DNA of 64,000 nucleotides. Source: Paraburkholderia phenazinium. GTDB lineage: Bacteria > Pseudomonadota > Gammaproteobacteria > Burkholderiales > Burkholderiaceae. Made by a program: the position numbers and the translations under genes. The first letter of the stretch is position 1, and every line of letters starts with the position of its first letter. Positions 1 to 64,000 of the stretch are shown piece after piece. Where the stretch lies: positions 1,116,001 to 1,180,000 of the forward strand of contig NZ_FSRM01000002.1 of NCBI RefSeq assembly GCF_900141745.1, in the 5' to 3' direction. A model generated the notes under the pieces. It searched no databases, was not told the origin of the DNA, and saw nothing but the letters and a program-made list of their open reading frames with translations.

Positions 1-189
1 GAACGCGTCGATTCGATGCGGCTCTACCGGACCGCGCTCGCGCGTGGCATCACGGTCGGGCCAGGCTACATGTTTTCGACCCGCAACGATTTTCGCCACT
101 TTATCCGGCTGAATTACAGCTATCCCTGGACTGCGCAGACGGAAGCGGCGCTCAGGACGCTGGGCGGCCTTGTTACAGAGATGGCCTGA
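1..189 (+). CDS. C-terminal end of a MocR-type PLP-dependent regulator (partial)
   Basis: The first reading frame is open from the window edge to a TGA at 187-189 and gives 62 residues. They match the C-terminal end of GntR/MocR-family regulators, which fuse a winged helix to a fold-type-I aminotransferase domain: a '[18 protein letters not shown]' segment followed by '[10 protein letters not shown]' and a closing 'ALRTLGGLV' helix. Members regulate genes for vitamin B6, amino acid or taurine metabolism, but nothing here indicates the target. The DNA-binding half lies outside the window. A plain class I/II aminotransferase could end similarly, although the RLNYSYPW ending favours MocR. The next gene starts 10 bases downstream, so the two may be co-transcribed. 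Confidence 0.75.
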
Positions 190-199
190 GGGGGCTCCG

Positions 200-466
200 A
201 TGAACGACGAAGTTGATCCGATGCTGGTAGCAATATTGATGCAGCTGTGGCGCGCGGAGCAGGAGACGCCCGGCCGCGACTGGTCGCTGGCGAAGCTCTC
301 GAAGCAGGCAGGTGTGCCGATGAGTACGCTGCGGCGTCACCTGACGGCGCTGGCCGACGGCGGCATCGCCGAGACAACTTTGAACGAGGAAGGCACCGGC
401 ACCGCGCGATTGAGCGACGCGGGGCGGAGTTTGTGCGCTGATCTGTTCCGCGATCCGGCAGAGTGA
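200..466 (+). CDS. Small winged-helix DNA-binding protein
   Basis: An 88-residue protein starting at the ATG at 200, which has a GAGGGGG ribosome site just upstream; an in-frame TTG at 170 overlaps the previous gene and is less likely. Residues about 25-65 form a helix-turn-helix of the IclR/MarR/ArsR type ('[19 protein letters not shown]'), followed by a short wing ('[24 protein letters not shown]'). There is no effector domain. Small proteins like this are usually annotated as helix-turn-helix or MarR-like regulators. It lies 10 bases after the MocR-type gene, which suggests one transcript. The target is unknown. Confidence 0.7.
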
Positions 467-529
467 GCGAACTGGCGTGCCGGCAGCGAGCTTTCAGGCA
501 AGCGTGATATTCTGCAACTGGTTGTGTAG

Positions 530-577
530 CTAATCATATGGGGGTCGTAAGCGCGTTCCCTACGCCCTCATGATTAG
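530..577. other. Long imperfect hairpin
   Basis: The outer arms CTAATCAT (530-537) and ATGATTAG (570-577) are perfectly complementary. The inner parts, ATGGGGGTCGTA and TACGCCCTCAT, pair with one bulge and one mismatch, giving a stem of about 18 pairs. No T-tract follows on either side. It lies between the small winged-helix gene and the small membrane-protein gene, so it could be a terminator of the upstream transcript or a structured leader. Confidence 0.5.
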
Positions 578-619
578 ACACGGCAGAAACCAGAGCTCCG
601 CCGTTGCGGCTATTTCATC

Positions 620-754
620 ATGAAGCGAATTGCAGCCTTTACTCTTGCCACCTGGTCGGCCGCGGCCATTCTTTACTTTGGCCAGCACTCTGTCGCGCTG
701 ATTGCGCTAAGCGGAGTGGTCGTGCTGGGCGGTTTCGACCTGCTGCGTCCTTAG
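620..754 (+). CDS. Small hydrophobic protein (44 aa)
   Basis: An ATG-to-TAG frame encodes a 44-residue peptide starting MKRIAAFTLATWSAAAILYF. It has two hydrophobic stretches (about residues 5-20 and 24-40) separated by a polar GQHS turn, consistent with a membrane micro-protein. No strong Shine-Dalgarno sequence is visible and I do not recognise a family. Composition matches the flanking genes. It could be a conserved small membrane protein or a chance frame; the membrane-like pattern and Lys-Arg N-terminus favour a real gene. Confidence 0.4.
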   Translation: MKRIAAFTLATWSAAAILYFGQHSVALIALSGVVVLGGFDLLRP

Positions 755-807
755 CACGGCGGACACTCCGCACGCGCACGGGCCGTCACTTATCGCTGAT
801 TCGCCCT

Positions 808-1077
808 TCACTCGCCGCCACGCAATTTGACGGCGATTTCATGCCACTCGCGCACTCCGTCTTGCAGCTCGCTGCATAGTTGCGCGTCGACTTCGCCCAG
901 TCGCTTCCATAGCTCGTTCAACTGCTTTTCCCGCAACTGGAATACCGCCGCAGCGGCCATTTTCCTGCTACCCCGCAAGCGTTTTTCGGCATCGAGGCAT
1001 TCCAGGTAGAGTCGAGCCACTTCTGGATCTGCCAGATCGACCGGGCGCAGTTCGACACTGCTCAAGCGTACGTTCAT
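808..1077 (-). CDS. Conserved small hypothetical protein
   Basis: An 89-residue, highly charged and predicted helical protein (MNVRLSSVELRPVDLADPEV...). It looks soluble, with heptad-like Leu/Ala spacing in residues 30-75 that could form a helical hairpin or short coiled coil. No catalytic motif, signal peptide or membrane segment is seen. It is read toward position 808, away from the LysR gene at 1336-2259 that lies upstream on the same strand; 258 bases separate them. I do not recognise the family, and the function is unknown. Confidence 0.5.
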   Translation of the reverse strand: MNVRLSSVELRPVDLADPEVARLYLECLDAEKRLRGSRKMAAAAVFQLREKQLNELWKRLGEVDAQLCSELQDGVREWHEIAVKLRGGE

Positions 1078-1266
1078 GATTCCCTCTGATATTTTTTATC
1101 GCCGCAACTGACCAGCGAGAGGCTGGGTGAGCGGTCAATCGCGCCGTGACGAAGCGGCGTCGTTAGTGGTGCTAGGCAGTATGCAGGGTCCGTGCTTGAC
1201 GTTGCAAGGGCAAATCCACCGATTCAACCGTCCTTGAAGACGCAAACGTTTTACTTCGTACGGTAG

Positions 1267-1286
1267 CGCGCATTTCGTCATGCGCG
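1267..1286. other. Short GC-rich hairpin
   Basis: Arms CGCGCAT (1267-1273) and ATGCGCG (1280-1286) with a six-base loop. It lies just downstream of the minus-strand LysR gene, where it could help end that transcript. No T-run follows. Apart from this hairpin the stretch 1078-1335 holds nothing I can name. Confidence 0.35.
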
Positions 1287-1335
1287 TCGCATCTCGTCGC
1301 TTGTGATGTTCTCATTTCATTAAGCCACCCGCAGC

Positions 1336-2259
1336 TTAAGCCGTGCGAATTGCGTCGATCACGAGTTGCGTCGCGGGACGGATCCGGCGGTTCTTCCTGA
1401 GGATCAGCCCATAGGGGGCGAGGCGGCCGCGCAGCGGTGTGGCGAGTGCGGCCATGGTCCCCAGATCGACGTAGTACTGCGCTACGGAAGTGGGCAGCAC
1501 CGCCAGCATGTCGGAGTCGAGCAGGAGTGACAGCGTGGTCAGGATCGACGAAGTCTCCACCGTGCTGATGGGAGGCGCCACGCGCGACTCGCGAAAGGTC
1601 TGGTCGATGATCTGCCGCATCGGACTGGGATGCGGCTGCACAATCCAGGGGTATTTCGCCAGTTCGTTGAGCTTCGGACGAACCGTTGCGTGCGCAACCG
1701 GATGATCAGGCCGCGCGACGATCGACAAGGCCTCTTCACCCAAGGTTTCGAAACTCAGGTCGAGCGCAGGAAAGCCATCGGGGATGCGCCCAAGCATGAT
1801 GTCCAGCTGGTCCTGCTGCAGCGCCTGCACGAGTACGTCACTGGTATCGATCTGCACCGAGATCTGCAGGCGCGGATGCGCAGCCTTCAGCGCAACGATG
1901 GCGTGTGTCAGTAGTTCGGGTGCCGGCGCCATCACTGCACCGATGCGCACCTTGCCGATATCGCCCGCCTCGATTGCCGCCAGCTCGTCGCGCAATTCAT
2001 CGAGGTCTTCGAACACGACCCGCGCGTAGCGCATCACCGCTTCGCCGAAGATGGTCGGCTCCATGCCGCGCGCGTGCCGCACGAACAGCGAGACGCCAAT
2101 GGTGTCTTCGAGCTCTTTGAGCGCCTTGGTGGCGGCGGGCTGCGTCATCGCAAGCTCATCGGCCGCGCGACGAAGCGACTCCGTTTCCGAGAGCGCCACC
2201 ATCAGTTGCAGGTGACGCAGGCGCAGCCGTTTGCGAATGGTCGAGGCAGGCGCAATCAT
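1336..2259 (-). CDS. LysR-family transcriptional regulator of the sugar-acid permease/dehydratase genes
   Basis: A 307-residue LysR-type regulator of normal family length. The N-terminal winged helix (about residues 10-70, 'RLRLRHLQLMVALSETESLRRAADELAMTQPAATKALKELEDTIG') is followed by a periplasmic-binding-protein-like effector domain (about 95-300). It is divergent from the MFS permease gene at 2411 with the dehydratase behind it, the classic arrangement in which a LysR protein controls its neighbours in response to the substrate. The gene shows GbpR/galactarate-type LysR features such as 'MTQPAATKALKELE'. The inducer is presumably the sugar acid handled by the two neighbours; that is inference from position. 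Confidence 0.9.
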   Translation of the reverse strand: MIAPASTIRKRLRLRHLQLMVALSETESLRRAADELAMTQPAATKALKELEDTIGVSLFVRHARGMEPTIFGEAVMRYARVVFEDLDELRDELAAIEAGDIGKVRIGAVMAPAPELLTHAIVALKAAHPRLQISVQIDTSDVLVQALQQDQLDIMLGRIPDGFPALDLSFETLGEEALSIVARPDHPVAHATVRPKLNELAKYPWIVQPHPSPMRQIIDQTFRESRVAPPISTVETSSILTTLSLLLDSDMLAVLPTSVAQYYVDLGTMAALATPLRGRLAPYGLILRKNRRIRPATQLVIDAIRTA

Positions 2260-2263
2260 GCGA

Positions 2264-2316
2264 GCGATAACTCCAGGGAATAGGCCGATTCGATTAATTC
2301 ACTAGTCAGTTATCGC
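2264..2316. promoter_or_regulatory. Inverted repeat in the LysR/permease divergent region
   Basis: Perfect 9-base arms GCGATAACT (2264-2272) and AGTTATCGC (2308-2316) are separated by 35 bases in the intergenic region shared by the divergent lysR and permease genes. The spacing is about four helical turns between arm centres. It is a plausible binding region for the LysR protein, but no footprint can be inferred. Confidence 0.4.
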
Positions 2317-2410
2317 ATAGTTTCGCACACTAGCGAAGCTTAGGCGCTACTGGAGGCGTCCGCGCAATGACTGCGTGCGGCGCACAAAACAAGACTCAGG
2401 AGACGAATCA

Positions 2411-3751
2411 ATGAACGCGACAAGCGGCGTGGCGCTCGAGAGCGCCATCGTGAAGGCACGCACGAGACTGCTGCCTTTCCTCGTGCTGATGTACATATTG
2501 GCTTTTATCGATCGCGCCAACGTCGGCTTTGCGAAGAACGTGCTGCAGGCCGACACGGGCCTGAGCGATGCGGCGTTCGCCTTCGGCGCCGGCATCTTCT
2601 TCATCGGCTATGCCGTGTTCGAAGTGCCCAGCAACCTGTTGATGTACCGGCTCGGTGCGCGTGTCTGGATGAGCCGCATCATGGTCACCTGGGGGCTTGT
2701 CTCGGCGTGTACCGCACTGGTCCACGACGCATCGAGCTTCTACGCATTGCGGGTCCTGCTCGGTATCGCTGAGGCAGGCTTCTTCCCCGGCATCATCCTG
2801 TTTCTGTCCAGCTGGTTTCCGGCAAACACGCGCTCGCAAACCATGGGCGTGTTCTATTTCGGTTTCCCGCTTGCCATGCTGTTTGGCAGTCCGGTATCGG
2901 GCGTGTTGCTCGATATCTCCAACCCGTTCGGCTTGCATCCTTGGCAGTGGCTGTTCGTGGTGGAGGGTATCGCTGCTTCCGCGGTCGGCGTGATCGCATT
3001 CTTCTATCTGACCGACCGTCCCGCCGATGCCCGCTGGCTCGATACCCCGCAACGCGATGCATTGGTTGCTGCCTTGCGTGTGGAGGACGAGCATAAACGC
3101 GCACATGGTCCCGCCTCTGTGCTGGCGGCACTGCGCGATCCACGCGTGCTGTTTCTCAGCCTCATTTACTTCGCTGTCCAGATGAGCGTGTACGGCGTGG
3201 TCTTCTACCTGCCCACCCGCATCGCCGGCCTGACTGGTGGCCACGTCGGCACGAAGGTCGGCTTGCTGACCGCCATCCCGTGGATCGCGGCGATTGTTGG
3301 CACCTTTATCGTTACGCGCACAGCGGACCGCCATGGCCATCATCGTAACTGGGCCGCGGCGATGCTCACGCTCGCGGCGCTCGGCATTGCCGCCTCCGCG
3401 GTGACCTCATCGGTCGTACTCGCGATTGCCGCGTTTTGCGTCGCGGCAATCGGTTTCGTCGCCGTGCAGCCGCTTTTCTGGACTTTGCCGACGGGCTACC
3501 TCGGTGGCGCGGCTGCCGCGGGCGGAATCGCACTCATCAATTCGATTGGCAATCTGGGCGGCTTCGTCGCGCCGAATCTCAAGGCTTTTGCCGAGCGCCT
3601 TGTAGGCTCGCCGCAGGCCGGCATGCTTTCGCTGGCGGTGGTCGGCCTGATTGGCGCCGCGTTGCTGCAGTGGTTCAAATCCACCTCGCCGGAGACCGTT
3701 CGCCTGCCTCAAGAATCCACCGCATCGCTTGGCAAACGGCCGAGCCACTAA
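2411..3751 (+). CDS. MFS transporter, anion:cation symporter type (sugar-acid or tartrate permease)
   Basis: A 446-residue major facilitator protein starting at the ATG at 2411, preceded by AGGAGACG. The opening '[23 protein letters not shown]' followed by '[21 protein letters not shown]' is the signature of the anion:cation symporter family (phthalate, tartrate, galactarate/glucarate and hydroxyphenylacetate permeases). Twelve membrane segments are expected and the hydrophobic blocks are consistent with that. It sits 22 bases before a sugar-acid dehydratase gene, so import of an aldonic or aldaric acid is the natural reading. The exact substrate cannot be read from sequence. Transcription is probably controlled by the divergent LysR protein. 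Confidence 0.88.
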
Positions 3752-3773
3752 TCTTTCCAAGGAACTGACGTTT

Positions 3774-4949
3774 ATGAAGATCAAACACATCCGCACCCGC
3801 GTCTTTGAATGGAAAGGCAAGGTCGTGCCGCCGCAAGCGCATTTCTGCACCAACGCGGTCGATATTCTCTTCGAGCGTGGCGATGCGATGGGCTCGTTCC
3901 GTTTTCACGGCTGGCTGGTGGTGGAAGTGGAGACCGACGACGGCATCGTTGGTATCGGCAACTGCGCGCTCGCGCCGCACGTGGCCAAGCAGATTATCGA
4001 CGAACATCTCGCCCCGATCGCGCTCGGCGAAGACCCGTTCGACAACGAATACGTCTGGCAGAAGATGTACCGCCGTACGCTAGCCTGGGGCCGCAAGGGC
4101 ATCGGCATGGCGGCGATCTCGGCGATCGATATCGCGCTGTGGGACATCATGGGCAAAGCAGTCAACAAGCCGGTGTTCAAACTGCTCGGTGGGCGCACCA
4201 AAGAGAAGATCTGGTGCTACGCCTCCAAGCTTTATAACAACGACGACCGTGATGCTTTCCTCGGCGAAGCAAAGGGCTATCTCGAGCAGGGCTTCACTGC
4301 GATGAAGATGCGCTTCGGCTACGGTCCCAAGGACGGCCCGAAGGGTATGGCGAAAAATATCGAGCAGTTGCGTCTGTTGCGCGAACTCGCGGGCGATGAG
4401 ATCGACATCATGGTGGAGTGCTACATGGGCTGGACGCTCGAATACGCGCGCCGCATGCTGCCGCGTCTCGCCGAATTTAATCCACGCTGGATCGAGGAAC
4501 CGGTGATTGGCGACGACGTCGAGGGATATCAGGAACTGAAGAAGATGAACATCATTCCCGTCTCGGGCGGCGAGCATGAGTTCACGATCTACGGCTTCAA
4601 GGACCTGCTCGAAAGGCGCGCAGTGGATGTGATCCAGTACGACACGAATCGCGTCGGCGGCATTACCGCTGCGCGCAAGATCAACGCGATGGCCGAAGCG
4701 TGGTCCGTGCCTGTGATCCCACACGCGGGGCAAATGCACAACTATCACCTGACGATGTCCACGACGGCGAGCCCGATGTCGGAGTTCTTTCCGGTGTTCG
4801 ATGTGGAAGTGGGCAATGAACTGTTCTACTACATTTTCGAAGGTGAGCCGCAGCCGGAAAATGGCTTTCTGCAACTATCCGACGAAACGCCTGGGCTTGG
4901 CATTACGCTAAGCGACAAGTATCTGCAGGACTTCGATATCATCGGATAA
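3774..4949 (+). CDS. Enolase-superfamily sugar-acid dehydratase, L-rhamnonate dehydratase-like
   Basis: A 391-residue mandelate racemase/muconate lactonizing enzyme family protein, 22 bases after the permease. By comparison with L-rhamnonate dehydratase, His23 in the N-terminal substrate loop, KMR at 178-180 and the acid/base pair Asp290-His317 are present. The metal ligands fall at Glu215 (VECYMGW), Glu241 (WIEEP) and Glu267 (SGGEHEF). The family normally has Asp at the first ligand; here it is Glu. The enzyme should remove water from an aldonic or aldaric acid to give a 2-keto-3-deoxy acid. The rhamnonate assignment is tentative because the local genes lack an aldolase or dehydrogenase of a rhamnose pathway. 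A tartrate or galactarate dehydratase remains possible. Confidence 0.8.
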
Positions 4950-5213
4950 GCGTAGAAATCGGCCTCACACCGGTAACCCTTTCGACCTAAGTGGGCTATC
5001 GAGCAGAACACTTTTCCGAGACCTGCCTTTCTCCATACGAGTCCACTGTTTTTACTCGATTTTGGCGTGAAAGTACTACCAAAGTGCGAATAGACTCGCC
5101 GTAGTCGGCTCGAACCGCGCGCATTCGTCTGAGCGAAGCAATGCGTCTCGCGGCTTGGGGGGAAAGGCAAACTGTATCAACGGGGATCGGGCCCGGAACC
5201 ATGTGAGTTGCCG

Positions 5214-6248
5214 ATGACAACCGTACGAGACTCAGCGGTGCCTCTTGAACGCGTGATACGCAGCACCCCCGTGGTGCCGTCTGTCACCGCGTCGGCGCGC
5301 TCAGTCGAAGCATCGGTTGCTAAATCCATTTTCCACGAACCCTGGTGGCTCGATATCGCGACCGGCGGTAACTGGAGCACGGTGAAAGTCGTGCGCCGCA
5401 ACGAGGTGCTCGGCGAATTGCCTTACTATCCGACCCGCATGGGGGTGTGGCGGATTTCGCATCTTCCGCCGCTCACGCGGACGCTGGGTCCGGTCATCAA
5501 ACCCATGGGCCTCGACCGCACGCACGAGCAGCATCACCGGCTGAGCGTCACCTCGGAGCTGATCGATCAACTGCCGCATTTCGACAGCTTCTTCCAGTTG
5601 TTCGATCCACGCACTGAAGATGCGCTGGCGTTCGCCTTACGCGGATTTACCGTCTCGGCGCGCTACACGTTTCAGATCGCGCCGGATTGCACGGTGCCCG
5701 AGACCTGGGCTCGTCTGCATGGCAAAACCCGCAATGTCATCCGGAGTGCAGAGCGAAATCTCACGGTCGCGCCCATCGCGACGCCTAGTGAATTCCTGCA
5801 GTTCTACGAAGCAAATCTGCTTGAACGTTCGCGTACGAATGCCTACGGATCGACCGTGATGCGGCAACTGGTCAACGCGTTCGTCGCTCGCAAGGCGGGT
5901 CATCTGCTGGGGGCTTATGGCCCGGGTGGGCGGCTGGTTGCAGCTATCGGTCTGGTGTGGGACCAGCATTCGATGTATTACCTGCTCTCGTCGCGTGCCC
6001 TTGGCGCGCACGGCGGGTCGATCAGCCTGCTGATCTGGATGGCGATCCAGCATGCGCTCGAGCGCAAGCTGACGTTCGATTTCGATGGATTTTCCAGCCC
6101 CGCCACCTTCAACTTCCTGGATGGCTTCGGTGGAGAGCTGAAGCAACGGCTTGGGGTGGAACGGCTGAGTACGATGTATTCGGTCGCGCGAATTCTCAAG
6201 CGCCGCATTGCGCCGGGTTCGGCGGCTGTGTTCGCGCCTAATCTTTGA
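5214..6248 (+). CDS. FemAB-like / GNAT-fold acyltransferase (Acetyltransf_6 type)
   Basis: A 344-residue soluble protein; the ATG at 5214 is taken as the start, although a TTG lies two codons upstream and no clear ribosome site is visible. The C-terminal half ('KTRNVIRSAERNLTVAP', then 'HLLGAYGPGGRLVAAIGLVWD', then 'DFDGFSSPATFNFLDGFGGEL') follows the FemAB/Acetyltransf_6 pattern: an Arg/Lys-rich helix, a GNAT-like beta core and a terminal 'FDF-GS--F---FGG' motif. Such proteins are often found among exopolysaccharide and cell-envelope genes, acylating sugars or peptides. It converges on a glycosyltransferase gene, which supports an envelope role. The substrate is unknown. Confidence 0.7.
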   Translation: MTTVRDSAVPLERVIRSTPVVPSVTASARSVEASVAKSIFHEPWWLDIATGGNWSTVKVVRRNEVLGELPYYPTRMGVWRISHLPPLTRTLGPVIKPMGLDRTHEQHHRLSVTSELIDQLPHFDSFFQLFDPRTEDALAFALRGFTVSARYTFQIAPDCTVPETWARLHGKTRNVIRSAERNLTVAPIATPSEFLQFYEANLLERSRTNAYGSTVMRQLVNAFVARKAGHLLGAYGPGGRLVAAIGLVWDQHSMYYLLSSRALGAHGGSISLLIWMAIQHALERKLTFDFDGFSSPATFNFLDGFGGELKQRLGVERLSTMYSVARILKRRIAPGSAAVFAPNL

Positions 6249-6272
6249 GTGTCGCGCTGTTCGTCTAGTGGC

Positions 6273-6304
6273 TTCGTTGCGTGCGTGACAAGCCACGCAA
6301 CGAA
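6273..6304. terminator. Bidirectional hairpin terminator between convergent genes
   Basis: Perfect 11-base arms TTCGTTGCGTG (6273-6283) and CACGCAACGAA (6294-6304) with a ten-base loop lie between the stop codons of the FemAB-like gene (6248) and the glycosyltransferase (6333, opposite strand). The position and symmetry fit a shared transcription terminator. No long T-run follows. Confidence 0.65.
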
Positions 6305-6332
6305 CGGCGATCCAGTGCCCCTGTTCGCGTTC

Positions 6333-7559
6333 CTAGGCCGCTTCCTGCGTGCGGCTCGCCGGGCCGATCATCGCTTCTGCCAGTTCGATGGTATTCGACG
6401 CGAACAGCGCCGGCGTCCAGCGCTTCGCTGATGCCAACGCGTTGGCGGAGAAGCGTTCGCGCAACTCGCTGTTCGTGCCCAGTTGCATGATCTTTGCCGC
6501 TAGCGCCGATTCGTCATCCGGCTCGACGATAAAGCCGTTGACGCCGTCCTGCACCAGTTCGTTCGCCACACCGCAAGCGTGTGTGACGATGGCCGGGGTG
6601 CCCGCTGCAAAGGCCTCGTTGATACACAAGCCCCACTGGTCGAACTTGCTGGCGAGCACGACGAAATCCGCCAGTGCGTAGAGCCCCGGCATATGGGGAT
6701 TCGGCACGGAACTCAGAATGAGCACATGTTTGGCCAAGCCGAGCCGGTCGATCTGCTCCAGCAGTTGCGCCTTGCATGGACCTTGCCCCACCAGCACGAG
6801 AGAGATGCCGCGCAGATGCAGTCCCGCGTGAAAGAATGCGCCAATCAGCAGATCGATATTCTTGCGCGCCACAAAGCGGCTGACGCACAGCACGTAGCGC
6901 GGCGGCAGCGTAAAGCGTGCGCGAATCTCGTCTGCCGCCGAAGCGGCCTCGCGGGCCATTCTGGAAAAGTACTCCACGTCGATCACGTCGAAGCCCACGC
7001 GCGAGCGTTCCATTGGGATACCCAACGATTCCGCGTAGACACGGTGTTTTTCACCAGCGACAAGGGCCGCGTCGAACCTCGACACCAGCAGACGCTTCGC
7101 ACGTTCCTTGATGGTGTAGCGTTTGCCGTCGTCGGCTTTCGAGTCCGACATATAGATCAGCGAGAAACGGCGCGTCAGTGCTTTGAGCACGCACAGCACG
7201 ATCGAATAGTTCGTGTTGTAGCCCAATGTGACGACGACGTCCGGAGCAAACTTGCGGAAGACCGCCAGCAACTCGGCCGCCACGCGGAAGGTATGACCAT
7301 CGCCTTCGCCCGCGTCCTTGATCAACGTAACGCAGTTCGCAGGATGGGTATTGAAGAAGGCCGCGCGGCGATCCTGAGGGAAGCCGTACACGCCGGATTT
7401 GCCGAATACCTCGACGAGAAATACTTCGTGGCCGCGGCTGTTGGCAAGACGGAGAAGCGCTTGATACCGGGGCACATGGTAGTCACCCAGATTGCCGACG
7501 ACGAATAGGACTCGCATGGAAGGGCTAACGGATCGGGATAAGGTTGGCAGGATGCTCAT
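6333..7559 (-). CDS. Glycosyltransferase family 4
   Basis: A 408-residue GT-B glycosyltransferase. The start could be residue 1 or Met15 (MRVLFVVGNLGDYH), where the Rossmann strand begins. The C-terminal domain carries the retaining GT4 pattern: 'PPRYVLCVSRFVARKNIDLLIGAF', 'ALADFVVLASKFDQWGLCINEAFAAG' and 'TPAIVTHACGVANELVQDGVNGFIVEPDD', with the E-x7-E pair around 'INEAFAAGTP'. It should transfer a sugar from a nucleotide donor to a membrane or soluble acceptor, probably in surface-polysaccharide synthesis. There is no polymerase or flippase gene nearby, so it may act alone with the convergent FemAB-like protein. Confidence 0.85.
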   Translation of the reverse strand: MSILPTLSRSVSPSMRVLFVVGNLGDYHVPRYQALLRLANSRGHEVFLVEVFGKSGVYGFPQDRRAAFFNTHPANCVTLIKDAGEGDGHTFRVAAELLAVFRKFAPDVVVTLGYNTNYSIVLCVLKALTRRFSLIYMSDSKADDGKRYTIKERAKRLLVSRFDAALVAGEKHRVYAESLGIPMERSRVGFDVIDVEYFSRMAREAASAADEIRARFTLPPRYVLCVSRFVARKNIDLLIGAFFHAGLHLRGISLVLVGQGPCKAQLLEQIDRLGLAKHVLILSSVPNPHMPGLYALADFVVLASKFDQWGLCINEAFAAGTPAIVTHACGVANELVQDGVNGFIVEPDDESALAAKIMQLGTNSELRERFSANALASAKRWTPALFASNTIELAEAMIGPASRTQEAA

Positions 7560-7977
7560 GGCGCAAGCATGTCACTTGTCTCCTTGACCGATTGAGGCGA
7601 TCGGAGTGTTTTGCGACTACGTTGCCGGTTAAGCGTAGTGTCCTTGTGGGCATCCTAACCTGCTGGCGGCCTTGCCCAAAGAGTTGTCCGGGGACGGCGA
7701 GGGTTTGGCGGACAAGTCAGAGTGGCGGACCCCATTTCTCGACGGGACGCTTACGGATCGCGCCCATTCGCCGCTATCCCGCCCGCGCACGGGTAGTGCG
7801 GGACGAGACAGGTAAGATCTGGCGCCATGGGTGATCGCTAAATGTGATCGCGATAGCCCCGGAGGGCTTCTTTGACACGCCAACGAGGGTTAGCATGACG
7901 CCTGCCAGACGCCGCGCGGTCCAGCCGCACGCCATCCGCTCCTTTCCGACATGCTCTCCGCACCGGACCGCCTCGCC
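7560..7977. other. 418-bp intergenic leader region with direct repeat and hairpin
   Basis: There is no convincing gene. The stretch separates the minus-strand glycosyltransferase start from the plus-strand binding-protein gene. It holds a direct repeat GTGATCGC at 7831-7838 and 7844-7851, an 8-base palindrome ATCGCGAT at 7847-7854, and immediately after that a terminator-like hairpin (7855-7873). The layout resembles a 5' leader with an internal terminator, or the end of an unannotated plus-strand RNA. Confidence 0.45.
7855..7873 (+). terminator. Intrinsic-terminator-like hairpin upstream of the binding-protein gene
   Basis: AGCCC (7855-7859), loop CGGA, GGGCT (7864-7868), followed by TCTTT. 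It is short but classic in form and points along the plus strand. No plus-strand gene ends just before it; the next plus-strand gene starts at 7978. It may terminate a small RNA or attenuate the downstream gene. Confidence 0.5.
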
Positions 7978-8748
7978 ATGAAGACCCCGTTGATGATCCT
8001 GACCGCCGCGCTGACTTTCAGCAGCGGTGCGTTTGCTGTTGATAGCGCCACGTTGCGCCTTGGCATTGACCCGAGCTATCCGCCAATGGACTCCAAGGCG
8101 CCGGACGGCAGCGTGAAAGGCTTCGACGTCGACCTCGGCAATGAAATCTGCCGGCGCATCCATGCCAGATGCGAGTGGGTGGAACTGGAGTTCTCCGGAA
8201 TGATCCCTGCGCTGCAGGCGCGCAAGATCGACGCGATCATGTCGTCGATGGCGATTACCGAAAAGCGCCAGCAGCAGATCCTGTTCTCGTCGAAACTGTT
8301 CCAGTTCAAGTCGCATCTCATTGCGAAGCAAGGCTCAGGATTGAGCGACGCGCCGGCGTCGCTGGCGGGCAAGCAGATCGGCGTGCAGTCGGGTACGCAG
8401 TTCGAAACCTATGCGCAAACCCACTGGGCGCCCCATGGCGTGGGCGTGGTAGCGTATAAGAGTCAGGACGAGGTCTTTGCGGACCTGGTGAATGGCCGCC
8501 TTGACGGCGCCCTTCTGGGTACGGTGGAAGCGGATCAAGGCTTTCTGCGTACACCGGCCGGCAAGGGCTTCGCGTTTGTCGGCGCACCGCTGTCGATGGG
8601 CGACCATGGCACAGGCATCGGTCTGCGCAAGGACGAAACAGCCCTGCAGGCGTCGATCAATGACGCGATCGCTTCGATGTTGAAGGACGGCACGTATGCG
8701 AAGATTGCGCACAAGTACTTCGACTTCGATCCGTACGGCAGCGATTGA
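7978..8748 (+). CDS. Periplasmic polar-amino-acid binding protein of an ABC transporter
   Basis: A 256-residue SBP_bac_3 family protein. The start at 7978 gives a clean Sec signal peptide (MKTPLMILTAALTFSSGAFA, cleavage expected after AFA). The mature protein opens with the family motif 'LRLGIDPSYPPMDSKAPDGSVKGFDVDLGNEICRR' (read in segments) and has 'IDAIMSSMAITEKRQQQILFS' and 'IGVQSGTQFETY', as in lysine/arginine/ornithine and histidine binding proteins. No permease or ATPase genes follow; instead a desuccinylase-like enzyme comes 83 bases later. It must therefore share membrane components encoded elsewhere. A basic amino acid or a derivative is the likely ligand. Confidence 0.88.
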   Translation: MKTPLMILTAALTFSSGAFAVDSATLRLGIDPSYPPMDSKAPDGSVKGFDVDLGNEICRRIHARCEWVELEFSGMIPALQARKIDAIMSSMAITEKRQQQILFSSKLFQFKSHLIAKQGSGLSDAPASLAGKQIGVQSGTQFETYAQTHWAPHGVGVVAYKSQDEVFADLVNGRLDGALLGTVEADQGFLRTPAGKGFAFVGAPLSMGDHGTGIGLRKDETALQASINDAIASMLKDGTYAKIAHKYFDFDPYGSD

Positions 8749-8831
8749 GCATCGATCGCTGCGCTCGCGCCGCTGCACAGACATAGAACAGTCATAGATA
8801 ACGTTGGTCTCTCCGCATTCGCTATACGCTC

Positions 8832-9947
8832 ATGAAGAAACAATCGATCCCTCTGCTGTCCGCCGCCATTGGCACTCATCGTGAACTGGTGAGCTTTCAC
8901 TTTGGACCCGAGGACAGTGGTCAGAAAATCTACATACAGTCGACCCTGCACGCGGACGAAACACCCGCGATGCTGACGACGGTCCTGTTGAAGCGGCGTC
9001 TGCTCGAACTGGAAGCGCAGGGCGCGCTGGCTGCGGAGATCGTAGTGGTGCCGGTGGCGAACCCCGTCGGGCTCGGCCAATACGTGTTGGGCCAGTTTCT
9101 CGGCCGCTTCGATCTGGCCAGCGGCAGGAACTTCAACCGCAATTTCCTGATGTTCCCGCGTCTGCTTGAACGCGCCAAGGAGTCGCTCGGGGCGGACCCG
9201 GTGGCGAACATCCAGATCGTTCGGCAACTGATGAACGCGGAGCTGAACGAGCAAAAACCGCTGACTGAGTTCGAATCGCTGCAAGTGGCGCTGCAAAAGC
9301 TTTCGTTCGATGCGGATGTCGTGATCGATCTACATTGCTCGCTGGAAGCCGTGATGCATCTGTACACGAGCGAGGTGGGTTGGCCCGATTTCGAGCCGCT
9401 TTCGCGCTATCTCGGCGCACGCGCTTCGCTGCTCGCCACGGACTCGGGCGCTGCAGCGTTTGACGAGATGTATAGCCTGCTGTGGTGGCAACTGCAGCAG
9501 AAGCTGCCGGCGCATCAACCGGTCGGCACCGGCACGGTTGCGGTGACGGTGGAATGCCGCGGACAACGGGACGTCTCGTACGCAGTGGCGCAGCAGGATG
9601 CCGATGCGCTGGTCGATTACCTGATGTGGCGTAAGGCGATTCGCGGCGAGCCGAAGGCGCTGCCCGAACTGCTCGCGCCTGCCACGCCGCTCGCGGGCAG
9701 CGAGCAGTTCTATGCACCGGTGAGCGGAATACTCGTGCACCGCGCGAATATCGGCGACAGCATTCGTGCGGGCGATCCGCTATTCGACATCATCGATCCG
9801 CTGACCGACGAGACGACCACCATCAGCAGCAAAACAGATGGCATTTTCTATATGCGTCGTGCGATCCGCTTCGTGACAGCGGGCGCGCCGCTGGGCCGCG
9901 TGACGGGAACGAAGCCGCTGCGCACCGGCGTGCTGCTGGGTGCGTGA
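8832..9947 (+). CDS. Succinylglutamate desuccinylase/aspartoacylase-family zinc amidohydrolase
   Basis: A 371-residue M14-type zinc hydrolase. The zinc ligands are visible as His40-x2-Glu43 (TLHADETPA) and His168 (DLHCS); the substrate-binding 'SGRNFNRNF' (98-106) and a later catalytic 'VTVECRG' also match the AstE/aspartoacylase fold. The C-terminal third (about 290-370) resembles the beta barrel with a lipoyl-like turn that closes these enzymes. It should hydrolyse an N-acyl amino acid. Its position behind an amino-acid binding protein suggests uptake and deacylation of the same compound. The specific substrate (succinylglutamate, acetyl-diaminobutyrate or other) cannot be decided. Confidence 0.82.
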   Translation: MKKQSIPLLSAAIGTHRELVSFHFGPEDSGQKIYIQSTLHADETPAMLTTVLLKRRLLELEAQGALAAEIVVVPVANPVGLGQYVLGQFLGRFDLASGRNFNRNFLMFPRLLERAKESLGADPVANIQIVRQLMNAELNEQKPLTEFESLQVALQKLSFDADVVIDLHCSLEAVMHLYTSEVGWPDFEPLSRYLGARASLLATDSGAAAFDEMYSLLWWQLQQKLPAHQPVGTGTVAVTVECRGQRDVSYAVAQQDADALVDYLMWRKAIRGEPKALPELLAPATPLAGSEQFYAPVSGILVHRANIGDSIRAGDPLFDIIDPLTDETTTISSKTDGIFYMRRAIRFVTAGAPLGRVTGTKPLRTGVLLGA

Positions 9948-10004
9948 TTCGTCCGGGGAGCGGGGACGTTACCTAAGATGCGTTAACGCGTTACTCGATA
10001 CGCG

Positions 10005-10271
10005 TTATTTGCGCCCTACCAGATACTGCACGCCAGCCGGCCCATAGCGCTCTGAATGCGCGATGTGCGCCGGCAGATGGAACACGTCGCCCACCTTGTA
10101 GAGCCGCTCTTCGTCTCCAACGCGCAGGCTGATTTCGCCTTCGAGAATCAGCGCTTTCGCTTCGAACGGATGCTCGTGCACATCGAGCGCGCCGCCGGGC
10201 TCGCGCGTCACGGTGACGAACTCCTTGAACCCCTCTTTTTCGAGGGTGCCGACAAAGGCTTCGCGTTCCAT
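10005..10271 (-). CDS. Small cupin-domain protein
   Basis: An 88-residue single-domain cupin with an AGGGAGG ribosome site five bases before the ATG. Cupin motif 1 is partly preserved as 'GGALDVHEHPFEAKALILEGEISLRVG' (read as two pieces around HEHPFE), and motif 2 appears as 'VFHLPAHIAHSE'. The histidines and glutamate could bind a metal. Stand-alone cupins of this size serve as isomerases, dioxygenase-like proteins or sensors, so no reaction is assigned. It lies on the minus strand, downstream of the phospholipase gene with 130 bases between. Confidence 0.75.
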   Translation of the reverse strand: MEREAFVGTLEKEGFKEFVTVTREPGGALDVHEHPFEAKALILEGEISLRVGDEERLYKVGDVFHLPAHIAHSERYGPAGVQYLVGRK

Positions 10272-10401
10272 AAAACCTCCCTGGTGATATCAGCGGTGCT
10301 GCGCGCGGCCACACCGCTGAACGCGCCGGGCAACGACCGGCACACGCCGCCTAACAACAGCGACGCGTGCAAGTTCGTTGCCCGGCGGCACCTCAGCGGT
10401 T

Positions 10402-12531
10402 TCAGACTACCGTCAACGTCGGCGCGATAGCGGCCGGGTCGCTGATACTCGGACGGCCGTTTTCGACGTGGCCGGCGAGGCGGCGGCTGTAGCTGGCGTC
10501 GTCATTGCTGCTGACAGTCAGATCGTACCAGTGGTGGCTCGACGCCAGCACCCATGCTTCCTCGATCTCCGCGCCGGCCGGCACGATCACCTGACGCGGA
10601 CGCGCACCGTACGCATTGTCGATCACCGTCAGGCGCGCGGTGCCTTTGCCCTTGTTGGTGAACTTCAGGTACACGTTGCCGTTTGCCACGTCGTAGTGCG
10701 TGCGGACTTCCGGCAGCGACGGCTTGTTGTTCCTGCTCTGCGTCTCGACGGCATTGCCTGCAAACTTGCGGACAAAGCCATTCGGGCCGAACGCTTCGAA
10801 CGTGTAGACGCCGATCGTCGAGGTCAGATCGAAAGTCTCCGTCAACGACTTGCCTGCTTCGACCGTATAGCGCCACGGGCCGTCGGTGCGGTTGGTGGCA
10901 TAGACGTAGAAGTGCGCACCGTGCGTGCCGGTGTTGGCGAGATCGATCGTGAAGGTGTTCTCCTTGACGTCCACCTTGCCATTCACGTGCAGCTCATACG
11001 GCAGTGCACGGGCAAAACGGATACCCGACTCCTGCGCGTCGAACGGCCCCGGCGTGGCCGGCACGACCGGCGCCGGATTCACGGCGCACTGGTTGTTGGC
11101 CATGTTGATGTAGTTGCTGGTGTCCGGCAGCGGCGGCATCGTCGCATCCGGCGTGCGGAAGTCGAACGCCGTCGTCAGGTCGCCGCATACGGCGCGGCGC
11201 CATTCCGTGATGTTCGGCTCCGTCACGCCGAAACGCTTCTCGATGAAACGGATCACCGACGTGTGATCGAACACCTGCGAGCAGACAAAGCCGCCCTTGG
11301 TCCACGGCGAGACGATCGTCATCGGCACGCGCGGTCCGAGGCCGTACGGCAGGCCGTCGGCAGTGTAGCTGCCGCCGCGCAGCGGATTCACCACGTTGTG
11401 GATTTCGCCGGCCACACTGACCGTCGATTGACCCTGGGCCGCGGTCGTTGCCGGTTGCGGCGGCACGAGGTGATCGAAGAAGCCGTCGTTCTCGTCGTAC
11501 ATGATGAACAGGACGGTCTTGCTCCAGACTTCCGGATTCGACGTCAGCGCTTCGATGATCTGCGAGGTATATTCCGCGCCATAAGCGGGCGTGTAGCTCG
11601 GGTGTTCCGAGTACGCTGCCGGCGGGCACAGCCACGATACCTGCGGCAGGTTGCCTGCGAGCACGTCGTTCTTCAGATCGACAATCGTGCGCACCGTCTG
11701 TGCGCGCTCGTAAAGTGCCGAGCCCGGTTGTGCGTTGATGAAGTTGACGAAGTTCTGCAGGATGTTGGTACCGTAGTTGCCGTTCAGCGGATCGGCGCCG
11801 GTCAGCCCTTGCTGGTAAACCTGCCACGAAATGCCCGCAGCCTGCAGACGTTCCGGATACGTCGTCCACGAGAGCAGTGCGTACTTCGGCGGGCCATCGC
11901 CGTCCACGTAATCGTTGTTGTCGAGCAGCGGTCCGCCCATCGTGCCGCTCGGGTCGACCATGCCGGTCATCAGATACGAGCGGTTCGGGTGTGTCGGGCC
12001 GGGCATCGAGCAGAAGTAGGCGTCGCAGATGGTGAACGCGTCGGCCAGTGCGTAGTGAAACGGAATGTCGCTACGCAGGTAGTAGCCCATCGTCATGTCG
12101 GTCTTGTACTGCGGCCACTGGTTGTACGCGCCGTTGTTGATGGCATAGTGCGTCGGGTACCAGTTGTGGTCGAGATCGCCGATACATTGTGCGCTGGTGG
12201 TCTGCGTGTTCAGGTGGAACGGCAGAACCGGTTGCGCCGCGTTCTCTTTCGACGGCTGATACCACACCGGCTGTTGGCCGCCCGGCAGCGGAATCGGGAA
12301 GCGATCGTTGTAACCACGTACGCCGCGCATATGGCCGAAGTAGTGGTCGAACGAACGGTTCTCTTGCATGAATACCACGATGTGCTCGACATCCTCGATC
12401 GTTCCGGTGCGCGAATTGGCCGGGATCGCCAATGCATTGCGGATCGATTCAGGGAATGCGGCCAACGCGGCGGCGGCACCGGCGGATGATGCAACGGTCT
12501 GCAGGAAACGGCGACGGCTGTTTGAGGTCAT
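10402..12531 (-). CDS. Phosphocholine-type phospholipase C, Tat-exported
   Basis: A 709-residue enzyme of the acid-phosphatase-like phosphoesterase family (non-haemolytic PlcN/haemolytic PlcH type). The N-terminus has a twin-arginine signal (SRRRFLQTVASS, Arg6-Arg8) and a hydrophobic alanine-rich stretch to about residue 35, so the folded protein is exported by Tat. The catalytic region begins with 'VFMQENRSFDHYFGHMRG' (53-70) with the family's ENRSFDHYFG core. Two C-terminal beta domains (about 510-700, 'LPYELHVNGKVDVKENTFTI' and 'NGNVYLKFTNKGKGTARL') match the DUF756 repeats. It should hydrolyse phosphatidylcholine or sphingomyelin outside the cell, releasing phosphocholine. No plcR-type accessory gene is adjacent. 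Confidence 0.93.
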   Translation of the reverse strand: MTSNSRRRFLQTVASSAGAAAALAAFPESIRNALAIPANSRTGTIEDVEHIVVFMQENRSFDHYFGHMRGVRGYNDRFPIPLPGGQQPVWYQPSKENAAQPVLPFHLNTQTTSAQCIGDLDHNWYPTHYAINNGAYNQWPQYKTDMTMGYYLRSDIPFHYALADAFTICDAYFCSMPGPTHPNRSYLMTGMVDPSGTMGGPLLDNNDYVDGDGPPKYALLSWTTYPERLQAAGISWQVYQQGLTGADPLNGNYGTNILQNFVNFINAQPGSALYERAQTVRTIVDLKNDVLAGNLPQVSWLCPPAAYSEHPSYTPAYGAEYTSQIIEALTSNPEVWSKTVLFIMYDENDGFFDHLVPPQPATTAAQGQSTVSVAGEIHNVVNPLRGGSYTADGLPYGLGPRVPMTIVSPWTKGGFVCSQVFDHTSVIRFIEKRFGVTEPNITEWRRAVCGDLTTAFDFRTPDATMPPLPDTSNYINMANNQCAVNPAPVVPATPGPFDAQESGIRFARALPYELHVNGKVDVKENTFTIDLANTGTHGAHFYVYATNRTDGPWRYTVEAGKSLTETFDLTSTIGVYTFEAFGPNGFVRKFAGNAVETQSRNNKPSLPEVRTHYDVANGNVYLKFTNKGKGTARLTVIDNAYGARPRQVIVPAGAEIEEAWVLASSHHWYDLTVSSNDDASYSRRLAGHVENGRPSISDPAAIAPTLTVV

Positions 12532-12595
12532 TGGTTATCACCTTCTGCGGGGGGAAAGAATAGCGCGTCTCGATGCGCTGGGGGTAATCCGTTGG

Positions 12596-12949
12596 TTAAT
12601 TGCTGTGTCCACTCTGGTCGCCGTCACCGGGCGCATAGCGCAGCACGGGAGTAACCTGCTGGCTGTCTCCTGCGAGGCTTGCTTCCACGCTTTGCACAGC
12701 GCTGTCCGATGCGGCGGAGGTACCAGGTGTAGCGGCGCCTGCTAGCGCGGCTGACGCGCCCCATGCGGGAGACGTCGCCGCCAGGTTTGTCTGAGGAGCT
12801 GAGAGTGTGGCCGCGGGTGTGACTGAACTGGTTGCGGCATTGCTTTGGCCGACGCTTGCCGAACTGTTTTCGTCCGGACCACAGGCGGTCAACAAAACGG
12901 TTGTGAGTGCAACGACTACGGCCGTGGCCGCGACCTGGAAATTTCGCAT
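12596..12949 (-). CDS. Small lipoprotein, Ala/Ser/Thr-rich
   Basis: A 117-residue protein with a lipoprotein signal: MRNFQVAATAVVVALTTVLLTAC, lipobox LTAC with Cys23. The mature part is low-complexity (Ala, Ser, Thr, Gln) and lacks any recognised fold, ending in an Asp/Gly-rich tail. A GAGGATG ribosome site precedes the start. It is on the same strand as, and 64 bases upstream of, the phospholipase C gene, so the two may form one unit, but a functional link is unproven. Possibly a lineage-specific surface or periplasmic lipoprotein. Confidence 0.6.
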   Translation of the reverse strand: MRNFQVAATAVVVALTTVLLTACGPDENSSASVGQSNAATSSVTPAATLSAPQTNLAATSPAWGASAALAGAATPGTSAASDSAVQSVEASLAGDSQQVTPVLRYAPGDGDQSGHSN

Positions 12950-13165
12950 GTCTGCATCCTCGTTCGGGGTAGCGGGATGCAGTCTCCAGTGACTTGAAGA
13001 AAATATTATGAAATACGGTGTAACGTTTGCGAGCTGCGAATTTGATGGCTATTTGTTGGAATTCGGAAAGTGATTAGAAATTATGGCGAACGCCTATCTG
13101 GCGATTTTTCCTTGCTGTTTCATTAAATCGGTAAGATCGAAGCAGTAAAAACGGCGGATGTAAAA

Positions 13166-15115
13166 ATGACGCGCATCGAAAAAACTTTCGATTCCTTCCA
13201 GCTCGAATACGAGTGGCTCGAGGCGGACGGCTTCGGCGGCTTCGCATCGGGAACAGTCGGCACGGCGCGTACGCGCCGCTATCACGCGCTGCTGCTGACG
13301 GCGATGCATCCACCTGGCGGGCGCGTTGCACTCGTCAATGGTGTCGAAGCGTGGCTCGAAGCAGACGGCAAGCGTTATCCACTCACCATGCAGCGCTATG
13401 TGCCAGACGTGGTGTATCCCGACGTGTCATCCAGCCTGCTCGGTTTCGATACGCAACCTTGGCCGACGTGGCGTTTCCAGCTGGACGGCGAAGCGGTACT
13501 GATCGCCGAGGTCTTCGTTGCGAAGGCGAGCTGCGAGACGGTCTTGCGTTGGCGTCTTGCGCCGGGCAGTGCTAGCGCGGAAGCCGCAAGCCGTTATACG
13601 TTGAACGTGCGGCCGCTTTTGTCGGGACGCGACTATCACGCGCTGCATCACGAAAACGCCGCGTTCAACTTCAATGCACAGACGGATGATGCCCGCGCCA
13701 AGGTGAGCTGGCAGCCATACGGTGACCTGCCGGCGATTCACGCGTCGACCAACGGAACGTACACTCACGCGCCGGACTGGTATCGAAACTTCTGCTATGT
13801 ACGCGAGCGCGAACGTGGCCTCGATTTCAGCGAAGATCTTGCGACGCCCGGTGTGTTCACTTTCTCACTCGCCGACGGTGCCGCACTGATGATCCTGCGT
13901 GCCGGCCCGCAAGCCGATGACACGCCGGCTGTCGAACGGGCGCAGGCGCTGGCCGATGGCGAATTTGCGCGTCGCAGCGCATTCGCCTCGCAACTGCATC
14001 GCTCTGCGGATGCTTACCTCATCGCGCGTGAAAAAGGCAGCACGCTGGTCGCGGGCTTCCCGTGGTTTACCGATTGGGGCCGCGATACGTTCATCGCGAT
14101 GCGCGGCTTGTTGCTGGCATCGGGCCGTCACGAAGCGGCAAAGTCGATCCTGCTCGAGTGGGCCAGCACGATCTCCGAAGGCATGTTGCCGAATCTCTTT
14201 CCCGACTACGGCAGCACGCCCGAATACAACGCCGTCGATGCGTCCCTATGGTTCGTGGTTGCGGTGCACGACTACCTGGCCGCGGAGCACGCTTGCGACG
14301 ACACACGCAAGCGTCTGCAGCAGGCGGTCGAGGAGATTCTCACGGGGTACAGTCGTGGCACCCGTTTCGGCATCCGTGCCGATGACGACGGTCTGCTCCG
14401 CGCCGGCGTGCCAGGTGTGCAACTGACGTGGATGGATGCGAAGGTCGGCGACTGGGTCGTAACGCCGCGTATCGGCAAGCCAGTAGAAGTGCAGGCGCTG
14501 TGGATCAACGCGCTGCGCATTGCTGCGAAGTGGAATCCGCAGTGGCAGGAACCAGCGGCACGTGCCTCGCAGGCATTTGTACAGCGCTTCACGGATCCGG
14601 CGAGCAGTGCTTTGTTCGACAACGTCGACGCGGACCACGTGCGGGGCAAAATCGATCACTCGATCCGGCCGAACCAGATTTTCGCGGTGGGAGGCTTGCC
14701 GTTTCCGCTGCTCGAAGGCGCCGCAGCGCGTGCGGTGGTCGAACAGGTCGAGACGCACCTGTTGACGCCGCTTGGCCTGCGCACCCTGGCGCCGTCCGAT
14801 CCCGCCTATCGGGGACGCTACGCGGGCGGTCAGGTCGAGCGTGACAGTGCTTATCACCAAGGGACAGTGTGGCCCTGGCTGATCGGGCCGTTCGTCGAGG
14901 CATGGTTGCGCGTGAATCAACCGGCCGAAGGTGCGCGGGCCCAGGCGCGCACGCGCTTTCTTGCGCCGCTGATCGAGTATCTCGACCGCGACGGCCTCGA
15001 TCACCTCTGCGAGGTGGCCGACGGTGATGCACCGCATCATCCGGGCGGCACGCCGTTTCAGGCGTGGTCGCTGGGGGAATTGCTGAGGGTTAAGCGGATG
15101 CTGGCGAATGGGTGA
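13166..15115 (+). CDS. Glycogen debranching enzyme (amylo-alpha-1,6-glucosidase type)
   Basis: A 649-residue protein with the archaeal/bacterial debranching-enzyme architecture. The N-terminal domain (about 10-230) starts with the signature 'EYEWLEADGFGGFASGTV' and 'RTRRYHALLL', and a C-terminal (alpha/alpha)6 barrel of family GH133 carries 'LVAGFPWFTDWGRDTFIAMRG', 'NLFPDYGSTPEYNAVDASLWF' and 'SAYHQGTVWPWLIGPF'. It should hydrolyse alpha-1,6 branch residues of glycogen or limit dextrin, releasing glucose. It is followed on the same strand by a GH63-like glucosidase, zwf and a glucokinase-like gene. The ATG at 13166 starts within an AT-rich stretch with a weak Shine-Dalgarno. Confidence 0.9.
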   Translation: MTRIEKTFDSFQLEYEWLEADGFGGFASGTVGTARTRRYHALLLTAMHPPGGRVALVNGVEAWLEADGKRYPLTMQRYVPDVVYPDVSSSLLGFDTQPWPTWRFQLDGEAVLIAEVFVAKASCETVLRWRLAPGSASAEAASRYTLNVRPLLSGRDYHALHHENAAFNFNAQTDDARAKVSWQPYGDLPAIHASTNGTYTHAPDWYRNFCYVRERERGLDFSEDLATPGVFTFSLADGAALMILRAGPQADDTPAVERAQALADGEFARRSAFASQLHRSADAYLIAREKGSTLVAGFPWFTDWGRDTFIAMRGLLLASGRHEAAKSILLEWASTISEGMLPNLFPDYGSTPEYNAVDASLWFVVAVHDYLAAEHACDDTRKRLQQAVEEILTGYSRGTRFGIRADDDGLLRAGVPGVQLTWMDAKVGDWVVTPRIGKPVEVQALWINALRIAAKWNPQWQEPAARASQAFVQRFTDPASSALFDNVDADHVRGKIDHSIRPNQIFAVGGLPFPLLEGAAARAVVEQVETHLLTPLGLRTLAPSDPAYRGRYAGGQVERDSAYHQGTVWPWLIGPFVEAWLRVNQPAEGARAQARTRFLAPLIEYLDRDGLDHLCEVADGDAPHHPGGTPFQAWSLGELLRVKRMLANG

Positions 15116-15254
15116 ACCGCTAGGCGGACTGCGGAGCAGGCATGGGACAAGCTCCGGATAGGCCCCGGATAAAGCCCACGCCGGCGCACCCTTTGAGCAA
15201 AACGCGCTAGGATGTGAGTCCCACCGCCAAGCTCGAAAAGCAAGGGACCGCTCC

Positions 15255-17978
15255 ATGCCGCCGCTGCGTGCCGCCAATCTGCTCGCAACTATCGAAGGCA
15301 CCCGCCTGCACTCCAGGGAATGCGCCCGCTGGCAGCGCTGGGGGCCCTATCTGAGCGAGCGCCAGTGGGGCACCGTGCGCGAGGACTACAGCCCGAACGG
15401 CACCGCATGGGACTATTTTCCCCACGACCATGCCCGCAGCCGTGCTTATCGCTGGGGCGAGGACGGCATTGCCGGCTTCGGCGACGACAAGCTGAACTGG
15501 TGCGTCTCGCTGGCGCTCTGGAATCGCCAGGATCCGATCATCAAGGAACGCCTGTTCGGCCTCACCAACTCGCAGGGCAATCACGGCGAGGACGTCAAGG
15601 AACTGTATTTCTACCTCGACGGCACGCCCACCCACTCTTATATGCGGATGCTGTACAAGTATCCGCACGCTGCGTATCCGTATGACGATCTGGTGCAGGA
15701 GAACGCGCGGCGCGGCGCCGATATGCCCGAATACGAGGTGCTCGATACCGGCGCATTCGACGACAACTGCTATTTCGACGTGCAGGTCGAATACGCGAAG
15801 CACACGCCCGAAGACATCGTGATGCGGGTCACGGTCGAAAACCGGGGCGACAAGTCTGCCTCGCTCGATGTGCTGCCGCAGATCTGGGCGCGAAATACGT
15901 GGTCGTGGAAAGAAACGAAGGACCGTCCATCGCTTTCGAAGCAGACAGCGAACGGCGCAACGTATTTGCTGGGGCGCCAGCCAGGACATGATCCGTTTGT
16001 GGTGACCGCGTGGTCGAAAGACGCGCCCGGACTGACGTGGCTGTTCTGCGAGAACGACACCAATGTCAAACGCCTCTTCAATATGGACGGGGCGGGTCCG
16101 TTCAAGGACGGCATCAACGATTACCTCGTGCATGGCGACGCGCAAGCGGTACGGTCCGACACCGGCACCAAGGCAGCGGCCCACGTGCCGCTCGAACTCC
16201 CGCCCTACGGCCGCGCGGTAATTTATATGCGCTGGCGCCCCGAGTCCGCACCGGATGACGTGCCGCTCGATGTCGACGCGCTGTTTGCTCGCCGTCTTGC
16301 CGAAGCCGACGGGTTTTATGCGGCGTTGCAGCATGAAATCCACGATCCCGACGCACGGCTCGTGCAGCGGCAGGCGCTCGCCGGCATGCTGTGGTCGAAG
16401 CAGTACTACCAGTTCGACGTCCAGCGCTGGCTGGATGGTGATCCGGCGCAGCCCACGCCTGACGCAAATCGCAAGCGCGGCCGCAACGCCGACTGGCGTC
16501 ACCTGTGCAATGCGGACATCGTTTCGATGCCCGACAAGTGGGAGTACCCGTGGTACGCATCCTGGGATCTCGCCTTCCATGCCGCGGCCTTTGCGCTCAT
16601 CGATCCTGAGTTCGCCAAGCGGCAGTTGCTGTTGCTGGTCAAGGACCGTTATCAGCATCCCAACGGACAGTTGCCGGCCTACGAGTGGGCCTTGGGCGAC
16701 GCCAATCCGCCGGTGCACGCATGGGCCGCGTGGCGCGTCTATGAAATCGACCGGGCGCTGATGGGCAAAGGCGATCGCGATTTCCTCGAGTTGGTGTTCC
16801 ACAAACTGCTGCTGAATTTTTCGTGGTGGGTGAACCGCAAGGACGCCGACGGCCGCAATATTTTCCAGGGTGGCTTTCTTGGGCTGGATAACGTCGGCAT
16901 CTTCGATCGCTCGTCGCCGCTGCCGACCGGCGGTCACATCGATCAGGCCGACGGTACCGCGTGGATGGCGGCGTATGCGCTCGATCTGATGCGCATCGCG
17001 CTGGAACTGGCGTTTGCCAATCACGTGTTCGTCGATATCGGCGTGAAGTTCTTCGAACACTTCCTGTATATCGCCGAGGCAGTCAGTTGCGACGACGACT
17101 GCGAGACCGGCTTGTGGGACAGCGCCGACGAATTCTTCTACGACAAGCTGAGACTGCCCGACGGCACCAGCGAGCCAATGCGGGTGCGTTCTATCGTCGG
17201 TCTGATCCCGCTGTTTGCGGTGCATGTGCTCGAAGAGCGCCTGCACGGCAGCCTGCCTGGGTTGCGGGAGCGACTGTTCTGGTTCCTCGAGCACCGTCCC
17301 GATCTGGCCAAACTGGTGTCGCGCTGGGATGAAACTGGCAAGGGCAACACCCTGCTGCTGTCGCTGCTGCGCGGACACCGGATGAAGGCGTTGTTGCGGC
17401 GTGCCCTCGACGAATCAGAATTTCTTTCCGATCACGGCGTGCGGGCACTCTCGCGGGTACACCGCGACGAGCCGTTCGTCTTCAGACACAACGGCGACAG
17501 CTTTTGCGTTAAATATCTGCCGGCCGAATCGGACTCGCGTGTATTCGGCGGCAATTCGAACTGGCGCGGACCGGTCTGGATGCCAGTCAACTACCTGCTG
17601 ATCGAGTCGCTGTACGAGTTTCACCGCTACTACGGCGACGATTTCCGCGTGGAGTTTCCGACCGGTTCCGGCCAGAAGTTCTCGTTGCGCGAAATCGCCG
17701 ATCAGCTCGCACGGCGTGCCACTACGCTATTTCTCAAGGACAGCAACGGCGAGCGTCCGGTGATGGGCGCGTATCCGCTGCTGCAGGCCGACCCGCGTTC
17801 GAGCGATCTCGTGCTGTTCCACGAATACTTTCACGGCGACAATGGCCGGGGCGTCGGCGCTTCGCACCAGACCGGCTGGAGCGGGCTCGTTGCGTTGCTG
17901 CTGCAGCCGCGTATGGCGGGCGAGACGGGCGAAGTGCCGGCCACAACGGACGCCGAGGCTGCCTTGGTCACCAAGTAG
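15255..17978 (+). CDS. GH63-like glucosidase (MGH1-type glycoside hydrolase domain)
   Basis: A 907-residue protein starting at the ATG after AAGGGA. The N-terminus ('RQWGTVREDYSPNGTAWDYFPHDHARSRAYRWGEDGIAGF', seen in pieces) and the later barrel blocks 'WYASWDLAFHAAAFALIDPEFAK', 'LPAYEWALGDANPPVHAWA' and 'GNSNWRGPVWMPVNYLLIESL' match the mannosyl-oligosaccharide-glucosidase-like GH63/MGH1 family that is widespread in bacteria. Acidic residues in these blocks supply the inverting catalytic pair. Substrates of the bacterial group are alpha-glucosides of uncertain identity. Its position between debranching enzyme and zwf suggests work on alpha-glucans or glucosylated solutes; that is contextual inference. 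Confidence 0.85.
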   Translation: MPPLRAANLLATIEGTRLHSRECARWQRWGPYLSERQWGTVREDYSPNGTAWDYFPHDHARSRAYRWGEDGIAGFGDDKLNWCVSLALWNRQDPIIKERLFGLTNSQGNHGEDVKELYFYLDGTPTHSYMRMLYKYPHAAYPYDDLVQENARRGADMPEYEVLDTGAFDDNCYFDVQVEYAKHTPEDIVMRVTVENRGDKSASLDVLPQIWARNTWSWKETKDRPSLSKQTANGATYLLGRQPGHDPFVVTAWSKDAPGLTWLFCENDTNVKRLFNMDGAGPFKDGINDYLVHGDAQAVRSDTGTKAAAHVPLELPPYGRAVIYMRWRPESAPDDVPLDVDALFARRLAEADGFYAALQHEIHDPDARLVQRQALAGMLWSKQYYQFDVQRWLDGDPAQPTPDANRKRGRNADWRHLCNADIVSMPDKWEYPWYASWDLAFHAAAFALIDPEFAKRQLLLLVKDRYQHPNGQLPAYEWALGDANPPVHAWAAWRVYEIDRALMGKGDRDFLELVFHKLLLNFSWWVNRKDADGRNIFQGGFLGLDNVGIFDRSSPLPTGGHIDQADGTAWMAAYALDLMRIALELAFANHVFVDIGVKFFEHFLYIAEAVSCDDDCETGLWDSADEFFYDKLRLPDGTSEPMRVRSIVGLIPLFAVHVLEERLHGSLPGLRERLFWFLEHRPDLAKLVSRWDETGKGNTLLLSLLRGHRMKALLRRALDESEFLSDHGVRALSRVHRDEPFVFRHNGDSFCVKYLPAESDSRVFGGNSNWRGPVWMPVNYLLIESLYEFHRYYGDDFRVEFPTGSGQKFSLREIADQLARRATTLFLKDSNGERPVMGAYPLLQADPRSSDLVLFHEYFHGDNGRGVGASHQTGWSGLVALLLQPRMAGETGEVPATTDAEAALVTK

Positions 17979-18137
17979 GTTCTGCAGCAAAACGAAGGGG
18001 GAGGGCAGGGTTAAGGGTATTACAGTCACCCTGCAGACAGACGATTCGTAACTGATTTTGAACTGTGCGGCGGCGGCCCTGGTCTTTCTTCTATTGCCAC
18101 GTCTGTTCCACTGGCTTACTTCGATCAAGTGAACCCT

Positions 18138-19724
18138 ATGTCGACTCCTTCGAACGCACCTGATTCAAGTTCCTCCTCTGCCGGCGCGCAGTCTTCCACT
18201 CCTACCGTACCGGCAGGCAAACACCCGGCGCCGCCGTGCACCCTCGTGATCTTCGGCGCAGGCGGCGATCTCACCAAACGCCTGCTGATGCCCGCGCTGT
18301 ACAACCTGACTGTAGACGGTCTGCTGGATCCGCAGATGAAGATCATCGGCGTGAATCACGGCCAGGTCGAAACCAGCGCGTGGCGCGACGATCTGTACAA
18401 GGCGCTGCAGCAGTTTGCTGCCGACAAGGCCAGCACCTTCCACACCTCGAAGCTCGACGACAAGGCGTGGAGTTCGCTGGCGCAGCGCCTCGAATACATG
18501 GCGGGCGAATTCGAAAGCGACGACACGTTTTCCGCCCTGAAACAGAAGCTCGAAAACACGCCTGGCGGCAACGTAGTGTTTTACCTCGCCGTCAGTTCGC
18601 GCTTCTTCAAGCCGATTGTCGAGCACCTCGGTAAAGCTGGCCTGCTCAAGGAAGGCGACGACGGCAAAGGCTTCCGTCGCATTGTGATCGAGAAGCCGTT
18701 CGGTACGGATCTTGCGTCGGCTCGCGATCTGAATGAACATATCCTGAGTAATGCGAAGGAAGAGCAGGTCTATCGTATCGACCACTTTCTCGGCAAGGAC
18801 ACCGTGCAGAGCATCATGGCCGTGCGCTTTGCGAATGCCTTGTTCGAACCGATCTGGCGGCGCGAGTACATCGACTGCGTGCAGATCACGGCGTCCGAGA
18901 CGATCGGCGTGGAAGGGCGCGGCTCGTTCTACGAACAGACCGGCGCGTTTCGCGACATGTTGCCAAACCATCTGTTCCAGCTGCTCGGCATGGTCGCCAT
19001 GGAGCCGCCCAATTCCTTCGACGCCGAAGCAGTGCGCGACAAGAAAGCCGATATTTTCGACGCTATCCAGCCGGTAAAACCGGATGACGTGGTTTTCGGA
19101 CAATACGAGAAGGGACCGGCAGGGCCGGGCTATCGGCAGGAGCCCGATGTGGCGCCCGACAGCCAGACGGAGACGTATGCCGCTGCGCGCGTGCTCATCG
19201 AAAACTGGCGCTGGTCCGGCGTGCCGTTCTATCTGCGTACCGGCAAGCGGCTTGCGGCGCGTCGCACGGAGATATCGGTGCAACTGAAGACGGTGCCGTT
19301 CCGGCTGTTTCGCGACACGCCTGTGGATGCGCTGACGCCTAACGTGCTGACCTTGCGCATCGATCCGACGCATGGCACGAGTTTCGATTTCAACGTGAAG
19401 GCGCCGGGGCCGATCATGCAGATGGGCGCTGTGCAGTCGTCTTTTAACTACGGCGACTTTTTCGATGAACAGCCGAACGTCGGCTACGAAACGCTGTTGT
19501 ACGACTGCATGCTCGGCGACGAGACGCTGTTTCAGCGTGCCGACAGCATCGAAACGAGCTGGGCCGCGGTGGACGACGTGTTGCATCCGAAGGGCAGTCC
19601 GCTGCCGGTGCACGGCTACCCCGCGGGTAGCCAGGGTCCGGCCGAGTCGGATGCGCTGCTGGCGCGCAGCGGTCATGCATGGCGACCTTTAAGCAAGGAC
19701 AAGGACGCGGACGCGAAGAAGTAA
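18138..19724 (+). CDS. zwf: Glucose-6-phosphate 1-dehydrogenase
   Basis: A 528-residue enzyme; the ATG at 18138 is preferred to an in-frame GTG nine bases earlier. A Ser/Pro-rich N-terminal tail of about 30 residues precedes the NADP-binding motif 'VIFGAGGDLTKRLLMPALYNL'. The catalytic signature 'YRIDHFLGKDTVQ' lies near residue 212, and 'EKPFGTDLASARDLN' and 'RGSFYEQTGAFRDMLPNHL' are also intact. It oxidises glucose-6-phosphate to 6-phosphogluconolactone with NADP(+). It is not linked here to pgl, edd or eda; instead it lies between a glucosidase and a glucokinase-like gene. A second zwf elsewhere is likely in this family of bacteria. Confidence 0.95.
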   Translation: MSTPSNAPDSSSSSAGAQSSTPTVPAGKHPAPPCTLVIFGAGGDLTKRLLMPALYNLTVDGLLDPQMKIIGVNHGQVETSAWRDDLYKALQQFAADKASTFHTSKLDDKAWSSLAQRLEYMAGEFESDDTFSALKQKLENTPGGNVVFYLAVSSRFFKPIVEHLGKAGLLKEGDDGKGFRRIVIEKPFGTDLASARDLNEHILSNAKEEQVYRIDHFLGKDTVQSIMAVRFANALFEPIWRREYIDCVQITASETIGVEGRGSFYEQTGAFRDMLPNHLFQLLGMVAMEPPNSFDAEAVRDKKADIFDAIQPVKPDDVVFGQYEKGPAGPGYRQEPDVAPDSQTETYAAARVLIENWRWSGVPFYLRTGKRLAARRTEISVQLKTVPFRLFRDTPVDALTPNVLTLRIDPTHGTSFDFNVKAPGPIMQMGAVQSSFNYGDFFDEQPNVGYETLLYDCMLGDETLFQRADSIETSWAAVDDVLHPKGSPLPVHGYPAGSQGPAESDALLARSGHAWRPLSKDKDADAKK

Positions 19725-19754
19725 GGCTTAACATCACACTAACAGGGGACCACC

Positions 19755-20687
19755 GTGGCGACACGTAAGACCAACGTCAAAGGTAACGTCAAGAGCAGCA
19801 CCGGCAGCACCGTTAAAACCGCTGCTAAACGTGCGGCGAAGAAGACCGTGGTGAAAGCCGCGGCTAAGCCCGCTGCCAGGGCTGCGGCCAAACCCGCGGC
19901 TAAAAGTGCCGTCAGGCACGGCGGAGGGTACATCCTCTCCATCGATGTGGGCGGTACCGGTCTGAAGGCCGCGATCATCGACACGCACGGCAAGATGGTT
20001 ACCGAGCGTCTGCGCGTGGCGACGCCGCATCCTTGCACGCCAGATCAACTCGTCGATACGCTGGTGAAGCTGGTCGAGCCGCTGATTGCAGAGCATGCGC
20101 CTTCGCGCATCTCGATTGGCTTTCCGGGTTTCGTGCGTAACAACCGCGTGCTCACGGCACCGCATTTCGGCGATGAAGGCTGGCACGACATTCCCCTTGC
20201 GGATTCGCTGGCCAAGCGGCTCGGCGGCTTGCCGGTGCGCATGATCAACGACGCCGAGGTGCAGGGCTTTGCAGCAATCGAAGGTCATGGCATCGAGTTC
20301 GTGCTGACGCTTGGCACGGGTGCGGGCACGGCGCTGTTTCGCGACGGTGAACTGATGCCGCACCTTGAGCTTGCGCATCACCCGGTCAGCAAGAACCGCG
20401 CATACGACGAATATATCGGCGACGCGGCGCGCATGCAGGCGGGCAACAAGCGCTGGAACCACCGCGTCGAGAAGGTGATCGGGATTCTGGCTTCGCTCGT
20501 GAACTACGACAAGCTATGGATAGGCGGCGGCAACGCCGCGCGCCTGAACTTCAAGCTGCCCGCGAATGTGGCGGTTGTGTCCAACGATGCGGGTATCGAA
20601 GGCGGGGCCAAGCTCTGGCATCCGCGCTCATTGCGTGATACACGGCAGTTGCCGGAAGCGACCCAGCGTACCGGCATTTTCGAGTAA
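19755..20687 (+). CDS. Polyphosphate-glucokinase-like ROK kinase with a histone-H1-like basic tail
   Basis: A 310-residue protein starting at a GTG eight bases or less after AGGGGAC, 30 bases downstream of zwf. Residues 1-55 form a tail of repeated Ala-Ala-Lys-Pro type units with 11 Lys, 4 Arg and no acidic residue, like bacterial histone-H1-like proteins. From residue 58 the ROK kinase fold begins ('ILSIDVGGTGLKAAIID', Asp64) and continues with 'IGFPGFVRNN', 'NDAEVQGFAAIEG', 'LTLGTGAGTALFRDGELMP' and 'LWIGGGNA'. It lacks the CxCGxxGC zinc motif of typical ROK repressors and sugar kinases and resembles polyphosphate glucokinase. It would make glucose-6-phosphate for the adjacent Zwf. Confidence 0.85.
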   Translation: MATRKTNVKGNVKSSTGSTVKTAAKRAAKKTVVKAAAKPAARAAAKPAAKSAVRHGGGYILSIDVGGTGLKAAIIDTHGKMVTERLRVATPHPCTPDQLVDTLVKLVEPLIAEHAPSRISIGFPGFVRNNRVLTAPHFGDEGWHDIPLADSLAKRLGGLPVRMINDAEVQGFAAIEGHGIEFVLTLGTGAGTALFRDGELMPHLELAHHPVSKNRAYDEYIGDAARMQAGNKRWNHRVEKVIGILASLVNYDKLWIGGGNAARLNFKLPANVAVVSNDAGIEGGAKLWHPRSLRDTRQLPEATQRTGIFE

Positions 20688-20698
20688 TCGATGTGCGA

Positions 20699-20726
20699 GA
20701 TGCGATTGCCGGTTGGCAATCGCATC
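20699..20726. terminator. Perfect 12-bp hairpin terminator
   Basis: GATGCGATTGCC (20699-20710), loop GGTT, GGCAATCGCATC (20715-20726), located 12 bases after the kinase stop codon and before the convergent aldo/keto reductase gene. It fits the end of the debranching-enzyme to kinase block, and may serve both strands. No long T-run follows. Confidence 0.7.
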
Positions 20727-20767
20727 GCCGCCTATGCGCTTTAGGACCTTTAGGCTACTTTGGCCGT

Positions 20768-21763
20768 TTAGCGTGCCGCGTCACCCCAACGATATTCGTG
20801 CGTCACATCGTCAAGTTGCGCTTTCAGTTCGGCATTCAGTGTTAGATCTATCGCGCTGAGTGTGTCCGTCAATTGATCAGGATTGCTTGCGCCGATGATC
20901 GCCGATGTGATGTGCGGATTCGCAAGCACCCAGGCGAGCGACGCTTTCGTCAGCGACACGCCGGCGTCCGCTGCGATGCCCTTCAGCTTTTCGATGGTGT
21001 CGAATTCGCGCTTATGCCAGTAGCGTTCCTGATACGTCGCCCCCGCTTTGCCCACCGTTTCGGTGAAGCGGCCGGCCTCAGGCTGCGCATCGTGGCGGTG
21101 CTTGCCGGTCAGCAGGCCGCCTGCCAGCGGGTTATACGGAATCACCGCCAGCTGTTCCTCTCCGCAGAGCGGTAGCAACTCGCGTTCGATCTGCCGGAAC
21201 AGCAGGTTGTAACGCGGCTGAACGGAGACGAAGCGCGCCACACGCAGCACATCCGCGCGTCCCAATGCGCGCGCCAGCCGGTAAGCCAGAAAGTTCGATA
21301 CGCCCACGTAGCGCGCCTTGCCCGAGCGCACGATGATGTCGAGTGCTTCCAGTGTTTCGTCGAGCGGCGTTTCGTGATCGTCGGAGTGCAGCTGGTACAG
21401 GTCGACGTAGTCGGTGCCGAGGCGCCGAAGAGACGTGTCGATGGCATCGAGCAGGTGCTTGCGCGACGCACCTTGATCCCATGACGACGGCCCAACCTTG
21501 CCCACTGCTTTAGTGGCAAGGATGAAGCGATCGCGCTTTCCCCTCAACCAGCGGCCGACGATCTCTTCGGTGCGTCCCGCGAGATCTTCGCCGCCGCCCA
21601 GCGGATAGACGTCCGCGGTATCGATGAAGTTGACGCCGGCTTCCGCGGCCTTGTCGAGGATGCGGTGCGAGACCGCCTCTTCGGTTTGCAAGCCGAATGT
21701 CATCGTGCCAAGACATAGACGTGAAACGCTCAGGCCAGTGCGGCCGAATTTACGGTATTGCAT
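20768..21763 (-). CDS. Aldo/keto reductase
   Basis: A 331-residue NADPH-dependent oxidoreductase of the AKR superfamily. The catalytic tetrad is complete: Asp48 and Tyr53 (FIDTADVYP), Lys85 (LATKAVG) and His126 (LYQLHSDD). The C-terminal cofactor-binding block 'SLAWVLANPHITSAIIGASNPDQL' is typical. The sequence resembles the general YajO/Tas-like group that reduces aldehydes and ketones; the physiological substrate is unknown. It converges with the glucokinase-like gene and is followed upstream by an MFS gene on the same strand (57 bases), which could mean a shared transcript beginning at the permease. Confidence 0.9.
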   Translation of the reverse strand: MQYRKFGRTGLSVSRLCLGTMTFGLQTEEAVSHRILDKAAEAGVNFIDTADVYPLGGGEDLAGRTEEIVGRWLRGKRDRFILATKAVGKVGPSSWDQGASRKHLLDAIDTSLRRLGTDYVDLYQLHSDDHETPLDETLEALDIIVRSGKARYVGVSNFLAYRLARALGRADVLRVARFVSVQPRYNLLFRQIERELLPLCGEEQLAVIPYNPLAGGLLTGKHRHDAQPEAGRFTETVGKAGATYQERYWHKREFDTIEKLKGIAADAGVSLTKASLAWVLANPHITSAIIGASNPDQLTDTLSAIDLTLNAELKAQLDDVTHEYRWGDAAR

Positions 21764-21819
21764 GGTGGACTCCGCGAGAGGAACAGGTTGCCGGTTGCGT
21801 TAAACAAAAAGCATAGCGC

Positions 21820-23040
21820 TTATCGGCAATCTGCGTCTGCGGCGGCGGCAAGCCCGGCAACCTGCGGCTGCTTGCTAAAACGTAAGGCTACAGCCGCAAG
21901 GCAAGCCGCCGCGACGCAGCCAAGCACGATGAAGACATCGCTGGTGGACAGCAGACTCGTCAGTACGGCACCCACGCATGGCGCGACGAATTGCACGAAC
22001 ATGCCCGCGGATTGCAGTGCGGCACTGGCGCTCGCCACCTGATCTGCGAGACGCCGGGCGATAAACAGCCGGCACTCAACCCTGAAGCGCGCACTCATGA
22101 AGCCGGTCGCGAAGAACGCGAGCGCGAGCAGCCATTCGGCCGGACGCAACGGCAACCGGAAGATGCCGCCAATGGCGATGAACACGGCACACGACACGAA
22201 CGCTGGCGCAAGCAGTGGTCCGAGGCCGGCCCGCTCGGCATTGCGTCCCATGGGCAGCAGACTGCCGAGCATGCCGCCTAGCGCAGCACAAGAGACCACA
22301 ATGCCGAGCGCCGACTTGTCGAACCCCTGGTTTCTTAGCATGAGCGGAAACTGATTGTTGACGGCCGCCGCCAGCGCGAAGTAAATGCCTGTGCAAAGCA
22401 GCAGCGGCAGGATGGCACCGGTCCAGCGCGTACGCGGTGCAGCCTTTGCGTCAGGTGCAGCGGCAACGGGTAGCACGGCCTTAGCGGCCGGCGCGGCCAG
22501 CAGCATCATCAGGATGGCTGCGGCGATGAACACGATCGAGACGAGCATCGTGTGATTGTCGCCGGCCCATGCGCCGACGATTCCACCGGCAGCGGGTGCG
22601 CAGATCTTCGCCATGCTTTGAGCCAGACTGAGTAAGCGGAACGCACGGCTTTGCTGCGCCTCGTCGACACTGGTGGTGACATACACGGTTTCGGCAGGAT
22701 CGGTGAAGCCGAGGGCCGCCGACTTGAACGCGACGACCAGCAGAAAGGCGACGAAGTGGCCGACCCAAAGCAGGGCGGCCGTCGTGCCGAGCGTGATCGC
22801 CAATGCGCCGACAAGGACACGTGTGCTGGCATAGCGGTCGCAAACCTGGCTGATGATCCGCGTGAGCAGAATGGGCGGCACCAGCAATGCGGCACTCAGG
22901 ATCACCAGATCGAATGGTGTCGCGTTGAATCGATAGGTTGCGATGTTCAGTATCGCGAGAAAGTTAATCCATCCACCGAAGCTGGCAAAGAAACTGCCGA
23001 TCAGAAACATATGGAAGCGGCGATTACCGGACATGTTCAT
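21820..23040 (-). CDS. MFS transporter of unknown substrate
   Basis: A 406-residue protein with about twelve hydrophobic segments of a major facilitator. Readable features are 'LVILSAALLVPPILLTRIISQVCDRYASTRVLVG', which includes the charged loop between segments 2 and 3 (read in parts), 'FADPAETVYVTTSVDEAQQSRAFRL'-like loop 4/5 and a long Ala-rich cytoplasmic loop near 190-205. It looks like the MFS_3/enterobactin-exporter-like set, usually efflux permeases. The start Met is followed by NMSGNRRFH. It precedes the aldo/keto reductase on the same strand. Substrate not assigned. Confidence 0.75.
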   Translation of the reverse strand: MNMSGNRRFHMFLIGSFFASFGGWINFLAILNIATYRFNATPFDLVILSAALLVPPILLTRIISQVCDRYASTRVLVGALAITLGTTAALLWVGHFVAFLLVVAFKSAALGFTDPAETVYVTTSVDEAQQSRAFRLLSLAQSMAKICAPAAGGIVGAWAGDNHTMLVSIVFIAAAILMMLLAAPAAKAVLPVAAAPDAKAAPRTRWTGAILPLLLCTGIYFALAAAVNNQFPLMLRNQGFDKSALGIVVSCAALGGMLGSLLPMGRNAERAGLGPLLAPAFVSCAVFIAIGGIFRLPLRPAEWLLALAFFATGFMSARFRVECRLFIARRLADQVASASAALQSAGMFVQFVAPCVGAVLTSLLSTSDVFIVLGCVAAACLAAVALRFSKQPQVAGLAAAADADCR

Positions 23041-23163
23041 CCTTGATGCATCCTGGTTCGGGAGGTCGTGGCGTTTCGATCGCGACGGCAGGACGCAACA
23101 ACGCCTTCGAAGCGAGTCGAATAATTAAATAAGGAATGCTAAAAAGGCAGGGCGAAACAATGC

Positions 23164-23187
23164 GAACCTTTGATGATTCAAAGGTTC
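23164..23187. terminator. Perfect 10-bp hairpin downstream of the higA-like gene
   Basis: GAACCTTTGA (23164-23173), loop TGAT, TCAAAGGTTC (23178-23187). It lies between the end of the minus-strand antitoxin gene (23249) and the start of the MFS gene (23040). On the minus strand it is followed by a moderately T-rich stretch (CGCATTGTTTCG), so a terminator for the antitoxin transcript is plausible. Confidence 0.6.
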
Positions 23188-23248
23188 AACACTTGCTAAC
23201 GGGTATGACGGCTAACGCGGATCTTACCGATCGTCGATGCGCCGGCGC

Positions 23249-23554
23249 CTAGAACAACGCCGGCTGTTGAGCGTTCACCATGGGTACGACGTTGAGTTCG
23301 TCGAGCCGCAGGCGCGCCTTCGCGAGATCGTGAAGCACTTGCCTTTGCAACCAGGTTTCTGCGCCGCCACCGAACGCCTTGTCGAGACGCAGGGCCATCT
23401 CCGGTGAGATACCTGCCTTGCCGCTCAACAGATTCGTTAAAGCCTGGCGACTGACGCCCAGAACCAGCGCACCTTCGGTGACGGTCAAATTGAACCGCTC
23501 GAGGCAGTTCTGCCGGACAGTGACGCCGGGATGGATGAATTCTGAATCGGCCAT
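23249..23554 (-). CDS. HigA/VapA-family antitoxin-like regulator (orphan)
   Basis: A 101-residue helix-turn-helix protein. The start at 23554 (MADSEFIHPGVTVRQNC) is preferred over an in-frame ATG at 23611, because HigA proteins begin a few residues before the 'IHPG' motif and because the earlier ATG lies inside a palindrome. The HTH is 'TEGALVLGVSRQALTNLLSGKAGIS' (in parts), and the helical tail 'ALRLDKAFGGGAETWLQRQ..YDLAKAR'-like region fits the family. HigA normally neutralises an mRNA-cleaving HigB toxin encoded just upstream. No HigB-like frame is present on either side, so this looks like an orphan antitoxin or a stand-alone repressor. Confidence 0.75.
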   Translation of the reverse strand: MADSEFIHPGVTVRQNCLERFNLTVTEGALVLGVSRQALTNLLSGKAGISPEMALRLDKAFGGGAETWLQRQVLHDLAKARLRLDELNVVPMVNAQQPALF

Positions 23555-23561
23555 GGACCGA

Positions 23562-23610
23562 ACAATATCGATGAATTGATTGCTCGTCAACTGACAAGCG
23601 CTTCTTGTCA
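23562..23610 (-). promoter_or_regulatory. Candidate higA promoter and operator palindrome
   Basis: A perfect palindrome TGACAAG-CGCTT-CTTGTCA spans 23592-23610. On the minus strand it is followed by a sigma70-like promoter: TTGACG (23590-23585), 17-base spacer, TATTGT (23567-23562). The implied start point lies almost at the preferred ATG at 23554, so the mRNA may be leaderless or the ribosome may use another start. The palindrome is the natural autoregulatory site for the HTH protein. Confidence 0.5.
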
Positions 23611-23798
23611 TGCGGGTCTTTGAGCATTCACGGCGTGTGTTTGAGAATGTATTTACCGCTGCCGATGAAAAATCTGCGGCACGTTGCTTGCTGAAAACGG
23701 AACTCAGGCATCCCGCATGGCGAAGCGCCGGAAGTGCACATATCGCTTTCCGGTCTAGCTGCTACAATCCACGCATTTTCCTCGTCGTAGACTGCATC

Positions 23799-24539
23799 AT
23801 GGGCTTTGAACAACTCGCGGCACTGAAAGAACAGCTGGCGAAACAGGCTGAAGAGAAACGCGCAGCCAGGCACGCAAAGCACGCCAGGCCGGCGAGGCCA
23901 GCGAAGCCGGCTGAGGCAGCAAAGCAAGCCGCGGTAGCGAAGCACGCTAACGGGGGCCGTAACACGCCCGACGCGGCGCGCACCGCACCTGAGCATAAAG
24001 CGGCCGCACATAAGTCATCTGCACCGAAGCAGTCCGCGCAGAAATCGCCGGCGCAAAAGTCAAAGCCGGTAGATCCGGTGGTGCTCTCTATCGGCAAGCT
24101 TCAGAAGCGATTCCCGAAGGCGTTCCCCAAAAATCCGGCTCCGAAGGTGCCGCTCAAGGTAGGCATCTTCAAGGATCTGCTGGAGCACTCCGAAGAACTC
24201 GGCTTAAACGAAGCGGCTTTGCGCGACGCCATCAAGGTGTGGTGCTGGGGTAGCCGTTACTGGGCATGCGTCACCGAAAACGCCATGCGCGTCGACCTGA
24301 ACGGTCAGGATGCCGGCCAGGTGCTGCCGGCGGAAGCCGCGCGTGCGCGCGGCTTGCAGGCCAAGCGGCAAAAAGCCAGGAACGCTGCGCAAGGCGCTTC
24401 CGCTCCGCAGGGTGCGGCGGCTGCGCAAGAGGCTGCGGTTCAGCAGGCTAGCAACGCTGAGCAAAACGTCTCCGCTCAACCGGACCACCCCGCCGCTCAG
24501 GAAGACAGCGCAGCCCCGCAAGGCAGCGCCGTCGAATAA
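23799..24539 (+). CDS. ProQ/FINO-domain RNA chaperone
   Basis: A 246-residue protein in three parts. Residues 1-90 are a basic, Ala/Lys/Pro-rich disordered tail (repeats of KHARPARPAKPAE type). Residues about 90-165 are the ProQ/FinO domain: 'LSIGKLQKRFPKAFPKNPAPKVPLKVGIFKDLLEHSEELG', 'ALRDAIKVWCWGSRYWACV' and 'RVDLNGQDAGQVLPAEAARARGLQAKRQ' (seen as segments). The last 65 residues are Ala/Gln-rich. ProQ proteins bind structured small RNAs and mRNA 3' ends and alter their stability. The long N-terminal tail is typical of the beta-proteobacterial members. The gene stands alone. No strong Shine-Dalgarno is visible before the chosen ATG. Confidence 0.88.
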   Translation: MGFEQLAALKEQLAKQAEEKRAARHAKHARPARPAKPAEAAKQAAVAKHANGGRNTPDAARTAPEHKAAAHKSSAPKQSAQKSPAQKSKPVDPVVLSIGKLQKRFPKAFPKNPAPKVPLKVGIFKDLLEHSEELGLNEAALRDAIKVWCWGSRYWACVTENAMRVDLNGQDAGQVLPAEAARARGLQAKRQKARNAAQGASAPQGAAAAQEAAVQQASNAEQNVSAQPDHPAAQEDSAAPQGSAVE

Positions 24540-24561
24540 GCGCGCGTCGCCGTCGCGCCTG

Positions 24562-25035
24562 CTATCGGGCGGGCAACGGTCGCGATGCAGACAGGAACAG
24601 CGCCATCGGCGTGCTCGTACTTAACTGAGTCTTGTCGTCCACCCGCGTGAAGCCCATCGCACTGTAGAACTCCACCGCGTTAGGCGCTGCATTGACCCTC
24701 ACATAGGGCCGCTCGTTGCGCGGCACGCACTGTCTGATCGCTTCCTCAATCAGGCTTCGACCGATGCCGCGTCGATGGTCGCCCGGCTCGACAAACAGAC
24801 TGCACAGATTCCAGAAATTCTTGACCAGTACCGCGCCGGCAATGCGCCCGTCCACGACGCATTTCAGGTGTACGCATTGGTGTGCATGATCGAACGCCCA
24901 GTGCATATTTGCGAGAACGTTGGTGATCACGGCGGCCATCTCGTCCGCTTCAATCCGGACACTGGTCCGGATGGTTCTCAACATCATCGACGCTAGCGCG
25001 GCTTCGTCGCTGGACTGGACTGCTTCTATTTTCAT
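24562..25035 (-). CDS. GNAT-family N-acetyltransferase
   Basis: A 157-residue single-domain GNAT enzyme. The acetyl-CoA pyrophosphate loop is visible as 'DHRRGIGRSLIEEAI' (Q/R-x-x-G-x-G/A motif A), preceded by the strand 'FWNLCSLFVEP' and followed by 'RPYVRVNAAPNAVEFYSAMGFTRVDD' (motif B with the typical A-x-x-F/Y-Y-x-x-x-G-F). The acceptor is unknown; such proteins acetylate amino acids, antibiotics, polyamines or protein N-termini. It lies 23 bases from the convergent proQ end and on the same strand as the CPBP protease gene 34 bases upstream, possibly as one unit. Confidence 0.85.
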   Translation of the reverse strand: MKIEAVQSSDEAALASMMLRTIRTSVRIEADEMAAVITNVLANMHWAFDHAHQCVHLKCVVDGRIAGAVLVKNFWNLCSLFVEPGDHRRGIGRSLIEEAIRQCVPRNERPYVRVNAAPNAVEFYSAMGFTRVDDKTQLSTSTPMALFLSASRPLPAR

Positions 25036-25068
25036 TCGGTGTCCACTGGAAACCTGTTGAGCGCGACG

Positions 25069-26049
25069 TTAGCGGATAGCGGTGCGCGCCGGCTTCCAGC
25101 CGCTGCCGCGGAATGGCGATGTGGTTCGGCGTCCCCACCATAACCAGATCAACACCGCGGTGATAAGGAGCATTGGGAAGATCAGCAGGCTGCCCTCCGG
25201 ACCGGTTTTGCCGCCGCTCATCAGGATGTTGCCGAGCGGATGCGCCGTAAAGAGCCGGGTATCTACCAGCGTGCCACTATCGGATGTGCCGTAGAAGTAC
25301 GATTCACCCCAGTCCCACGCCGCATGAAAGCCGATTGCCCAGAATAGCGATCCCGTGTACCAGAGACTCAGGCAGATCACGATCCCGAAGCCGCCAGCGG
25401 AGATCAGTCCGATGGGCGTCTCTCCGGGATTGGAGCCATGCAAACCGCCGAACAGGATCGAGAGCAGCAGCACGCCCCACCAGAAGCCGATGCCTCGCGT
25501 CAGCGTGTATTGCAGATATCCGCGCAACGTCGACTCTTCGAAGATTCCGACCAGCAGAAAGAAGCCGGCCCATGCGACCGCACGCGTCCAGACTGTTACA
25601 CCGTGGTCCGTGGGCGGGTCGAGCACCAGCAGATGCATTTGCACGAGGACAAGCACCATCAGACTGATTGCGCCGAATCCGCACAGGAGGCCGCCTCCGA
25701 AACGCGTCCAGGCGGCGGAATCCCGCAAGCCAAAAGACAGCATTGAGCGTCGCTCGATGGCCGCCACTACGGCCAATGCAGCTATCAGGCCGGCAAGCTG
25801 AAACGTCTCGCCTAGATAGGCAACCGGCAGAGTAAACAGGGTGATGGGGTGGTGATGGTGCCCGAAATGCGCCCGCACCGCGGCGATGCCGAAGACGACC
25901 GCCACAAACGTCGCGATAAAAACCGCGACGCCCCAGCCGGCCCGCATTCCGTTGCGACTGGTGAATACCCAGCGCACTCTTCGTTTGAAGCGGCTTCCGC
26001 GTGTTGCGCTCTTTGTTTGTTCTTCAGGCTGCGTGAGTGAGTCGTCCAA
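25069..26049 (-). CDS. CPBP-family intramembrane metalloprotease
   Basis: A 326-residue membrane protein with the CAAX-protease/bacteriocin-processing (ABI, CPBP) domain. The diagnostic motifs are complete: Glu171-Glu172-x3-Arg176 (EESTLRGYLQ), His204 (GGLHGSNPG), and His242 with Asp246 (FHAAWDWGES), which supply the active site and metal ligands inside the membrane. About seven to eight hydrophobic segments are visible. The N-terminal 35 residues are basic and probably cytoplasmic. Bacterial members process or modify peptides and confer bacteriocin self-immunity or act in membrane-protein turnover; no peptide gene is adjacent, so the role is open. Confidence 0.88.
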   Translation of the reverse strand: MDDSLTQPEEQTKSATRGSRFKRRVRWVFTSRNGMRAGWGVAVFIATFVAVVFGIAAVRAHFGHHHHPITLFTLPVAYLGETFQLAGLIAALAVVAAIERRSMLSFGLRDSAAWTRFGGGLLCGFGAISLMVLVLVQMHLLVLDPPTDHGVTVWTRAVAWAGFFLLVGIFEESTLRGYLQYTLTRGIGFWWGVLLLSILFGGLHGSNPGETPIGLISAGGFGIVICLSLWYTGSLFWAIGFHAAWDWGESYFYGTSDSGTLVDTRLFTAHPLGNILMSGGKTGPEGSLLIFPMLLITAVLIWLWWGRRTTSPFRGSGWKPARTAIR

Positions 26050-26252
26050 GAAGGCCTCCGTTCGAATGACGACGAGGGAATGCGCGAACCGTGCTTTCCG
26101 TTGTTATGCTTTTTCTATAGCACGACGGCCTCAAGGATGTGTGGCGTATAACGCTCGTCGAGCTAAGCGCATTACTTTAACTTCGTTTCATGCGCTCGCC
26201 AACGTTGTAAAAAATCATCTCTTTCGGGCGGGGCGACGCGGCTGCAACACCC

Positions 26253-27662
26253 TTACTCTCCGAGCTTGCGCAACGCCCGCCCATCCATCAGATTTCGTTC
26301 GATCTGCTCGAGCGAAACGCCCTTCGTTTCCGGCACGAGCCATAGCGTCAGGAATATAAATGCAGCGTTCATTACCGCGTACAGCCAGAACGTTTGCGCA
26401 TGACCCAGCGTGTTAAGCAAGGTGAGGAACGTTGCGCCGGCAATCGTGTTGGCCACCCAGTTGACGAAGGTTGAAGCTGCGATGCCGAAATCGCGACCCT
26501 TCATAGGCTGGATTTCCGCGCAGAGAATCCAGATCATCGGTCCCGCCGACATCGCGAAGCCCGCGATAAACACCAGCAGCATCACCACCGCCGCGATCTG
26601 GCTGGCGCCGCTCGTCACGCCTATATGCAGTAGTGCGCCGAGCGTAGCGAGCGCAAGTGCCATCACGGTGAAGCCGGTGTAGAGAATCGGCTTGCGGCCC
26701 CAGCGGTCCACCAGGCCAATAGCGATAAAGGTTGCCGCCACGTTCACAGCGCCCACGATTACCGTGCCCCACAGCTGGTCGTGCGAGGTGCCGTAACCGG
26801 CGAGCCCGAAAATGCGCGGTGCGTAATACATCACCACGTTGATGCCGGTCAATTGCTGCATTACCTGCAGCATGATGCCGAGCCCCACGGTACGACGAAA
26901 GTTTGGATTGCTACGGAATAGTCCCCATCCCTGGAATTCCACTTTGAGCTGATCTGCGATCTCGCTCATTTCGGTTTCTATGCTCTTGCGGTCGCTGCGC
27001 AGCTTTTCCAGCACGCGCTCAGCTTCCTCGTTGCGGCCACGGCTCATCAGCCAGCGCGGGCTGCGCGGCAGGAACAGCAAACCGAATAGCAAGGCGAGCG
27101 CCGGAAAGGCGATCACGCCGAGCATCCAGCGCCAGTCTCCTGTGCCGCTAAAGGCGGTGTTGGAGAGGAAAGCCGCCAGAATGCCGACTGTCACCATCAA
27201 CTGATGCAGGGAGATCATGGCGCCGCGCATGGTACGGGGAGCGATTTCGGACAGATAAAGCGGTGCGGTAAAAGAAGCGATCCCGACTGCTACGCCAAGA
27301 AAAACGCGTCCGGTAATCAGCATCTCCGGGCTCCATGCGAATGCACACACGCCCGACGCGCAAGCGAACAACGCTGCGCCGATCATCAACGAGTATTTGC
27401 GGCCGATGGCTTTGGCCATCCACCCCGAGCCAAGCGCGCCGAGCGCCGCTCCGACCATCATCGAACTGACAATCCATTCCTGCATCTGGTCGCCGACATG
27501 AAACTGTCGCGCGATAAACGGCAATGCGCCTGAGATCACGCCGATATCGAGGCCAAACAATAAGCCGGCCAGCGCGGCGATTACGCTGGTCAGCACGACG
27601 TGAAAGCGGTTATGCGGGTGCGCAGCGGCGTTCGCTGCCAGCCCATGAGGTGTGGCGGACAT
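26253..27662 (-). CDS. MFS sugar porter, GalP/AraE/XylE-like H(+) symporter
   Basis: A 469-residue sugar/H(+) symporter. The start at 27662 is chosen because AAAAGGAAAA precedes it; an upstream in-frame ATG at 27722 would add 20 unlikely residues. Sugar-porter hallmarks are present: 'FGLDIGVISGALPFI', 'GWMAKAIGRKYSLMIG', 'RVFLGVAVGIASFTAPLYLSEIAPRTMRGAMI' (in parts), 'FLPRSPRWLMSRGR', 'QQLTGINVVMYYAPRIF', 'DRWGRKPILYTG' and 'VPETKGVSLEQIE'. It should import a hexose or pentose such as galactose, arabinose or xylose. No catabolic genes adjoin it, so the sugar is not assignable. Confidence 0.92.
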   Translation of the reverse strand: MSATPHGLAANAAAHPHNRFHVVLTSVIAALAGLLFGLDIGVISGALPFIARQFHVGDQMQEWIVSSMMVGAALGALGSGWMAKAIGRKYSLMIGAALFACASGVCAFAWSPEMLITGRVFLGVAVGIASFTAPLYLSEIAPRTMRGAMISLHQLMVTVGILAAFLSNTAFSGTGDWRWMLGVIAFPALALLFGLLFLPRSPRWLMSRGRNEEAERVLEKLRSDRKSIETEMSEIADQLKVEFQGWGLFRSNPNFRRTVGLGIMLQVMQQLTGINVVMYYAPRIFGLAGYGTSHDQLWGTVIVGAVNVAATFIAIGLVDRWGRKPILYTGFTVMALALATLGALLHIGVTSGASQIAAVVMLLVFIAGFAMSAGPMIWILCAEIQPMKGRDFGIAASTFVNWVANTIAGATFLTLLNTLGHAQTFWLYAVMNAAFIFLTLWLVPETKGVSLEQIERNLMDGRALRKLGE

Positions 27663-27850
27663 GGCTTTTCCTTTTAAGAGGCCAGCGGTACGCCATGGGA
27701 TGCCTGTGCAGATAGCGCACAAACGTAGAAGTGCGCGATCTGCGGCTACGCGCTTCTCTCATGGCGGACTGCGGCGCGGCTTGTTTTCTTCAGGGGACAT
27801 AGCATCCGCCGTGCCCGATCCAGCCATCCGTCCACCGTGCGCAAGGGTCT

Positions 27851-28372
27851 TTAAACCAGCAGTGAAATGATTCCCCCGATGGTGAGTCCGGCCGCCAGCC
27901 ATCTGCCCGCAGTGTAGAAGGGGTTGCGATTGTCCTGCGATTGATCGGGGCGCTCTAGCCCCAAGGTGCCGTAGGTAAACGATTTGAGCGGCGAGGCGTT
28001 GGTGGTGCCGACCGAGGTGTCACTATTGCCAGCGGTGCCGGTTGTGCTGGCGTCGCTGGTGCCGCCCGTTGCGCTGGGGTCGTTAGCCGAGTCGGCGTCA
28101 CTGGCGTCTGTCGTGCCGCCAGCAGTGTTTGACGGCGCTGCGCTCTGCGTCGTCACGTCGCTCTGGGTGCTGCTCGCGTCCTGCGCGGCAATCGCGGCGC
28201 CTTCTGGCGAGATGGTAACGGCCGAGTCCTGGCTGGGGCTCGCGGCGCTCGAGCCAACGGACGTCGTCGTTGCGTCGCTGGTGGCAGACACCGGGGGCGA
28301 GTTCGATGCTGTGCTCCCGCTGGCACCCGTTTGCGTCAGCGTAGATGACGCCGCGGCGTTGCTAACTTGCAT
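27851..28372 (-). CDS. Ser/Thr/Ala-rich protein with C-terminal membrane segment
   Basis: A 173-residue protein with an AAAGGA ribosome site six bases before the ATG. Residues 1-130 are low-complexity (Ser, Thr, Ala, Asp, Gly; no Cys or Trp) and probably disordered. After a short conserved-looking stretch 'SFTYGTLGLERPDQSQDNRNPFY' (in parts) comes one hydrophobic helix, 'AGRWLAAGLTIGGIISLLV', ending the protein. There is no signal peptide at the N-terminus, so a tail-anchored or secreted orientation is possible. No family recognised. A second Ser/Thr/Asp-rich protein lies on the same strand beyond the TauE gene. Confidence 0.6.
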   Translation of the reverse strand: MQVSNAAASSTLTQTGASGSTASNSPPVSATSDATTTSVGSSAASPSQDSAVTISPEGAAIAAQDASSTQSDVTTQSAAPSNTAGGTTDASDADSANDPSATGGTSDASTTGTAGNSDTSVGTTNASPLKSFTYGTLGLERPDQSQDNRNPFYTAGRWLAAGLTIGGIISLLV

Positions 28373-28752
28373 GGCAATCCTTTCTCATCCGTGTATCCAT
28401 CTGGGACGATCTGGTCTCGCGCGACCAGAGGCCCATTCAGCGTTGCCGCGGGCCGCCGGAGACGAAACGCCTTCTCCGCGGCGGCCCGCCGGCACGCAGT
28501 GCGATGTCGCCTTGCCTGACTTTTCGACCGCGCAGAAACTTATCTTTAGGGTTGGTAAGGCGATGTAAGGACGCGCGATGCATAAAGCCCGGCCGGGTGG
28601 CCCTAGGCGCACCGGGGTATCATGCGGCTCCGGCGGGCGTAGGCGCTCACCGGTCAGCGGGCCTGCATGGCGGGTCAGCGAAGACACAAGAAATTTACTG
28701 CGCGATATTCGAAGCCACCCATCCGCAGTCATAGCGGGTAGACCAACACATC
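28373..28752. other. 380-bp divergent intergenic region with strong GC hairpin
   Basis: Located between the minus-strand Ser/Thr-rich gene and the plus-strand tauE-like gene. It holds a strong hairpin (28448-28489) and a smaller one, GGTCTCGCGCGACC (28412-28425 region), both in the presumed 5' untranslated region of the minus-strand gene. No convincing small gene is seen. Confidence 0.5.
28448..28489. other. Strong hairpin in a 5' untranslated region
   Basis: Left arm GCGGGCCGCC+GGAGA (28448-28462) pairs with TCTCC+GC+GGCGGCCCGC (28473-28489): fifteen pairs interrupted by a two-base bulge, ten-base loop. It lies 76 bases upstream of the minus-strand Ser/Thr-rich gene. No T-tract follows on either strand. 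Confidence 0.55.
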
Positions 28753-29547
28753 ATGGTTCACATCAATCTCTCCGACGGCGTTTTAGGCCCCGCTCTGCAG
28801 GCGCTCGATCCGTACGCGCTAGTCGGTATCCTCGCCGCGTTGTTACTGGGCGGCATGGTCAAAGGGGTGGTTAGCATCGGCGTGCCATTGGTGGCGATGC
28901 CGATTCTTAGCCACTTTCTGCCGATCAAGCAGGCGGTGCTGCTACTGTCGATGCCGATCATTCTCGGCAATATCCCGCAGGCGCTCGAAGGTGGCGAGAT
29001 GCTTGCCACCGTGCGCCGGATCGCGGCGCCGCTGGTCGGCACGGTGCTCGGCAACATCGTCGGGGTGACGATGCTGATTTCGCTTGCGCCTCATCGCGCG
29101 CAGGCCGCCGCCGGAATTGCCCTGATCGTCGCGGCGTTGCTGCTGTTCGCTTCGCCCCGGCTCACGCTATCGCCGGGCTTCGCCAAACCCGTAGGGCTGG
29201 TGCTCGGTTTCGGGGCGGCCGTGATGGAGAGCGTTGCCTCCGTGCCGGGACCGCTACTGGCCATGTACCTGATTGCAACCGGAGCCACCGGCAAAGCCTT
29301 TACCAAGCAGATTGCCATCATCCTGGTGGTCTCGATCGTTTCGCTGATCGCCGCGTTTAGCGGCGGCGCCCACGCCAGCTGGGTCGATCTCGCCATCTCG
29401 GCCGCCGCGAGCATCCCGGTGATCGCCGGCATGCTGATCGTGCGTCCGCTGCGTGACAAACTGCCACCGGCGGTCTTCCGCAAGCTCGTGCTGCTGTTCG
29501 TTCTCTTGGCGGCCGCGCAGATGATCTGGAAGTCCGGGATTCTGTAG
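28753..29547 (+). CDS. TauE/SafE-family anion exporter
   Basis: A 264-residue membrane protein with about eight hydrophobic segments and the duplicated TauE/SafE pattern: 'ALLLGGMVKGVVSIGVPLVAMPIL' in the first half and 'VGLVLGFGAAVMESVASVPGPLLAMYLIA' in the second. The paired Gly-rich re-entrant motifs (GxxxGxxxxGxP) are characteristic. Members export sulfite, sulfoacetate or related organosulfonates, though many have unknown substrates. It has its own intergenic region and is flanked on both sides by minus-strand Ser/Thr-rich genes. Nothing in the neighbourhood belongs to sulfur metabolism, so the substrate is left open. Confidence 0.88.
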   Translation: MVHINLSDGVLGPALQALDPYALVGILAALLLGGMVKGVVSIGVPLVAMPILSHFLPIKQAVLLLSMPIILGNIPQALEGGEMLATVRRIAAPLVGTVLGNIVGVTMLISLAPHRAQAAAGIALIVAALLLFASPRLTLSPGFAKPVGLVLGFGAAVMESVASVPGPLLAMYLIATGATGKAFTKQIAIILVVSIVSLIAAFSGGAHASWVDLAISAAASIPVIAGMLIVRPLRDKLPPAVFRKLVLLFVLLAAAQMIWKSGIL

Positions 29548-29572
29548 ACATCACCCTTAACGCAACGCCGTT

Positions 29573-30373
29573 TCAGGCGGAGACGTCGACCAGTACGCCC
29601 ACGGGTTGCCAGTTCAGGCTGCTGGCGGTGTCCGAGAGCCCGTCGAGCACATCGGACAGCGTCACCGTCGCGCCGGGGTCCTGGTCGAGCGCGGCAACGT
29701 GCGCCTGCAATGCGTTGCTCAGGTTCGACATGGCGGTGTCGAGCGGATCCTCACCGTCGGCCGCTTCGGCTTCCTCGGGTTCGGAAATCTCTTCTACGTC
29801 GTCGACTTCAACGTCCCATTCCCCTGCGTCGGTATCGGCATCGGTATCGTCGACTGCCGGACGCGATGCGGTCGACAGATCCGCAATACGTGAACCCATG
29901 TCGCGATAGGCGCTCACACCGCCACCCGAGGTCGCTGCATCGTTAAAGCTGGCAATCGCGTTTGCCGAACTATCGCCGGATGACGTGGCCCCGTTGCTCG
30001 ACGCGATCGACTGTTGAAGCGCTAGCGCCTGATAGAGCGCGGCAAGGAATTGCGCGCCTGTGCTGGCCGGGTCGCTGCTGGTCGCGCTGACGGTGATCGT
30101 CGTGGTGCCATCGGCGCGGTCTGTGCCGCTAGCGGCGTCCGTACCGCTGGTGGCGTCTGTCGTGAGCGAGCCGGATGGCATGTTGTAGCCGAGCCGCGAC
30201 AGGGTTTGCTGAAGCGCGGCCATCAGCGGATCGGTGCTTGCAGTCGAAGTCGACGCCGACGGTTCCGTCGAAGTGGACTGCTTCTTCGCGGGCACGGCTT
30301 CCACCGACGACGCGGGCGGCGCGGCGGGCGTCGGCAGCGACGCCATCGTCATACCGAACGAATCGATCGACAT
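29573..30373 (-). CDS. Ser/Thr/Asp-rich low-complexity protein
   Basis: A 266-residue protein. The start at 30373 is chosen because GGAGG lies nine bases upstream; an in-frame ATG at 30424 is less likely. Composition is biased: Ser/Thr/Ala in residues 1-140, a very acidic patch in about 165-210 (DDTDADTDAGEWDVEVDDVE), and a C-terminal part that looks more ordered ('LDTAMSNLSNALQAHVAALDQD'). No signal peptide, Cys or membrane helix. Heat-stable, acidic, Ser-rich proteins without Cys can be type III harpin-like or surface proteins, but no secretion genes are near. No family assigned. Confidence 0.55.
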   Translation of the reverse strand: MSIDSFGMTMASLPTPAAPPASSVEAVPAKKQSTSTEPSASTSTASTDPLMAALQQTLSRLGYNMPSGSLTTDATSGTDAASGTDRADGTTTITVSATSSDPASTGAQFLAALYQALALQQSIASSNGATSSGDSSANAIASFNDAATSGGGVSAYRDMGSRIADLSTASRPAVDDTDADTDAGEWDVEVDDVEEISEPEEAEAADGEDPLDTAMSNLSNALQAHVAALDQDPGATVTLSDVLDGLSDTASSLNWQPVGVLVDVSA

Positions 30374-30593
30374 GGTCCATTTCCTCCAGGTAAACACGTT
30401 GGATAGCGCAGGGGCCGGCGACATCGAAGGGCGAACTCACTTCGTCATCACGAGCCTGATCGAACGGTTTATCGGAGGGACGGGTCCAGAGGTTGATGGT
30501 TTGTAAGGCGAGGAAAGAGCAATGCGCCGTTCACGCCGCGCGGCAGCGTGAAGCGGGTACCAGGGCGGAACGAGTCCGTGGAGAAGAGGGTGT

Positions 30594-31802
30594 CTACGAT
30601 TCGCTGCGCGCGAACGATGAGAACTGACCCGGATCGGGAAAGCCGCGCGTCCTGTAGCGCGCCGGATACATGGGTTCTTCTTCGAGCAGGCTGCCCACCA
30701 GCGGCGTGATCTGTTGCCACGGGACGATTCGTGTCTCGCCCGTTTCGGGACGCACCAGCACGACCCGATCGGCCTGCGGCAACAAAGATTCGACGCCGGC
30801 GGTCCACGTTGCGGCCGAGAACGTTTCCCCCGCATCGTCCTTGGTGCCATAGAGCAGATAGTTCGCAACGAACACGTCGCTGCCTTCCTGCTTATGCAGA
30901 CGATCGAGCGCGGCCTTTTGCGAGTCGTAGTCCTCCTTGTGATAGCGCAAGACCAGCTGTGCGAGGCGGCGTACCACGTGGCCCTGGCGCGGCGTAAAAC
31001 GTCGCAGGCCTTCGTGGTAGCAGTACATGAACGGCGAAACAGGGCGGCCGCTGTGCGCGGCTTCGCGGCTCAGTTCGACCATGCGCGCGATGCCGCCGTC
31101 GTCCTTGTCGCTGGTGACGAGCAGCACGTCGCGCGTGGGGATCATAAAGACAGGAACGCCATGCACCGGCGCGCGGTGCAGCAGGTCGGGCAGCAGCGCA
31201 CGGCTCGCATCGTAGCCATCGCGCCAGTTGCCGCGATATACGCCGCGGGCCACTTCGACGAACGAGTCGGTGGTGATGTCTCGCAGGTTGTCACGCGCAA
31301 TCGCGAGCGCGTCGTCGAGCGAAATGCCCCACGATTCCACGGGTCCGCTCATAAGCGTCGAGGTGGACTCCGGATAGTCGAGTGCAAGAAGGACGGCACA
31401 GTCGTCGCCGAACGGTCGCCACGCGGGTGCGAATGAGGCCTCCCTACCGCTGGTGCGTAACTGATGCAGGCGCACGTCTTCGAGCACACCCCGGCCGCGG
31501 ATCAGCGGCCGCAGCATCGCCCGCGCCTCGGACAGGCGTTCGGGGGCGGCTCGATGACTCGCGCATAGCGTCGCGACGAACCCTTCCATCGCAGCCTCGC
31601 GGAATGCCCTGTCGCTACCGCAATAGGCGCGGTATGCGTGATGCAGGTTAAAGACCGCGTTGTCGCCGTACTCAAGCCGGAATTCGTCGGCGTTGTAGTT
31701 CAGCGAGGCATCGAAGCCCCGATGTTGGACGGCTTCAATGAACAGGGCGGCGAACGCATCCGGTGAGGGTTTGCGTCCTAACAGCGCATTGAGAAATCCC
31801 AT
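30594..31802 (-). CDS. Hypothetical cytoplasmic protein, DUF1444-like
   Basis: A 402-residue soluble protein beginning MGFLNALLGRKPSPDAFAALFIEAVQ. The opening 'LLGRKPS-D-FA-LF---++' and the later 'PVHGVPVFMIPTRDVLLVTSDKDDGGIARMVELSREA' resemble DUF1444 proteins (YtpQ-like), which have two alpha/beta halves and no known activity. No catalytic motif or membrane segment is obvious. It lies 220 bases upstream of the Ser/Thr-rich gene on the same strand. The domain match is by eye and tentative; the coding assignment itself is firm because of length and composition. Confidence 0.65.
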   Translation of the reverse strand: MGFLNALLGRKPSPDAFAALFIEAVQHRGFDASLNYNADEFRLEYGDNAVFNLHHAYRAYCGSDRAFREAAMEGFVATLCASHRAAPERLSEARAMLRPLIRGRGVLEDVRLHQLRTSGREASFAPAWRPFGDDCAVLLALDYPESTSTLMSGPVESWGISLDDALAIARDNLRDITTDSFVEVARGVYRGNWRDGYDASRALLPDLLHRAPVHGVPVFMIPTRDVLLVTSDKDDGGIARMVELSREAAHSGRPVSPFMYCYHEGLRRFTPRQGHVVRRLAQLVLRYHKEDYDSQKAALDRLHKQEGSDVFVANYLLYGTKDDAGETFSAATWTAGVESLLPQADRVVLVRPETGETRIVPWQQITPLVGSLLEEEPMYPARYRTRGFPDPGQFSSFARSES

Positions 31803-32077
31803 GTTGATCAGTCGTTACGAATCGCACCGGTTGGATTGCCCAGTTTTGGAGCATGTAAGGATTAACGGCCTCGTGCCGCAATTCTTGAAGGTTTCGTGTG
31901 AGGGATGGTCGAGGCGGCCGTGCCTTGGGCGGCTGCGGCTTATGGGCCGGGGCTGGGCCGCTTTTTACCCCTCACCAGCAGGGCGTGGCGGGGTTGGCTA
32001 GAATAGTTTGAAGCAGGGTGCCAGCCGGCGCGTAGATCCTGGCCCATGTGGCGCAGATGATTGGAGATGCTATTCGC

Positions 32078-32782
32078 ATGAATGACACCCCGATGAACGA
32101 AACGGTCAACGAGATCGATGCAGTATTGAAGTCGCGGCGTTCGATCCGCGCGTTTTTGCCGACGCCGGTTGCGCGTGAAGAGATCGAAGCGATTCTCGAG
32201 GCGGCGAGCCGCGCGCCCTCAGGCACCAACACGCAGCCGTGGAAAGTCTATGTGGTGACGGGTGAAGCGCTCGAAAGGCTTTCACAGGCATTGCTCGCCG
32301 CGTACGACGATCCGCAGCGCGACAGCCTGTATCAGGAAGACTACCGGTACTATCCGCGTCAATGGGTGTCGCCGTATATCGATCGCCGCCGCAAGATTGG
32401 CTGGGATCTGTACGGATTACTAGGCATCGCAAAGGGAGAAAAAGACAAAATGCATGCGCAGCACGCGCGCAACTATGCGTTTTTCGGCGCGCCAGTGGGA
32501 CTGTTCTTCACGATCGACCGGATTCTCGAGCGGGGTAGCTGGCTCGACTACGGTATGTTCCTCGAAGCCGTCATGATCTCCGCACGCGGACACGGTCTCG
32601 ACACGTGCCCGCAGGCAGCGTTCGTGCCGTTTCATCGCGTGATCGCGAGCCATCTCGGTCTACCGGATGAAGAGCAACTGGTCTGCGGCATGTCGCTCGG
32701 CTGGGCCGATCAGGACGCGCTCGTCAACCAGTTGAGTACCGAGCGTGAGCCTGTCGAGCGGTTTGCGAAGTTCTTCGAATGA
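32078..32782 (+). CDS. Nitroreductase-family flavoprotein
   Basis: A 234-residue FMN-dependent nitroreductase. The ATG at 32078 is preferred (GGAG upstream) to an earlier GTG at 32048. The FMN phosphate site 'KSRRSIRAFLPTPV' near the N-terminus, the substrate/FMN loop 'ASRAPSGTNTQPWKVYVVTG' and the C-terminal 'LPDEEQLVCGMSLGWAD' are diagnostic for the NfsB/Frm2-like family. It should reduce nitroaromatics, quinones or related compounds with NAD(P)H. It stands alone. The larger loop insertion (RRKIGWDLYGLLGIAKGE) is typical of the group that includes PnbA-like nitrobenzoate reductases. Confidence 0.88.
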   Translation: MNDTPMNETVNEIDAVLKSRRSIRAFLPTPVAREEIEAILEAASRAPSGTNTQPWKVYVVTGEALERLSQALLAAYDDPQRDSLYQEDYRYYPRQWVSPYIDRRRKIGWDLYGLLGIAKGEKDKMHAQHARNYAFFGAPVGLFFTIDRILERGSWLDYGMFLEAVMISARGHGLDTCPQAAFVPFHRVIASHLGLPDEEQLVCGMSLGWADQDALVNQLSTEREPVERFAKFFE

Positions 32783-32821
32783 CGTGAGTACTCGCGTACC
32801 CGCTGCCTCGGCAAGATCAGA

Positions 32822-33181
32822 TCACTTGCCGAACACTTCGAGCTTGAGCTGATGCGAATGACCAATCCATACGGCACGGTCACGATGATCGCGTAAATCG
32901 TCGCCGGTATTCGGGTGCAGGAAAACGTCGAGCTCGCCGTGATTGAGCGTCAGCCATGCCACGATCTCGGCAAACTGCGTGGGAGCGAACGCAAGCTGAT
33001 ATGACCATTTTGGATGCGGTCCTACCGGGCGCTCGTGAAAGCGGCCCAACTCCAGTTGGTTCGCGAAACGCGCTTCAATCTGTTCGCGCAGAGCCCATGC
33101 GGCGTCGCGATGATCGCCATCGAAATACACGTGGGCATGCCAGCTATGAACGACGGGTGCGGGTACGACTGAATGGGTCAT
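32822..33181 (-). CDS. DOPA 4,5-dioxygenase-family protein
   Basis: A 119-residue protein of the DOPA-dioxygenase (DUF1859-like, PF08883) family. Family blocks are readable: 'SWHAHVYFDGDHRDAAWALREQIEARF' (in parts), 'FHERPVGPHPKWSYQLAF' and 'HGELDVFLHPNTGDDLRDHRDRAVWIG'. The repeated histidines (HAH, HPH, HP, DHRD) are the expected metal ligands. Fungal and plant relatives extradiol-cleave DOPA in betalain-type pigment synthesis; bacterial members have unclear substrates. It is on the minus strand, 91 bases downstream of the glycine-zipper lipoprotein gene. Confidence 0.82.
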   Translation of the reverse strand: MTHSVVPAPVVHSWHAHVYFDGDHRDAAWALREQIEARFANQLELGRFHERPVGPHPKWSYQLAFAPTQFAEIVAWLTLNHGELDVFLHPNTGDDLRDHRDRAVWIGHSHQLKLEVFGK

Positions 33182-33222
33182 GTGCTGAAGGTGCTTGAGT
33201 CAGGTATTTGGCCCACTCGTGG

Positions 33223-33252
33223 GGCGCGAGGCAGTGTGCTCTGCCTCGCGCC
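33223..33252. terminator. GC-rich 11-bp hairpin
   Basis: GGCGCGAGGCA (33223-33233), eight-base loop, TGCCTCGCGCC (33242-33252), located 20 bases after the stop of the glycine-zipper lipoprotein gene (minus strand). Perfectly paired; no T-run follows, as is common for terminators in this GC-rich genome. Confidence 0.6.
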
Positions 33253-33271
33253 GCGTGTCAAACTTACCGGC

Positions 33272-33460
33272 CTATTTACCGAGCTCGTAACCGATCGCGC
33301 CGCCGACTACAGCGCCGCCCACGGTACCCGCTGTGCTGTGATTGGTCGCTTCGTTGCCGACTACACCGCCTGCCGCCGCGCCGCCTAGTGTGCAACCGGT
33401 CGCGAGGGAGGCTAAAACCACGAGAGTCAGGATTCCTGTCCACCTGGATCGAATCTTCAT
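33272..33460 (-). CDS. OsmB-like glycine-zipper lipoprotein
   Basis: A 62-residue protein whose start at 33460 is set by a CGAGG ribosome site and a lipoprotein signal (MKIRSRWTGILTLVVLASLATGC, lipobox TGC with Cys23). The mature part is a glycine zipper: 'LGGAAAGGVVGNEATNHSTAGTVGGAVVGGAIGYELGK' in pieces, with repeated GxxxG spacing. It resembles OsmB and other small outer-membrane or periplasmic glycine-zipper lipoproteins, often induced by osmotic or envelope stress. The function is unproven. Confidence 0.78.
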   Translation of the reverse strand: MKIRSRWTGILTLVVLASLATGCTLGGAAAGGVVGNEATNHSTAGTVGGAVVGGAIGYELGK

Positions 33461-33662
33461 TTTCAACCTCGTTTTACGCCTTGATACCTGCTTTGACAGC
33501 AAGGCGCGTGCCGTAACAGCGTTTTGCACTGCGGCTCCAGGGCAAGCGGCGTTAAGCAAAGGCTGAAGTATCTCGACGTGTTTGCGTCGATCCGGCGGCG
33601 CTTGTAGACTGCCTTCGCAAATCGTGCGCAAGACTGCGCATATCCACCGATCGGAGTTCCTC

Positions 33663-34016
33663 ATGGCCTACATGCTGTTCATCGTCGAACCCACTAACCA
33701 GCGTAACGAACGCACCGAGCAGGAAGGGCAGGTGCTCTACGAGCGTATGTCGAATTACGCCGACGATCTGCGCGAGCGCGGCTTGCTGCTCGCGTGCGAA
33801 TCGCTGAAGTCCACGAGAGATGCCGTGCGTGTGGAGGTGCGCGGCGGCCAGCCAAGGCTGCTTGACGGCCCCTTCGCCGAAGCCAAGGAAATGGTCGGCG
33901 GTTTCCTGCTGCTCAATGTCGATACGCGCGAAGAAGCGGTGGCGATTGCGACGGGCTGTCCGGCCGCGCAATGGTGCACTGTCGAAGTTCGCGAGGTTGG
34001 TCCCTGCTATCAATGA
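33663..34016 (+). CDS. DGPF/YCII-related protein, first of pair
   Basis: A 117-residue ferredoxin-like-fold protein starting at the ATG at 33663. It carries the DGPF motif in 'RLLDGPFAEAKEMVGGF' and the C-terminal 'AVAIATGCPAAQW' block. DGPF/YCII proteins are small dimeric proteins of unknown activity, very often encoded beside ECF42-group sigma factors and thought to be their targets or partners. Here a second DGPF gene follows at 34192 and an ECF42-type sigma gene at 34719, all on the same strand. Gaps of 175 and 113 bases argue that internal promoters may exist. Confidence 0.85.
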   Translation: MAYMLFIVEPTNQRNERTEQEGQVLYERMSNYADDLRERGLLLACESLKSTRDAVRVEVRGGQPRLLDGPFAEAKEMVGGFLLLNVDTREEAVAIATGCPAAQWCTVEVREVGPCYQ

Positions 34017-34191
34017 TGCGGGGTGGGGTGCGTGCCGGGCACTGGCCGCGGCGCGGAGTGTAGTAGGCGCCAGGGTTTTCCCCAGTCGGCGAAATTCGTG
34101 TCGATTCAGCGATGAATCGTGCGTCGTGTGAATGAAGAGCCTCCCATGCACTCAAGCAGGCTCGATATCCACGACGACAAGGGGCGATGAA

Positions 34192-34605
34192 ATGCGATTC
34201 ATGATCATGGTGAAAGCGACCGCGGCGAGCGAATCCGGCGCCAGGCCGGACGAGTCCCTGATGGCCGTGATGGGCGCGTATCACGAGGAACTGGCGAAGG
34301 CCGGCGTGTTACTCGACGCAACCGGATTGCAGCCGACGTCGAAGGGTTGGCGTATCCATTATTCGCAGGGGAAGCGCACCGTGATTGACGGTCCGTTCGC
34401 CGAAACAAAGGAACTGTTGGCGGGCTATACGCTAATTCAGGTGCGCTCGCGTGAAGAGGCGATGGAATGGGCGCGCCGCTTTCCGGCGCCGTTCGGTGAA
34501 GACGCCGACGGCGAGATCGAAGTGCGGCAACTGTTCGAATGGGACGACTTCGAGCCGGGGCCTTCCGTGGACCGCTTTCGCGAACTGGATGAGGGACGGC
34601 GCTAG
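34192..34605 (+). CDS. DGPF/YCII-related protein, second of pair
   Basis: A 137-residue paralogue of the preceding protein. The start at 34192 has AAGGGGCGAT upstream, and an in-frame ATG 60 bases earlier is unsupported. It contains the DGPF motif in 'RTVIDGPFAETKELLAGYTLIQV', the N-terminal strand 'MRFMIMVKATAASESG', and a C-terminal extension 'DADGEIEVRQLFEWDDF' typical of the longer YCII-like subgroup. Its reaction is unknown. The pairing of a short and a long DGPF protein ahead of the sigma factor is the common arrangement of ECF42 loci. Confidence 0.87.
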   Translation: MRFMIMVKATAASESGARPDESLMAVMGAYHEELAKAGVLLDATGLQPTSKGWRIHYSQGKRTVIDGPFAETKELLAGYTLIQVRSREEAMEWARRFPAPFGEDADGEIEVRQLFEWDDFEPGPSVDRFRELDEGRR

Positions 34606-34718
34606 GTCATGTTGTCAGGATGCCGAATCATGTACAAGCCTATTGATCCCGATGGGAAGGCTTGCGCATTGAGCCTCTCGGACGCATGCGAGCGTGCAAT
34701 GAAAAGCGGTGAACTGAA

Positions 34719-35999
34719 GTGGCGGTGAACCCGGCGGCGACCCATCGCGCGATCGAAGCGGTGTGGCGCATCGAGTCCGCGAAGGTTATCGCGTGCGTTG
34801 CTCGCATGGTGCGCGATGTGGGTGTCGCGGAGGAACTGGCGCAGGATGCATTGGTTGCTGCGCTCGAACACTGGCCCGAACGCGGTGTGCCTGACAATCC
34901 TGGAGCCTGGTTGATGGCCACTGCCAAAAACCGCGCGCTCGACCGCTTGCGCCAGGAAGTGCTGCACGCACGCAAGCGCGAGGAGCTCGGTCGTGACCTG
35001 GACGCACAGGAGGCCCACCTCGTGCCCGACTTTGTCGATGCGCTCGATGCCGCGCGCCAGGATGACATCGGCGACGATCTGTTGCGTCTCGTCTTCACGG
35101 CGTGTCATCCGGTGCTTTCCACCGATGCACGCGTGGCGCTCACGCTGCGCCTGCTCGGCGGTTTGACGACCGACGAGATCGCGCGAGCCTTTCTCGTGCC
35201 CGAGCCGACCATCGCGCAACGGATCGTGCGCGCCAAACGCACGCTGACTGCCGCCAAGGTGCCGTTCGAAGTGCCGCAAGCGGATGCACGGGTCGCGCGG
35301 CTCGCGTCGGTGCTCGAAGTGATTTACCTGGTTTTCAACGAAGGCTATTCGGCCACCGCCGGCGACGACTGGATGCGTCCGGCCTTGTGCGAGGAAGCGC
35401 TGCGGCTCGGGCGCGTGCTGGCTGGCCTCGTGTCTGACGAAAGCGAGGTGCATGGCCTCGTCGCGCTGATGGAAATTCAGGCTTCGCGTACGCCCGCGCG
35501 AGTCGACGCGCAGGGCCGTCCCGTGCTGCTGCTCGATCAGGACCGCAGCCGCTGGGATACGCTGCTGATCCGGCGAGGCTTTGCCGCGCTTGAGCGCGCC
35601 CAGTCACTCGGGGGCGCCAGTGGCCCCTATGCGTTGCAGGCGGCGCTGGCCGCATGTCATGCGCGTGCGCATACAGCTGATCAGACCGATTGGGTGCAGA
35701 TCGTCGCTTTGTACGACGCACTCGCGCAGATCAGTCCGTCACCTGTGGTGGAGTTGAACCGGGCGGTTGCCGTCGGTATGGCGTTTGGTCCGGCGGCGGC
35801 GCTCGAGATTGTCGACCTGCTGGCCGCCGATGCCGCGCTCGCGAACTACCACTGGCTGCCTAGCGTGCGCGCAGATTTGCTGGCTAAGCTTGGAAGAGGC
35901 GACGAGGCACGCGCGGAATTCGAGCGTGCCGCCGCGATGACGCGCAATGCGCGCGAGCGCGAGCTCTTGCTGGAACGGGCGCGCTCGGTCTCTGCTTAA
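34719..35999 (+). CDS. ECF42-type RNA polymerase sigma factor with C-terminal helical extension
   Basis: A 426-residue protein beginning at a GTG. The first 175 residues contain sigma2 ('ARMVRDVGVAEELAQDALVAALEHWPERG', in parts) and sigma4 ('LTLRLLGGLTTDEIARAFLVPEPTIAQRIVRAKRTL') regions of an ECF factor. Residues about 190-420 form a long helical extension (DUF6596/TPR-like, 'VYLVFNEGYSATAGDDW' type block, 'NRAVAVGMAFGPAAALEIVDLLA'). This extension and the DGPF neighbours are the definition of the ECF42 group, in which no anti-sigma factor is normally linked and the extension controls activity. Targets are probably the two DGPF genes. The stop overlaps the convergent DUF4337 stop by three bases. 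Confidence 0.9.
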   Translation: MAVNPAATHRAIEAVWRIESAKVIACVARMVRDVGVAEELAQDALVAALEHWPERGVPDNPGAWLMATAKNRALDRLRQEVLHARKREELGRDLDAQEAHLVPDFVDALDAARQDDIGDDLLRLVFTACHPVLSTDARVALTLRLLGGLTTDEIARAFLVPEPTIAQRIVRAKRTLTAAKVPFEVPQADARVARLASVLEVIYLVFNEGYSATAGDDWMRPALCEEALRLGRVLAGLVSDESEVHGLVALMEIQASRTPARVDAQGRPVLLLDQDRSRWDTLLIRRGFAALERAQSLGGASGPYALQAALAACHARAHTADQTDWVQIVALYDALAQISPSPVVELNRAVAVGMAFGPAAALEIVDLLAADAALANYHWLPSVRADLLAKLGRGDEARAEFERAAAMTRNARERELLLERARSVSA

Positions 36000-36589
36000 A
36001 TGGACAAAAACGCTGCCGCACCGAACAGAAGGCCGGCTGCAGCGACGCCTATCGAAAGATTACGCAACCACTTCTTGCGCGTGAGCAAGGTGATTGCGGT
36101 CAGCGCGATCGAGATCTGGATCAGCGTGGTGGCCTGCGCCCAACGGTGATGACCGTGCATCAGCGTTTCGCTGCGCGCGTCGTTATCGTTGACCTGCTTT
36201 TCGATCGCTTCGGCATTGGCGCGAATCGGCTCTTTCTGCTGCTTGTACTTGTCGACATCGGCGACGAACTTCGCATGTGCGTCGCTGCCCGGCGTCGACA
36301 ACGAAGCGCCCAGTTCCGCGAGGTTTTCTTTCTCGCCCTTTGCCTGGTAGTACGACCATTGATTGGCGGCCTCGGTCTTCTTGATGGCCGCTTCGTTCTT
36401 GTAGTACAGCGCGAGATTTTCGCTGGTGCCGCTCTGATAGGCGTAGATCGCGCCTATGGTCGCGAGAATGGCCGTCATCACTGCCATGCGGCTCGCGAAC
36501 GGATCGGCGTCCGCGTGAGCGCTATGTCCCTCACCAACATGCTCTACAGCATGATCGTGCAGACCATGCACTTCATATTCATCAGACAT
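35996..36589 (-). CDS. DUF4337-family membrane protein
   Basis: A 197-residue protein with one N-terminal membrane segment (about 33-52, 'MAVMTAILATIGAIYAYQSG'), a charged helical central region (ENLALYYKNEAAIKKTEAANQWSYYQAKGEK) and two C-terminal hydrophobic segments (about 145-195). This order matches DUF4337, in which 'KNEA-L-KT-A---W--YQAK' is the conserved core. The N-terminus is His/Glu/Asp-rich. Function unknown; members are common in proteobacteria and cyanobacteria. Its stop codon overlaps the convergent sigma-factor gene. Confidence 0.82.
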   Translation of the reverse strand: MSDEYEVHGLHDHAVEHVGEGHSAHADADPFASRMAVMTAILATIGAIYAYQSGTSENLALYYKNEAAIKKTEAANQWSYYQAKGEKENLAELGASLSTPGSDAHAKFVADVDKYKQQKEPIRANAEAIEKQVNDNDARSETLMHGHHRWAQATTLIQISIALTAITLLTRKKWLRNLSIGVAAAGLLFGAAAFLSI

Positions 36590-36711
36590 CCAACACTCCC
36601 GCGACTAGCGTATTGAGTTTTTATGAAGAATCGTGGCGGCGCAGCGATCTGCGCGGCCCTGCGCGAGCCAGCACCCGTTGGCCGTGGTGCACACTCGCGC
36701 GAGGCTCAATC

Positions 36712-37662
36712 TTAGCGTGTTTGTGTTGAGGGTCGCTTGGCGTTGCGATCAGCGAGTTGCTCGACCAGAAATTCCACGAAGCAGCGCACGCGGGCCGACA
36801 GAAGCCGCCCATGCGGATAGAGAAGCACGAACGGTCGCGTGGCGCCACCAAAGTCCCGCATCACCTCGACGAGATTGCCTTCGCGCAGATCGCGCTCAAC
36901 CACGAAGCGGTAGGTCTGAAACAGGCCCGCGCCGTGACGCGCGAGCGTCGCTCCGCCAAGGACATCACCGCCGATCGTATAGCCGCTGTCGGTGTTGAAA
37001 TCGACGAAATCGCCGTCTTTGGCGAGCGTCCACGGAATACGCCGGCCCGTGCTGGGAAGGTCGAACTGGATGCATTCGTGGTGCTGCAGATCGTCGATCG
37101 AGCGCGGTGTACCGGCGTGCGCTAGATAGGCCGGCGTCGCCACGACGACCAGTTCCGCATCTTCGAGTTTGCGTGCGATCAGGTTGGAGTCAGCCGGTGC
37201 GCGGCCGCGGATGGCCAGATCGTAGCTGTCCTCAGCGAAATCGATGTTGCTGTTGCTGATGTGCGCGTCGACCCGCACAAGCGGATAGCGTTCGCGAAAC
37301 AGCGGCAGCAAAGGCAGCACCCGATAGTGCGCATACGGCGTGGGCATACTGATGCGCAGCAAGCCGGATGGCGTCGCTTGCTGTCCGGTGACGAGACGTT
37401 CCGCGTCCACCAGTTGTGCGAGTGCACCGCTGCATTGTTCGAAATAGAGACGGCCGGCTTCGGTCAGCCGGATTTGCCGGGTTGTACGGACGAACAGCCG
37501 GACGCCCAGCCTTTCCTCGAGACGCGACACCGAGCGGCTGACCGCCGCGGGCGTGACGCCGGCTGCCGTCGCGGCGGCTGTGAAACTCGCCAGCTCCGCG
37601 GCGGCGCAGAACAACTCGATGCTGCCGAGCAGCAGATCGTCGAATTGCCGCTTGGTATTCAT
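36712..37662 (-). CDS. LysR-family transcriptional regulator
   Basis: A 316-residue LysR protein of the CrgA/DmlR-like subgroup. The start at 37662 (MNTKRQFDDLLLGSIELF) aligns with family N-termini; an in-frame ATG 48 bases earlier is possible. The winged helix is 'FTAAATAAGVTPAAVSRSVSRLEERLGVRLFVRTTRQIRLTEAG' (in segments), followed by the effector domain with 'LRISMPTPYAHYRVLPLLPLF' and 'DLAIRGRAPADSNLIARKL'. The nearest upstream genes on the same strand are XapX and a zinc-type oxidoreductase, which may be its targets, but there is no divergent gene to point to one. Confidence 0.9.
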   Translation of the reverse strand: MNTKRQFDDLLLGSIELFCAAAELASFTAAATAAGVTPAAVSRSVSRLEERLGVRLFVRTTRQIRLTEAGRLYFEQCSGALAQLVDAERLVTGQQATPSGLLRISMPTPYAHYRVLPLLPLFRERYPLVRVDAHISNSNIDFAEDSYDLAIRGRAPADSNLIARKLEDAELVVVATPAYLAHAGTPRSIDDLQHHECIQFDLPSTGRRIPWTLAKDGDFVDFNTDSGYTIGGDVLGGATLARHGAGLFQTYRFVVERDLREGNLVEVMRDFGGATRPFVLLYPHGRLLSARVRCFVEFLVEQLADRNAKRPSTQTR

Positions 37663-37765
37663 TGGAAGATGTATGGACTGAGATGCATGAGGGCCAACTT
37701 GCCGTCTCAAAGGGCATCAGTATAGTCCGCACCCGGCCCACTGGACGGCCAGGGCTACTGCAGCC

Positions 37766-37942
37766 CTAGTTCACGCTAAAACCGAGCAGCGTGCGCAGCA
37801 GCGGAATCAGATGCTCGCCGCCGAGCATGCCCAGCAGTCCGACCAGTGCGATGGTGGGCGGCGCCGGAGATTTCACGTTGACGACGCTGTAGAACAGGCC
37901 GACCACAAGGCCCACTACGAGGGAAACGAAATACGCTTTCAT
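37766..37942 (-). CDS. XapX-domain small membrane protein
   Basis: A 58-residue protein (MKAYFVSLVVGLVVGLFYSVVN...) with two membrane helices separated by 'VKSPAPPTIALVGLLGMLGGE', which is the XapX/DUF1427 signature. The reading frame runs from an ATG at 37942, with GGGTGAT upstream, to a TAG at 37766-37768. XapX proteins are conserved in proteobacteria, often beside LysR regulators and hydrolases, but their function is unknown. Here it lies between a LysR gene and a quinone-oxidoreductase-like gene on the same strand. Confidence 0.85.
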   Translation of the reverse strand: MKAYFVSLVVGLVVGLFYSVVNVKSPAPPTIALVGLLGMLGGEHLIPLLRTLLGFSVN

Positions 37943-38018
37943 GATGGATCACCCATTAGCCTGTTAGCCATTCACCATGGCAGGCGGCAGATACTCAGAC
38001 CCACCGCCCGAGCCGGAC

Positions 38019-38981
38019 TCACATCGTGATGATGACGCGCCCACGGGTGCCCGCGGTGACCGCCTCATACGCCTCGCGGGTGTGCTCGAGCGTGAAGCGC
38101 TGCGCGATTGCCGGCGGCTGGAACGCGCCGCTCTCGAAGCCTTCGACCAGCGCTGTCATCAGGCGGGCCGACTCGGCGACCCCCAGCTTGGCGCTGTCGA
38201 CGCCGAGCAGTTGAGTCTCGTTATGGTAGAAGTCGATCATGTCGAACTCGACGCGGCGCTTGCCGGTCGCGCTGATCTCGACCACCCGGCCACGCCGCTT
38301 GACGAGGCTCAACGCGGTTTCGAACACCACGCCGCCGACCGCGTCGTAGACCACGTCCACGCCACCGTTGGTCAGGGCCTTGACGCGCTCGGCCGCGTGC
38401 TCGTCGATTTGCACGAACTCGTCGATCAGACGACCCGCCGGCGAATCCGCCAGCGGCGCATGACGGTCGACACCAATCACGCGGCAACCGCGCGATTTGG
38501 CGATCTGCACCACTGCGCCGCCCACGCCGCCGCTGGCGCCGATCACGGCAATCGTCTCGCCGGCCTTCAGTTGTGCGTATTCCACCGTGCCGAGCCATGC
38601 GACCACGAAGTTCACGCCAATCGCGGCGGCCTGTTCGTGACTCAGCGTTTTCGGCTTGCGCGACAACGCGGCAAGCGGAATCTTGATGAACTCGGAATGC
38701 GTACCGTCACGCGTAAAACCGATGTCGCCGCCGGTGCCCCACACGTCGGCGCCGATCCATTCCGCAGGACCGTCCACGACCACGCCGCTGAAGTCGCGGC
38801 CCGGCGTGCGCGGCAAAACGGTGTGCTCGAAGTGGCCAGAAACGTTCTTCACGTCGCTCGGATTCACCGAGGCGCTTTTGATCTGCACAACGGCGTTTTC
38901 GGCATCGGCTTTCGGTGTCGGGACCTCGACGTATTCCAGTACATCGGGGCTGCCAAACGACTTGAACTGAATGGTTTTCAT
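38019..38981 (-). CDS. Zinc-free NADP-dependent quinone oxidoreductase-like alcohol dehydrogenase family enzyme
   Basis: A 320-residue MDR-superfamily protein; the start at 38981 follows AGGAGAG. The GroES-like N-terminal domain (MKTIQFKSFGSPDVLEYVEVP; 'PRTPGRDFSGVVV') lacks the catalytic zinc Cys ligands. The Rossmann motif is 'IAVIGASGGVGGAVVQIAKSRGCRVIGVD' (in pieces). The C-terminal 'EHTREAYEAVTAGTRGRVIITM' closes the family pattern. It should reduce a quinone or an enone with NADPH. An AraC-type regulator gene lies 193 bases upstream on the same strand, and the XapX gene follows 76 bases downstream. Confidence 0.88.
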   Translation of the reverse strand: MKTIQFKSFGSPDVLEYVEVPTPKADAENAVVQIKSASVNPSDVKNVSGHFEHTVLPRTPGRDFSGVVVDGPAEWIGADVWGTGGDIGFTRDGTHSEFIKIPLAALSRKPKTLSHEQAAAIGVNFVVAWLGTVEYAQLKAGETIAVIGASGGVGGAVVQIAKSRGCRVIGVDRHAPLADSPAGRLIDEFVQIDEHAAERVKALTNGGVDVVYDAVGGVVFETALSLVKRRGRVVEISATGKRRVEFDMIDFYHNETQLLGVDSAKLGVAESARLMTALVEGFESGAFQPPAIAQRFTLEHTREAYEAVTAGTRGRVIITM

Positions 38982-39174
38982 CGAAACTCTCCTGAGTGGA
39001 TTGGGCCGCGTGGTGCAGCGTTGAAGCCATTCTAGGTGTCCGCGATGGCCTTGTTGAGACAAGGACTTTCGAGTTTCGGACAGGGCTGAAACTGCTGGTT
39101 GGGCTCTGCCCGAACCGGTCACTACGCAATTACGCGACGGCTCCCACCTGCTTCTGCTGCGTACGCTTCGCTGT

Positions 39175-40107
39175 TTAGCCGCCGGCGGGCGCGCGCGATT
39201 CCTCGCGCCCCGTGCTGAGCGTTTCCTGCGGATCGAACTCGGTGGGTGGGGCGCCGAGTTCACGGCGGAACATATCGCTGAAGCTGCTGGGCAGATAACC
39301 GAGCGAGCGCGCGATGCTGCTGACCGAGCGGCCTTCCGCCAGCCCGGAGACGGCCACGGCCAGTTGCACCTGACGCCGCCATTCGGAAAAGCCGATGCCG
39401 AGTTCGCGCGTAAACAGCCGCGCGAGCGTCCGCACGCTGGCGCCGACCGAGGCGGCGTGCTGTTCGAAGCTGACCGCAATCGAGGGATTGTCGATCACCG
39501 CGCGGCACAGCGCGTCGAGCCGGCGGTCCGACGCGTCAGGGAGCGGAATGCGCAACGAGGAGCGGGGCGCGTGCCCCAGTTCCAACATGGCGAGCTTGTA
39601 GGCCGTTTCCATATACGCGTTGTCGCGTGCGTGGTTGTGTTCGTATTCGGCGATGGTTGTGATCAGCTCGCGCAGCAAACCGTTGATTTCGAAGACGTCG
39701 CACTGTTTGCTGAGGTGCTGGACGTTGCGCTTGTGCAGATAGATATTGCGCATCTCGACCTCGCTCATCATATTGATCGAGTGCACGGTGCCGGCGGGTA
39801 GCCAGACAGCGCGTTGCGGTGGCACCACCAGCGCCTCGCGGCCGACTTCGACCCACATCACCCCGGCCACCGCGTACAGCACCTGTGCCCAGGTGTGCGA
39901 GTGGGGCTCGATGTGCAGCCCGCGCGGGTAGCGCCGGGCGAGCGAGTGAGCGTCGTCGTCTTCGGGAAGTTCAGGAGGGCGGGCTTGGGACACGGCGTCT
40001 TCGGGTCGGAATGGCTTTGTGGGATCAGGCGCATAAGCATAACGCCGCGAGCGGTTTGGTGCGTGTAGAAGGGGGCAGACGGGGTTGGCGCCGAAGATTG
40101 GACGCAC
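39175..40107 (-). CDS. AraC-family transcriptional regulator with cupin sensor domain
   Basis: A 310-residue regulator. Residues about 55-120 form an N-terminal cupin-like domain ('RGLHIEPHSHTWAQVLYAVAGVMWVEVGREALVVPPQRAVWLPAGTVHSI', read in blocks), and residues about 205-300 hold two AraC helix-turn-helices ('SFEQHAASVGASVRTLARLFTRELGIGFSEWRR' and 'SVSSIARSLGYLPSSFSDMFRRELG'). The start is uncertain: an in-frame GTG at residue 39 (VSQARPPEL) may be the true start, because the first 38 residues look atypical. It lies upstream of the quinone-oxidoreductase-like gene on the same strand. Inducer unknown. Confidence 0.88.
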   Translation of the reverse strand: MRPIFGANPVCPLLHAPNRSRRYAYAPDPTKPFRPEDAVSQARPPELPEDDDAHSLARRYPRGLHIEPHSHTWAQVLYAVAGVMWVEVGREALVVPPQRAVWLPAGTVHSINMMSEVEMRNIYLHKRNVQHLSKQCDVFEINGLLRELITTIAEYEHNHARDNAYMETAYKLAMLELGHAPRSSLRIPLPDASDRRLDALCRAVIDNPSIAVSFEQHAASVGASVRTLARLFTRELGIGFSEWRRQVQLAVAVSGLAEGRSVSSIARSLGYLPSSFSDMFRRELGAPPTEFDPQETLSTGREESRAPAGG

Positions 40108-40116
40108 GTACAGCGG

Positions 40117-40168
40117 TTGACGAGACCAAATAAAAGACCTATTATTAGTGCTTGCATAAGGTCTTTTA
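40117..40168 (+). promoter_or_regulatory. Promoter with overlapping operator of the toxin-antitoxin genes
   Basis: A near-consensus sigma70 promoter, TTGACG (40117-40122), 17 bases, TATTAT (40140-40145). An inverted repeat with perfect 10-base arms, TAAAAGACCT (40131-40140) and AGGTCTTTTA (40159-40168), overlaps the spacer and -10 box. The first gene starts at 40207. This is the expected layout of an autoregulated toxin-antitoxin operon. Confidence 0.75.
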
Positions 40169-40206
40169 ATCCACGCGATTTGGCCTATAGCGCTTGAGGA
40201 ACCACC

Positions 40207-40449
40207 ATGGAAAGCATTCTTGCCCGCGCCTCAATCGGTATCAGCGAGCTCAAGGTCAACCCGACCGCGGCAATTGAGCAAGCAGACGGTCCGATCGCGG
40301 TGCTGAACCGTAACAAACCGGTCGCGTATCTGATCCCGGCTCAAGAGTGGGAAGCGATCTGCAACAGACTTGAAGATATCGAGCTGGCAGAAATCGTCAG
40401 GGCGCGAAGCGGCGAAAAAGCTGTGAGCGTGCGACTTGAAGACCTATGA
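40207..40449 (+). CDS. Phd/YefM-family antitoxin
   Basis: An 80-residue antitoxin. The N-terminal Phd/YefM DNA-binding fold is read in 'ILARASIGISELKVNPTAAIEQADGPIAVLNRNKPVAYLIPAQEWEAI' (in segments): the typical beta strand-helix with 'S-S+L--NP---I' and 'PV-V-N+--P-AYL-+--'. The acidic/basic C-terminus should be the toxin-neutralising tail. It precedes and overlaps by 14 bases the RelE-type toxin gene, so translation is coupled. Expression is probably repressed by the antitoxin, alone or with the toxin, at the inverted repeat over the promoter. Confidence 0.9.
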   Translation: MESILARASIGISELKVNPTAAIEQADGPIAVLNRNKPVAYLIPAQEWEAICNRLEDIELAEIVRARSGEKAVSVRLEDL

Positions 40450-40726
40450 TCTGCAGTTTTTAGAAGTCGCTCTTAAAGAGTGGAAGAAGCTGGACAGCAC
40501 GGTGCGTGAGCAGTTCAAGCGCAAACTGGCTGAGAGGTTGGCAAATCCACGTGTCGAATCGGCGCGTCTTGGTACGCTTCCTGATTGCTACAAGATCAAA
40601 TTGACCGCCTCGGGATATCGACTGGTGTATCGCGTCGTCGATAGCAAAGTCACTGTGATCGTAGTGGCAGTAGGAAAGCGTGAGCGTAGCGCCGTCTATT
40701 CTTCGGCCATGGCTCGACTGAAGTAA
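40436..40726 (+). CDS. RelE/ParE-family toxin
   Basis: A 96-residue toxin beginning at a TTG inside the antitoxin gene ('LKTYDLQFLEVALKEWKKLDSTVREQFKRKLAERL'). The fold and motifs match RelE: the two N-terminal helices, the central 'PDCYKIKLTASGYRLVYRVVDSKVTVIVVAVGKRERSAVY' (in parts) with basic residues Lys/Arg and the Arg-Leu-Val-Tyr-Arg strand. RelE enzymes cut mRNA in the ribosomal A site. An alternative start inside the overlap is possible. A clean terminator follows immediately, so the two genes are a closed operon. Confidence 0.9.
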   Translation: MKTYDLQFLEVALKEWKKLDSTVREQFKRKLAERLANPRVESARLGTLPDCYKIKLTASGYRLVYRVVDSKVTVIVVAVGKRERSAVYSSAMARLK

Positions 40727-40750
40727 AAGCCCGCTTAGGCGGGCTTTCTC
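40726..40750 (+). terminator. Intrinsic terminator of the toxin-antitoxin operon
   Basis: Perfect 9-base stem AAAGCCCGC (40726-40734), loop TTAG, GCGGGCTTT (40739-40747), ending in the T-rich TTTCT. It starts at the last base of the toxin stop codon. This is the best formed intrinsic terminator in the window. Confidence 0.85.
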
Positions 40751-40845
40751 ACAAAAGCGCGTCAACCCGCGACGGATTTCCCCCGCAGCCGCGTTTAAGA
40801 CAAAACGGAGCCAATCCGCTTTCCTTAAACCTACGGGAGCCTTAC

Positions 40846-41136
40846 ATGAAATCCAAAACCCTCACACGCCTGCTGGTCGCCGCCACGGTGACGCTGTCGG
40901 CCTCCGCCGCCTTCGCGCAAGCGATCGTCGTCGCCCCGCCAGCACCGCGCGTCGAAGTCGTGCCCGCACCGCGCGATGGCTATGTCTGGGATCACGGACA
41001 CTGGCGCTGGGACCACGGCCGATACGTGTGGATAGCAGGTCACTGGCAGCCGGTCCGGGTCGGTTATCACTGGGTGCCGGGCCATTGGGCACAGCGTGGC
41101 CCGAACTGGCTGTGGGTGGAAGGTCACTGGGCGTAA
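40846..41136 (+). CDS. Exported YXWGXW/WxxGHW-repeat protein
   Basis: A 96-residue protein with a Sec signal (MKSKTLTRLLVAATVTLSASAAFAQA, cleavage expected after AFA). The mature part is built of repeats of the W-x-x-G-H-W type: 'GYVWDHGHWRWDHGRYVWIAGHWQ', 'GYHWVPGHWAQRGPNWLWVEGHW' (in parts). Such YXWGXW proteins are small periplasmic or outer-membrane proteins of unknown role, and often sit near ECF sigma loci. An ATG follows 'cgggagccttac'. It is the first of three small exported proteins flanking the sigma/DUF1800/DUF1501 cluster. Confidence 0.85.
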   Translation: MKSKTLTRLLVAATVTLSASAAFAQAIVVAPPAPRVEVVPAPRDGYVWDHGHWRWDHGRYVWIAGHWQPVRVGYHWVPGHWAQRGPNWLWVEGHWA

Positions 41137-41243
41137 GCCGCCAGGGCTAGCCTTCTGATCCCTGTTGCCGGACGCCGCGGGGCGCGCTTGCAAGCGCTGC
41201 TCGCTTCGCGGCCCCGGCGCTCTACCCAAACCAGCAGAGTTTT

Positions 41244-41348
41244 ATGAAAACGCTCTTGATTCTGGCACTGGCGGCGGCAACGCTGACCGGTTGCATCGTA
41301 GTGCCGGCGCGGCCGGCGTATTACCATCCTGCCGTCGTCGTATATTGA
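41244..41348 (+). CDS. Very small lipoprotein (34 aa)
   Basis: An ATG-to-TGA frame encodes MKTLLILALAAATLTGCIVV..., a lipoprotein signal with lipobox LTGC (Cys17) followed by only 17 residues, 'IVVPARPAYYHPAVVVY'. It matches the class of tiny entericidin- or YXWGXW-associated lipoproteins and shares the 'CIVVPARP' start with the lipoprotein at 45805 ('CVVEPARP'). It lies between the WxxGHW protein and the sigma-factor gene. Function unknown. Confidence 0.65.
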   Translation: MKTLLILALAAATLTGCIVVPARPAYYHPAVVVY

Positions 41349-41423
41349 GGACTCGGTCGTCGCGATTGACGAGCTTCAGGACCGGGTCACCCAGTCCTGA
41401 ACCAGATGCGACAGAAGGTTGAT

Positions 41424-41497
41424 AACAAGCCTGAAACAGGCGCAAAGCGCCCCCTCTCGGAGCAACGGCAAGTGAGAAACGCTCGTGTCGCGACACG
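41424..41497. promoter_or_regulatory. Palindrome and overlapping hairpins upstream of the ECF sigma gene
   Basis: A 14-base perfect palindrome CGTGTCGCGACACG spans 41484-41497, 49 bases before the sigma gene start. Upstream are two small hairpins that share bases: GCCTG/CAGGC (41429-41433/41437-41441) and GGCGC/GCGCC (41439-41443/41447-41451). They cannot form together. A regulatory role is possible but unproven. Confidence 0.35.
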
Positions 41498-41545
41498 ATA
41501 TGTTCGGGTGCAACGGCAACCGCGGCTCACGCCGCCGCGCATGCC

Positions 41546-42130
41546 GTGGATATCACGGGACCGCGCGCCTTGAGCGAACGCGATCCCGACGCGGACCTCG
41601 TCGCACGGGTCGGCAAGCAGGATCCGGCAGCGGTGCGCACGCTCGTGTCGCGCAAGCTGCCGCGTTTGCTCGCGCTCGCGACGCGCATGTTGGGAGACCG
41701 TATGGAAGCGGAAGACGTAGCACAAGAGGCCTTTGTGCGGATCTGGAAGCAGGCGCCGCACTGGAAAGAGGGCGAGGCCCGATTCGACACGTGGATTCAT
41801 CGCGTGGCGCTGAATCTCTGTTACGACCGCTTGCGAGGGCGGCGCGAAGACCCCGTCGCCGATCTGCCGGACGAAGCCGATCCCCAACCCATGCCTGACA
41901 TGCAACTTGAAGCCCGTGTGCGCGACGAACGTGTGCGCACGGCGCTTGCTGCGCTGCCGGTAAGGCAGCGCGAAGCTCTGGTGCTCAATTACTACCAGGA
42001 GCTATCGAATATCGAAGCTGCCGCCCTGATGGGTATTACCGTCGATGCCCTCGAAAGTTTGCTCGCGCGTGCACGTCGCAATTTGCGCGCACAACTGGCC
42101 GACAGTGGCTTTAGCAAGGATCTGCCATGA
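41546..42130 (+). CDS. RpoE-like ECF sigma factor
   Basis: A 194-residue ECF sigma factor with the sigma2 ('LLALATRMLGDRMEAEDVAQEAFVRIWKQAPHWKEGEARFDTWIHRVALNLCYDRLR', in parts) and sigma4 regions ('ALPVRQREALVLNYYQELSNIEAAALMGITVDALESLLARARRNL'). The start is taken as the GTG at 41546; a downstream TTG at 41570 would also give a normal N-terminus. The stop overlaps the start of the next gene by four bases (ATGA), so sigma and the following membrane protein are translationally coupled. That protein is therefore the probable regulator of its activity. Confidence 0.92.
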   Translation: MDITGPRALSERDPDADLVARVGKQDPAAVRTLVSRKLPRLLALATRMLGDRMEAEDVAQEAFVRIWKQAPHWKEGEARFDTWIHRVALNLCYDRLRGRREDPVADLPDEADPQPMPDMQLEARVRDERVRTALAALPVRQREALVLNYYQELSNIEAAALMGITVDALESLLARARRNLRAQLADSGFSKDLP

Positions 42131-42549
42131 CACCTGAGAGATTTCGTACCATCGTCGACGCTTACGGCGCCGATCCGCGCCGCTGGCCGGATGAGGAGCG
42201 CGCGGCGGCCGAAAGCTGGGCCGATCTTCACCGGATCGAGGCCGATGCCATGCTGGCCGAATCGGCCAACCTGGATGCATGGCTTGCAGACCATACGGTC
42301 GCGCCGCCGGAGCGCGCATTGATCGAGCGAGTTGTTGCGGCGGCGCCTAACCGGCGTCCGGTGAAGCATCGCGTGCGGCTCTGGTGGCAGGGCGCTGCGT
42401 TTGCCGGTATCGGGCTCGCAGGTGGGCTAGCGGGTGCCTTTGCGGTGTCGTTTTTTGTCATGACTGGCCAGCCGCCGCAGACGCATGATTCGCCGTCCTA
42501 CCTGGCTTCGAGCTTCGACGGTTCAGGCGTCGACTGGAGCGGCGAATGA
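42127..42549 (+). CDS. Single-pass membrane protein, probable anti-sigma partner
   Basis: A 140-residue protein. Residues 1-70 are soluble and helical ('MTPERFRTIVDAYGADPRRWPDEERAAAESWADLHRIEADAM') and would be cytoplasmic; residues about 92-115 form one membrane helix ('GAAFAGIGLAGGLAGAFAVSFFVMTG'); a short periplasmic tail follows. The N-terminal 'YGADPRRWP--ER--A' pattern is common in proteins co-encoded with ECF sigma factors. No zinc-binding HxxxCxxC motif is present, so it is not a ZAS-type anti-sigma factor. It overlaps both neighbours by ATGA junctions. Anti-sigma function is inferred from position and topology. Confidence 0.7.
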   Translation: MTPERFRTIVDAYGADPRRWPDEERAAAESWADLHRIEADAMLAESANLDAWLADHTVAPPERALIERVVAAAPNRRPVKHRVRLWWQGAAFAGIGLAGGLAGAFAVSFFVMTGQPPQTHDSPSYLASSFDGSGVDWSGE

Positions 42550-43049
42550 CTGATCGTACATGGAAGCTTTTGCTGGCTGGCTCGTTCGTGGTCAACGTCT
42601 TTCTGCTGGGCGGCATTGCGGGCGGTGCGTACGAATGGTTCACCACGCACGACAACGTCGCCAAGGCGCCGCAGCAACGTACGGCGCTGCGCTTCGCGAC
42701 GGATGGGCTTTCGTCCGAGCGTCAGAAGCAGTTCCTCGATGGACTGAAGGAGGCGCGCCGTAACGCTAAGGACTACGCGCGCGAGGCCCGCGAAGGACGT
42801 CACGAAGTGCTGGCGCTGCTGGCCGCGCCGCAATTCGACCGCACCGCGCTCGACGCCGCGTTACAGCGCACGCGCGCAGCCGATATCGCGCAACGTACCG
42901 AAGTCGAAAGCAGCGTGGCCGACTTTGCGACAACGCTCACGCCCGACGAGCGCGTGAAGTTTGCCGAAGGCCTGAAGCAGGCGGGCAACTGGCGTGAACC
43001 GCCGCCTCCGCCACCAAAGGAAAAGCGGCCGGCGAATCAGAATCAATGA
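42546..43049 (+). CDS. Periplasmic metal-sensor-like (CnrX/heavy-metal-resistance family) protein
   Basis: A 167-residue protein with an N-terminal membrane anchor (about 6-28, 'WKLLLAGSFVVNVFLLGGIAGGAYEWF') and a helical periplasmic domain of the heavy-metal-resistance (CnrX/Spy-like) type. Its core is the helical hairpin 'LSSERQKQFLDGLKEARRNAKDYAREAREGRHEVLALLAAPQFDRTALDAALQRTRAAD' in segments, ending with a Pro-rich tail. CnrX-like proteins hold an ECF-regulating anti-sigma factor inactive until they bind metal. His/Met ligands are not conspicuous, so a different signal is likely. It closes the three-gene sigma unit. Confidence 0.8.
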   Translation: MTDRTWKLLLAGSFVVNVFLLGGIAGGAYEWFTTHDNVAKAPQQRTALRFATDGLSSERQKQFLDGLKEARRNAKDYAREAREGRHEVLALLAAPQFDRTALDAALQRTRAADIAQRTEVESSVADFATTLTPDERVKFAEGLKQAGNWREPPPPPPKEKRPANQNQ

Positions 43050-43070
43050 GCGAGACGATCTTCGTCTCGC
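43050..43070 (+). terminator. Terminator-like hairpin after the sigma unit
   Basis: GCGAGACGA (43050-43058), loop TCT, TCGTCTCGC (43062-43070), starting right after the stop codon of the metal-sensor-like gene and followed by an A-rich run. A smaller stem (TTCCG/CGGAA) follows. It may end or attenuate the sigma transcript before the DUF1800 gene. Confidence 0.6.
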
Positions 43071-43153
43071 CCGAATAAAAACTTCCGCCGGTAGCGACGG
43101 AAACCGCGGCGCCGAACGTTTAAAGAAGGTACGCAACGTTCGAAGGAGCGCGC

Positions 43154-44596
43154 ATGATTCCGTCACCCAACGACAATGCCGCGGCAATTGCGCTGAACCG
43201 CTTCGGTCTCGGCGCTCGCCCGGAAGACACGCCGCCCGCCGATCCGAAGCGATGGCTGCTTTCGCAGTTCGATCAATATCAGCCTATGCCCGCGGCATGG
43301 GCGGGCCAGCCGGGTGCGGTCGCGCTCGCGACCCAGTTGGGCGAGCAGCGCATGCAGAATGCGAATGCCAACGCGAATGTCGGTCCCGCTTCTGATGCGA
43401 CCGTCAATCCTGCAGACAAGCAAGCCGCAAAGCAGGCCGCGAACAAGGCGATGCGCGCTGAAATCCGCGATGTTTACCGTACGGCGGTGAATGTGCGCGT
43501 CAATAGCGCGCTGACGAGTTCCACACCGTTCATCGACCGGCTCGTCCATTTCTGGGCGAATCATTTCGCGGTGTCCACTGAAAAGCCGCAAGTCGCGGCG
43601 CTGGCTGGCGCGTTCGAAATGGAAGCAATCCGCCCGCACGTGCTGGGCCGCTTCGACGACATGCTGGTAGCGGTAGAGCAGCATCCTGCGATGCAGATCT
43701 TTCTCGATCAGACGCGCTCGGTCGGTCCCGACAGCATGGCGGCGATGCGTGCGGAGCAACGCAATCCCGACAACAAGCGCGGTCTCAATGAGAACCTCGC
43801 ACGCGAAATCATGGAACTGCATACGTTGGGCGTGCGCAGCGGCTACACGCAAGCCGACGTGACGGAGTTTGCCCGCGCACTGACCGGCTGGAGTGTAGCC
43901 GGCGTGAGGGGGCCGCAGCCAAATGGCGCCGCGCCCGGCAGTTTTGTGTTTCACGAGCAATTGCATGAGCCCGGCTCGCGGACCATCCTGGGGCGCCGTT
44001 ACGATCAGCAGGGCGAGGATCAGGCGCTGGCGGTCCTGCATGACTTCGCAGCGTCGCCCGCTACCGCGCAACATATCGCGAGCAAGCTGGCACGTCATTT
44101 TGTTTCGGACAACCCACCACCCGCGGTTACCGAACGGCTCGCCAATGCGTTCGAGCGCAGCGGTGGCGACCTGCCCACGGTCTATCGCGCGTTGATCGAT
44201 TCGCCGGAGGCCTGGTCTCCGGTGGCGGTGAAATTCAAAACGCCGTGGGAATGGACCATATCTTCGATGCGCGGCCTCGGCTGGCAAGACGTCGGCAACC
44301 TGCAGGGCGCGCCGCTTCTCACGCAACTCGGCGAGCCGGTCTGGCGACCAGGGTCGCCCGCCGGCTACGACGATATCGCCGCGAGCTGGGCCGCGCCCGA
44401 TGCGCTGGTGCGCCGCGTCGAAGTCGCCCAACGCTTCGCTGCGCGTGTTGGCGACCAGCTCGACCCTCGCACTCTCGGCCAGACCTTGCTGGTCGGCTCC
44501 ATCAGTGCGCCGACTGCGACTGCAGTGTCACGCGCTGAGAGCGCTTCGACGGCGATAGCGCTGTTGCTCGTGTCGCCCGATTTTCAACGGAGATGA
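43154..44596 (+). CDS. DUF1800-family protein
   Basis: A 480-residue DUF1800 protein; AAGGAG precedes its ATG. Opening motif 'NDNAAAIALNRFGLGARPED' and the blocks 'LVHFWANHFAVSTEKPQV', 'QHPAMQIFLDQTRSVGP', 'NENLAREIMELHTLGVRSGYTQADVTEFARALTGW' (in parts), and 'ASKLARHFVSDNPPPAVTERLANAFERSGGDLPTVYRALI' are all family signatures. No membrane segment or signal peptide is present, yet DUF1800 and DUF1501 proteins are nearly always encoded as a pair. Their activity is unknown; DUF1501 partners carry Tat signals. It overlaps the DUF1501 gene by four bases. Confidence 0.9.
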   Translation: MIPSPNDNAAAIALNRFGLGARPEDTPPADPKRWLLSQFDQYQPMPAAWAGQPGAVALATQLGEQRMQNANANANVGPASDATVNPADKQAAKQAANKAMRAEIRDVYRTAVNVRVNSALTSSTPFIDRLVHFWANHFAVSTEKPQVAALAGAFEMEAIRPHVLGRFDDMLVAVEQHPAMQIFLDQTRSVGPDSMAAMRAEQRNPDNKRGLNENLAREIMELHTLGVRSGYTQADVTEFARALTGWSVAGVRGPQPNGAAPGSFVFHEQLHEPGSRTILGRRYDQQGEDQALAVLHDFAASPATAQHIASKLARHFVSDNPPPAVTERLANAFERSGGDLPTVYRALIDSPEAWSPVAVKFKTPWEWTISSMRGLGWQDVGNLQGAPLLTQLGEPVWRPGSPAGYDDIAASWAAPDALVRRVEVAQRFAARVGDQLDPRTLGQTLLVGSISAPTATAVSRAESASTAIALLLVSPDFQRR

Positions 44597-45750
44597 ACGC
44601 CATGATGTCCCGTCGCCAGTTTCTCAACTTCGCCGCAGCCGGTGCCGGCGCGATTCTCGTCTCGCCGCACATGGCCTTCGCCAGGGTCGAAACGGACCGC
44701 CGCTTCGTCTTCGTGATCCAGCGCGGTGCCGCCGATGGCCTGAACATCGTGGTGCCGTACGCCGAGCCTTCGTATGCGAGCTTGCGTGGCGCGCTCGCCG
44801 TCGATCCGGCCACGGCGACCAAACTCGATGGCACGTTCGCGCTGCATCCTTCGCTCGCCGAAACCGCGAAGATGTACGCATCGGGCCAGGCGCTGTTCGT
44901 GCATGCCGTGGCCTCGCCGTATCGCGATCGCTCGCATTTCGACGGTCAGAACGTGCTGGAGACGGGCGGCACTTCGGCGTACCAGGTGAAGGACGGTTGG
45001 CTCAACCGTCTGGTTGCGATGATGCCCGCTACGCATGAAAACGCCATCGCGTTTGCGCCGACTGTGCCGATGGCACTGCGCGGCAAGGCCGACGTGACAT
45101 CGTACGCACCCTCGGGTTTACCGCAGGCGCCCGACGATCTGCTCATGCGGGTATCGGACCTTTACAACCAGGACGCGCAACTCAGGCCGTTATGGGAATC
45201 CGCCATGACGGCGCGCGGCCTCGCTGGCGACGCCGGAGCGCGCCAGGACCCCGCCAGCCTTGGCAAACTCGCCGCGAGTTTTCTGTCACGCGACGACGGC
45301 CCACGCATTGCGATGATCGAAACGGGCGGCTGGGACACGCACAGCGCGCAGAACCCGCGTCTCGCGAATCAGCTGAAGGCGCTCGACACGATGCTCGCTT
45401 CCTTGCGCGACGGTCTCGGCCCGCTGTGGGGCAAGACGACGGTGCTGGTGGCTACTGAGTTTGGCCGCACCGCTGCCGCCAACGGTACGGGGGGCACGGA
45501 CCATGGACAAGGATCGGTCGCGATGGTGATGGGTGGCGCCGTGAACGGTGGACGGGTGATCGCCGACTGGCCGGGACTGAAGCCCAACGAGCTGTATCAG
45601 GGACGCGATCTCAGACCCACGACCGGACTGGACGCGGTGATCGCGGGTGCCGCGAGCGAAAGTCTCGGCCTCGATCCGCATCGAACCGCGGCGGCCCTTT
45701 TTACGCAAGCGGGCTCCACGCAGCCCATGACAGGCTTGATCCGTAGCTAG
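44593..45750 (+). CDS. DUF1501-family Tat-exported protein
   Basis: A 385-residue protein. The start at 44593 overlaps the upstream stop; a second ATG at 44602 or 44605, better spaced from GGAG, may be the real start. The N-terminus is a twin-arginine signal (MMSRRQFLNFAAAGAGAILVSPHMAFA). The body carries DUF1501 motifs: 'VFVIQRGAADGLNIVVPYAE', 'SHFDGQNVLETGG', 'MIETGGWDTHSAQN' and 'TEFGRTAAANGTGGTDHGQGSVAMVMGGAVNGG' (in parts), which resemble the sulfatase/alkaline-phosphatase fold with metal-binding Asp/His residues. It is presumably exported to the periplasm with or without DUF1800. Substrate unknown. Confidence 0.9.
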   Translation: MNAMMSRRQFLNFAAAGAGAILVSPHMAFARVETDRRFVFVIQRGAADGLNIVVPYAEPSYASLRGALAVDPATATKLDGTFALHPSLAETAKMYASGQALFVHAVASPYRDRSHFDGQNVLETGGTSAYQVKDGWLNRLVAMMPATHENAIAFAPTVPMALRGKADVTSYAPSGLPQAPDDLLMRVSDLYNQDAQLRPLWESAMTARGLAGDAGARQDPASLGKLAASFLSRDDGPRIAMIETGGWDTHSAQNPRLANQLKALDTMLASLRDGLGPLWGKTTVLVATEFGRTAAANGTGGTDHGQGSVAMVMGGAVNGGRVIADWPGLKPNELYQGRDLRPTTGLDAVIAGAASESLGLDPHRTAAALFTQAGSTQPMTGLIRS

Positions 45751-45804
45751 CACGACGTGTATGCCGCGGATGTGTAGTTGCAGTTCTAAAAACGGGAGAG
45801 TTAT

Positions 45805-46023
45805 ATGACAAAACGATCGACCTTCACTGCTGCCTTGCTTTCTTGCGTGTGCGCTTCATTACTTAGCGCATGTGTCGTTGAGCCGGCGCGGCCACCTGAA
45901 CCTGCGCCGCTGGTCGAAGTGATGCCGGCCGCGCCCGCGCCCGGCTATCACTGGATGAAGGGTCATTACCGCTGGGAAGGCGACCACTGGGTATGGGTGC
46001 ACGGGCACTGGGTCCCGAACTGA
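45805..46023 (+). CDS. WxxGHW-repeat lipoprotein
   Basis: A 72-residue lipoprotein with signal 'FTAALLSCVCASLLSACVV' (lipobox SAC, Cys23) and a mature part ending in the repeat 'GYHWMKGHYRWEGDHWVWVHGHWVPN'. It is related by its repeats to the exported protein at 40846 and by its 'CVVEPARP' start to the tiny lipoprotein at 41244. It follows the DUF1501 gene by 54 bases. The stop codon directly abuts the stop of the convergent DinB gene. Confidence 0.8.
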   Translation: MTKRSTFTAALLSCVCASLLSACVVEPARPPEPAPLVEVMPAAPAPGYHWMKGHYRWEGDHWVWVHGHWVPN

Positions 46024-46548
46024 TCAGCCAGGCTGTTGGAGAGCGCGCGCCGCGCGCTCTTCGCGTGCGTACACGGGCAGATCGGTAACAGGCGCCTTGA
46101 CCGGAATCTGACAAAACATATCCGCAACAAATCCCCGGTGATATGTCGTGTGATTGACGACATGCAGCACCATCTCACTACGCGTCATGGCGCCTTCGCC
46201 GCCACCCACAAACTTGAAGTGCACCGTTTCCTCTGCGTCGTGCGGCGTGAAGGCGTCGCTGCGGGCGATATACCAGTTGTCAATTGCCTGCTGCATTTCG
46301 CGCAACTTCGCTAGCGGCATGGGTTCGCTGAAATTGCGGCTCGAGAAACCGTGCTCCCGCCCTTCGAGGTGGGCACGAAAGATTTCGCCGACGACATAGC
46401 AATGGCTCAATGTATGGACGATGTTGCCAAACACCGTTTCGCGACGCTTGAGTGCTTCGCCGTCCGGCAGCGCGGCGACTGCGTCGAAGATGCGCTGGTT
46501 GGCCCAGCGGTTGTAGCGGGTCAGCATACCGAGAGTGCTTTCGCTCAT
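46024..46548 (-). CDS. DinB-family protein
   Basis: A 174-residue DinB-like four-helix protein. The start at 46548 (MSESTLGMLTRYNRWANQRIFDAV) is chosen because it matches the family N-terminus. The metal-site histidines are visible as 'LSHCYVVGEIFRAHLEG' (first helix bundle) and 'LHVVNHTTYHRGFVADMF' (last helix, HxxxH). DinB proteins are metal-binding and in some cases act as bacillithiol or mycothiol-dependent transferases or in DNA damage; the role here is unknown. It converges with the lipoprotein gene, stop to stop. Confidence 0.87.
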   Translation of the reverse strand: MSESTLGMLTRYNRWANQRIFDAVAALPDGEALKRRETVFGNIVHTLSHCYVVGEIFRAHLEGREHGFSSRNFSEPMPLAKLREMQQAIDNWYIARSDAFTPHDAEETVHFKFVGGGEGAMTRSEMVLHVVNHTTYHRGFVADMFCQIPVKAPVTDLPVYAREERAARALQQPG

Positions 46549-46879
46549 TTCACAAAATCTCCATGCAAGGCTCTCATAATCAAAGAAGGCACTTCTGCCT
46601 TTGAACCTGATATTACGTCCGCTTTCGTTTCTGTGTGTTGGCGCCGGTTCATTTACGTTTTGCATACGACTTGCCTGCAAATACGGCAGCGTATTTTAAA
46701 AAGATCGTTTGGGAGACGATACCTGGTTGATCGGAGTATTGCGGCGGGTTAAGGTCGAACGCGTCCAGAGACGCGTGTGACGGAATCCCCTTAAGTGCGG
46801 GACGAATTCCGCGCACGGCGTCAATAACTAATTGCCATTCCCTACGCTATCAAGCTCGATGGAGCTGGCCGGAGCATTC
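46549..46879. other. 331-bp intergenic region upstream of hpnJ
   Basis: No gene recognised. It contains a short perfect hairpin ACGCGTC/GACGCGT (46759-46765/46770-46776) and an AT-richer part around 46590-46720 that should hold the divergent promoters of dinB and hpnJ. Two or three hexamer-like boxes are present but none is convincing. Confidence 0.4.
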
Positions 46880-48301
46880 ATGAAGACGCTGTTTTTGCAG
46901 GCCCCGTCGTATGACGGTTTCGATGGCGGCGCGGGGTCGCGCTATCAGGCGAAGCGTGAGATCCGTTCGTTCTGGTATCCGACGTGGCTCGCTCAGCCCG
47001 CGGCGCTGGTGCCGGATAGCCGCGTGCTCGACGCGCCGGCGGATGGTCTTTCGGTAGAGGCTTCGCTCGATATCGCGCAGCAGTATGACCTCGTCATCAT
47101 TCACACGAGTACGCCGTCGTTCCCTACGGATGCGATGTTTGCGCAGGATCTGAAGAAGCGCAAACCGTCGATGATGATCGGCATGGTGGGCGCAAAGGTC
47201 GCCGTCGATCCGCACAACTCGCTGACCGCAAGCGAAGCGATCGATTTCGTCTGCCGTGAAGAATTCGATTTCACCTGCCAGGAAGTGGCGGCGGGCAAAC
47301 CGCTCGCGCAGATCCAGGGCTTGAGCTATCGCGCTGCGGACGGTTCGATCGAGCACAACGAGGCGCGCGCGATCCTCGAGAACATGGATGAACTGCCTTT
47401 TGTAGCACCCGTCTACAAGCGCGACCTGAAAATCGAAAATTACTTCATCGGTTATCTGAAGCATCCATACGTGTCGATCTACACGGGCCGCGGCTGCCGC
47501 TCGAAATGCACGTTCTGCCTGTGGCCGCAGACGGTGGGCGGTCACCGCTACCGCACGCGCTCGGTAGAGAACGTACTGGAAGAAGTGAAGTGGATCCGCG
47601 ACAACATGCCTGAAGTCAAGGAGATCATGTTCGACGACGACACCTTCACCGACTTCAAGCCGCGCGTCGAAGAGATCGCACGCGGGCTGGGCAAGCTCGG
47701 CGTGACATGGTCCTGCAACGCGAAAGCGAACGTGCCGTATGCGACGCTGAAGATCATGAAGGAAAACGGCCTGCGTCTGCTGCTGGTGGGCTATGAATCG
47801 GGCGATGACCAGATCCTGCTGAACATCAAGAAGGGCTTGCGCACAGACATCGCACGACGCTTCAGCGAAGACTGCCGCAAGCTCGACATCAAGATCCACG
47901 GCACCTTCATCCTTGGGCTGCCGGGCGAGACGCAGGCGACGATCGAAAAGACGATCGAGTACGCAAAGGAAATCAACCCGCACACGATCCAGGTGTCGCT
48001 CGCGGCACCCTATCCGGGCACGACGCTCTACAACCAGGCCGTAGAAAACGGCTGGCTGCAGGAGAACAAGGTGATCAACCTGGTGAGCAAGGAAGGGGTG
48101 CAGCTCGCGGCGATCGGTTATCCGCATCTGTCGCGCGAAGAGATCTATCACCACGTCGAGAGCTTCTACAAGCGCTTCTATTTCCGGCCCTCGAAGATCT
48201 GGGAGATCGTGCGCGAGATGTTGCTGAGCTGGGACATGATGAAGCGGCGTCTGCGCGAAGGCGTGGAGTTTTTCCGCTTCCTGCGCGCTCACGAAGCATA
48301 A
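46880..48301 (+). CDS. hpnJ: Hopanoid biosynthesis radical SAM protein HpnJ
   Basis: A 473-residue B12-binding-type radical SAM enzyme; the ATG at 46880 follows GGAG. The N-terminal part ('LVIIHTSTPSFPTDAMFAQDLKKRKPSMMIGMVGAKVAVDP', in parts) is the cobalamin-like domain, and the radical SAM cluster motif C-x3-C-x2-C is Cys206, Cys210, Cys213 (GRGCRSKCTFCLW). In Burkholderia, HpnJ contracts the amino-sugar of bacteriohopanetetrol glucosamine to the cyclitol ether. It is followed directly by hpnI and hpnL. The usual deacetylase hpnK is not between them. Confidence 0.93.
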   Translation: MKTLFLQAPSYDGFDGGAGSRYQAKREIRSFWYPTWLAQPAALVPDSRVLDAPADGLSVEASLDIAQQYDLVIIHTSTPSFPTDAMFAQDLKKRKPSMMIGMVGAKVAVDPHNSLTASEAIDFVCREEFDFTCQEVAAGKPLAQIQGLSYRAADGSIEHNEARAILENMDELPFVAPVYKRDLKIENYFIGYLKHPYVSIYTGRGCRSKCTFCLWPQTVGGHRYRTRSVENVLEEVKWIRDNMPEVKEIMFDDDTFTDFKPRVEEIARGLGKLGVTWSCNAKANVPYATLKIMKENGLRLLLVGYESGDDQILLNIKKGLRTDIARRFSEDCRKLDIKIHGTFILGLPGETQATIEKTIEYAKEINPHTIQVSLAAPYPGTTLYNQAVENGWLQENKVINLVSKEGVQLAAIGYPHLSREEIYHHVESFYKRFYFRPSKIWEIVREMLLSWDMMKRRLREGVEFFRFLRAHEA

Positions 48302-48344
48302 CGGGCATGTGCCTCTTCCGTCGTTCCGCGCGGAGGGACCAGGC

Positions 48345-49586
48345 ATGAAGCGCCTCGCCTGGCTTGTGTGTCCGATCGCCGTGCTGCTTGCGATCGGGCT
48401 TGTCGAATTCGAAGGGCCTGGGCGCGCAGTGCATCTGATGCTCTCCGCGCTGGCGCTGCTGTGTGGCATGGGTGCTGTGTTCGGTATTGTGTACACGCTG
48501 CTGGCCGGCGCGTTGATCCGACGTTTCTTTGCTCGTACTCCTTCGCAACCCACCAGCTTTCCGCCGGTCACCATCGTCAAGCCATTACATGGCGACGAGT
48601 GGACCTTGCTCAGCAACCTGTCGAGCTTCTGCCATCAGGACTATCCGGGTCAGCTGCAATTCCTGTTCGGCGTGCACGACTCGGAAGATCCTGCGCTGCA
48701 GACCGTAGAACAACTGCGTTTGCTGCATCCCGAAGCGCACATAACGGTTGTGGCCGATGCGCGCCTGTATGGGCCAAACCGCAAGATGAGCAACATCCTC
48801 AACATGCTGCCGGAGGCGCAGCATGATGTGTTGGTCTTTGCGGACAGCGACGTGAGCGTTGGCCCGAGTTATCTGCGCAATGTAATCGGCGAGTTGCAGA
48901 AACCTGGTGTGGGACTGGTCACCTGTGTCTATCGTGGTCAACCGGATCCGGGCTTTTGGCCGCGTCTTTCGGCGAAAGCCACCAACTACCAGTTCCTGCC
49001 TAGCGTCGTGACGGGCCTGGCGTTTGGAATGGCGCGGCCGTGCTTCGGACAGACCATAGCCATGCGGCGCGAGACGCTCGAGAAGATCGGCGGCTTCGCG
49101 CAGTTCGTGCATCACCTCGCGGAAGATCATGCGATCGGCGAAGCAGTGCGGATGATCGGCGAAAAGGTGGTGATTCCGCCATTCACTGTGTCGCATGCCT
49201 GTGTGGAAAGCAGTGCCGCCAAGCTGATTGCGCACGAACTGCGCTGGAGTCGAACAATTCGCATCATCGATCCGATTGGGCACCTCGGCTCGGCACTGAT
49301 TCATCCGCTAGCGTTTGCCTGGCTGACCGTGGCGTTTTCTGGCGGTGCAGCATGGGCATGGCCGCTTGCTGCGGTGGCGCTGCTCGCGCGCCTTGCGCTT
49401 AAAGTCCAGTCCGATCACGCATTGCGGCAAGCGCATCGCGATCTGTGGCTACTACCGTTCTGGGATATCGTATCGTTTTTGATCTTCGTGGCGAGCTTCT
49501 TCTCGACACGGGTGATCTGGCGAGGCTTCAGTTTCAAGGTGGACGGCGATGGTTTGCTATCGCCGGTTCAGGACGAGTCAAGGTAA
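48345..49586 (+). CDS. hpnI: Hopanoid biosynthesis glycosyltransferase HpnI
   Basis: A 413-residue membrane glycosyltransferase of GT2/GT21 type (ceramide-glucosyltransferase-like). The start at 48345 follows CGGAGGGA; earlier in-frame starts are less likely. An N-terminal membrane pair (about 1-50), the GT motif 'PPVTIVKPLHGDEWTLLSNLSSFCHQDYPGQLQFLFGVHDSED', the DxD-like 'LVFADSDVSVGPSYL', the '(Q/R)xxRW'-type 'HELRWSRTIR' and C-terminal membrane segments are all present (read in parts). HpnI adds N-acetylglucosamine to bacteriohopanetetrol. It lies 43 bases after hpnJ. Confidence 0.93.
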   Translation: MKRLAWLVCPIAVLLAIGLVEFEGPGRAVHLMLSALALLCGMGAVFGIVYTLLAGALIRRFFARTPSQPTSFPPVTIVKPLHGDEWTLLSNLSSFCHQDYPGQLQFLFGVHDSEDPALQTVEQLRLLHPEAHITVVADARLYGPNRKMSNILNMLPEAQHDVLVFADSDVSVGPSYLRNVIGELQKPGVGLVTCVYRGQPDPGFWPRLSAKATNYQFLPSVVTGLAFGMARPCFGQTIAMRRETLEKIGGFAQFVHHLAEDHAIGEAVRMIGEKVVIPPFTVSHACVESSAAKLIAHELRWSRTIRIIDPIGHLGSALIHPLAFAWLTVAFSGGAAWAWPLAAVALLARLALKVQSDHALRQAHRDLWLLPFWDIVSFLIFVASFFSTRVIWRGFSFKVDGDGLLSPVQDESR

Positions 49587-49650
49587 TGCGGATTTCTTTG
49601 AAAGGTTGCGTGGGTCTGGAGCTCGACGAGCCGCGCATAGCGGCTACGTG

Positions 49651-50700
49651 ATGAAGCATCTTGGCCGTATTGCCGCGCTGGCGGGGCTGATTGCGTCGCT
49701 GTGGTTAGTTCTGCATGACAACCCCGGCGCAGTGCTTGGACTGATGCGTGCCGCAGGCGCCGGGTTGGTGCTGGCGGGACTGGCCCACGTCCTGCCGATG
49801 CTTGCCAACGCACGTGACTGGCAAAGCCTCATCCGCGGCGCAAACCGCCCGAGCGTTGCGGGCATGTTGCAGCTGGTCTGGATCCGCGAATCGGTCAACA
49901 GCATGTTGCCGGTGGCGCGCATCGGCGGCGAGGTGGTGTCGTTCCGCATGATGCGGCGGCGTGGCCTGCGTGGCTCGACCGCGGCGGCGAGTCTCGTCGT
50001 CGACATGCAACTCACGCTGATCAGCCAGTTGATGTTCACGATGGTGGGCATCGGCTTTCTGTTCGCGCATGCGGCATCCGGCACGCTACGTCTTGCTGCC
50101 GATCTGGCATGGGGCATTGTCGCGCTCACACCGCTACTGGTGCTGTTTTCGCTGGTGCAGCATGCAAGCCCGTTCGAACGCATCACCCGTGTGCTCAACC
50201 GTGCAACCAGCGGCAAGCTGGCCGCGCTCGTTGGTCAGTCGGCGCAGATCGATCAGTCGATCAAACTGATCTGGCGCCGCCGTGGTGTGGTGCTGCGTTA
50301 CCTCTTCTTCTGGCAACCTTTGCAGTGCGTATTGACCGCGCTGGAGATCTGGCTCGCGGTGCATTTTCTTGGCGCGCAGGTGAGTTTCACCGAGGCGGTA
50401 GTGATCGAATCGCTGATCCAGGCGGTTAGCAGTGCGGCCTTTTTTGTGCCCGGAGGCCTTGGGGTGCAGGAAGGCGGGTTCATTCTGATCGGCGGGGCAC
50501 TCGGTCTCGATCCTTCAACCTGCCTCGCACTCGCGGGCGCGCGACGGATTCGCGATCTGCTGATTTTCGTGCCGGGACTGTTTGCCTGGCAGATTGCCGA
50601 GTCTTCCGGTGAGGCGCACGGCCGACTGGTCCGCGCGCTATCTTCGACTACGAGGACGACAGCTGCAGCCAGCCAGGGCCACGAAGTCAAGAAGTCCTGA
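49651..50700 (+). CDS. hpnL: Hopanoid-associated membrane protein HpnL (lysylphosphatidylglycerol synthase TM-like)
   Basis: A 349-residue polytopic membrane protein with about eight hydrophobic segments. 'LVWIRESVNSMLPVARIGGEVVSFRMMRRRGLRGSTAAASLVVD' and 'GLGVQEGGFILIGGALGLDPSTCLALAGARRIRDLLIFVPGLF' (in parts) match the HpnL/LPG-synthase transmembrane family. HpnL has been linked to hopanoid transport or membrane assembly rather than synthesis. It starts 64 bases after hpnI, with an ATG at 49651 and a GTG three bases earlier. Its stop lies four bases from the convergent AEC permease stop. Confidence 0.85.
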   Translation: MKHLGRIAALAGLIASLWLVLHDNPGAVLGLMRAAGAGLVLAGLAHVLPMLANARDWQSLIRGANRPSVAGMLQLVWIRESVNSMLPVARIGGEVVSFRMMRRRGLRGSTAAASLVVDMQLTLISQLMFTMVGIGFLFAHAASGTLRLAADLAWGIVALTPLLVLFSLVQHASPFERITRVLNRATSGKLAALVGQSAQIDQSIKLIWRRRGVVLRYLFFWQPLQCVLTALEIWLAVHFLGAQVSFTEAVVIESLIQAVSSAAFFVPGGLGVQEGGFILIGGALGLDPSTCLALAGARRIRDLLIFVPGLFAWQIAESSGEAHGRLVRALSSTTRTTAAASQGHEVKKS

Positions 50701-50704
50701 TGGA

Positions 50705-51667
50705 TCAGCCGCGCGGCATATACAGCAACAGCAGGGACAGCGTCACGAGTGAGCCTAGCGTCGACAGAAGTATTGTCCGTGACGTGATGTGCGCCTCACG
50801 CCGATAAAACTCCGCGAGCATGAACGGCCCGGTGCCTGTGGGCAGCGCGGCCAGCACGACCGACATCTCCACCAGCATGGGCGATAGCGCGAACACGCGC
50901 GCGGCCAGCCACCACGTCAAAGCCGGTTGCAGCAGCAATTTGGCGCCCGTCAGTGCCCAGGACGCGACGTGGTTCGACGTCGAGGGTGCGGAGGACCTGT
51001 CTGCAGGCGTCCGTTTTTCAGCAAGGAACAATCCGAGGCTGACGAGCGCGCAGGGGCTTGCCGCACCGCCCAGCAGCTTCAGGAATGTCTCCGCGCTTTG
51101 CGGCAACGTCACGTGAACGCTGGCGACCAGCACGCCGACGATCGGCGACACGATCAGCGGATTGCGCGCCAAGGACCGCACTACCTTGAACGCCAGCCGA
51201 TGCGGTGCGCGTTCGGTCTGCAGTCCCACTTCAATCAGGACGATCGCGATCGCAAACAACACGCAGGCGACGAGGATCGTGGCGATCGTGGTCGGCGTCT
51301 GGCTGGCTTGTCCGAATGCGATCAGGCACAGCGGAAAGCCAATGTAGCCGGTGTTCGGATACGAGCCCGCAATGGCATCGACGCTGGCATCGGCGAGCGG
51401 CCGGCCACTCAGCAGACGGACCATGAGAATCAGCACGAATACGACGGAACAGGAGAGCGCGAAGGTGGCGACAAACGCCGGCTGATAAAGCTGATGCCAG
51501 GTAGCGTGCGCCATGATGTCGAACAGCAGTGCAGGCAGCGCGAGCCAGACGACAAAACGGTTCAGTTCCGACGCCGCCGTGGGGCCCAGCAGGCCCCGCT
51601 TGCGGCACACGAACCCCGCGAAAATCAGGCCAAATACGGGAAGCAGGATCTCAAGGGTCGATAACAT
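50705..51667 (-). CDS. AEC-family (auxin-efflux-carrier-like) transporter
   Basis: A 320-residue membrane protein with ten predicted hydrophobic segments in the typical AEC two-block arrangement. 'LLPVFGLIFAGFVCRKRGLL' at the N-terminus and 'GSYPNTGYIGFPLCLIAFG' (with the conserved N-x-x-x-x-G-x-P motif), 'NPLIVSPIVGVLV' and 'VVLAALPTGTGPFMLAEFY' are family signatures. Members carry malonate, malate or other small carboxylates or auxin-like acids. The start is set at 51667 (MLSTLEILLP); an in-frame ATG 63 bases earlier exists. It is divergent from a LysR regulator, which is its likely controller. Confidence 0.87.
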   Translation of the reverse strand: MLSTLEILLPVFGLIFAGFVCRKRGLLGPTAASELNRFVVWLALPALLFDIMAHATWHQLYQPAFVATFALSCSVVFVLILMVRLLSGRPLADASVDAIAGSYPNTGYIGFPLCLIAFGQASQTPTTIATILVACVLFAIAIVLIEVGLQTERAPHRLAFKVVRSLARNPLIVSPIVGVLVASVHVTLPQSAETFLKLLGGAASPCALVSLGLFLAEKRTPADRSSAPSTSNHVASWALTGAKLLLQPALTWWLAARVFALSPMLVEMSVVLAALPTGTGPFMLAEFYRREAHITSRTILLSTLGSLVTLSLLLLYMPRG

Positions 51668-51772
51668 TGGTGTGGCAGTCTGGCGGCTGGAAAATACAAT
51701 GCGCCAGAGTAGTGGTTCGGGTTGATACAATCAAATACCGTTTCAGGCGTTCAACAATACCTTTTTTGCATC

Positions 51773-52639
51773 GTGATCGACGTCAAACCGCTGCGCTATT
51801 TCGTGACGCTTGCCGAGACCCTCCATTTTGGCCGGGCTGCGGCACGGCTCAATCTGTCGCAACCGCCGTTGAGCCGCCAACTGGCGGCGCTCGAGGCGAG
51901 TTTGGGCGTTACGTTGATCGAGCGCAGCCCGCGCAGCGTCACGCTGACGGCGGCGGGCGAGCGCTTCTATGTGGATGCCAAGGCCATTCTCGGCGCGATT
52001 GAACAGGCCGCGCGCAATGCGCAGGCCGCCGCGCATGGCGATGCCGGCACGCTGGCGATTGGCTTCACGATGTGCGCGGCGTATAGCGTGGTGCCGGGAT
52101 ACGCGCGGACCTTCGGTGCCGCGTATCCGGAGGTGACGCTGAATCTGCGCGAGGTGGTGTCGAACGATTTGGCGGCACAGGTGCTGGCCGGCCAGATCGA
52201 CGCGGCGATCATGTTTCCGAGCGTGCCGAACAGGGGGCTCGAGGCGCGCACGATTGTCCGTGAACCGCTCTGTGTGGCACTGTCGCGCGCGCATCCGCGT
52301 GCCCGGGCGCGGCAGTTGAAAATTGGGCAACTGGCGGGCGAGCCGTTCGTGTTGGCCTCGGAGGAGGTGGCGCCTACGTTGCGGGCCACCATTCTCGAGC
52401 ATTGCCGCTCAGGTGGTTTCGAGCCCGACATCCGTTTCGAAGTGCAATTGCAGCAGACCGTGCTCAGTCTTGTCGACGAAGGCGTCGGCGTTGCGCTGGT
52501 GCCTGCGTCGATGCGTAAAGCGCAGCTTGCGGGTGTGGTGTTCCGGCCGCTGGCGGATGCGCCGATGATTGAGCAGGTGCTGGTGTGGTCGCCGGCGAAC
52601 CGGAATCCGTGTCTGGTGCGGTTTTTGGAGCTGGCTTAG
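51773..52639 (+). CDS. LysR-family regulator divergent from the AEC transporter
   Basis: A 288-residue LysR protein. The GTG at 51773 (MIDVKPLRYFVTLAETLHFGRAAARLNL) gives the normal family N-terminus; an upstream TTG at 51722 adds 17 atypical residues. The winged helix is clear ('LSQPPLSRQLAALEASLGVTLIERSPRSVTLTAAGERF'), as is the effector domain of the CbbR/BenM-like set ('LAIGFTMCAAYSVVPGYARTFGAAYPEVTLNLREV'). It shares a 105-base intergenic region with the AEC permease and probably regulates it. The stop overlaps the convergent membrane-protein gene by four bases. Confidence 0.9.
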   Translation: MIDVKPLRYFVTLAETLHFGRAAARLNLSQPPLSRQLAALEASLGVTLIERSPRSVTLTAAGERFYVDAKAILGAIEQAARNAQAAAHGDAGTLAIGFTMCAAYSVVPGYARTFGAAYPEVTLNLREVVSNDLAAQVLAGQIDAAIMFPSVPNRGLEARTIVREPLCVALSRAHPRARARQLKIGQLAGEPFVLASEEVAPTLRATILEHCRSGGFEPDIRFEVQLQQTVLSLVDEGVGVALVPASMRKAQLAGVVFRPLADAPMIEQVLVWSPANRNPCLVRFLELA

Positions 52640-53301
52640 CGAGGGACGTTAGTGCTGTGCGACGCATTGTGCGGCCCACTGACCAAACGTTCGGCATCCT
52701 GCTTGATACGTCGTCGATACCAGAACGTCCACAACATAAGGACGCCATAAAAACTGTAGCGCACGAGATTCGACACCAGCGCCGCATGAGGACTACTCTC
52801 GGCGTCCCAAACAATCGACGTGCGTATCACGTTCTCCGCTACAAGACCGATACCCCACACCAGCGTCATGACGCGGACTCTCGAGGCCAGTGTGGGACTC
52901 TCCCGCCAGTCCCGTTCGAATTCGCTCGCGTTTTGCATACTCTCGCGAGCCATGGTGGATCGCGCCAGGTAGAACACGATCGGACGCGGCAGCAACAGCG
53001 AAACAAGAAAGGCGACGCCGATCATGCCCGACACCATCGGCTCTTCAATCGTCAGCTCTTGCGGAACGCCAGTCACAGTGACCGTCGCCAGCGACAGCAG
53101 GATGCCGATCAGAACGATGCTGCTCAAGGCGTCGAAATGACGGTGACGTACCAGGTCCCAGGCCATCCACGCAATGAGCGGCAAGGCCGAAGCGAGCAGG
53201 GCACCCGCTTGCCCCCAATGCGGATGGGCGAGGCGGTAAGCGAGCCACGGCAGCGCGAAGTTGATGAAAACGGCGGACAGGTATCTGAGTCGAAGCTTCA
53301 T
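52636..53301 (-). CDS. VC0807-like integral membrane protein
   Basis: A 221-residue protein with about six hydrophobic segments ('MKLRLRYLSAVFINFALPWLAYRLAHP', 'LIGILLSLATVTVTG', 'VSGMIGVAFLVSLLLPRPIVFYLAR', 'YSFYGVLMLWTFWYRRRI'). The pattern resembles the VC0807/septation-protein-A-like family, seen near metabolism genes but functionally uncharacterised. The charged C-terminal tail is probably cytoplasmic. It converges with the LysR gene (shared stop region) and diverges from the acetyltransferase at 53436, with 134 bases between. Confidence 0.75.
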   Translation of the reverse strand: MKLRLRYLSAVFINFALPWLAYRLAHPHWGQAGALLASALPLIAWMAWDLVRHRHFDALSSIVLIGILLSLATVTVTGVPQELTIEEPMVSGMIGVAFLVSLLLPRPIVFYLARSTMARESMQNASEFERDWRESPTLASRVRVMTLVWGIGLVAENVIRTSIVWDAESSPHAALVSNLVRYSFYGVLMLWTFWYRRRIKQDAERLVSGPHNASHSTNVPR

Positions 53302-53435
53302 GCGCTGTGCTCCGAGTGGGCGCTTATGCTTCTTGCGGGCGTGCGTTCATGCAGGTCAGAGCGGATCGCGCGGACCATTTTATGCCCAAAATCTGCCATC
53401 ATCCCATCCACCCCTCAACCTTCTTCCTCCTCCCT

Positions 53436-53972
53436 ATGACCGAGTTAAGCACGCTCCTCGAAACCGATCGCCTGATCATGCGTCCCCACGTCCGCGCGGA
53501 TTTCGACGATAGCTTCGCGATGTGGTCCGATTCCGAGGTGACGCGCTTTATCGGCGGCCAGCCGTCCACCCGCGAGGAGACCTGGTCGCGTCTGCTGCGC
53601 TATGTCGGACATTGGACGATGCTGGGATTCGGGTACTGGGCGGTGCGCGATAAAGTGAGTGGCACGTTTATCGGAGAAATCGGTTTTGCCAATTTCGAGC
53701 GGCAGACCGAGCCGTCGCTCGGCGGCATGCCCGAAGTCGGCTGGGCGCTGACGCCCGCCGCACAGGGGCGTGGCTATGCGACCGAAGGCGTGCGCGCGGC
53801 CCTGAAGTGGGCCGATGCAAAATGGCCCGCCGCCGACACCGCCTGCATTATCGCGCCGGAGAACGCGCCCTCCTTGCGTGTGGCGCAGAAGTGCGGTTAC
53901 GTGGAGTGGACCCGCGGAACCTACAAGGGCAAACCGCAGATCCATCTACGCCGCGCCGCAGGGGCCGCCTGA
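53436..53972 (+). CDS. GNAT-family N-acetyltransferase (RimJ-like)
   Basis: A 178-residue GNAT enzyme. The ATG at 53436 (MTELSTLLETDRLIMRPHVRADF) fits the RimJ/RimL family; the longer in-frame extension upstream is unlike a protein start and no clear ribosome site precedes either. Motif A is 'EVGWALTPAAQGRGYATEGVRAAL' (acetyl-CoA loop Q-G-R-G-Y-A-T-E), followed by 'IAPENAPSLRVAQKCGYVEWTRG'. The acceptor is probably a protein N-terminus or an amino group of a small molecule. Confidence 0.88.
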   Translation: MTELSTLLETDRLIMRPHVRADFDDSFAMWSDSEVTRFIGGQPSTREETWSRLLRYVGHWTMLGFGYWAVRDKVSGTFIGEIGFANFERQTEPSLGGMPEVGWALTPAAQGRGYATEGVRAALKWADAKWPAADTACIIAPENAPSLRVAQKCGYVEWTRGTYKGKPQIHLRRAAGAA

Positions 53973-54010
53973 GACGCGTGCGTCAGGGCTCGAGCCTCGA
54001 CGCGCCGAAC

Positions 54011-54775
54011 TCAGGCGCCCGCCTCGCCCGCTATCGCTCGCCGCCGTGCAATCAGATCCGCAAGCTTTTCGCGCTGATTACCCTCGGCGTCGAAATTGCT
54101 CTGCTCGAGCCATTGCGCGAAACCCTCGCGTACCGCTGGATATTCACTGTCGATGACGGAAAACCACGCGGTATCGCGATTGCGTCCACGGCTGACGATC
54201 GCCTGGCGGAAGATTCCTTCGAACTTGAAGCCGTACCGTAGCGCCGCCGCCCGCGATGGTGCGTTGAGCGAATCGCACTTCCATTCGAAACGCCGGTAGC
54301 CAAGATCCTCGAACACGTAGGTCATCAACAGCGCCATCGCGTCGCTGGCGATACGGGTTCTCTTCAGACGCGGCGAGTAGGTGACGTGGCCGACTTCGAT
54401 CACGCCATTAGGCGCGTCGATGCGCATCAAGGCTAATGTGCCGACGGCCTTGCCGGTCGCGAGATCGATCACTGCATGGTGCATCGGATCGGCCAGCGCC
54501 GCGGCCTTCGTCAGGTGTTCGCGATACGCTTCGAGGCTCTGGAACGGCCCCACGGCCAGATAGGTCCAGTCGCGACCGTCCGTGGCGGTGCTATAGGCTT
54601 CGTAGAGGTCTTCGACATGCCGCTCCACATCCACCCGCTCGATCCGGCAATAGCGTCCGACGAGCGGCTCACGCCCGGGTAGCTGAGCGCCCTTCCAGTC
54701 TGGTAAGTCAAAGCCGATTGGCTGCTTGTATTCGTTGAGGCGTGGTTCCACTTTTTTCTCCTGGCTTGCTTGCAT
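54011..54775 (-). CDS. GNAT-family N-acetyltransferase (RimJ/RimL type)
   Basis: A 254-residue protein of the long RimL-like subgroup. After an N-terminal stretch of about 30 residues comes 'RYCRIERVDVERHVEDLYEAYSTATDGRDWTYLAVGPFQS' (in parts), 'GTLALMRIDAPNGVIEVGHVTYSPRLKRTRIASDAMALLMTYVFEDLGYRRFEWKCDSLNAPSRAAALRYGFKFEGIFR' (in parts). This is the acetyl-CoA site and acceptor region of a ribosomal-protein-type or small-molecule acetyltransferase. The gene is divergent from the MocR-type regulator at 54863, which may control it. The intergenic region is 87 bases. Confidence 0.86.
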   Translation of the reverse strand: MQASQEKKVEPRLNEYKQPIGFDLPDWKGAQLPGREPLVGRYCRIERVDVERHVEDLYEAYSTATDGRDWTYLAVGPFQSLEAYREHLTKAAALADPMHHAVIDLATGKAVGTLALMRIDAPNGVIEVGHVTYSPRLKRTRIASDAMALLMTYVFEDLGYRRFEWKCDSLNAPSRAAALRYGFKFEGIFRQAIVSRGRNRDTAWFSVIDSEYPAVREGFAQWLEQSNFDAEGNQREKLADLIARRRAIAGEAGA

Positions 54776-54862
54776 TCAGGAGAGACAATACGGCAAACGT
54801 GGTATGTTAAAAAGATCCACGAAAGCAGTATTTGATAGGTCCACAGGGTAGGTCGATACACG

Positions 54863-56388
54863 ATGATCGAAATCATAGGGCCGTTGGCGCATGACGCCGT
54901 CACGCCGGCCGGCAAGCCTGTGCCACTGCAGAAGCAGTGATCGGGCGTCTGCAGCAGGCGATTCTGGCCGGGCGGCTGCCGGCAGGAGCCTTGTTGCCGT
55001 CGTCGAGGCTGCTCGCGGCAGAACTCGGCGTCTCGCGCAACACGGTGGTGATCGCGTACGACCATCTGGTCGCCGAAGGCTACGTGCTGGCCGATCGCAA
55101 GGGCACGCGCGTGAATCCGCTATCCAGCCCCGCATCGCGCGTCGACGCGCGCCCGGATATGGCTACCGCCGAGGTTGCCTACGCGGCGCGGCTCGAGCCG
55201 TTCGCCGCGCTCCGGCCGCATCCGGGCGGGATGGCTGTTTTGATGCCGGGCACCCCGGCGCTCGATCGCTTTCCGCTCGGCGCGTGGCGCCGTTCGCTCG
55301 AGCGCGCCATGGAGCGTGCGTTGCCGCATTTGCTTGGCTACGGCGACCCCGCCGGCGAGCCGGCTTTGCGCGACGCCATTGCCGCGCATCTGCGCGTGGC
55401 GCGTGGCGTCAGTTGCGACGGCTCTCAGGTGGTTATCACCGAGGGCGCGCAGGAAGCGTTGAACCTGTGTGTGAGGCTGCTCACCAATCCCGGCGATATC
55501 GCATGGGTCGAAGATCCCGGCTATCGCGGCGCCAAAGCGGCCTTCAACCTGGGCGATCTGAAAACCGTGCCGATCCGTGTCGATCAGGAAGGCATGGACG
55601 TGCCGGCAGATGCGTGGCGCGTCAGCCCACCCAGACTGATTTATACGTCGCCCGCGCATCAGTATCCGACGGGCGCCGTGCTCTCGGTGGCGCGGCGGCT
55701 CGAACTGATCGCGCAGGCGCGGCGTGCGGGCGCCTGGCTGATCGAAGATGACTACGACGGCGAGTTCCGGCACACCGGCGAACCGATCGCCAGCATGCAG
55801 GGGCTCGTGCCCGACGCGCCGGTGCTGTATGTCGGATCGTTCAGCAAGACGATGTTTCCGGCGCTGCGGATCGGCTTTGTCGTGCTACCGCGCAGCATGG
55901 TGGCGCAGACGCGCACACCGTTGCAGGAAATGCTGCGCGGCGGTCATCGGCTTGAGCAGTGGGCGCTGGCGAACTTTATCGAAAGCGGCGAATTTGGCCG
56001 CCATCTGGGGCGGATGCGGCGGCTTTACCGTGAGCGGCAACAGGCGTTGCGCGAGGCGCTGGCTGCGCACTTCGAACCCGCGCAGGTTCTGGGCGGCAAT
56101 TGCGGCATGCATCTGACGCTCAGACTGCCGCCGCACATATCGGATCGCGCGGTCGTCGATCTTGCGCAGCAGCAACAGATCAGCGCGCGTGCGCTTTCCG
56201 GGTTCACGTTACAGCCGCAAGACGAAGACAACGGGCTTGTGATCGGCTATGGGAATACGTCGGCGGAGCAGATTGAGACGGCGGTCCGTTCGCTGGCGCG
56301 ATGTGCAAGCGAGGTGGCGGGCACGGTGCGTCCGAGACGGCGTGTTGCAGGTGCGAAGACCTGGAGACCTAAAGACCTGAACGCGTGA
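54863..56388 (+). pseudogene. MocR-type PLP-dependent regulator with apparent one-base frameshift near codon 25
   Basis: A GntR/aminotransferase fusion regulator. An ATG at 54863 opens a frame ending at a TGA at 54938-54940 after 25 residues, ending 'KPVPLQKQ'. The remainder continues in the next frame as 'IGRLQQAILAGRLPAGALLPSSRLLAAELGVSRNTVVIAYDHLVAEG', the normal winged helix, then the aminotransferase-like domain including the PLP lysine in 'LYVGSFSKTMFPALRIGF', to 56388. The two halves join naturally if one G is added at about 54937, so a base is missing or the sequence has an error. The downstream frame alone, from a GTG at 54937, would be a 483-residue protein lacking the first helix. 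Probably controls the divergent GNAT gene. Confidence 0.7.
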
Positions 56389-56635
56389 ACGCGCAAGCAT
56401 GTCCATGACCTCACGTCGTGTAAGTTTTACTTTTGTTGAAACGCTCGGCGCGTTGTCTTTACGCGATCTCAGAACGCCTGAAGCTCGCCTGCACGCTGTC
56501 CCGGCTTTGCGATGTCCATGCCACCGCTTATCCCACCGGACTCACACCTCACTGGCCGTATTCGGCATTGCCTCGGGCATGAAGAATGCCTTATGTTCTC
56601 TCGTGACGAACCTTCGTTCATTCAGAGAGGACATG

Positions 56636-56953
56636 ATGGATATTCGACCGACCGCGTGGTTTCCGCTGGACCGTTATACGCCCGTCCGTGACGGCTGGTA
56701 CGAGGTTCAGCTAGTGAGCGGCGATACGGCGTTTGCGAAGTTCGGCGAGAACGAGTGGAGCGAAAAGCCGCTGCTCGTATTCACGCATTGGAGAGGGCTT
56801 TCCTCCGATCCGGCCCGCTCTGGCGAAAGCGAGTCGTTCAGCGCCGAGGCAACCGCGGCCGAAGGCGTTCGCGCGGCTTGGAATGCGTTCTTTCCGGGGC
56901 TCGGTGGGGAGCAGCACAAACCGCTGGAACCTGAGCACGGCGAGAAGAGCTAA
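56636..56953 (+). CDS. Small hypothetical protein
   Basis: A 105-residue soluble protein beginning MDIRPTAWFPLDRYTPVRDGWYEVQLVSG, with GAGAGG five bases before the ATG at 56636 (another ATG directly before it). It resembles the N-terminal part of bacteriophage or DUF551-like domains, where a 'P---+++GWY-V-L--G' beta strand pattern occurs, but I would not assign a family. Aromatic residues (Trp, Tyr) are spread over the first 70 residues; the last 30 are polar. It stands alone between the MocR and ArsR genes. Confidence 0.5.
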   Translation: MDIRPTAWFPLDRYTPVRDGWYEVQLVSGDTAFAKFGENEWSEKPLLVFTHWRGLSSDPARSGESESFSAEATAAEGVRAAWNAFFPGLGGEQHKPLEPEHGEKS

Positions 56954-57047
56954 TTCACGTGCGACCGTGATGCGCCATCCACGGATTGCGATGGCGCATC
57001 TCGACAGCAAACCGGTGACGCACCGCGTCACTCAACTTTCATCGTGT

Positions 57048-57791
57048 CTACGCTTCGGGCACGACCTCCACACGTCTGTCGTCGACGGCGAGTTCCCCCA
57101 GCCTTCCTTCGATACCCAATTCGTCTTTTAGCCACGCCCAGCCTTGCGGCGTCACCTGTACCGCACGCGTTGCCTTGACCCGCCGCAACCAGCCCTTCGC
57201 GCACAGCAGCTTCATCCATTGCACGCCGAGCGGCCCAGCCAGATGATGCTGCCGCTCCGACCAGTCCAGGCACTGGCGCGCGAGACCTCGGCGCGTGGGT
57301 TGCAAATCAGGCACGTTCAACCCCATCCGGGCGAACCAGTCCATTCCAGCGGGGCTGACCTCGAACTGCTTGTCGGTCGCCGCTACGATCACACCGCGCC
57401 GCTCCAACGCCTGAGTGACCGCAACGCCGAGTTGTCCGGCCAGATGGTCGTAGCAGCAGCGTGCAAAGCGCAACTTCCTGGCGTCCGCGCTGAGCGGCTT
57501 GATACGAGGGCGGCTCGGCGGCGTGATCGACGCCAGGTTTTCCAGCAGTAATGCCACGTGCGATCCGCCTAGCCGGTAATAGCGGTGCCGGCCCTGCGCT
57601 TCCACTTCGACGAGTCCCCCGGCCAGCAGCTTCGCCAGATGCGTGCTGGCGGTCTGTGCGGTCACGCCGGCCGCATAGGCGAGCTCGCCGGCGGGCAGTG
57701 CCCGTCCGTCGACCAGTGCCATCAGCATGCTGGCGCGGGCTGGGTCGGCGATCAGGAAGGCGGTGGACGCGATATTTGGTTGGGCACACAT
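57048..57791 (-). CDS. ArsR-family winged-helix regulator with C-terminal domain
   Basis: A 247-residue protein starting at 57791 after AGGAGAT. The N-terminal 80 residues are an ArsR/SmtB-type winged helix ('LIADPARASMLMALVDGRALPAGELAYAAGVTAQTASTHLAKLLAGGLVEVEAQGRHRYYRL', in parts). The C-terminal 150 residues repeat a helix-strand pattern ('FEVSPAGMDWFARMGLNVPDLQPTRRGLARQCLDWSERQHHLAGPLGVQWMKLL') typical of longer ArsR-like proteins of proteobacteria. No CxC metal site is present, so it is unlikely to sense metals. It is divergent from the flavin reductase gene at 58034, a likely target. Confidence 0.85.
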   Translation of the reverse strand: MCAQPNIASTAFLIADPARASMLMALVDGRALPAGELAYAAGVTAQTASTHLAKLLAGGLVEVEAQGRHRYYRLGGSHVALLLENLASITPPSRPRIKPLSADARKLRFARCCYDHLAGQLGVAVTQALERRGVIVAATDKQFEVSPAGMDWFARMGLNVPDLQPTRRGLARQCLDWSERQHHLAGPLGVQWMKLLCAKGWLRRVKATRAVQVTPQGWAWLKDELGIEGRLGELAVDDRRVEVVPEA

Positions 57792-58033
57792 GGTCGATCT
57801 CCTGTCGATCGGCGCCGGCGCTTTAGCGCGCGACTCCGATCCCATGCAACGTAGTGGCTGCGATGTTTCCATCATAGGGGCTCGCGGAGGCCGCATGCTT
57901 CGATGCGTATCGAAACGTTGTGGCGCCGCTGGGCACTGGTGCCCCAACTCTTGGCTAGAATGCCATCTGGCTCGGATTCGATACGCAGGCACGCCGCACG
58001 AACCGATGAACTGTTCGCACGATGAAGGCAGAT

Positions 58034-58636
58034 ATGAAAGGCACCAGAGAACCAGTCGAACTATCGCGGGCGACCCAGTTACTGAATCACGGTCCAGTCA
58101 CCGTGATCACCAGCGCGCACGCCGGACGTACGAACGTCATGGCGGCCTCATGGGCCATGCCGCTCGATTTCAATCCGCCGAAAATCGTGGTGGTGGTCGA
58201 CAGCCGCACCCTCACGCGGCAACTGATCGAAGCGAGCGGCGTGTTCGGCCTGCAACTGCCGAGCCGCGGATTCGCCCGGCAGACGCTTGCGGTCGGCTCG
58301 ACGCCCGGCAACGATCTCGACAAGTTCGCTGCATTCGATCTGGAGACGTTTCCGGGTCAGCGCATCGACGTGCCGATGCTAGCCGGCTGCATCACGTGGA
58401 TGGAATGCAAGGTGATTCCCGACGACAGCCAGCGCCACGATCTGATTATCGGCGAAGTGGTGGCGGCGTACGCCGATAGCCGTGTCTATTCGAAGAACCG
58501 CTGGCATTTCGGTGACGATCCGGATCTGCGCACCTGTCACTACGTGGCAGGCGGGACTTTTTTCGCCACCGGCGAGGCGTTTGAAGTGGAGCCTGCGATA
58601 AGCGGGGCGGCAAGCAATTCCGAAAGTGTCGATTGA
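58034..58636 (+). CDS. Flavin-reductase-like FMN-binding split-barrel protein
   Basis: A 200-residue protein; the start at 58034 follows GAAGG (an ATG 12 bases earlier has no ribosome site). 'LNHGPVTVITSAHAGRTNVMAASWAMPLDFNPPKIVVVVDSRTLTRQLIEASGVFGLQLP' (in parts) is the split-barrel flavin reductase signature (flavoredoxin/DIM6/NTAB-like), with 'AGCITWMECKV' and 'DLIIGEVVAAYAD' later. It should bind FMN and reduce it or use it as cofactor. It is divergent from the ArsR-like gene. Its stop codon lies inside the -35 box of the threonyl-tRNA synthetase leader. Confidence 0.85.
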   Translation: MKGTREPVELSRATQLLNHGPVTVITSAHAGRTNVMAASWAMPLDFNPPKIVVVVDSRTLTRQLIEASGVFGLQLPSRGFARQTLAVGSTPGNDLDKFAAFDLETFPGQRIDVPMLAGCITWMECKVIPDDSQRHDLIIGEVVAAYADSRVYSKNRWHFGDDPDLRTCHYVAGGTFFATGEAFEVEPAISGAASNSESVD

Positions 58637-58660
58637 CGTTTCACCAACAGATCGTTTATT
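58633..58660 (+). promoter_or_regulatory. Candidate sigma70 promoter for the thr leader / thrS2 unit
   Basis: TTGACG (58633-58638), 16-base spacer, TTTATT (58655-58660). The -35 box overlaps the stop codon of the flavin reductase. The leader ATG follows at 58669, eight bases after the -10 box, so the leader mRNA would be nearly leaderless or start from a slightly different point. Moderately good match only. Confidence 0.45.
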
Positions 58661-58668
58661 GTCGACTC

Positions 58669-58755
58669 ATGGACCTCTTTTCGTTCTCCTTCGCGCCTGT
58701 CACCACCACGACGACCACCCTCATGGGCGGGTCGTCTGGAGGTTGCGCGCGCTAG
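58669..58755 (+). CDS. Threonine-codon leader peptide (28 aa, six consecutive Thr codons)
   Basis: An ATG-to-TAG frame encodes MDLFSFSFAPVTTTTTTLMG followed by GSSGGCAR. Codons 12-17 (58702-58719) are six Thr codons in a row (acc acc acg acg acc acc). A run like this is the hallmark of a leader peptide for ribosome-mediated attenuation, as in thrL of E. coli. The frame ends 22 bases before a strong terminator-like stem at 58778-58812 and about 100 bases before a threonyl-tRNA synthetase gene. When Thr-tRNA is scarce, a ribosome stalled on these codons would prevent the stem from forming. The peptide has no expected function of its own. Confidence 0.9.
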   Translation: MDLFSFSFAPVTTTTTTLMGGSSGGCAR

Positions 58756-58812
58756 AGCAACAAGCTGCTGCAAACCCCCAAGGGCCCCGCCGGAGACGGA
58801 CGGGGCTCTTGG
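58742..58812 (+). promoter_or_regulatory. Attenuator stems between the Thr leader peptide and thrS2
   Basis: The main stem is CCAAGGGCCCCGcC (58778-58791) with GgCGGGGCtCTTGG (58799-58812): about 13 pairs with one G-U and one mismatch, seven-base loop, then a short GCGTTTA run. A smaller stem GTTGC (58742-58746) / GCAAC (58757-58761) covers the leader stop codon, and GGAGGTTGC upstream can pair with GCAAACCCCC (58770-58779) to break the main stem. These are the terminator, pause and antiterminator elements expected of an attenuator. Confidence 0.75.
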
Positions 58813-58857
58813 CGTTTACGGCCTTCCGTCGATGGCTCACATCAAACGGAGCGTACT

Positions 58858-60087
58858 GTGAACGACCTCGATCATCGTGTATTGGGTAACAGGCTGGACC
58901 TTTTCCACCAACAGGAGGAAGGCCCCGGCATGGTCTTCTGGCATCCGCGTGGCTGGGAGTTATACCGTGTGCTGGAGGACTACATTCGCCAGAGAATGCG
59001 GCGCGCGGGTTTCCGCGAAATCCGCACGCCGCAACTGCTCGCCCGCTCGTTGTGGGAACGCAGCGGGCATTGGGAAAAATTCCGCGCGAACATGTATTCG
59101 TTCTCCGAAGGACACGAAACGGGCGGTGAAGAAAGCGCCTCCGAAGCGCGCGCGCTCTGTCTTAAACCGATGAGCTGTCCTTGTCACGTGCAGGTGTTCA
59201 ATCAGCGCGTGCGTTCGTACCGCGAGTTGCCGGTACGTTATAGCGAGTTCGGCGCCTGTCATCGCGATGAACCCTCCGGCTCGCTGGAAGGGCTCAAGCG
59301 TACGCGCGCATTCGTGCAGGACGATGCCCACGTGTTCTGTATGGAAGCGCAAATCGAAGCTGAAGTCGGACGCTTTTGCGATCTGCTGCGGCACGTCTAT
59401 GCTGACCTCGGATTCCCTGCATTTTCAGTGGCGCTAGCCACGCGTCCCGATGTGCGTGCGGGCTCAGATGAAGTATGGGATCGAGCCGAAGCAGCGCTTG
59501 GGCAAGCCGCTTTCGCGGCTGGACTCCAGTTCGAGGTGCGCGAGGGAGAGGGGGCGTTCTATGGCCCCAAACTGGAATTCCATCTGATCGATAGCCGCGA
59601 GCGTAGCTGGCAATGCGGCACGGTTCAACTCGACTTCGTCCTGCCGGAGCGGCTCGATGCGCTCTATGTCAACGAGCGCAACGAACGCGAGCGGCCAGTG
59701 ATGATCCATCACGCGGTGCTCGGCAGCATGGAGCGTTTCATTGGCCTGCTGCTCGAGCATCACGAAGGCTGGCTGCCTATGTGGCTGGCACCGGACCAGG
59801 TTGCGGTAGCGACGATCAACGATGCAAGCGCCGCGTACGCCACGCGGGTTGTGCAGGCGCTTGAGGAGGCCGGCGTGAGAGTGGTCCTCGACGACCGGCC
59901 GGAACGGCTCGAAAAGAAGATCTACGACGCGCGCGAAATGCAGGTGCCGATCTTCGTCGCAGTCGGGCCGCGCGACGAACGCGACCAGACGATCAGCATC
60001 CGCGAACGGGATGGGCAACAGGTGGTGCTTGCAATTGCCGAAGGTGTTGAGCGTTTGCGACACGCAGGCACGCCGCCCGCGAAATAG
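58858..60087 (+). CDS. Second threonyl-tRNA synthetase lacking TGS and editing domains
   Basis: A 409-residue class II synthetase that begins exactly where the catalytic domain of a normal ThrRS begins ('DHRVLGNRLDLFHQQEEGPGMVFWH'). It therefore lacks the about 240-residue TGS and editing (N1/N2) part. The zinc ligands are kept: Cys107 (MSCPCHVQ), His158 (DDAHVF), His284 (VMIHHAVLG). Motif 2 (FGACHRDEPSGSLEG, Arg136) and motif 3 (GSMERFIG, Arg293) are intact; a C-terminal anticodon-binding domain (about 305-405) is present. The usual NCPGH box is SCPCH. The start is a GTG. It is probably a stress or resistance paralogue beside a full-length chromosomal ThrRS. Confidence 0.93.
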   Translation: MNDLDHRVLGNRLDLFHQQEEGPGMVFWHPRGWELYRVLEDYIRQRMRRAGFREIRTPQLLARSLWERSGHWEKFRANMYSFSEGHETGGEESASEARALCLKPMSCPCHVQVFNQRVRSYRELPVRYSEFGACHRDEPSGSLEGLKRTRAFVQDDAHVFCMEAQIEAEVGRFCDLLRHVYADLGFPAFSVALATRPDVRAGSDEVWDRAEAALGQAAFAAGLQFEVREGEGAFYGPKLEFHLIDSRERSWQCGTVQLDFVLPERLDALYVNERNERERPVMIHHAVLGSMERFIGLLLEHHEGWLPMWLAPDQVAVATINDASAAYATRVVQALEEAGVRVVLDDRPERLEKKIYDAREMQVPIFVAVGPRDERDQTISIRERDGQQVVLAIAEGVERLRHAGTPPAK

Positions 60088-60131
60088 CAGGGCTCACTGC
60101 GGATATCTAGCCGGGTGCGGCCGGGTTTTCA

Positions 60132-61571
60132 TCACTCGGCCGCCGCCTCCGCACGAGCGTTGTTCTGTTGCCCGTTGGCGCGTAGCAACGAAGCGCCAAA
60201 CAGCGCCGCCACTGCTGCAAAAACCGCTCCAGTCAGAAAGGCGAGGTGGTAGCCGCTGTTCAGTGCGGCCACCGTTCCTTGAGATGCCTGCAGCGCATCC
60301 GTGCGCGCCGCGGCAACGCTCGCGAGCACCGCGAGACCCACGGCACCGCCCATCATGAACGCGGTATTGACAATGCCCGACGCGAGACCGGATTCGCTCG
60401 GCTCCACGTCGCTCATCGCTGCCAGCAAAACCGGGTTGAACGCGATACCTGCGCCGAGCCCAAGCAGCGTCATGCCGGGCAACACGTCGAGGATAAAGCT
60501 GCCGTCAACCGGCGCCCGTGCGAAGCACGCAAGTCCAGCGGCGGCCAGCAGCAAACCGACGCCGAGCGGCAAGCGCAAGCCGAAACGCATCACGAGCCGC
60601 GCGGACAAGCCAAGCGAAAACAGCGCCATGATGAGGTTGGCAGGCAGGAAAGCGAGCCCGACCTGCATGGGCCGGTAACCCAGCACGCGCTGCAGATAAA
60701 GCGCCGAGATAAAGAACCATGCGAACATCGCCGCCGCCCACAGCACGCCGACGACATTCGCCACGGCGACGTTGCGCAGCTTGAACAGACCAAGTGGCAT
60801 CAGCGGATGTTGCACGCGCGCTTCGATGCGCAGAAACAGGAGCAGTAGCGCCAGCGCGGCGACCAGCATGCCGATGGTCTGCAGCGACAGCCATCCCGCT
60901 TCGTTGCCATTGACGATCGCGTACACAGCGAGCATCAGCGACACGGTAATCGTCGCCGCGCCTGCTACGTCGAGTCGTTCGCCGTGCGCGCTGCCGCGGC
61001 CATTGGGCAACAGCGCGATACACATGGCGTAAACGGCGATGCCGATCGGCAGATTGACCAGGAAGATCCAATGCCAGCTCAAGAGGTTGGTCAGAAGACC
61101 GCCTGCCAGTACGCCGATGCTGCCGCCACCCGCACACACGAAGCCATACACACCCATCGCCTTGGCGCGCTCGCCCGGTTCGGTGAACAGATTCATGATC
61201 AACGACAGCGAAACAGCCGACACGACCGCACCGCCGAAGCCCTGCACCGCGCGCGCACAAACCAGCAGCACCTGCGAGTTCGCCATGCCGCAGGCGAGCG
61301 ACGCCACGGTGAAGAGAGTGATGCCGCCCAGAAACAGCTTGCGGTGGCCGTACAGGTCGCCCAGCCTGCCGCCGAGCAGCAGGAAGCCGCCGAACGTCAG
61401 CATATAGGCGTTGACGACCCAAACCAGCGAGGTCTCGGAGAAGCCGAGATCCGCGGCGATCGACGGCAGCGCGACGTTCACGATCGTCGAGTCGAGCACG
61501 ATCATCAGCACGCCTAGGCACAGGACCATCAGGGCCAGCCAGCGTTTGCGCGCGTCGATGTTATGGGTCAT
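60132..61571 (-). CDS. DHA2-family (EmrB/QacA-like) multidrug MFS transporter
   Basis: A 479-residue, 14-segment drug:H(+) antiporter. 'VLMIVLDSTIVNVALPSIAADLGFSETSLVWVVNAYMLTFGGFLLLGGRLGDLYGHRKLFLGG' (in parts) contains the family's motif D1 (LDxTIVNVALP) and motif A. The loop 'RAVQGFGGAVVSAVSLSLIMNLF' and 'GGGSIGVLAGGLLTNLLSWHWIFLVNLPIGI' (motif C type) also match. It exports toxic compounds. It follows the glutathione transferase gene on the same strand by 63 bases, suggesting a two-gene detoxification unit. No adjacent TetR regulator is present. Confidence 0.9.
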   Translation of the reverse strand: MTHNIDARKRWLALMVLCLGVLMIVLDSTIVNVALPSIAADLGFSETSLVWVVNAYMLTFGGFLLLGGRLGDLYGHRKLFLGGITLFTVASLACGMANSQVLLVCARAVQGFGGAVVSAVSLSLIMNLFTEPGERAKAMGVYGFVCAGGGSIGVLAGGLLTNLLSWHWIFLVNLPIGIAVYAMCIALLPNGRGSAHGERLDVAGAATITVSLMLAVYAIVNGNEAGWLSLQTIGMLVAALALLLLFLRIEARVQHPLMPLGLFKLRNVAVANVVGVLWAAAMFAWFFISALYLQRVLGYRPMQVGLAFLPANLIMALFSLGLSARLVMRFGLRLPLGVGLLLAAAGLACFARAPVDGSFILDVLPGMTLLGLGAGIAFNPVLLAAMSDVEPSESGLASGIVNTAFMMGGAVGLAVLASVAAARTDALQASQGTVAALNSGYHLAFLTGAVFAAVAALFGASLLRANGQQNNARAEAAAE

Positions 61572-61634
61572 GCGGTGTGTCTCCGTAGTCGGGTTGCAGC
61601 GTCCGTCGGCGAGCGTTCGCGCCGGCGGGGGCGC

Positions 61635-62303
61635 TCAACTCAGCAGGTCATATTTGCCGCCACGTTCCAGCGCACGCTGATACGCCGGCCGCGCGTGGAT
61701 GCGGTCCAGAAAACCGCGAATCGCGGCAATGTTGTCAACTCCGCCGCGCGCGGCGCCGGCTTCGAGCGGGAAGCTCATCTGCACGTCCGCGGCGCTGAAC
61801 TCGTTGCCGACGAACCAGCCGGTCGGCGTGAGTGCGTCGTTGATATAGCCAAGGTGCAGCTTGATCTGCGGATCGACGAAGCTCGATTGCAGCGTCGAGG
61901 CGATCTTGCGGGCAATCGGCTTGGCGAAGAACGGCATCGGTGCGCTGCCGATCCGCGTTGCCACCAGCTTGAGCAGCAGAGGCGGCATGACCGATCCTTC
62001 CGCGTAGTGCAGCCAGTATGTATAGCGCAAACGCTCAGGCGTGCCAACTGCCGGTGCGAAGCGGCCCTGGCCGTAACGGCCCACCAGATACTCGATGATA
62101 GCGCCCGATTCGGCGATCGTGAGGCCTTCATCGGTGATAACCGGCGACTTGCCGAGTGGGTGGACCGCGCGCAATTCGGGCGGTGCCAGCATGGTCTTGG
62201 GGTCGCGCTCGTAGCGTTTGATCTCGTACGGCACGCCAAGCTCTTCAAGCAGCCACAGGACTCGTTGCGAGCGGGAGTTGTTCAGATGATGGACTGTCAG
62301 CAT
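61635..62303 (-). CDS. Glutathione S-transferase
   Basis: A 222-residue GST. The start at 62303 (MLTVHHLNNSRSQRVLWLLEELGVPYEIKRYERD) is the family N-terminus; an ATG 27 bases earlier is unlikely. The thioredoxin-like domain has the catalytic Ser/Asn region 'NNSRSQRVLW', the cis-Pro loop 'HPLGKSPVITDEGLTIAESGAIIEYLV' (Glu-Ser binds glutathione gamma-Glu), and the helical C-terminal domain includes 'GWFVGNEFSAADVQMSFPLEA'. It resembles the bacterial Phi/Theta-like YfcG/GstB group. Upstream of the MFS pump on the same strand. Confidence 0.92.
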   Translation of the reverse strand: MLTVHHLNNSRSQRVLWLLEELGVPYEIKRYERDPKTMLAPPELRAVHPLGKSPVITDEGLTIAESGAIIEYLVGRYGQGRFAPAVGTPERLRYTYWLHYAEGSVMPPLLLKLVATRIGSAPMPFFAKPIARKIASTLQSSFVDPQIKLHLGYINDALTPTGWFVGNEFSAADVQMSFPLEAGAARGGVDNIAAIRGFLDRIHARPAYQRALERGGKYDLLS

Positions 62304-62576
62304 AGGGGATCCGGGCCTGTGGAGTGCCACATGATAGCTCTGTTGGACGGGGCGCTTTTAGAACCCACGGTCGGCTTCCAGGCGGTTCGTGTCCGGGAAG
62401 AAGCAAAAGAACAGGCTTCGCGCATCTAATTCACGGCGCCGGATATCAGGCGATGGGTTTGACTCATCTGCACGTGAGCTTTGCCCTACCCGCGCTTTAT
62501 TGTGGTTTTTTGGTTTAACGATTGCGGTCGTCACAATCAATATTGAAAGTGGCTCTATCCCAGGTGCCGCGCTTTA
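62304..62576. other. AT-richer intergenic stretch, low-complexity foreign-looking DNA
   Basis: Base composition drops markedly here and through 62790 compared with the flanks (many AT-runs such as tttattgtggttttttgg). No gene is convincing in this part, although a short open frame at 62389-62577 and another at 62577-62777 exist. It may mark a small insertion or an old junction. Confidence 0.45.
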
Positions 62577-62777
62577 GTGAATAATCTGCCCGGGAGATTT
62601 GCGTTAGAAACTGGCAACTGGATATTGAAACCTGCGCACCCGCTGCAATACGCGGAGGTGATTGGTGTGTCCATGGAAGCCATTAATGCAGCTGGAATAG
62701 ATTTATGGGACGCGACGAAGAAGCGCCGGTTTTCGGCTGTACCCGTTAATGATAAAAAAACCTTCGTTTTAATCTAA
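62577..62777 (+). CDS. Small hypothetical protein in an AT-richer stretch
   Basis: A 66-residue frame from a GTG at 62577 with lower G+C and different codon use than the neighbours (many AAT, TTA, AAA). The product starts MNNLPGRFALETGNWILKP and has no signal peptide or known motif. No convincing ribosome site lies before the GTG. It sits 14 bases upstream of the LprI-like gene. Lateral origin is possible. Coding status is uncertain. Confidence 0.35.
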   Translation: MNNLPGRFALETGNWILKPAHPLQYAEVIGVSMEAINAAGIDLWDATKKRRFSAVPVNDKKTFVLI

Positions 62778-62791
62778 AGGATGCATTGAGC

Positions 62792-63169
62792 ATGAAAAAA
62801 ATCGTTTTGCCGTTACTGCTGGCTGCATTTTCGATGACGGCTCACGCAGCCGGTTGCGCCAAGCCCCGCAATGCATTTGACCAGGTGTATTGCTCGAGCA
62901 CGCAGTTCTCCCAGTCCGACCGCGACCTGAACCAGGAATACGACCGCGTGAAGCTGGCCTTGCACCCGGCGGAACAGGCGACGCTCAAGCACGGACAACT
63001 CGCATGGCTCAGCCAGCGCGATGCCCGATGCAGCCTTGAAAAGGACGAGGGCTACTTCGTCAATCTCGAGTGCGCAACGGACATGACGCAGCAGCGCATT
63101 GCCTTCCTGCGCGAGCGTGAACGCGAATGCAGCAGCACGGGATGCGTCGACGCGAAGCTGGGCGAATAA
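62792..63169 (+). CDS. LprI/DUF1311-type periplasmic protein (lysozyme-inhibitor-like)
   Basis: A 125-residue exported protein starting at 62792, with AAAGGA nine bases upstream. The signal peptide is MKKIVLPLLLAAFSMTAHA, cleaved before Ala-Gly-Cys. The mature part shows DUF1311/LprI features: 'CAKPRNAFDQVYC', 'SQSDRDLNQEYDRVKLAL', 'QLAWLSQRDARCSLEKDE' with conserved Asp-Leu-Asn-x-x-Tyr and Trp-x-x-x-Arg-Asp-x-x-Cys, and six Cys that can pair. LprI of Mycobacterium inhibits lysozyme; many Proteobacterial homologues are uncharacterised. It precedes a bacterial alpha-2-macroglobulin gene. Confidence 0.85.
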   Translation: MKKIVLPLLLAAFSMTAHAAGCAKPRNAFDQVYCSSTQFSQSDRDLNQEYDRVKLALHPAEQATLKHGQLAWLSQRDARCSLEKDEGYFVNLECATDMTQQRIAFLRERERECSSTGCVDAKLGE

Positions 63170-63270
63170 CCGGCTGAAGTTGCTTCTACCGCATCCACGT
63201 CAGGCACCGGCAGCACGAGCACGAATCGAGCAGCAATAAAACTAGCGCTAACAAAAGCAAGAGGAAACGG

Positions 63271-63294
63271 GGATAAGAAGCCGCAAGCTTATCC
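63271..63294 (+). other. Inverted repeat between the LprI-like and alpha-2-macroglobulin genes
   Basis: GGATAAG (63271-63277) and CTTATCC (63288-63294) with a ten-base loop. It could be a terminator for the LprI-like gene or an operator for the following gene, which starts at 63309 just 14 bases later. Confidence 0.35.
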
Positions 63295-63308
63295 TTGATG
63301 AGGGAAGC

Positions 63309-64000
63309 ATGGATATTCTGCGATTTCTGTTCGTTCTGCCGCTGCGTCTGGTGCGCGGCCTGTTCCGCCTCATCGCGAAGATTACGCGGCCGGTCTTCGG
63401 CAGTGTCTCGTGGTCGGCTCCCGCATGGGCGCCGGCCACGGGCGCCGCGATCCGGCGCCGCCCCCGGCACTTCGCTGGCGGCTTGCTCGGCGCCATCGTG
63501 CTGGTGGTCGCGGCAGTGGCCGGCTGGCATTGGTATTCGCATCGTCCGAAAGCCCCTGAACCGGAACGGATTAGCTTCCAGGCCAAGGTGCCCGCTGTCA
63601 CGGATTATGTGCAGGCGGATGGCACGCCCAAGATTACGATTCATCCGCTGGAAGTGGACTTCTCGCGCTCGGCTGCGCCGATCGAACTGGTCGGCAAGAC
63701 AGTCACCAAAGGCATCACCATGACGCCGGCGCTGAAGGGCGAGTGGAGCTGGGCGGACGATCGCACGCTGCGCTTCGTGCCCGCGGCGGACTGGCCGGTC
63801 GGTGCGCATATCGAACTGGCGTTCGATATCAAGCAGGCGTTCGCCCCGCACGTGCTGATGGCCGATGACCATCTGGCCTTCGACATCGCACCGTTCATCG
63901 CCAAGGCGGGTGCCGCCGAGTTCTATCAGGATCCGCAAAACGCGGCGGCGAAAAAGACCATCATGCCGGTGAGCTTCAACTACCCGGTCGACACGGCGCA
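63309..64000 (+). CDS. Bacterial alpha-2-macroglobulin, N-terminal part (runs past window end)
   Basis: An ATG after GAGGGAAGC opens a frame of 230 codons with no stop. The first 22 residues (MDILRFLFVLPLRLVRGLFR) and a second hydrophobic helix about residues 60-77 (LLGAIVLVVAAVAGWHWY) anchor the protein. The following beta-rich segment ('ISFQAKVPAVTDYVQADGTPKITIHPLEVDFSRSAAPIELVGKTVTKGITMTPALKGEWSWADDRTLRFVP', in parts) matches the first macroglobulin domain of the large inner-membrane-linked YfhM-type protein. Such proteins trap host or rival proteases in the periplasm. A PBP1c gene often follows, beyond this window. Confidence 0.85.
   Translation, partial: MDILRFLFVLPLRLVRGLFRLIAKITRPVFGSVSWSAPAWAPATGAAIRRRPRHFAGGLLGAIVLVVAAVAGWHWYSHRPKAPEPERISFQAKVPAVTDYVQADGTPKITIHPLEVDFSRSAAPIELVGKTVTKGITMTPALKGEWSWADDRTLRFVPAADWPVGAHIELAFDIKQAFAPHVLMADDHLAFDIAPFIAKAGAAEFYQDPQNAAAKKTIMPVSFNYPVDTA

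Follow-up and report, generated by a model that had tools for sequence, protein, structure and literature searches.

A putative threonine attenuator in front of an editing-less second threonyl-tRNA synthetase gene in Paraburkholderia phenazinium

A leader with six consecutive Thr codons and three overlapping stems probably acts as a ribosome-mediated attenuator that raises an editing-less second threonyl-tRNA synthetase (ThrRS2) when threonyl-tRNA is low. The locus lies in the window, i.e., the whole stretch of 64,000 nucleotides of P. phenazinium DNA that was analysed. We base this reading on features of the sequence, namely the parts themselves, the fact that alpha- and betaproteobacteria conserve them, covariation in the terminator, and antiterminator arms that pair better with their own partner than with a swapped one. 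Operons for amino-acid synthesis are the best-known setting of ribosome-mediated attenuation, whereas the gene predicted to be under its control here encodes a second synthetase without proofreading, in two bacterial classes. If our inference holds, falling tRNA charging would be answered by an additional, less accurate enzyme, which amounts to regulated translation fidelity.

In the proposed mechanism, transcription would begin at the leader ATG. A ribosome reading the Thr codons through to the stop would keep segment 2 from segment 3, the terminator (3:4) would form, and transcription would end. A ribosome stalled at the early Thr codons would leave segment 2 free, 2:3 would form ahead of the synthesis of the terminator arm, and the polymerase would continue into thrS2. 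ThrRS2 would then supplement the full-length ThrRS in tRNA(Thr) charging once charging falls. It would discriminate less accurately against serine, unless trans-editing by the full-length enzyme makes up for this. The features involved are the following.

58633..58662, + strand, predicted promoter (consensus scan): -35 TTGACG 58633-58638, 18-nt spacer, -10 TATTGT 58657-58662
58669, + strand, predicted start of transcription, on the A of the leader ATG or close to it (from the -10 position and the missing Shine-Dalgarno sequence)
58669..58755, + strand, leader peptide ORF (sequence and conservation): ATG 58669, 28 codons and TAG (58753-58755)
58702..58719, + strand, six consecutive Thr codons, predicted sensor: ACC ACC ACG ACG ACC ACC
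58710..58736, + strand, hairpin 1:2 (folding): 58710-58716 with 58730-58736, overlapping Thr codons 3-5
58726..58746, + strand, segment 2, antiterminator left arm (duplex prediction): GGCGGG 58726-58731 and UGGAGGUUGC 58737-58746
58770..58791, + strand, segment 3, antiterminator right arm: GCAAACCCCCA 58770-58780 and CCCGCC 58786-58791
58778..58812, + strand, terminator hairpin 3:4: 58778-58789 with 58801-58812, inner 58790-58792 with 58797-58799, tail CUCUUGGCGUUUACGG
58824..58851, + strand, second hairpin, covering the ThrRS2 Shine-Dalgarno sequence: UUCCGU 58824-58829 with ACGGAG 58846-58851
58858..60087, + strand, thrS2: GTG start, 409 aa, catalytic and anticodon domains only (ORF, domains, tree branch, dN/dS)

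The leader ORF and its promoter

The 28-codon frame with its six Thr codons sits exactly where the initial annotation had placed it, translates to MDLFSFSFAPVTTTTTTLMGGSSGGCAR, and is no product of chance. A leader ORF holding at least three Thr codons is present at 114 of the 115 ThrRS2 loci whose upstream DNA could be tested; some of these loci are one genome retrieved from each of two collections, the distinct sequences number 90, and loci ending at a contig edge (such as L053, L103, and L115) were excluded from the count. A run of three to nine Thr codons is present in 82 of the 90 distinct leaders. Among 39 loci chosen as diverse representatives, a run of at least three occurs in 35, compared with 0.7% of 1950 shuffles. 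Measured against the shuffle control, the short leader ORF shows the enrichment in Thr codons that is typical of a ribosome-mediated attenuator responding to threonine. The proposed alignment of related loci bore out a conserved Thr run with varying synonymous codons (ACC 146, ACG 96, ACT 16, and ACA 8 in the leaders of the 39 loci). Five Ferrovibrio-type leaders (L090, L101, L104, L107, and L137) carry scattered Thr codons only.

The window promoter agrees with the consensus at 9/12 positions, a match that by itself does not exceed chance expectation (0.5 expected, 1 found). TTGAC and its spacing to the leader ATG are kept in all 23 genus loci, and TTGAC plus a hexamer and 4-9 nt to an in-frame ATG or GTG recurs at 33 of the 39 diverse loci, many of the hexamers being poor. 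The predicted -10 ends 6 nt 5' of the leader ATG, and no Shine-Dalgarno (SD) sequence was found 5' of the window's leader ORF; over the 39 loci, an SD-like 4-mer precedes the leader ATG in 2 and the ThrRS2 start in 37. The leader ORF appears to be leaderless, with transcription predicted to start at or near the A of its ATG. A leaderless, translated leader ORF is described for Sinorhizobium meliloti trpL (PMC7298713, PMC10117765).

Alternative stems in the leader RNA

The GC-rich hairpin proposed at 58778-58812 is indeed found there, and it covaries: 33 cells are changed on both sides versus 15.1 in shuffled alignments (0/500), although, when whole pairs are counted, those with changes on both sides are no more frequent than in shuffles (6 versus 5.0, 119/500). 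When the pairing of own and swapped arms was compared in 25 of the loci, by permutations that take no account of shared ancestry, the terminator outer stem gave 0/20000 and the variable part of the antiterminator 11/20000, a weaker support. In only 2 of the 25 loci does the antiterminator's own pairing come first (the window is 10th, L094 25th, L113 22nd, and L141 20th), and the GGCGG core of segment 2 is nearly invariant over the 39 loci. The RNAalifold consensus of these 39 contains the terminator only, with a small covariation term (-0.66). Of the distinct leaders, 87/90 fit the terminator pattern; L036, L044, and L069 failed, though a variant hairpin is visible. L069 is the locus of Paraburkholderia xenovorans LB400, where both the leader and ThrRS2 are present. 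The stem is followed by a T run of at least four (4-7) in 22/39 loci and of three in 17/39, including the window, where the U-run after the terminator is poor (CUCUUGGCGUUUACGG) and the consensus scan does not report the hairpin.

Segment 3 doubles as part of the terminator 5' arm, making antiterminator and terminator mutually exclusive through one common arm, as in known attenuators. Hairpin 1:2 is predicted with a probability of 0.99 without a ribosome and of 0.59-0.99 behind a ribosome at the leader stop, and of 0 in nascent RNA with a ribosome at Thr1-6. With nascent RNA up to 58793, the probability of 2:3 is 0.82-0.83 with a ribosome at Thr1-3 (for all four footprints tried) and 0 without a ribosome or with one at the stop. 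Once the terminator arm is present, the terminator has a probability of 1.0 in every ribosome state and footprint; being always favoured at equilibrium, it leaves read-through dependent on kinetic trapping, and antitermination would be kinetic. In short, the leader, stems, and conservation back the initially proposed Thr attenuation of an editing-less ThrRS2, while the weak U-run of the window and the invariably favoured terminator count against it.

Other explanations for the same region have to be weighed here. If Thr stalling altered access to the ThrRS2 SD, with the GC-rich hairpin mainly structural or Rho-linked, the control would be translational. The weak window U-run and the T runs of just three elsewhere would suit this, as would the second hairpin, which covers the SD and whose arms match each other better than they match arms swapped in from other loci (0/20000, 25 loci). 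However, this hairpin is predicted at 0.86 without a ribosome and still at 0.69-0.79 with one stalled anywhere from Thr1 to Thr6 under realistic footprints, and therefore no opening on stalling is predicted; SD release was rejected, since the value drops to 0.16 only if all RNA upstream of the ribosome is barred from pairing. The T runs of 4-7 and the arm common to both stems, as in transcription attenuators, also speak against translational control, which we consider improbable. A leader peptide or terminated leader RNA that acts in trans, like S. meliloti peTrpL/rnTrpL (PMC7298713), with the Thr run being only a part, is quite improbable: Gly-Gly and a C-terminal Arg do recur in many leaders, but the Gly codons are explained at the RNA level because they overlap the antiterminator arm GGCGG, and the N-terminal residues differ between groups. 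Finally, one could see nothing more than GC-rich DNA between genes that carries a triplet repeat resembling Thr codons, given that ACC and ACG triplets are common in a high-G+C genome and that the rule of at least three Thr codons is loose when used alone (19.7% of shuffled regions satisfy it). Runs of at least five, with differing codons, in 25/39 diverse loci versus 0/1950 shuffles leave this reading a negligible chance; conservation has refuted it. Attenuation of transcription is the reading we retain.

The ThrRS2 protein and its distribution

As initially claimed, the GTG-started gene at 58858 encodes a ThrRS devoid of TGS and editing domains. Pfam finds only the class II core (PF00587) and the anticodon domain (PF03129) in the 409 aa, and the TGS and tRNA_SAD (editing) domains of housekeeping ThrRS are absent; the score against NCBIfam TIGR00418 (threonine--tRNA ligase) is 459.8, above the cut-off of 383.65. 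A full-length upstream ORF with an editing domain, named at the outset as one of the observations that would overturn this picture, was looked for and none exists: only 34 in-frame codons are open 5' of thrS2 in the window, and 1, 10, and 9 at L047, L020, and L038, respectively, too few to conceal an editing domain. Retention of the Zn ligands Cys107/His158/His284 (E. coli C334/H385/H511 by alignment) was confirmed in 78/78 aligned ThrRS2 proteins, in which active-site and motif residues are likewise kept, as are Gly463 and Tyr462 (78/78). Purifying selection is evident from dN/dS values of 0.05-0.12 in 11 pairs. From its domain content and conserved active site, we infer that ThrRS2 charges tRNA(Thr); the domain loss suggests that it may mischarge Ser.

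Arg512 is replaced clade-wide, together with anticodon-domain residues that are conserved in full-length ThrRS, and tRNA recognition may therefore differ. These replacements, the missing TGS domain, and the patchy distribution would fit an enzyme that charges another RNA or carrier, or serves another pathway than tRNA(Thr) in translation, while still being regulated by Thr charging. Against such a role stand the catalytic and Zn residues kept in 78/78 proteins, the retained anticodon domain, the lack, in our ORF clustering, of any neighbour cluster common to alpha and beta loci, and the fact that the Thr-leader scaffold also serves a ThrRS with an editing domain. We regard it as unlikely and keep to tRNA(Thr) charging as the preferred reading.

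ThrRS2 and full-length ThrRS fall on separate sides of a 100/100 branch. ThrRS2 was found in 23 of 118 relatives' genomes, with a patchy presence in the genus (23/70 genomes), and also in alphaproteobacteria; Burkholderiaceae and alphaproteobacteria alike keep the run of Thr codons, the geometry of the promoter, the alternative stems, and the lack of an editing domain. A full-length ThrRS is encoded alongside ThrRS2 in its own genome, and 16 of the 18 other host genomes that were tested have one too. Clustering of our own ORF calls gave no operon partner common to alpha and beta loci. In the same unannotated ORF calls, a cluster with the window's flavin-reductase-like neighbour recurs at Burkholderiaceae loci. 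Plasmid carriage was rejected as well: among the 54 plasmid records listed at E<=1e-100, 3 have matches of 60-80% identity. Two of these 3 are large Caballeronia replicons, and the leader matched just these two.

Related scaffolds and known systems

A covariance model turns the scaffold into a searchable RNA family, and it retrieved one scaffold with different genes and sensor codons. A Thr-rich leader precedes an isochorismatase-family protein in 10 genomes (0 with ThrRS2), Thr/Lys leaders precede asd-like genes, and, in one alphaproteobacterium, a Thr leader precedes a ThrRS that has TGS and editing domains. This variety opens the evolution of attenuators via exchange of sensors and outputs to testing. 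ThrRS2 and the isochorismatase-family hydrolase co-occur in 0 of the 70 genus genomes (hypergeometric 0.013, uncorrected for phylogeny), which is a lead only. Rfam membership, in Thr_leader or otherwise, was rejected, as no family matched the window at the gathering threshold; at E<=10 there were two chance-level matches to other families, Thr_leader not among them. More speculatively, and less likely than not, the scaffold could act as an alarm for Thr charging, modular and spread over lineages of alpha- and betaproteobacteria, with sensor codons and outputs exchanged. The Burkholderiaceae output would then be either a proofreading-less emergency synthetase that sustains translation while deliberately tolerating Ser for Thr or an isochorismatase-family hydrolase destroying a ThrRS-poisoning compound, both being alternative arms of one inducible defence versus threonyl-tRNA loss.

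The closest classical relatives are the amino-acid biosynthetic attenuators of E. coli, namely thrL-thrABC, hisL, and trpL, in which regulatory codons likewise form a run within the leader ORF, alternative 1:2/2:3/3:4 stems follow, and a terminator lies before the gene. The ThrRS2 locus differs in that its target is a tRNA synthetase paralogue, its run consists of Thr alone, and its leader is apparently leaderless. Ribosome-mediated attenuation of an aminoacyl-tRNA synthetase, as predicted for ThrRS2, operates in E. coli pheST through the PheM leader; PheST is a housekeeping enzyme, whereas ThrRS2 is an editing-less second copy.

In S. meliloti, the leader ORF of trpL is leaderless, as ours appears to be, and SEP5 is described as an sORF that is translated and carries six Thr and three Lys codons, lying in the 5'-UTR of a gene said to encode an aspartate dehydrogenase (PMC7298713, PMC10117765); the target genes of both differ from that of the ThrRS2 locus. 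ObaO, the obafluorin self-resistance ThrRS, is also a second copy but has Ser at the Gly463 site (PMC11252418). As ThrRS2 keeps Gly in 78/78 proteins, an ObaO-type inhibitor-resistant enzyme (Ser or Ala at Gly463) is not supported, and the initially suggested link to obafluorin or borrelidin is weakened by the absence of this known resistance change.

A predicted leader peptide upstream of a duplicated synthetase gene is also reported for bacilli, where a histidine leader precedes hisS* and hisZ (PMC2965389); that case concerns Firmicutes and His, and the loss of an editing domain is not mentioned in the available portion of the report. As a pair of enzymes, a parallel is found in Anabaena, whose T2 is an inducible second ThrRS of impaired editing beside an accurate one, with Zur-mediated induction at low zinc (PMC4787780). 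ThrRS2 is likewise predicted to be inducible; the editing domain, described in that paper as degenerate in T2, is missing altogether in ThrRS2.

The second synthetase and its relatives

The elements that the initial annotation placed at 58633-60087, namely a 28-codon ORF with six Thr codons, a GC-rich hairpin, and a GTG-started threonyl-tRNA synthetase (ThrRS) ORF, are all present as described.

Features of the thrS2 locus (position, strand, feature, basis)
TTGACG 58633 and TATTGT 58657, +, sigma-70-like promoter (consensus scan; one match versus 0.5 expected by chance)
58669-58755, +, leader ORF of 28 codons (sequence)
58702-58719, +, six Thr codons (sequence)
58778-58812, +, GC-rich hairpin (sequence)
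58858-60087, +, thrS2 with GTG start (sequence and family matches)

The product of thrS2 (ThrRS2) is a threonine--tRNA ligase (TIGR00418, 459.8 bits), and a domain search returns the class II core, the anticodon-binding domain, and nothing else, which bears out the earlier claim that the TGS and editing domains are missing. Another contig of the same genome carries a longer ThrRS in a 649-codon open frame, 54% identical to ThrRS2 over the shared part and with TGS-like and editing-type sequence (read by eye). The locus is flanked upstream by a flavin-reductase-family ORF on the same strand (58022-58636; Pfam) and downstream by a 479-aa ORF on the opposite strand (60132-61571), MFS transporter-like by eye.

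Among 118 genomes of relatives, ThrRS2 was found in 23, all within the 70 of the genus Paraburkholderia, and in none of the 48 from other families. The family-level search (398 genomes) gave 46 matches, 44 of them short frames; of the other two, the match in G270 is 78% identical and runs off a contig end, and that in G123 is a long frame. ThrRS2 also occurs in alphaproteobacteria (Inquilinus, Ferrovibrio, Azospirillum, Arenibaculum, Pelagibius, and others, among the best 80 of 482 relatives). In the class of Inquilinus (385 genomes), 19 genomes exceeded the threshold and 12 of them have short frames (one with an internal stop); as a count of ThrRS2 carriers this is a lower bound because at least one further ThrRS2 (G789, locus L199) was found only via its leader. 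The phylum-level search (398 genomes) yielded nine genomes above threshold, eight of them with short frames. Of the 18 host genomes to which named loci led, 16 were found to have a long ThrRS beside ThrRS2.

When 56 ThrRS2 sequences were placed in an unrooted tree with 33 full-length proteins, every ThrRS2 fell on one side of a branch with 100/100 support. The dN/dS values of 0.05-0.12 (11 pairs) show that thrS2 is under strong purifying selection. One copy from a metagenome-assembled genome labelled Acidocella (L083) groups among the Burkholderiaceae copies, reflecting either mis-binning or transfer.

The zinc ligands, residues listed as kept in the initial annotation, are conserved in all 78 ThrRS2 proteins aligned, as are Arg363, Arg375, Arg520, and Tyr462/Gly463 (E. 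coli numbering throughout). Four other positions, which we take to be of the kind that contacts the anticodon, are replaced: Arg512 by His or Gln and His585 by Ala or Val (both 78/78), Arg583 by Val, Ile, Phe, or Ala (71/78), and Asn575 by Pro (64/78). The 31 full-length ThrRSs compared all have Arg512, Arg583, and His585, and 27 of them have Asn575. The isolated part 242-642 of E. coli ThrRS mischarges Ser, and PDB entries of matching length exist. The same part is reported to be active in ATP hydrolysis (PMC11252418).

A Thr-rich, putatively leaderless reading frame

The Thr run, whose conservation with variable codon choice had been proposed as a check, is present in all 23 genus loci. More widely, 114 of the 115 loci with testable upstream DNA have a leader ORF that contains three or more Thr codons and ends 85-165 nt before the gene; the set includes many genomes present in two collections and comprises 90 distinct leader sequences. 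The longest run is 3-9 in 82 of these 90 and 1-2 in the remaining eight. Synonymous codons vary, with raw counts over 39 diverse loci of ACC 146, ACG 96, ACT 16, and ACA 8. When each of these 39 regions was dinucleotide-shuffled 50 times (n = 1950), the three-Thr rule held for 19.7% versus 39/39 real regions, a run of three occurred in 0.7% versus 35/39, and a run of five in 0/1950 versus 25/39. The leader of Ferrovibrio-type loci (L090, L101, L104, L107, L137) is of another kind, in which Thr, Ile, and Val codons are scattered. The sole exception among the 115 is L086; its ThrRS2 aligns only from residue 67 and the DNA upstream looks unrelated and lacks a leader, so this is likely a rearranged copy.

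The distance from TTGAC to the ATG is constant in 23/23 genus loci, and 33 of the 39 diverse loci have a TTGAC box plus a hexamer with an in-frame start codon 4-9 nt downstream, many alphaproteobacterial hexamers being poor matches to the -10 consensus. A Shine-Dalgarno (SD)-like 4-mer precedes the leader ATG in 2/39 loci and the ThrRS2 start in 37/39. From this box spacing and the scarcity of SD motifs before the leader, we infer that transcription would start at or adjoining the leader ATG, making the leader ORF leaderless. Such a leader ORF is established for trpL of S. meliloti (PMC7298713, PMC10117765).

Alternative stems and how they may act

Three pairings are considered: hairpin 1:2, antiterminator 2:3, and terminator 3:4. 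In the terminator, 33 cells changed on both sides versus 15.1 in shuffles (0/500), and slid versions did worse; the count of pairs with both-side change (6 versus 5.0; 119/500) is not above shuffles. RNAalifold on 39 loci predicts the terminator hairpin alone, with a small covariation term. The window has a weak U-run behind it, and relatives such as L026 and L155 have a strong one. By duplex prediction, the terminator 5' arm can alternatively pair with leader segment 2 (GGCGGG...UGGAGGUUGC), giving the antiterminator. Own and swapped partners were compared in 25 loci thinned for similarity (statistics that otherwise ignore shared ancestry): for the terminator outer stem 0/20000 permutations were as good, and for the antiterminator without its constant core 11/20000 (own -16.9 versus swapped -14.7 kcal/mol mean), with the own pairing ranking first in 2/25 loci; in the window it came 10th, and at L094 last.

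Nascent RNA extending to 58793 was folded with four ribosome footprints and the A-site at Thr1-6 or the stop. The antiterminator reaches 0.82-0.83 at Thr1-3 with all footprints; at Thr4 it is 0.83 in three footprints and 0.20 in one (0.17 when one short footprint is combined with RNA reaching 58800), at Thr5 0-0.84, and at Thr6 0-0.01. Hairpin 1:2 stands at 0.99 and the antiterminator at 0 without a ribosome; with the ribosome at the stop, 1:2 re-forms behind it (0.59-0.99) and the antiterminator is again 0. In RNA long enough to contain the terminator arm, 3:4 stands at 1.0 in every ribosome state. Early-Thr stalling is thus predicted to give the antiterminator in nascent RNA, but the terminator always wins when its arm is present, and antitermination would therefore have to be kinetic, with 2:3 formed before the terminator arm.

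Stalling could instead alter access to the ThrRS2 SD, i.e., translational attenuation. A hairpin over this SD does favor its own partners (0/20000 permutations as good), but it remains at 0.69-0.79 on stalling in the ribosome-footprint folding, so stalling is not predicted to open it. As this takes away its folding support, we consider the translational alternative unlikely. Judged from the sequences compared, the leader-ThrRS2 arrangement is real and conserved, and it is best read as a Thr-specific, ribosome-mediated attenuator whose leader ORF is probably leaderless and which would control an editing-less second ThrRS. Among the open-literature matches listed, none describes the leader, the ThrRS2 clade, or the scaffold; an earlier prediction may exist, e.g., in the 2004 survey of proteobacterial attenuators by Vitreschak and colleagues (cited in PMC10117765).

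The scaffold before other genes and known systems

A covariance model of the leader scaffold (R1) scores the window's leader, itself a training row, at 109 bits. With 30 candidates scored per genome in the 118 relatives, the 23 best matches listed are the 23 ThrRS2 leaders (several being training rows); beyond about E 1e-4 the model also picks up plain terminators, and such matches are no evidence of kinship. In the next nine listed, and in a tenth (G014, E 1e-9), the leader carries six to seven Thr codons and precedes an isochorismatase-family protein (PF00857, matched by its first 120 residues). Searching with these residues (E<=1e-25) returned exactly the same 10 of 118 genomes, none of which has ThrRS2 in the search of the 118.

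Recurrent gene families behind R1 matches (loci, basis)
Isochorismatase family, Thr leader: L186-L190, L203-L206, L211; 10 genus genomes (R1 and Pfam)
Aspartate-semialdehyde dehydrogenase (asd)-like, alphaproteobacteria: L200-L202, L224, L229, L230, L234, L236, L241, L242 (R1 and shared N-terminal motif)
DUF2917-type: L183 (own genome, C1:1266561-1266679), L191-L194, L209, L210, L212, L213, L222 (R1)

Other matches opened precede DUF2917-type, YunG-family, and other small proteins, and their leaders are not Thr-rich; the recurring DUF2917-type leader is, e.g., MLTHTSIAVAINHPKRAIIGWPMGACLR (Pfam on L183 and L209 only). L184 (own genome, C2:3184147-3184232) and L196 (G007) precede small proteins and lack an obvious sensor run. 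His-rich leaders (HHHAH) stand before YunG-type proteins at L197 and L221 (Pfam on L221 only), Met/Cys/Thr leaders (MNYDARNFMMCTMT...) before a downstream ORF at L195, L218, and L219 (Pfam on the L219 ORF gave no match), and AMTRSGG- or HMTR-type leaders before small proteins at the alphaproteobacterial L225, L227, L228, and L233, the L228 protein resembling DUF1127 (22.9 bits versus a cut-off of 23.3).

At the alphaproteobacterial locus L240 (G548), a Thr leader (MRTHPVLRSTATTTTTATGGRWRMRA) and the scaffold precede a ThrRS that shows TGS and tRNA_SAD domains and the first part of the core domain, at which point the locus ends. Of 25 alphaproteobacterial matches opened, 10 are followed by an asd-like gene (assigned by Pfam, PF01118, for L201 alone and by the shared N-terminal motif for the other nine) and L223, L232, and L237 were left without a downstream-frame assignment. 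All 10 asd-like loci have Thr and Lys codons in the leader, L236 just two of each. They are reminiscent of SEP5, an S. meliloti sORF with six Thr and three Lys codons (PMC10117765). The nearest biology to ThrRS2 beside a long ThrRS is found in Anabaena, where one ThrRS is inducible and impaired in editing and a second, accurate enzyme edits in trans (PMC4787780).
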